Origin: an uncultured Mucilaginibacter sp.
Lineage (GTDB): Bacteria > Bacteroidota > Bacteroidia > Sphingobacteriales > Sphingobacteriaceae
DNA length: 16,985 nucleotides
Assembly (NCBI RefSeq): GCF_946481715.1
Contig: NZ_CAMLOV010000126.1
Span: 1-16,985, forward strand
Reading direction: 5' to 3'
In this document: piece by piece, positions 1 to 16,985 of the stretch
How positions within the stretch are numbered: the first letter of the stretch is position 1
Layout of the letters: each line of letters starts with the position of its first letter
Notes under the pieces: generated by a model
Told to the model about the DNA's origin: nothing
The model's database searches: none
Seen by the model: only the letters and a program-made list of their open reading frames with translations
Translations under genes and position numbers: made by a program

Positions 1-668
1 CGCATGGGTTGCTCGCAAAACTCAATATCATATATCCCCAAAGCTTGCAGGGCAAATACAGCCTCATCAAAACTCCAGCCCTGGTTGGCATCAATACGGA
101 TCTTCATTTCGGGGCCAACCGCTTCCCGGATCTGTTTAATACGCTCCACATCCACCACAGCATCTTTGCCGAGCTTCACTTTTAATATCGTAGCGCCTGA
201 TGCCTTAAAATCGATCGCTTTCTTGGCCATCACTTCGGGCGTGCCGATGCCTATGGTGATATCGCTTTCTACCACACGCTTTTCGCCACCAAGGAATTTA
301 TAGAGTGGCAGTCCCGCATTTTTGGCGGCGATATCATACAGCGCCATATCGAAGGCACTTTTGATGGTGCCGTTGCCGGCGGTTGCATTGTGCAATTGCT
401 GCATACGGGCGGGGGTATCCAGCGCATCCTGCCCCTTCCATAATCTAGCAAAATCTTTAGCCATCACCAGGCAGGTGTCCTGTGTTTCGCCAACGATCAT
501 CGGGAAAGCGGAGCACTCCCCCACCCCGTAAAAACCGGCATCGGTATGCACGCGGATAAATGTGTTAGCGGCATGGTCCATGGTGCCGGTGGCAATGGTA
601 AAAGGCTCCATGGGGATGCTGAAACGGTATATATCAATAGAAGCTATGTTTACAACTGGCTTATTCAT
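1..668 (-). CDS. Dipeptide epimerase (L-Ala-D/L-Glu epimerase-like), enolase superfamily; 3' part beyond window
   Basis: The reverse strand is open from the ATG at 668-666 to the window edge (222 complete codons, no stop), so this is the N-terminal part of a protein that usually runs about 340-370 residues. It reads as a muconate-lactonizing subgroup member: an N-terminal capping domain, then the start of the barrel with the catalytic K-x-K pair (K163, K165 in LKVKLG) and two metal ligands, D193 in RIDANQGW and E219 in EFCEQP. Family knowledge: such enzymes epimerise L-Ala-D-Glu released during murein recycling, in the cytoplasm. Substrate specificity cannot be read from this fragment and other dipeptides are possible. 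It is divergent from the DUF4290 gene. The third metal ligand and the last catalytic Lys lie outside the window. Confidence 0.88.
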   Translation of the reverse strand, partial: MNKPVVNIASIDIYRFSIPMEPFTIATGTMDHAANTFIRVHTDAGFYGVGECSAFPMIVGETQDTCLVMAKDFARLWKGQDALDTPARMQQLHNATAGNGTIKSAFDMALYDIAAKNAGLPLYKFLGGEKRVVESDITIGIGTPEVMAKKAIDFKASGATILKVKLGKDAVVDVERIKQIREAVGPEMKIRIDANQGWSFDEAVFALQALGIYDIEFCEQPM

Positions 669-687
669 TCTGGAAAGATGTTTCGGG

Positions 688-715
688 CTAAAATAAGACA
701 ATTATTTAACCGCAA
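688..715 (-). promoter_or_regulatory. Weak candidate promoter of the dipeptide epimerase
   Basis: On the reverse strand a TTG (715-713) is followed after 17 bases by TATTTTAG (695-688), a 7/8 near match to the Bacteroidota -7 element TAnnTTTG. It would place the transcript start about 15 bases before the ATG. The match is imperfect and AT-rich DNA gives such hits by chance. Confidence 0.3.
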
Positions 716-723
716 CTGGGTTA

Positions 724-754
724 TTTGCACTTTAACACAATTAGCGTATATTTG
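724..754 (+). promoter_or_regulatory. Bacteroidota-type promoter of the DUF4290 gene
   Basis: TTTG at 724-727, a 19-base spacer, then TATATTTG at 747-754. This fits the -33/-7 consensus (TTTG and TAnnTTTG) of the Bacteroidota primary sigma factor at both elements. The predicted start is near 759-762, giving a leader of about 115 nucleotides before the ATG at 875. Confidence 0.7.
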
Positions 755-874
755 CGTTTGTACTTCGTACACAATTCATTTCGGTTCTCCGGTTTCTGCC
801 CTCTGTTCTAAGAAACCGTCCATGCACCGGGAAACATTTCAAAAGATTTTACTTATTATTTTATTAAAATATAC
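755..874 (+). promoter_or_regulatory. Structured 5' leader of the DUF4290 mRNA
   Basis: The leader contains two small hairpins. One is right at the predicted 5' end (TGTAC 759-763, loop TTC, GTACA 767-771). The second has a perfect 8-bp stem (CGGTTTCT 790-797 and AGAAACCG 811-818, 13-nt loop). Neither is followed by a T tract, so neither is an intrinsic terminator. No known riboswitch was recognised. The last 35 bases before the ATG are very AT-rich, without a Shine-Dalgarno sequence. Confidence 0.4.
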
Positions 875-1636
875 ATGGCATTAACAAATTTGCCTGGTGG
901 TTTTGATTATAACTCAACCAGGAACAAACTTTTACTTACCGAATACGGCCGCAATGTGCAAAACATGGTGAAATACATTGTTGCGCTGCCTACTAAAGAA
1001 GAACGCAACAAATACGCACAGGTGGTGATAGACCTAATGGGCTTTTTGAACCCGCACCTACGCGACGTAGCCGATTTTAAACACAAACTTTGGGATCACC
1101 TACACATCATATCCGATTTTCAGCTGGATGTTGATTCCCCCTACCCAAAACCAAGCCCGGAAGCTATCCACTTAAAACCCGAGCCGCTTAAATACCCGCA
1201 CCAGCGTATCCGCTACAAGCACTATGGCAAAACTATCGAAATGATGATAGAAAAAGCCAAAAGCATTGAGGAGCCCGAGCGCAAACGCCACATGGTACAA
1301 GCCATTGCCAACTTCATGAAAATGGCATACGTGCAGTGGAACAAAGATTCGGTTGCTGATGACCTGATCATATCCGACCTGCTGCACCTATCTGGCGGCG
1401 AACTGAAACTGGAAGAGAACGTAAACCTTAACCGTGTTGAGTTCCGCACCAACCCTTACAACAACAATAACAACAACCAAAGCAATAATAACAACAGGGG
1501 CGGCCGCACCAACAATAACCAAAATAACCGCAATAACGGCGGCGGTGGTGGCCGTACAAACAATAACAACAACCAGCGCAATAACAACAATAACCAAAAC
1601 CGTAACCGTAACACCGGCGGCGCTAAGAAATACTAA
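875..1636 (+). CDS. DUF4290 domain-containing protein with Asn/Gly/Arg-rich C-terminal tail
   Basis: The 253-residue protein has a folded part at about residues 1-190 that matches the Bacteroidota-specific DUF4290 family as I recall it (YNSTRNKL, EYGRNVQNMV, LNPHLRD, FKHKLWDHL). It has no signal peptide or membrane segment, so it is probably cytoplasmic. Function is unknown. From about residue 193 to the end it becomes low complexity: runs of Asn with Gln, broken by Gly/Arg patches (NRGGRT, GGGGGRT), ending TGGAKKY. Such basic, RGG-like tails are often RNA-binding or condensate-forming, but that is inference. The gene lies just upstream of murA, an arrangement I recall from other Bacteroidota. 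It starts at ATG 875 behind a good promoter and is followed by a hairpin terminator, so it may be monocistronic. Confidence 0.9.
   Translation: MALTNLPGGFDYNSTRNKLLLTEYGRNVQNMVKYIVALPTKEERNKYAQVVIDLMGFLNPHLRDVADFKHKLWDHLHIISDFQLDVDSPYPKPSPEAIHLKPEPLKYPHQRIRYKHYGKTIEMMIEKAKSIEEPERKRHMVQAIANFMKMAYVQWNKDSVADDLIISDLLHLSGGELKLEENVNLNRVEFRTNPYNNNNNNQSNNNNRGGRTNNNQNNRNNGGGGGRTNNNNNQRNNNNNQNRNRNTGGAKKY
1448..1633 (+). repeat. Low-complexity Asn codon tract (AAC/AAT) in the DUF4290 tail
   Basis: Within the gene, AAC and AAT codons dominate, interrupted by GGC/GGT and CGC/CGT. The AAC/AAT mixture is irregular, so this is a degenerate protein-level repeat, not a perfect microsatellite. The tract could still vary in length between strains. 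Confidence 0.8.
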
Positions 1637-1663
1637 TTGCGGCTTAACAATGGCCTGCTAAAG

Positions 1664-1712
1664 AATGGAAATATGTAACGGCACCAGCCTGCGATATTTC
1701 CATTTATTTTTT
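1664..1712 (+). terminator. Hairpin terminator between the DUF4290 gene and murA
   Basis: An 11-bp perfect inverted repeat (AATGGAAATAT at 1664-1674, ATATTTCCATT at 1694-1704) with a 19-nt loop is followed by TATTTTTT up to 1712. It starts 27 bases after the DUF4290 stop. The stem is AT-rich and the loop long, so termination may be partial and allow readthrough into murA. Confidence 0.6.
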
Positions 1713-1797
1713 AATCTTTGCCCTAACTCACGAACAATTACACGCATTTTTGTTTGTGCTATAAACCATTGAACATCAACCTTCGATTCATATAAAA

Positions 1798-3105
1798 ATG
1801 AGAAACGCATTTGAAATACAGGGCGGTAAAAAGCTAAAAGGGGAAATTATCCCCCAGGGTGCCAAAAACGAGGCATTGCAAATTATATCGGCTGTATTGC
1901 TTACCGGCGAAAAAATGACCATCAATAACATCCCTGATATACAAGATGTTAACAAACTGATAGAACTACTTGGCGATATGGGCGTTGAGGTAAACCGCGT
2001 CTCGCGTTCGGTTTGCACCTTCGAGGCAAAAGAAATAGACCAGGACTTTTTTAATTCTGAAGCATTTAAAACAAAGGGCGGCGGCTTACGCGGCTCTATT
2101 ATGATATTAGGGCCGCTTTTGGCACGTTTCGGCAAAGCATCCATCCCAAAACCGGGCGGCGATAAAATTGGGCGCCGCCGGCTGGATACCCACTTCCTGG
2201 GTTTCGAAAAGCTGGGTGCGCGTTTTGATTACAACCCCGATACCGGCTTTTATAATGTAGATGCATCAAACCTGCGGGGTACTTATATCCTTTTGGATGA
2301 AGCATCGGTAACCGGCACCGCCAATATTGTAATGGCGGCCGTGCTGTCAAAAGGCACAACAACCATTTACAACGCCGCTTGCGAGCCATACTTACAGCAG
2401 CTTTGTAAAATGCTGAACCGCATGGGTGCCAAGATCAGCGGCATCGCATCAAACCTATTGATTATAGAAGGTGTTGACAGCCTTGGCGGAACCGAGCATA
2501 CCATGCTGCCGGATATGATAGAGATCGGCTCGTTCATCGGCCTTGCTGCCATGACGGGCTCTGAGATCACGATCAAAGACGTGAAGTACGCCGAACTTGG
2601 TATGATACCCGATGTTTTTAAACGCCTGGGCATACAAATGGAACTGCGCGGCGATGATATTTATATTCCGTCGCAAGACCATTACGAGATTGATACCTTT
2701 ATTGATGGCTCGCTGCTTACCGTTGCCGATGCGCCGTGGCCAGGCTTTACGCCCGATTTGCTGAGCATTGTGCTGGTAGTAGCCACACAAGCAAAAGGAT
2801 CGGTCCTGATACACCAGAAAATGTTCGAGAGCCGCTTGTTTTTTGTAGATAAGCTGCTGGATATGGGTGCCAATATTATCCTTTGCGATCCGCATCGCGC
2901 TACTGTAATCGGTTTAGATAAACAAATACAATTACGTGGTATCTCAATGACTTCGCCCGATATCCGCGCCGGCGTATCCTTGCTTATTGCAGCCCTATCG
3001 GCACAAGGCAAATCAACCATTTACAATATCGAGCAGATAGAGCGTGGCTACCAGAATATAGATGCCCGCCTGAAAGCCCTGGGAGCGGATATTACAAGAA
3101 TATAA
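1798..3105 (+). CDS. murA: UDP-N-acetylglucosamine 1-carboxyvinyltransferase MurA, Asp-type (C115D equivalent)
   Basis: MurA transfers enolpyruvate from PEP to UDP-GlcNAc, the first committed step of peptidoglycan synthesis, in the cytoplasm. At 435 residues it is close to the usual 420-435. Visible motifs: GAKNEAL with the catalytic K23-N24 pair; the flexible loop LGPLLARFG..PKPGGDKIGRRRLD; TPDLLS with D320 (equivalent to E. coli Asp305); PDIRAG with R390 (Arg371); and IERGYQ with R416 (Arg397). The loop residue that is Cys115 in E. coli is Asp122 here (GAT at 2161-2163). This change is known to abolish fosfomycin alkylation while keeping activity in Mycobacterium and Chlamydia enzymes. The ATG at 1798 follows an AT-rich stretch without Shine-Dalgarno. 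A -7-like AATCTTTG (1713-1720) overlaps the terminator T tract and may drive it, weakly supported. Confidence 0.97.
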   Translation: MRNAFEIQGGKKLKGEIIPQGAKNEALQIISAVLLTGEKMTINNIPDIQDVNKLIELLGDMGVEVNRVSRSVCTFEAKEIDQDFFNSEAFKTKGGGLRGSIMILGPLLARFGKASIPKPGGDKIGRRRLDTHFLGFEKLGARFDYNPDTGFYNVDASNLRGTYILLDEASVTGTANIVMAAVLSKGTTTIYNAACEPYLQQLCKMLNRMGAKISGIASNLLIIEGVDSLGGTEHTMLPDMIEIGSFIGLAAMTGSEITIKDVKYAELGMIPDVFKRLGIQMELRGDDIYIPSQDHYEIDTFIDGSLLTVADAPWPGFTPDLLSIVLVVATQAKGSVLIHQKMFESRLFFVDKLLDMGANIILCDPHRATVIGLDKQIQLRGISMTSPDIRAGVSLLIAALSAQGKSTIYNIEQIERGYQNIDARLKALGADITRI

Positions 3106-3114
3106 TGTTAGAAA

Positions 3115-3186
3115 GCGAAAGGTAAATGGTTAAAGATAGCTTCGGCATAAACCCAGCCTTTTACCCTTCGCCTTTTACCTTTAACC
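3115..3186 (+). repeat. Degenerate GCCTTTTACC repeat and imperfect hairpin after murA
   Basis: The segment 3156-3187 contains two close direct copies of GCCTTTTACC followed by CTT or TTT. Its start (GCGAAAGGTAAA at 3115-3126) pairs with TTTACCCTTCGC (3160-3171, one mismatch). Part of it pairs alternatively with TTTACCTTT (3174-3182), and GGTTAAAG (3128-3135) pairs with CTTTAACC (3179-3186). These mutually exclusive stems could end the murA transcript, although there is no clean T run directly after. I recall such CTTTNRCC-type intergenic repeats from Pedobacter-like genomes. Confidence 0.5.
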
Positions 3187-3193
3187 TCCTTTC

Positions 3194-3224
3194 TTTGTTC
3201 TTTCGCCTTTTTCAAATATCTTTA
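3194..3224 (+). promoter_or_regulatory. Promoter of the GT39 glycosyltransferase gene
   Basis: TTTG (3194-3197), a 19-base spacer, and TATCTTTA (3217-3224), one base off TAnnTTTG. It places the start about 15-20 bases before the ATG at 3247 and makes the gene independent of murA. Confidence 0.55.
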
Positions 3225-3246
3225 GCGCAACCAACTAAGCCATTTA

Positions 3247-4803
3247 ATGTCCTATAAAAACCGGAAGCCTGGGTACTCCAAGTTTATATTGATATTTGTT
3301 GCCCTAAAGGTGCTGCTTAATGTTGTCGCCATCAGCCGGTTTGGCTTTCACCGCGATGAGTTTCTGCACCTGGTTTTAGCCGACCACCTGGATTGGGGGT
3401 ATAAAGAAGTCCCGCCTTTCATTGCCATACTCGCAAAAATAACCCTTTCTGTTTTTGGCGATTCGGTATTTGCGGCAAGGATATTCTCTACGGTAGCCAG
3501 CGGGTTAATTGTATGGCTTACCGGGCGCATTGTGGTAGAACTTGGCGGGCGCCGGTTTGCCATTACGCTGGCATGCCTTGCGCTTATTTTTGCCCCGGCC
3601 TTTGTGGCAAGTGGTTATCTTTTCCAGCCCGTAGTTTTCGATCAGCTTTGGTGGGTGCTCACTGTTTGGCTGTTTTGCAAATACCTCAATACTGCCGATG
3701 TACGCTACCTGTACTGGCTGGGGGCAGCGGTAGGTTTCGGCATGCTCACCAAATACAGCATGGCGTTCTTTACCGGCTCGCTCATTATTGGCATACTCAT
3801 CAGTAACGAACGGAAGCTGCTTTTCAACCGCCATGTCATCATTTCGGCCCTTATTGCTGTGTTGATATTTTTGCCCAATGTTATATGGCAATTTGTGCAT
3901 CATTTGCCGGTAATTACCCATATGAGGGAATTGCGCGCCACGCAGCTCGATTATGTAAAGCCTTCGGCTTTCATAATGGGGCAATTGCTGGTAAACGGCC
4001 CCTCGCTTTTTATCTGGCTCACCGGCTTTTTCTTTTTATTGTTCTCGTTCAAGCTGAGGCGTTTCAGGTACCTGGCTATCGCCTACGTGCTCATCTTCCT
4101 GTTCCTATTGTATATGGATGGAAAAAGTTACTACATTTTTGGCGCCTACCCTATGCTGTTTGCAGCCGGCGGATTTGCTTGCGAGAAGATGATCACGCGG
4201 TCGTGGGTGGTGCTGAGGATTGCTGCGGTAGTGCTGTTTATTTTACCAAATTTATTATTGCTGCCGCTGTTTTTGCCGGTACTTTCTTTAGATAAAACAG
4301 TAGCTGCCTTTAAATACGCAAAAGAGCACGTAAACTTTTTAGATTTTGCCGTTACCTGGGAAGACCAAAAACAACACCCGCTTACGCAAGATTACGCCGA
4401 CATGCTGGGCTGGGAAGAAATGGCGCAGAAAGCTGCGCAGGCCTACCACAGCCTTACGCCCGAGCAACAGAAGCACGCGCAAATATTTGCCGATAACTAT
4501 GGCGAGGCGGGTGCCTTGCACCATTTCCACAAAAAGTACAACATGCCCGATGTGGTGAGCCTCAACAGCAGCTTTGCGCTGTGGGCACCCGATAATTTAG
4601 ATGCCAAATACATTATTTACGTAGACGATGACGACAATATTACTGCACGCCTGGCACCTATTTTAGAAAGCTACAAACAAACCGGTGAAGTGCTTACCCC
4701 ATTGGCCCGCGAAAAAGGGACGAAGATATACCTGCTGGTTAACCCCTCGCCAAAGCTTAACGAGGTTTATAAGGCGGAATTGGCGAAGAAAAGATTGGAG
4801 TAG
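3247..4803 (+). CDS. Glycosyltransferase family 39 (PMT/ArnT-like GT-C) membrane protein
   Basis: The 518-residue integral membrane protein has about ten to twelve hydrophobic segments between residues 13 and 350 (for example 13-29, 79-93, 103-125, a pair around 235-275, 325-350), then a soluble C-terminal domain of about 165 residues. After the first helix it has FHRDE (D37-E38), the acidic motif in the first outer loop where GT-C enzymes place their catalytic Asp. The C-terminal part (ADNYGEAGAL, SFALWAPD) resembles the periplasmic domain of bacterial GT39 proteins. Family knowledge: these enzymes move a sugar from a polyprenyl-phosphate donor to lipid or protein on the outer side of the inner membrane. 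Donor and acceptor cannot be told. The gene ends directly before a 34-bp repeat, and the small membrane gene that follows may or may not be cotranscribed. Confidence 0.85.
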   Translation: MSYKNRKPGYSKFILIFVALKVLLNVVAISRFGFHRDEFLHLVLADHLDWGYKEVPPFIAILAKITLSVFGDSVFAARIFSTVASGLIVWLTGRIVVELGGRRFAITLACLALIFAPAFVASGYLFQPVVFDQLWWVLTVWLFCKYLNTADVRYLYWLGAAVGFGMLTKYSMAFFTGSLIIGILISNERKLLFNRHVIISALIAVLIFLPNVIWQFVHHLPVITHMRELRATQLDYVKPSAFIMGQLLVNGPSLFIWLTGFFFLLFSFKLRRFRYLAIAYVLIFLFLLYMDGKSYYIFGAYPMLFAAGGFACEKMITRSWVVLRIAAVVLFILPNLLLLPLFLPVLSLDKTVAAFKYAKEHVNFLDFAVTWEDQKQHPLTQDYADMLGWEEMAQKAAQAYHSLTPEQQKHAQIFADNYGEAGALHHFHKKYNMPDVVSLNSSFALWAPDNLDAKYIIYVDDDDNITARLAPILESYKQTGEVLTPLAREKGTKIYLLVNPSPKLNEVYKAELAKKRLE

Positions 4804-4837
4804 ATGTGCAGGTGTGCAAATTACAGATGTGCAGATG
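4804..4837 (+). repeat. 34-bp direct repeat, copy 1 (ATGTGCAG-based)
   Basis: It starts at the base after the GT39 stop codon and is itself built from ATGTGCAG-like units. It matches copy 2 at 5267-5300 at 30 of 34 positions (differences at element positions 9, 15, 16 and 20). The two copies bracket the DUF486 gene. Confidence 0.8.
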
Positions 4838-4887
4838 AAGACAAACCAAGCTATCATGTTAATCTTTAAATCAATAAATCGTGTAGC

Positions 4888-5259
4888 ATGCGCGGACTAA
4901 AAACTATACTCTTCCTTACCATTTCTAACATGTTTATGACGTTTGCTTGGTATGGCCACCTTAAGTTTAAGGAATACGACTGGGGCAAAAACCTGGGGCT
5001 TATATCTATCATTTTCATCAGCTGGGGGCTGGCATTTTTCGAATACCTTTTCCAGGTGCCTGCAAACCGTTTAGGCTTTAAGGATGATGGCGGGCCGTTC
5101 ACTCTCGTTCAATTAAAGACTATACAGGAGGCTATTACGCTCACCATGTTTATGGTATTCACCATCGTTTTCTTCAAAACCGAAAAGCTGGGCTGGAACC
5201 ATTTGGTAGGTTTTGCACTAATTGTTTTAGCCGTGTTTGTTATATTTAAGAAGTGGTGA
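4888..5259 (+). CDS. DMT family protein (DUF486), small four-helix membrane protein
   Basis: The 123-residue, very hydrophobic protein has four predicted membrane helices (about 5-22, 36-53, 83-99 and 104-120), the usual size for DUF486 proteins in the drug/metabolite transporter superfamily. Family-like sequence includes SNMFMTFAWYGHLK near the start, SWGLAFFEYLFQVPANR in the middle, and LKTIQEAITL. Members probably act as dimers in the inner membrane, but no substrate is established. The start at ATG 4888 gives a first helix directly. No clear promoter was found in the 84 bases upstream, half of which is the repeat copy. The gene is bracketed by two near-identical 34-bp repeats and converges on the lipoprotein gene. 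Confidence 0.88.
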   Translation: MRGLKTILFLTISNMFMTFAWYGHLKFKEYDWGKNLGLISIIFISWGLAFFEYLFQVPANRLGFKDDGGPFTLVQLKTIQEAITLTMFMVFTIVFFKTEKLGWNHLVGFALIVLAVFVIFKKW

Positions 5260-5266
5260 GCTACGT

Positions 5267-5300
5267 ATGTGCAGATGTGCGGATTTCAGATGTGCAGATG
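5267..5300 (+). repeat. 34-bp direct repeat, copy 2 (ATGTGCAG-based)
   Basis: This copy starts 7 bases after the DUF486 stop codon and ends 4 bases before the 3' end of the convergent lipoprotein gene, filling the gap between them. It is 30/34 identical to copy 1 at 4804-4837, in the same orientation. Confidence 0.8.
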
Positions 5301-5304
5301 CTTA

Positions 5305-5679
5305 TCACTTCCCGTGCTCCCAATATATTACCTCGCTCGTTTTCCCGTAGAATATAATGATGAACACGCCACCCAACGAGTATGGTGGCAGGTAACCGTA
5401 TACTATCCAATAGCCATCGGCATAGCCTACGGTGTATGGCCTCTCCTCTCTGACTTCCTCCTTGCCAAATATTGGGAATAAGATCTCTTCGGCAGCAACG
5501 GCTGCGCTGGCCTCATCAGTTATGCGGGTTTTCGCAAATACCCTTTCCTTCGGCGCGTAGCGTTTACGGTAATACTTTATGGCCTCTCTCGATTTCACGG
5601 TCGAAAGATGCATAGTTTGCCAGGTGTTATCGCATCCGGCCAATAAAAACAAACAGGCGATAAGGAGGATTTTTTTCAC
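5305..5679 (-). CDS. YbbC/YhhH-type lipoprotein, NTF2-fold immunity-like
   Basis: With the GTG at 5679-5677 as start, the product is 124 residues and opens with a textbook lipoprotein signal: KK, a hydrophobic stretch, and lipobox LAGC with the lipidated Cys at residue 16. A TTG 27 bases upstream (5706) would only add a poorer N-terminus, and it lies inside the preceding terminator. The mature part matches the YbbC/YhhH / NTF2-fold immunity family as I recall it: TDEASAAVAAEEILFPIFGKE, RPY, GYWIVYGYLPP, GGVF, and the terminal HGK. Family members are linked to polymorphic-toxin immunity in some genomes, but no toxin gene is visible nearby, so the role is unknown. It probably sits in the outer or inner membrane facing the periplasm. 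TAGGTTTG at 5686-5679, with TTG 17 bases before, fits the promoter consensus but overlaps the start codon. Confidence 0.75.
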   Translation of the reverse strand: MKKILLIACLFLLAGCDNTWQTMHLSTVKSREAIKYYRKRYAPKERVFAKTRITDEASAAVAAEEILFPIFGKEEVREERPYTVGYADGYWIVYGYLPPYSLGGVFIIIFYGKTSEVIYWEHGK

Positions 5680-5685
5680 AAACCT

Positions 5686-5720
5686 AAAATAAAAAAAGAG
5701 GCGCAAAATTTTACGCCTCT
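5686..5720 (-). terminator. Intrinsic terminator of the cystathionine beta-synthase gene
   Basis: Read on the reverse strand: a 7-bp stem AGAGGCG/CGCCTCT (5720-5714 and 5703-5697) with a 10-nt loop that is itself partly self-complementary, followed by a run of T at 5697-5691 and more T beyond an A. It lies 34 bases after the stop at 5755 and directly before the start of the downstream lipoprotein gene. Confidence 0.85.
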
Positions 5721-5754
5721 CCTTAAATTATTTTGCTTTTAGTTGAGTATCCGC

Positions 5755-7116
5755 CTAAGCCGATATCGCATTAATAATATCGTACTGCGTGATGATCTCT
5801 ATCCTGCCGTTATCATCCTCCACCAGCACTGCTATATTATCCTTATTGATCATGCCGGAAATTTTATCGATAGAAGTATTCAAATCAATAAAGGGGAATG
5901 GCGCAGTAGAAATACTGGCAACCGTTTGCGATTTTACACCCGGGTTTTCCATCAGCGAGGTTAAGATATCGCTTTCGGTTATTTTGCCAATTACCATCCC
6001 TTTTTGAGTAACGGGTATCTGCGATATGTTAAGCGATTTAATGGTGTTGATAGCCTCTAAAACGGTTTTCTCGCAATCTATCGTAACAATCTCCTGGTTT
6101 TCTTTTTTGTTGATGATATGGCGGGCTGTTAGTTTTTCTTCTTTGATAAAACCACGGTCGCGTAACCAGTCGTCGTTGTACATTTTGCCAAGGTAGCGGG
6201 TACCATGGTCGGGGAAGATCACAACAACCACATCGCTTTCTGTAAACGTATCTTTCATTTGCAGCACCCCTGCAATGGCCGAGCCGGTGGAATTACCCGC
6301 AAAAATACCTTCCTTGCGCGCTATCTCGCGTGTCATCAGCGCGGCATCCATATCGGTTACCTTTTCAAAATGGTCTATCAGGCTAAAATCAACATTCGCG
6401 GGCAAAAAGTCTTCGCCAATACCTTCGGTGATGTAGGGGTATATCTCATTCTTGTCAAATTCGCCTGTCTCTTTATATTTTTTAAATACCGAGCCGTAGG
6501 TATCTATACCTATTATTTTAATATCCGGGTTCTTCTCCTTCAAAAACCGTGCAATACCCGACAGCGTACCTCCGGTACCTACGCCTGCCACAACATGAGT
6601 AACCTTGCCTTCGGTTTGCTCCCAAATTTCGGGGCCGGTTTGCTCGTAGTGTGCCTGCGAGTTGCTGAGGTTATCGTACTGGTTGGGTTTCCAGGAGTTA
6701 GGCACCTCGCGCTCCAAACGCGATGATACCGAATAGTATGACCTGGGGTCTTCCGGCTCCACGTTGGTTGGGCAAACAATTACCTCGGCACCAAAAGCGC
6801 GCAAGGCATCAAATTTTTCTTTAGATTGCTTATCAGTACTGGTGAAAATACATTTGTAGCCTTTTATAACCGCCGCAATGGCCAGCCCCATGCCGGTATT
6901 GCCCGATGTACCCTCTACAATCGTTCCACCGGGTTTAAGCTTGCCGCTTTTTTCGGCATCCTCAATCATTTTAAGGGCCATACGGTCCTTTATAGAGTTC
7001 CCCGGGTTAGTGGTCTCAATTTTTGCTAAAACCGTCGCAGGGATGTCTTTTACTACTTTATTCAGTTTCACCAGCGGCGTATTGCCTATGGTTTCGAGGA
7101 TGTTATTATACCACAT
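5755..7116 (-). CDS. Cystathionine beta-synthase-type PLP enzyme with C-terminal CBS domain pair
   Basis: The 453-residue protein has a fold-type II PLP domain (about 1-325) followed by two CBS motifs (about 330-453). Residues seen: K43 in NSIKDR as the PLP Schiff-base lysine; TSGNTG (70-75), which binds substrate; GVGTGG (178-183), the phosphate loop; STGS (276-279); and PDHGTRYLGK (302-311), more typical of cystathionine beta-synthases than of short cysteine synthases. Such enzymes condense serine and homocysteine to cystathionine. Some bacterial relatives use O-acetylserine and sulfide instead, so substrate use is not settled by sequence. The CBS pair usually binds adenosyl ligands such as S-adenosylmethionine. 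The protein is cytoplasmic. ATG at 7116 follows an AT-rich stretch without Shine-Dalgarno, and the gene ends at a good terminator. Confidence 0.93.
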   Translation of the reverse strand: MWYNNILETIGNTPLVKLNKVVKDIPATVLAKIETTNPGNSIKDRMALKMIEDAEKSGKLKPGGTIVEGTSGNTGMGLAIAAVIKGYKCIFTSTDKQSKEKFDALRAFGAEVIVCPTNVEPEDPRSYYSVSSRLEREVPNSWKPNQYDNLSNSQAHYEQTGPEIWEQTEGKVTHVVAGVGTGGTLSGIARFLKEKNPDIKIIGIDTYGSVFKKYKETGEFDKNEIYPYITEGIGEDFLPANVDFSLIDHFEKVTDMDAALMTREIARKEGIFAGNSTGSAIAGVLQMKDTFTESDVVVVIFPDHGTRYLGKMYNDDWLRDRGFIKEEKLTARHIINKKENQEIVTIDCEKTVLEAINTIKSLNISQIPVTQKGMVIGKITESDILTSLMENPGVKSQTVASISTAPFPFIDLNTSIDKISGMINKDNIAVLVEDDNGRIEIITQYDIINAISA

Positions 7117-7159
7117 AATTTAAATTCTACCAGTTCTATCTATAAAACGGGCAAGGCTT

Positions 7160-7167
7160 CAAAATTA
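7160..7167 (-). promoter_or_regulatory. Candidate -7 element of the cystathionine beta-synthase gene
   Basis: TAATTTTG on the reverse strand matches TAnnTTTG exactly and would start transcription near 7154, about 38 bases before the ATG. No TTG lies at the -33 position, so support is limited to the -7 half. Confidence 0.35.
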
Positions 7168-7281
7168 GCGTTCTTAAATGATATTTTTTTATGGAATAGT
7201 AAATACATCTGCATCTTAACAATATCAACACAAAAGCTATATTTAAAACCGGGGGCACCAACCTCCACAACAAACCTTAGT

Positions 7282-10200
7282 ATGCCGCAATTATTTACCA
7301 GGACGCTTACCATCTTAACATTATTAATTGCTTGCAGCAATGCATTTGCGCAACGGCCCTTAACAACAAGCAGGCAAAGCAGCTACTATACTTATATTTA
7401 TAAGCTGAGCGCACCCGATGTGCTGGCGTTTTACAAAGCGCCCCAAAAGCCCTTCGACGATAAACTCTTCCGCAACCCGGTGGATTCTTTCTTGACCGAC
7501 GGGTATTGGGAAAACACGCTGCCGGCCGGCAACTACGTTAAAGTACATGCCGATGAGAACAAGCTGCAATACGCGCTCATCGAAAACCATTCGGCCTTTT
7601 TAAAACTTTTTACCGGTAAATACGAACACCGCTTTGCTTTAACGGATAAACAAGGCGCATATATAACCAATGCCATGGTGCTGCTGAATGGTAAAAAAGT
7701 AGCATACGATGCCAATAGCAATACCTGGCATTTTAAAGCCGCCAAAGCCGCCCGCACTTTACAGGTAGAATATGCCGGGGTAAGCAACTTTTACCAGCTT
7801 AGCCCGGCCGATTATTATAACTATGAAAAAGGCTGGTGGGCAAAGTTGTGGGCATCTGTAAAAAATATTTTTAAACACAAAAACAAATACCACTACAAGC
7901 CCAGCCCCTACACCGGCTTTTTAGCGTTTAACAAGCCTATTTACAAACCCGGCGATACCGTAAAATTTAAGGCCTTTATACTAAACGCAAAGAGCAAAAA
8001 GCCTATTACGAACAAAACACTGCTGGTAAAGCTGGTTACCGACGACGGTAACAAAAAATTGGGTACGGTGAGCAGCTACCGCGATGGCGGTTTCGAGTAC
8101 AGTTTTGTATTGGCAGACAGCCTGGGCCTCGACCTGGACGAAACCCATAAAATTTTACTTACCGATCCGGCAAAAGAACTAAAGATAAAAAGCGGCGAAG
8201 AGGATCACGACGGCGACAATGAAGAAGAAAACAATAACGATGTTATTTACTCGGGCAGCTTTCAATATGAAGAGTATGAATTAAAATCGATCCGTTTTAC
8301 GATGCGGGCCGATAAAAAAGAACATTGGCCGGGCAACCCGCAGTTGGTTTACTTAAAAGCAACCGATGAGAACGACTTGCCGGTGGCCGATGGGCGGGTA
8401 GTTTTAAACCTTATAACAACAAACGTAAACCAGCACACAGCCAACCACCAGTTTGTGCCGGATACGCTTTGGACGCATCAACTTGCGTTGGATGCCGTTG
8501 GCGAAACAAAGATCACCATACCCGACTCTGTATTTCCGAAGGCAGATGTTGGGTACAATATAAATGCGCAATTTTTAAACTCCAATAACGAGCAGCAGAA
8601 CACAACGGCGGAGAGCGAATTTAAATACCAGCGGTTCCACACGATAACCGATGTAGTTGACGATTCGTTAAAAATAAGCCACCAGGAATATGGCAAACCA
8701 GTTGCTGCAATGGGTATTGTGAGTACTTTAAACGCCGATGGCGATACGCTTACCCGGCAAAAAATTGCCCTGCCCGGCTTTGTGTTGATCAACCCGAACG
8801 CCAGCGAATACAATATCGAAACCGACAGTACAGATACCTATGTGGACATGAAAGATTTTGAAGGCAATATCTCCCTATCTACTGAACGCACCGCCGATTC
8901 GGTATTTATAAACGTGGCTAACCCGCGCAAGCTGCACTTCTTTTATTCGGTTTTCGCCGGCGGCAGGTTAATAGGCCAGGGGCAGGCCGACAAGCTTTTT
9001 TACCGCAAAGCCTGCAAACCGGGTACACCTTTTGCCATGGTAGTAAATTATGTATGGGCAGGTGTAGTTAAAACAGCCAACGTGTTCCCCAGTTACAGGC
9101 CCGACCTGTTAACCATAGCCGTAAAGCAACCGGTATCGGTTTACCCTGGCCAAAAAATACAAACCCTTGTAGTGGTTACTGATGCTTCCGGCAAGCCTCT
9201 TCCCAATACCGATGTTACCGCATGGGCTATCACCAAAAAATTCAGTTACAGCATGCCCAATATACCCTTCCTGGGCAAACAGGGCAGGTACATTAAACCA
9301 AAAAATGAGTTTAAACTGGGTACTCCCAACCTGCAAGGGCAATTAAAATTGGGCTGGCAACGCTGGAGCCGCGAAATTGGGCTGGATAGCATTGCCTACT
9401 ACCGGTTTACGCACCCCCAAAACAATATCTACCGCATAGCAGAACCGGGCATTGATACCGTAACGCAAATAGCCCCCTTTGTAGTAAACAACGGCGACAT
9501 AGTCCCGGTACATATCCTCTACATCGATCGGCTGCCGGTTTATTTTAGCCAGGCACAGCAATTGCAGCCATACAGCTTTAAGGTATCTCCCGGCTACCAT
9601 TCGCTGATGCTGCGTACCGCCGGGCAAATTATAGAAGTGGATAGCGTTATGGTAGAGCGCAATAAAAAACTCATCCTCGGCATAAACGCCAATACCTATG
9701 CCACGCAAAAAGTACCGGATACCTTATCCACCTCCGAGGCCAATAACATCAATAAGTTCCTGGTAAGCGTTATAAACAATTTTGATGGGCGGCGGGCGAT
9801 GATCGCACAAACCGACAGGATCTTCTTTTTAAACCCTGCCGCTAAATCCGGCAGCGCCGTGCTTACCGGCCCGCTTGCACCAAATTACACGATATACGAC
9901 CATCTGGGCGACAAAGCTCAAGCTTTTTTAGCGGAGCCGAACTATAATTACCTTTTTGAGCCGGGGCTTATCCGCCAAAAAAGCATACCCGCAAGCTATC
10001 CATTTTCGCGTTGGCTGCGCAACATCAGCGGCACAACCAATTACAAGCAATATGTATTAACCAACAACGCCGCAGACAGCCTATGGCAGGATTACCTGGA
10101 TAAACGCGCCAACACCACCCAATTATTTACCAATTTCCCCATAAACGGCCGAAACCTTGGGCGGCTAAAAATAGACCGCCTGCCAACAGCGAACGAAAAA

Positions 10201-13113
10201 CTGGCATTTATTAAAAATGTTATTCTTTACCGTAATGATGACCCCGATTATATTAGGGTTTACCCAGGTAATACCACCGACCTGGGCCTACTTGCGCAGG
10301 GAAAATACAGATTGTTCTTTTTGCTGCAGGGCGACCGGTACGACATAAAAGATAACATAGAGATTAAAATGCATGGTTTGAATTATTACAGGTTCGGTAT
10401 TTCGCCCACACACGGCAGGGATTCGGTAAGTATTAAAATTGCGCGGGTAATTAACAACCGCAAGAACGAGCCATACCGCAATGCGGATAACGAAATTGAA
10501 AACGATGCACTGAAATTAAAAGAGGCATTTAACCAAAAATATTTCAGCATGGGCAACTTTAGTCAAACCCTAAGCGGTAAAATCATCGGCAGCGACGATA
10601 AACAGCCGCTTATTGGCGTTATGGTGAAAATTAAAGGCACAACGGCCGGCGCCATGACAGATATTAACGGCGAATTTAGGCTGCAGGTTCCGCGGAAGGG
10701 GAAAATTATAGTATCGTACCTTGGCTACCTCACGCAAGAAGTGGATTACGTGCCGGGCACAAACATCACCCTTAAATTAACATCTTTAAGTAACCAGTTG
10801 CAGGAGGTTGTTGTAATTGGTTACGGTTCCGTAAGGAGAAAAGATTTAACCGGTGCGGTGAGCTCGGTTTCGTTCGACCAACTTTTGGAAGGGCGGGTTG
10901 CGGGCCTTGTAGTAACCCAGGGCACGCCAGGTGGGGGCATTAACATCCAGATAAGAGGAGTCTCATCAATAGGTGCCAACGCGCCTTTATATGTTGTGGA
11001 TGGCGAAATAGTGGCCAACCTGAACGGGCTAAACCCCGGTATGATAGGCGAGATAAGCGTATTAAAAGACGCCGCCGCCACGGCGATATACGGCGCGAGA
11101 GGTGCTAACGGCGTAATAATTATTTCTACCAAGCCCAAAGCAAACGCAGCAGTTGCCTCTGCTGATGCACCAAAGGGCGGCGACCAAACCCTCCGCAAAA
11201 ACTTCTCTGATTACGCCTACTGGCAACCCAAACTCATAACCGACGAAAACGGCATAGCAAGTTTCACCACTGTTTTCCCGGATGATATTACCAACTGGCG
11301 CACCTTTGTGGTGGGCATAAACGGGCAGCGGCAAAGCGGCTTTGTAGAAAAGCAGATAAAATCCTTTAAACCCCTAAGTGCCAACTTTATTGCGCCGCAA
11401 TTTGCGGTGGAGGGCGACGAGATGAATTTGATAGGCAAGGTGATGAACTATAACTCCACCCCGGTTAGTGTTAACCGCACTTTTAGTTATAACGGCAAGG
11501 TGCTAACACAAGGCGACTTACAGGTAAGCAATGCTAAAATAGATACGCTGAACATTACCGCCTCGGCTACCGACAGCCTGGAGTTTGAGTACAGCATTAA
11601 GCGCGATAACGGCTATTTTGATGGCGAGCGGCGCAAAATACCTGTGGTAAAACAAGGCGTACAGGAAACCAAAGGCATTTTTGAAGCCATGGACCGGGAT
11701 ACCACCATCAGCCTTAAATTCGACCCGGCAATGGGGCCGGTAACTTTTAGGGCCGAAGCCTCTGCCCTGCCCGCCCTTGCCGAAGAAGCTAAACATCTGC
11801 GCGAATACAAATACCTGTGCAACGAGCAATTAGCCTCAAAATTAAAAGGGTTGTTAGCCGAGAAACGCATTAAAACCTTTTTGAGCGAGCCTTTTAAATA
11901 CGAGCGGAATATTTTGGACGTGATAAAAAAACTACAGGATAACCGCAAACCATCAGGCACCTGGGGCTGGTGGAACAACACCGATGAGGAATTATGGATA
12001 AGCCTGCATGCGGTAGAAGCGCTTACCGCAGCGCAAAACATGGGCTATACCGTGCAAATGGATAAACAAAAACTGACCGATTACCTGGTATATCAAATGG
12101 AAAGCTACCGCGGCGAAGACAAATTAACCTGCCTGCAACTGCTAAACAAATTAAGCGCCAAGGTTGATTACGCCAAATACTTCGGGGTGATAGAGAAAGA
12201 GTACAAAGCGCAAAAAGAAGTGACTAATTATAACCACTTCCGCTTGATGCTATTAAAACAGGAGACAGGGCTTATTGTAAAAACCGACAGCCTGATCAAT
12301 ACCGCACACAAAACCATGTTCGGTAACAGGTATTGGGGCGAGGAAAACTACCGCTTCTTTGATAATTCGGTACAGCTAAGTATTATTGCTTATCAAATTA
12401 TCCGGGCCGAAGGCAAGCACCCCGAACTGCTTACCAAGATACGCGGTTACTTGTTAGAGCAGCGTAAACAGGGCCAATGGCGAAACACTTACGAATCTGC
12501 CCTGGTACTGGAAACCATCCTGCCCGATCTGCTGCAAAGCGGCAAGGCTTTAAAACCGGCGGTATTAACTATAAAAGGCGCAGCAACCGAAACGGTTACA
12601 GCTTTCCCATATACCACCACCCTAAAAGAGAACGCCATCAGCATCAGCAAAATAGGCAGCCTGCCCGTTTACATTACCGGCTACCAACAGTTTTGGAACG
12701 GCAAACCCGAAAAGGTAAGCAAGGATTTTGCAGTGGATACCTGGTTCGAGAAAAAGGGCGATAAACTTACAAAACTAAAAGGCGGCGAGGCGGTAGAGCT
12801 TAAAGCCGAAGTCACTGTAAAAGGCGATGCCGAGTTTGTGATGGTGGAGATACCCATCCCTGCCGGCTGCTCGTACGAAAGCAAAGACCAGCAATGGGCC
12901 AATAACGAGGTACATCGCGAGTTCTTCAAAGAAAAGGTGAGCATATTTTGCCGCAAACTTAAACAAGGCACCTACACTTTTACCGTAAACCTGATGCCAC
13001 GCTACAGCGGCAAATACAACCTAAACCCGGCCAAAGCCGAGCAAATGTATTTCCCGGTGTTTTATGGGAGAGAAGGGATGAAGTCTGTTGTCATTGGTTC
13101 CTTGGTTCAGTAG
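7282..13113 (+). CDS. Alpha-2-macroglobulin-like thioester protein with inserted SusC/RagA-type carboxypeptidase-regulatory and TonB plug domains
   Basis: The 1943-residue exported protein has a signal region at residues 1-23: LIAC at 15-18 would fit lipidation, and AFA before Q24 would fit signal peptidase I. The macroglobulin order is visible. An MG2-like domain (about 209-305) has YKPGDTVKFKAF. A bait-region-domain-like part (about 610-710) has VYPGQKIQTLVVV. The A2M domain (about 1307-1400) has YWQPKLITDENG and FPDDITNWRTFVVG. A thioester helical domain (about 1500-1770) has CNEQ at 1513-1516, then C-terminal MG domains follow. Between MG6-like sequence and the A2M domain sits a foreign module. 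A carboxypeptidase-D-regulatory fold lies at about 1097-1170. A SusC-type plug follows at about 1172-1286 (EVVVIGYGSVRRKDLTG, IQIRGVSSIG, LYVVDG, VLKDAAATAIYGARGANGV), with no beta-barrel after it. Macroglobulins trap proteases at the cell surface or periplasm. What the plug does here is unknown. The single reading frame is unbroken, and its last codons are made of an intergenic repeat. Confidence 0.92.
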   Translation: MPQLFTRTLTILTLLIACSNAFAQRPLTTSRQSSYYTYIYKLSAPDVLAFYKAPQKPFDDKLFRNPVDSFLTDGYWENTLPAGNYVKVHADENKLQYALIENHSAFLKLFTGKYEHRFALTDKQGAYITNAMVLLNGKKVAYDANSNTWHFKAAKAARTLQVEYAGVSNFYQLSPADYYNYEKGWWAKLWASVKNIFKHKNKYHYKPSPYTGFLAFNKPIYKPGDTVKFKAFILNAKSKKPITNKTLLVKLVTDDGNKKLGTVSSYRDGGFEYSFVLADSLGLDLDETHKILLTDPAKELKIKSGEEDHDGDNEEENNNDVIYSGSFQYEEYELKSIRFTMRADKKEHWPGNPQLVYLKATDENDLPVADGRVVLNLITTNVNQHTANHQFVPDTLWTHQLALDAVGETKITIPDSVFPKADVGYNINAQFLNSNNEQQNTTAESEFKYQRFHTITDVVDDSLKISHQEYGKPVAAMGIVSTLNADGDTLTRQKIALPGFVLINPNASEYNIETDSTDTYVDMKDFEGNISLSTERTADSVFINVANPRKLHFFYSVFAGGRLIGQGQADKLFYRKACKPGTPFAMVVNYVWAGVVKTANVFPSYRPDLLTIAVKQPVSVYPGQKIQTLVVVTDASGKPLPNTDVTAWAITKKFSYSMPNIPFLGKQGRYIKPKNEFKLGTPNLQGQLKLGWQRWSREIGLDSIAYYRFTHPQNNIYRIAEPGIDTVTQIAPFVVNNGDIVPVHILYIDRLPVYFSQAQQLQPYSFKVSPGYHSLMLRTAGQIIEVDSVMVERNKKLILGINANTYATQKVPDTLSTSEANNINKFLVSVINNFDGRRAMIAQTDRIFFLNPAAKSGSAVLTGPLAPNYTIYDHLGDKAQAFLAEPNYNYLFEPGLIRQKSIPASYPFSRWLRNISGTTNYKQYVLTNNAADSLWQDYLDKRANTTQLFTNFPINGRNLGRLKIDRLPTANEKLAFIKNVILYRNDDPDYIRVYPGNTTDLGLLAQGKYRLFFLLQGDRYDIKDNIEIKMHGLNYYRFGISPTHGRDSVSIKIARVINNRKNEPYRNADNEIENDALKLKEAFNQKYFSMGNFSQTLSGKIIGSDDKQPLIGVMVKIKGTTAGAMTDINGEFRLQVPRKGKIIVSYLGYLTQEVDYVPGTNITLKLTSLSNQLQEVVVIGYGSVRRKDLTGAVSSVSFDQLLEGRVAGLVVTQGTPGGGINIQIRGVSSIGANAPLYVVDGEIVANLNGLNPGMIGEISVLKDAAATAIYGARGANGVIIISTKPKANAAVASADAPKGGDQTLRKNFSDYAYWQPKLITDENGIASFTTVFPDDITNWRTFVVGINGQRQSGFVEKQIKSFKPLSANFIAPQFAVEGDEMNLIGKVMNYNSTPVSVNRTFSYNGKVLTQGDLQVSNAKIDTLNITASATDSLEFEYSIKRDNGYFDGERRKIPVVKQGVQETKGIFEAMDRDTTISLKFDPAMGPVTFRAEASALPALAEEAKHLREYKYLCNEQLASKLKGLLAEKRIKTFLSEPFKYERNILDVIKKLQDNRKPSGTWGWWNNTDEELWISLHAVEALTAAQNMGYTVQMDKQKLTDYLVYQMESYRGEDKLTCLQLLNKLSAKVDYAKYFGVIEKEYKAQKEVTNYNHFRLMLLKQETGLIVKTDSLINTAHKTMFGNRYWGEENYRFFDNSVQLSIIAYQIIRAEGKHPELLTKIRGYLLEQRKQGQWRNTYESALVLETILPDLLQSGKALKPAVLTIKGAATETVTAFPYTTTLKENAISISKIGSLPVYITGYQQFWNGKPEKVSKDFAVDTWFEKKGDKLTKLKGGEAVELKAEVTVKGDAEFVMVEIPIPAGCSYESKDQQWANNEVHREFFKEKVSIFCRKLKQGTYTFTVNLMPRYSGKYNLNPAKAEQMYFPVFYGREGMKSVVIGSLVQ
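10564..11139 (+). other. SusC/RagA-type regulatory + plug module inside the macroglobulin gene
   Basis: This segment encodes residues about 1095-1286. It starts with a carboxypeptidase-regulatory beta sandwich (LSGKIIGSDDKQPLIGV, TDINGEFRL, IVSYLGY), then a TonB-receptor plug ending VIIISTKPK. In SusC proteins this pair is followed by a 22-strand barrel. Here an Ala-rich linker leads straight into the A2M domain. The plug looks shorter than usual between SSVSFDQ and LLEGRVAGL, where SusC proteins have about ten more residues. Confidence 0.85.
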
Positions 13114-13124
13114 TTCATTGGTGG
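13091..13124 (+). repeat. TTCATTGGT-type short repeat running through the macroglobulin stop codon
   Basis: Three related units (TCATTGGTTC, CTTGGTTCAG, TTCATTGGTG) follow one another. They encode the last residues (VIGSLVQ) and continue past the TAG at 13111-13113. I recall similar TTCATTGG arrays from Sphingobacteriaceae intergenic DNA. Confidence 0.5.
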
Positions 13125-13138
13125 GGAGATAGTTAAAC

Positions 13139-13260
13139 CGTCATGCTGAAATTTTTTCAGCACCCCATCATAAAAGTAACCACAAAACCATACCCTTTGC
13201 AGGCAGATTTGCGTGCTGAATACCTGCCGTGTGGGGTCCCGAAATAAATTCGGGATGACG
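13139..13260. repeat. REP-like inverted pair of palindromes (BIME-like element)
   Basis: Two 30-bp arms, 13139-13168 and 13231-13260, are inverted copies of each other (23/30 matches) and start and end with CGTCAT/ATGACG. Each arm holds its own hairpin with a 7-bp stem and 5-nt loop: TGCTGAA/TTCAGCA in the left arm, TCCCGAA/TTCGGGA in the right. The differing stem bases are compensated in both. The 62 bases between the arms hold no gene. The look is that of repetitive extragenic palindromes widespread in Pedobacter and Mucilaginibacter. Confidence 0.75.
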
Positions 13261-13318
13261 TTGGGGTTTAAACAGGCAGCGCCCGCAAAAAGGTGGGTAT
13301 TGATGATTAAAAAAAAAC

Positions 13319-13356
13319 GCCATTGAGGCACGAAGCAATCTCTACACAGGACGATG
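13319..13356. repeat. Second REP-like fragment (GAGGCACGAAGCAATCT type)
   Basis: The sequence GCCATTGAGGCACGAAGCAATC followed by TCTACACAGGACGA resembles one half of the common CATTGCGAGG..CGAAGCAATCT repeat found in many Bacteroidota and other genomes. It appears to have lost a CG in the conserved CATTGCGAGG part. Identification is by memory of the motif only. Confidence 0.5.
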
Positions 13357-13362
13357 GTTTGG

Positions 13363-13408
13363 ACATAATGCAGAAAAGCGAGGAAATCCTCGCTTTTCTG
13401 CATTATGT
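13363..13408. terminator. 22-bp perfect hairpin between convergent genes
   Basis: Arms 13363-13384 and 13387-13408 are perfectly complementary around a central AA (loop effectively GAAATC-sized). The lower stem is ACATAATGCAG, the upper stem AAAAGCGAGGA. It lies 25 bases past the stop of the Nudix-like gene, a place where a bidirectional terminator is expected. However, no T tract follows directly on either strand, so it could instead be an RNA-stabilising 3' structure or a repeat element. Confidence 0.6.
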
Positions 13409-13432
13409 TAGCCGCCAACTGAAAACTGTCAA

Positions 13433-14128
13433 CTACTGCACCAGGTTCAACTCATTCTGGAAAATCTTAGCATACTTCCTTCTATCAAACTTATAAAGTT
13501 TTGCTGCGCGGTACGATACGCCTTTCTGCTTCTCGTCCAGTTCCTTTAAAAAGCCGTAGCTCAGCATCTTTTTTCGGAAGTTGCGCTTATCAAGTTTTTT
13601 GTTTAGCACCGCCTCGTATAGGGACTGTAGTTGCGTAAGCGTAAATTTCTCGGGCAGCAGCTCAAATGCTATGGGCTGGTAATTTAGCCTGCGGCGGATC
13701 TTGTTGAAGCCTGTGTTAAAAATTTCGCTGTGGTCGAACGCGAGTTTCGGCAGATCATTTACCGGGTGCCAAAAAGCCGATTTGGCGTATTGCGTTACCG
13801 GTTTCACTTCTTTTTGCCCGTTAATGCGTATTAGCGCATAATAAGCAACAGTTATAACGCGCCCCTGCGGATGGCGTTTTACCTCGCCAAACGTATGGAA
13901 TTGCTGCATATGCAGATCGCGAAGGCCGGTGAGCTCGTATAAAATACGCTCGGCGGCATCATCAATACTCTCATCCTGCGATACAATGTAGCCCGGTAAT
14001 GCCAGCCAATCTTTAAAGGGTTCCTCATTACGTTCAATAAGTAATATCTTCAATTCGCCGGCCTCAAAGCCAAAAATTACACAGTCGATAGAGAATACCG
14101 ACTCAAATGTAGGTAACTTTACTTCCAA
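13433..14128 (-). CDS. NrtR/AraR-type Nudix-like transcriptional regulator, catalytically degenerate
   Basis: The 231-residue protein has an N-terminal Nudix fold (about 8-145) and a C-terminal winged helix (about 155-225: FELLPEKFTLTQLQSLYEAV, DKRNFRKKML). This layout is shared by NrtR and the Bacteroidota sugar-responsive AraR regulators. The Nudix box (G46 to L69) is broken: where hydrolases have REUxEE the protein reads R61-I-L-Y-E65-L, so two metal-binding glutamates are gone and hydrolysis is unlikely. The fold probably senses a nucleotide-sugar or phosphosugar ligand. The start is a TTG (14128-14126): an in-frame TAA lies three codons upstream and no ATG occurs before the first conserved strand. 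It is divergent from the pfkA operon, which suggests it controls itself and glycolysis. Ligand and targets are inference. Confidence 0.85.
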   Translation of the reverse strand: MEVKLPTFESVFSIDCVIFGFEAGELKILLIERNEEPFKDWLALPGYIVSQDESIDDAAERILYELTGLRDLHMQQFHTFGEVKRHPQGRVITVAYYALIRINGQKEVKPVTQYAKSAFWHPVNDLPKLAFDHSEIFNTGFNKIRRRLNYQPIAFELLPEKFTLTQLQSLYEAVLNKKLDKRNFRKKMLSYGFLKELDEKQKGVSYRAAKLYKFDRRKYAKIFQNELNLVQ

Positions 14129-14179
14129 AAGTTTTTATATTTAGGTTAATCGGTTAAATATATACCTTAAAATTCATTA

Positions 14180-14187
14180 CAAAAATA
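14180..14187 (-). promoter_or_regulatory. Candidate -7 element of the Nudix-like regulator gene
   Basis: TATTTTTG on the reverse strand fits TAnnTTTG exactly and would start the transcript near 14174, about 46 bases before the TTG start. No TTG sits at the -33 position, so an activator or a degenerate upstream element would be required. Confidence 0.35.
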
Positions 14188-14191
14188 ATAA

Positions 14192-14220
14192 ATTAAATTT
14201 AATGGTGTAATTTCGACACC
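14192..14220. promoter_or_regulatory. Candidate operator: adjacent palindromes in the regulator/pfkA divergent region
   Basis: A perfect 12-bp palindrome ATTAAATTTAAT (14192-14203) abuts an inverted repeat GGTGT-N7-ACACC (14204-14220). Together they lie upstream of both outward promoters. The second has the layout of a dimer-binding site and would suit the neighbouring winged-helix regulator. AT-rich palindromes arise easily by chance. Confidence 0.35.
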
Positions 14221-14241
14221 TTATATTCGTGGCTCCTAATT

Positions 14242-14249
14242 TACCTTTG
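14242..14249 (+). promoter_or_regulatory. -7 element of the pfkA operon, predicting a leaderless mRNA
   Basis: TACCTTTG fits TAnnTTTG exactly and ends only 4 bases before the ATG at 14254. In this promoter class transcription starts a few bases after the element, so the transcript would begin at or next to the start codon. No good TTG lies at the -33 position. Confidence 0.5.
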
Positions 14250-14253
14250 TAAA

Positions 14254-15240
14254 ATGCGTAAACTAAATAAAATTGCAGTTCTTACTTCAGGTGGCGATGC
14301 ACCCGGCATGAACCCGTGTATCCGCGCCGTTGTACGCACTGCTATATATAACCAGTTAGAAGTTGTTGGGATAAGGCAAGGTTACCAAGGCCTTATCGAC
14401 AATAACATGTACGATATGAATACCCGCTCGGTTAGTAACATACTTAATCTTGGCGGTACCATCTTAAAAACTGCCCGTTGCCTGCCCTTCCGTACAGATG
14501 AAGGTATGTTAACAGCTTACAACAACATTAAAGCGCAGGGAATTGATGGCATTGTAGTTATAGGCGGCGATGGCACTTTTACCGGCGCGTTGCGTTTCTC
14601 CAAACGTTTCTCGGATATTGCAGTAATGGGTGTACCGGGTACTATTGATAACGACCTGTACGGTTCTACTTATACCCTTGGGTTTGATACCGCTACCAAT
14701 ACCGTAATTGAAGCAATTGATAAGATACGCGACACTGCCGATGCGCACGACCGCCTTTTCTTTATCGAAGTAATGGGCCGCGATTCGGGCGCTATTGCGT
14801 TGCGTGCGGGTATCTCCTGCGGTGCGGAAGCTATTTTGCTGCCAGAACGGGCTACTGCAATTGACGACCTGATAGAAAGCCTTAAAGCAGGCCAGTTCAA
14901 TAAAAAATCATCCAGCATTGTAATTGTTGCCGAAGGCGATAAGAGCGGTGGTGTGTACGATTTGGCTGAGCGTGTGCGCGGGCAGGTTAAATTTTACGAC
15001 ATTAAAGTTACCATATTAGGGCACTTACAGCGCGGTGGCAGCCCTTCGGCGTTCGACCGCATATTGGGCAGCCGCCTTGGTTTTGCTGCCGTTAATGCCT
15101 TAATAGCCGGCAAATCGCAAATGATGGTAGGGCTTGAAGCTAACCACATCAAACTCACTACGCTGGAAGAAGCACTTACCCAGCACCAGTTTAAGCTGGA
15201 AGACGATTTGATGCAAATGTCAGAAATCCTGTCCATCTAA
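14254..15240 (+). CDS. pfkA: ATP-dependent 6-phosphofructokinase
   Basis: PfkA phosphorylates fructose 6-phosphate to fructose 1,6-bisphosphate, the committed glycolytic step, in the cytoplasm. The 328 residues match the bacterial group A enzyme length (about 320). Motifs: GGDAPGMN (13-20) at the nucleotide site; GGDGT (103-107), whose Gly after Asp marks ATP use, where pyrophosphate-dependent enzymes have GGDD; PGTIDND (127-133) with the catalytic base D131; MGR (173-175), which binds the sugar phosphate; and HLQRGGSPSAFDR. The stop TAA (15238-15240) is followed at once by the ATG of the next gene, and gap follows, so the three form one operon headed by this gene. The neighbouring Nudix-like regulator is the obvious candidate controller. 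Confidence 0.97.
   Translation: MRKLNKIAVLTSGGDAPGMNPCIRAVVRTAIYNQLEVVGIRQGYQGLIDNNMYDMNTRSVSNILNLGGTILKTARCLPFRTDEGMLTAYNNIKAQGIDGIVVIGGDGTFTGALRFSKRFSDIAVMGVPGTIDNDLYGSTYTLGFDTATNTVIEAIDKIRDTADAHDRLFFIEVMGRDSGAIALRAGISCGAEAILLPERATAIDDLIESLKAGQFNKKSSSIVIVAEGDKSGGVYDLAERVRGQVKFYDIKVTILGHLQRGGSPSAFDRILGSRLGFAAVNALIAGKSQMMVGLEANHIKLTTLEEALTQHQFKLEDDLMQMSEILSI

Positions 15241-16985
<1,745 letters not shown>

Follow-up and report, generated by a model that had tools for sequence, protein, structure and literature searches.

RESULTS

A thioester macroglobulin with a SusC-type plug

The window, by which we mean the whole stretch of 16,985 nucleotides analyzed here, comes from an uncultured Mucilaginibacter sp. 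and carries on its forward strand an open reading frame (ORF) of 1943 amino acids. Its features are as follows (residues are numbered in the encoded protein).

7282..13113, + strand: ORF for a thioester macroglobulin of 1943 aa into which a regulatory domain, a TonB box, and a plug are integrated
7282..7350, + strand: putative signal peptide, AFA/Q (by eye)
7915..8115, + strand: MG2 domain, residues 212-278 (Pfam, E = 1.9e-8)
9205..10560, + strand: residues 642-1093, unaligned to the ETAFF macroglobulin class (profile alignment)
10570..10815, + strand: CarboxypepD_reg-like domain (CarbopepD_reg_2), residues 1097-1178 (Pfam, E = 7.5e-17)
10798..10824, + strand: TonB box LQEVVVIGY, residues 1173-1181 (family conservation; counterpart of VDEVVV in Bt1763)
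10828..10950, + strand: the part of the plug that varies most, residues 1183-1223 (relatives show deletions and swaps)
10831..11115, + strand: TonB-dependent receptor plug, residues 1184-1278 (Pfam Plug, E = 2e-11; NCBIfam; PDB sequences)
11044..11133, + strand: SusC/RagA signature (TIGR04057), residues 1255-1284 (NCBIfam)
11137..11193, + strand: linker, residues 1286-1304 (mean frequency of the commonest residue 0.33, the lowest of 16 segments compared)
11215..11475, + strand: A2M domain PF00207, residues 1312-1398 (Pfam, E = 2.3e-15)
11818..11829, + strand: thioester motif C1513-N-E-Q1516 (CNEQ; in 106/106 listed homologues of at least 1900 aa, the window's own included)
12751..13056, + strand: bMG10 domain, residues 1824-1925 (Pfam, E = 6.1e-16)

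By its A2M domain, the flanking MG domains, and the CXEQ motif, which predicts a thioester bond, the protein is classed as an alpha-2-macroglobulin. The thioester motif was found here and had been absent from the first-pass annotation of this DNA. Directly before the A2M domain stand a SusC-type regulatory domain, a TonB box, and a plug, the box lying between the other two as it does in SusC. The CarboxypepD_reg-like domain is described as an N-terminal extension of SusC proteins (PMC7782687). Residues 1094-1287 matched the SusC homologue 5t3r in a search of PDB sequences (1.7e-32), and the SusC/RagA model TIGR04056 matched residues 1096-1285 (E = 5.7e-63) over model positions 2-205 of 981, under its whole-protein cut-off. 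Since this match is confined to the N-terminal part of the model, and since the Pfam scan of the ORF matched no outer-membrane barrel family, we conclude that the window protein lacks a barrel. The Pfam and NCBIfam results thus bear out the first-pass annotation, which had placed a SusC-type regulatory domain and plug before the A2M domain with no barrel behind them, in both coordinates and domain order. It had also described MG6-like sequence as the upstream border. Here the domain order holds; the direct MG6 flank does not, as MG-like sequence continues (by eye) only to about residue 690 and residues 642-1093 are unaligned to the ETAFF class. The latter residues are probably the N-terminal part of the insert discussed below.

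The leader reads LIAC at residues 15-18, followed by AFA/Q, and Cys18 is lipobox-like in look. A simple signal-peptidase-I-like pattern fits the leaders of 90 of 106 relatives, the family pattern being an A-x-A-Q site, and the NCBIfam scan found no type IX sorting domain in the ORF. These observations lend no support to the surface location that had been considered at first; the protein would rather be soluble and periplasmic. Among the nine neighbors scanned in the window there was no barrel gene and no SusD-like gene, so that the SusD-type partners envisaged earlier find no counterpart there. The neighbors comprise a cysteine-synthase-like gene with CBS domains, a NUDIX/NrtR regulator, and metabolic and cell-wall genes, with no PBP1c gene adjacent to the ORF, and they give no hint at function. 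A search for an anti-phage link matched no PADLOC family at E <= 0.01.

The architecture is conserved in a family

A protein search scored 7997 candidates, of which 801 are homologues at E <= 1e-3. Of these, 120 were listed, the window's own counted: all of them have the regulatory and A2M domains, and 105 have the Pfam plug. The closest named relatives are from Mucilaginibacter pankratovii (82%) and M. psychrotolerans (78%). Within this Sphingobacteriaceae family the TonB box is near-invariant (L1173 in 104, E1175 in 103, V1176 in 99, V1177 in 98, V1178 in 97, G1180 in 104, and Y1181 in 101 of 106 relatives). It adjoins a hypervariable stretch of the plug; at residues 1197-1220, up to 64 of the 106 relatives have gaps. 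The SusC signature residues are kept. Several database sources name family members alpha-2-macroglobulin, carboxypeptidase-like, or SusC/RagA receptor.

An assembly artefact or a frameshift joining two genes was considered and rejected on the basis of homologues of conserved length in many genomes, and an artefact is also contradicted by low dN/dS in the parts that flank the regulatory domain-plug cassette. The junctions are therefore genuine.

By sequence, the plug stands where macroglobulins carry their bait

A profile of the window family was aligned with profiles of other macroglobulin classes, defined in the survey below. With the FRP class it aligned over residues 1287-1940, and with one third of the plain class from 1296. 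Against the ETAFF class, the alignment is interrupted between 641, where the N-terminal block stops, and 1094, the start of the following block. From these limits (641/1094 and 1287), it follows that the stretch upstream of the regulatory domain is unaligned and that an ordinary A2M half begins directly behind the plug.

Comparison with human proteins points to the same site. Window residues 1301-1394 resemble residues 728-821 of human A2M weakly (1.4e-4 for the whole sequence, with no individually significant stretch). In the short-clade protein L123, the SusC match lies at 642-789, and residue 840 onward aligned strongly to human A2M (from 732; E = 1.3e-25) as well as to the beginning of the C3b alpha' chain. 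The bait region of human A2M spans residues 690-728, and the anaphylatoxin domain of C3 occupies the place where A2M has its bait, the same site as the L123 plug. In a further relative, L057, the Pfam order is A2M_BRD (1003-1139), regulatory domain (1231-1311), plug (1334-1419), and A2M (1447-1534). The bait region domain of human A2M is an insertion within MG6 (PMC13069473). On these alignments, the plug is assigned to the bait position, that is, to the MG6 insertion point before PF00207, as had been proposed from the letters of the window alone; the window-to-human match is weak, and the profile alignment and the relatives are clear.

Plug pieces recur in three macroglobulin clades

We found an A2M match in 106 of 247 sampled Bacteroidota genomes. 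Our collection holds 145 macroglobulin ORFs (143 survey loci plus L001 and L002), assigned to classes by the motif at the A2M start, after which, for instance, ETAFF is named: plain (65), FRP (19), ETAFF (47), SDYAYW (5, the class of the window protein), short GCFEQ (4), short GCVEQ (4), and unassigned (1). Incomplete loci (L003-L036) stand outside all class counts, 30 of them having re-entered as L150-L179 and L003/L004 being L001/L002; the second A2Ms of genomes G001 and G002 (L005 and L006) are likewise outside. The classes are supported by an unrooted FastTree tree built on the C-terminal core from 107 rows, which include 11 P proteins; the plain class was thinned to 16 of 65 for it, and P0033 was dropped for missing columns. 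A branch with local support 100 sets each class apart from the rest, except that the plain class needs two changes, owing to one member, L118, labeled "other". Since the core tree cannot separate gains from losses, we make no claim about the number of independent insertions.

The plug profile matches 18 of the 145 ORFs, in 17 genomes: 10 ETAFF, 5 SDYAYW, and 3 short GCFEQ proteins. Altogether, plug pieces recur at the bait position in three clades, sometimes as a whole plug, sometimes as half of one or as no more than a TonB box. Together with the 120 of 120 listed homologues, this agrees with the suspicion in the first-pass annotation that the architecture is not unique. The TonB-box pattern occurs in the inserts of 19/47 ETAFF, 5/5 SDYAYW, and 2/4 short GCFEQ proteins. 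It occurs in none of the equal windows upstream (0/47) or downstream (0/47) in the same ETAFF proteins, and in none of the plain (0/65) or FRP (0/19) inserts; the GKVAGV pattern is likewise found in 0/84 plain and FRP inserts. Shuffled ETAFF inserts gave a mean of 0.5 and a maximum of 2 TonB-box patterns, and the background in windows of neighboring ORFs, with transporter-like ones removed, was 6/667 (Fisher, 9e-20). Even ETAFF proteins that the plug profile does not match carry the pattern in 11 of 37 cases (2e-11). Three weaker patterns (IRG, VDG, and NGVII) are less specific, IRG being present in 9/19 FRP inserts.

Presence of the plug in the ETAFF class is patchy. A profile or motif match was obtained for 24 of the 47 inserts and neither for the other 23, which amounts to at least 12 changes on the tree. 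In L053 and L065, the pieces follow an order foreign to real plugs.

The alignment shows a different sequence in place of the SusC plug in P0105 and P0107, neither of which has a Pfam plug match. A genome search found the P0107 piece to be 54-60% identical to parts of three G001 ORFs of 942-999 aa, and in the two of these that were scanned, Pfam placed an OMP_b-brl_3 barrel behind the regulatory domain. These transporter ORFs have no Pfam Plug match, and "plug" here denotes the part between regulatory domain and barrel. By this similarity, P0107 is assigned the plug of another transporter family, the OMP_b-brl_3 transporters, and the alignment suggests the same for P0105. A two-sequence profile built from P0105 and P0107 for this second plug type was dropped, as it drifted onto SusC plugs on iteration.

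As a separate observation, an M56 peptidase of G001 (L259) carries TonB_C followed by half a plug.

Plug-type classes differ from plain and FRP macroglobulins

We refer to ETAFF, SDYAYW, and short GCFEQ (56 proteins) as the plug-type classes. Simple patterns detect a PBP1c-like gene in 43/65 plain and 9/19 FRP loci (52/84) as against 0/56 of the plug type, and a lipobox-like start in 38/65 plain and 9/19 FRP proteins (47/84) as against 5/56. Plug-type classes occur in 49 genomes, at least 30 of which encode a plain or FRP macroglobulin too.

The CXEQ motif is present in 34/47 ETAFF, 5/5 SDYAYW, and 4/4 short GCFEQ proteins, and in 16 of the 18 proteins matched by the plug profile. The 13 ETAFF proteins without it include L060 and L061, both with a whole plug; L060 reads SAEQ where its relatives L064 and L070 read CAEQ. 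The type II macroglobulin MagD traps protease without a thioester (PMC5764988). Loss of CXEQ would therefore weaken the covalent step and not trapping as such.

The insert turns over rapidly and is probably exchanged

Seven ETAFF relatives with C-terminal cores 76-89% identical differ in insert content: two have regulatory domain, box, and plug; three (L064, L068, and L070) keep the second half of the plug and have lost box and regulatory domain; and two have the regulatory domain and a box or box-like remnant without a plug body. Their N-terminal halves also diverge (53-58%, with one pair at 83%), and hence the insert is not their only variable part.

Within the genus of the window, the plug-bearing stretch is the fastest to change. 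P0048 and P0049 are 95% identical in the core and 94% over residues 700-1060, whereas identity drops to 76% in the plug and to 62% in the regulatory domain, with shifts at about residues 1088 and 1235 (edges by eye). For P0048 and P0050, the regulatory domain is 99% and the plug 96% identical. Across 47 pairs with core identity of 0.8-0.9, residues 700-1060 averaged 0.83, the regulatory domain 0.75, and the plug 0.69. Synonymous divergence, computed for the cassette parts on 66-86 codons each, departs from that of the core in both directions: for L219/L224, dS rose from 0.25 in the core and 0.29 over residues 840-1080 to 0.48 from box to mid-plug and 0.89 for the regulatory domain, and for L222/L219 it fell from 0.38 in the core to 0.19, 0.10, and 0.11 in these three parts, respectively. 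The cassette thus has a history of its own, and it has therefore probably been exchanged. The pattern is not uniform among pairs: in L222/L219, dS is low in residues 840-1080 as well, and between the window and L210, the plug parts are 79% and 88% identical and the core 91%, a small drop. We found no SusC donor of the P0049 cassette at E <= 1e-48; matches came from 26 of 149 genomes (21 candidates scored per genome), and all 26, one per genome, are frames of macroglobulin length.

For L219/L224, dN from box to mid-plug is 0.20 with dS of 0.48, giving a dN/dS of about 0.4 against about 0.04 in the core, a roughly tenfold difference. This part of the insert is therefore relaxed or diversified; as dN/dS is not above 1, relaxed constraint explains the variable part as well as an arms race does.

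Real SusC proteins served as a control. We compared the seven closest G001/G002 pairs, with the plug located by the best-scoring profile match; the 28 control loci are the best matches to the window's plug and hence a non-random set, and one gene occurs in two of the seven pairs. Identity in these pairs was 86-100% from box to mid-plug, 81-96% in the remaining plug, and 70-92% in the barrel; the regulatory domain, at 62-87%, was below the barrel and is variable too. The macroglobulin compared between G001 and G002 is 89% identical in the core, 76% in the regulatory domain, and 47% and 57% in the plug parts. The plug is thus the conserved part in true SusC and the variable part in the macroglobulin.

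DISCUSSION

A proposed trap triggered through a copy of a transporter gate

The reading that we favor, with a probability of roughly 45%, is that the window protein is a periplasmic thioester macroglobulin whose trigger is the insert, taken from the periplasm-facing part of a transporter. Its starting points are observations: the domain order, the position at which the A2M half begins, the thioester motif, and the lack of a barrel, to which the survey adds plug pieces at the same place in three clades, their rapid turnover, and exchange of the cassette. Proteases that attack transporter plugs, TonB boxes, or the loose linker at 1286-1304 would also cut the insert. The cut would release the C-terminal half (A2M, thioester domain, and MG10), upon which the thioester would become reactive and the protease would be caught. 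The plug would then be an integrated decoy, a copy of the transporter gate, and the trap would answer to proteases that attack this gate, just as some plant immune receptors carry a copy of the target of an effector. In addition to the periplasmic location, the reading supposes the plug fold, cleavage, trapping, and the identity of the attacking proteases. In ECAM, a segment freed by bait cleavage displaces the thioester domain (PMC4498604).

A protease bait had been one of the functions suggested at first, and it is the best fit to a stretch with rapid evolution, swaps, and a content that varies among relatives. A trigger that is both bait and decoy would also account for the position of the plug, its retained likeness to real plugs, the two plug types, and the turnover. 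Against it stands the near-invariant TonB box, which is superfluous for a mere bait, so that bait alone leaves the box unexplained. Further points against it are the 23 of 47 ETAFF inserts without plug traces and the loss of CXEQ in L060 and L061; given that MagD traps without a thioester, the latter leaves the odds of the bait reading unchanged. More tentatively, the protein may serve periplasmic surveillance as a covalent trap whose trigger copies both plug and TonB box of the cell's own transporters, is refreshed by exchange, and draws on at least two transporter families.

Alternative explanations

The TonB box is the starting point for a rather unlikely alternative, in which box and plug would bind the C-terminal domain of TonB so that the ExbBD-TonB motor would hold the macroglobulin, or open it mechanically, close to the transporters by which foreign proteins come in. 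Engagement of TonB had been proposed at first, and the near-invariant box of the Sphingobacteriaceae family (E1175 in 103 and G1180 in 104 of 106) beside a hypervariable stretch speaks for it, as do the box pattern kept in 11 of 37 ETAFF proteins without a plug-profile match and the M56 peptidase with TonB_C before its half plug. A functional parallel comes from the real SusC Bt1763: strains with VDEVVV deleted or replaced by alanine grow poorly on levan, much as a SusD deletion strain does (PMC7782687). However, the three relatives that lost box and regulatory domain keep half a plug, and the box pattern is missing from 28 of the 47 ETAFF inserts.

Slightly less probable is that the plug is a tolerated passenger, with pieces of the numerous susC genes recombining into an insertion-tolerant macroglobulin loop, where they have no role and decay. 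G001 and G002 have 57 and 89 matches to regulatory domain plus plug, respectively (pieces of one gene may count separately), and decay agrees with the patchy presence in the ETAFF class (24/47, at least 12 changes), the foreign order of pieces in L053 and L065, and the dN/dS of about 0.4. However, a roleless passenger is hard to reconcile with a regulatory domain in 120/120 and a Pfam plug in 105 of the listed window-family members, with box residues kept in 97-104 of 106, or with plugs in three clades while plain and FRP inserts have box and GKVAGV patterns in 0/84. Finally, it is very improbable that the plug serves repair or quality control by docking in trans into SusC barrels with a missing, cut, or extracted plug of their own: the barrel of E. 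coli FhuA is reported to be complemented by a separate plug and the signature residues are kept here, but half plugs and the many plugs with deletions (gaps at 1197-1220 in up to 64/106) would be unable to seal a barrel, and there is no barrel gene among the nine window neighbors scanned.

Relation to known systems

The window protein shares MG domains, A2M, CXEQ, and bMG10 with the bacterial type I alpha-2-macroglobulins (E. coli YfhM/ECAM and Salmonella SaA2M), and plain Bacteroidota A2Ms align in their C-terminal half with residues 1287-1940 of the window family. Plain and FRP A2Ms differ from the plug-type clades in the PBP1c-like gene and the lipobox-like start, at the frequencies given above. 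The human A2M bait domain and the C3 anaphylatoxin domain occupy the same place as the plug, and neither is related to a transporter plug. With SusC/RagA transporters, the window protein shares the succession of regulatory domain, TonB box, plug, and signature; these transporters have a barrel and a conserved plug, whereas the window protein has no barrel and its plug is variable. Short MG2-plug proteins (L253, L261, and L262; frames of 824-866 aa) have the plug before a similar LRSTI.W.P motif and end after it, without a thioester domain, whereas the window protein continues. PMC4498604 and PMC5764988 describe bacterial macroglobulins as broad protease traps with a disordered bait; the type I bait is largely disordered (PMC4498604), whereas the window family has a regulatory domain and a plug there. 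Our literature search, which covered papers outside subscription, found none joining a macroglobulin with a TonB-receptor plug. The parts are individually known, and the combination carries only general names in databases.

These names can now be corrected. Lacking a barrel, proteins of the window type cannot be SusC/RagA outer-membrane receptors, as several sources call them. In three macroglobulin clades, the bait position is filled by a rapidly changing copy of the domain that the main nutrient gate of the phylum turns toward the periplasm. If docking were correct, the partners of TonB would include a protein other than a transporter. If, as we favor, the plug is a decoy, a bacterial protein trap would contain an integrated decoy, and the existence of unknown proteases directed against TonB-dependent transporters would be implied.

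Miniature macroglobulins and plug pieces in other proteins

In the sampled genomes, the following loci carry a plug, or pieces of one, in other layouts:

L253:2134-4605, short MG2-plug protein
L261:318-2819, short MG2-plug protein
L262:875-3472, short MG2-plug protein
L259:676-2607, BlaR1-type M56 peptidase with a TonB C-terminal domain and half a plug
L257:1247-1978, frame of plug-like pieces, 244 aa

The frames of the short MG2 proteins span 824-866 aa, and in each the plug lies immediately N-terminal to an LRSTI.W.P motif, after which the protein terminates. These are miniature plug-macroglobulins without a thioester domain. Loci L250-L252 have a similar layout, but the plug profile gives no match there. 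At the C-terminus of the M56 peptidase, the TonB C-terminal domain is followed by half of a TonB-receptor plug, and the two possibly form an intramolecular TonB-plug pair. The L257 frame holds two or three plug-like pieces in tandem, without a barrel.

Other genes in the window

5305-5706, minus strand, small protein carrying an immunity domain of the NTF2 fold (Pfam PF15631)
875-1636, plus strand, DUF4290 protein

The N-terminal start of the PF15631 protein looks lipobox-like; no toxin family was found in the nine window neighbours scanned. The DUF4290 protein has a long tail rich in asparagine and glycine.

Loss of the thioester motif, a split orthologue and probable N-terminal exchange

Two macroglobulins of the ETAFF class (L060 and L061) have a whole plug and no CXEQ thioester motif, the cysteine being replaced by serine in L060. 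In genome G289, the orthologue of the window macroglobulin (L263) is split over two frames (1166 and 770 aa), and the frame change falls inside the regulatory domain; this state may reflect gene breakage, a sequencing error or a switch.

Since two proteins of the window's genus, L218 and L229, are 93% identical in the A2M part and only 49% identical in residues 840-1080, larger N-terminal stretches seem to be exchanged too, beyond the plug cassette.
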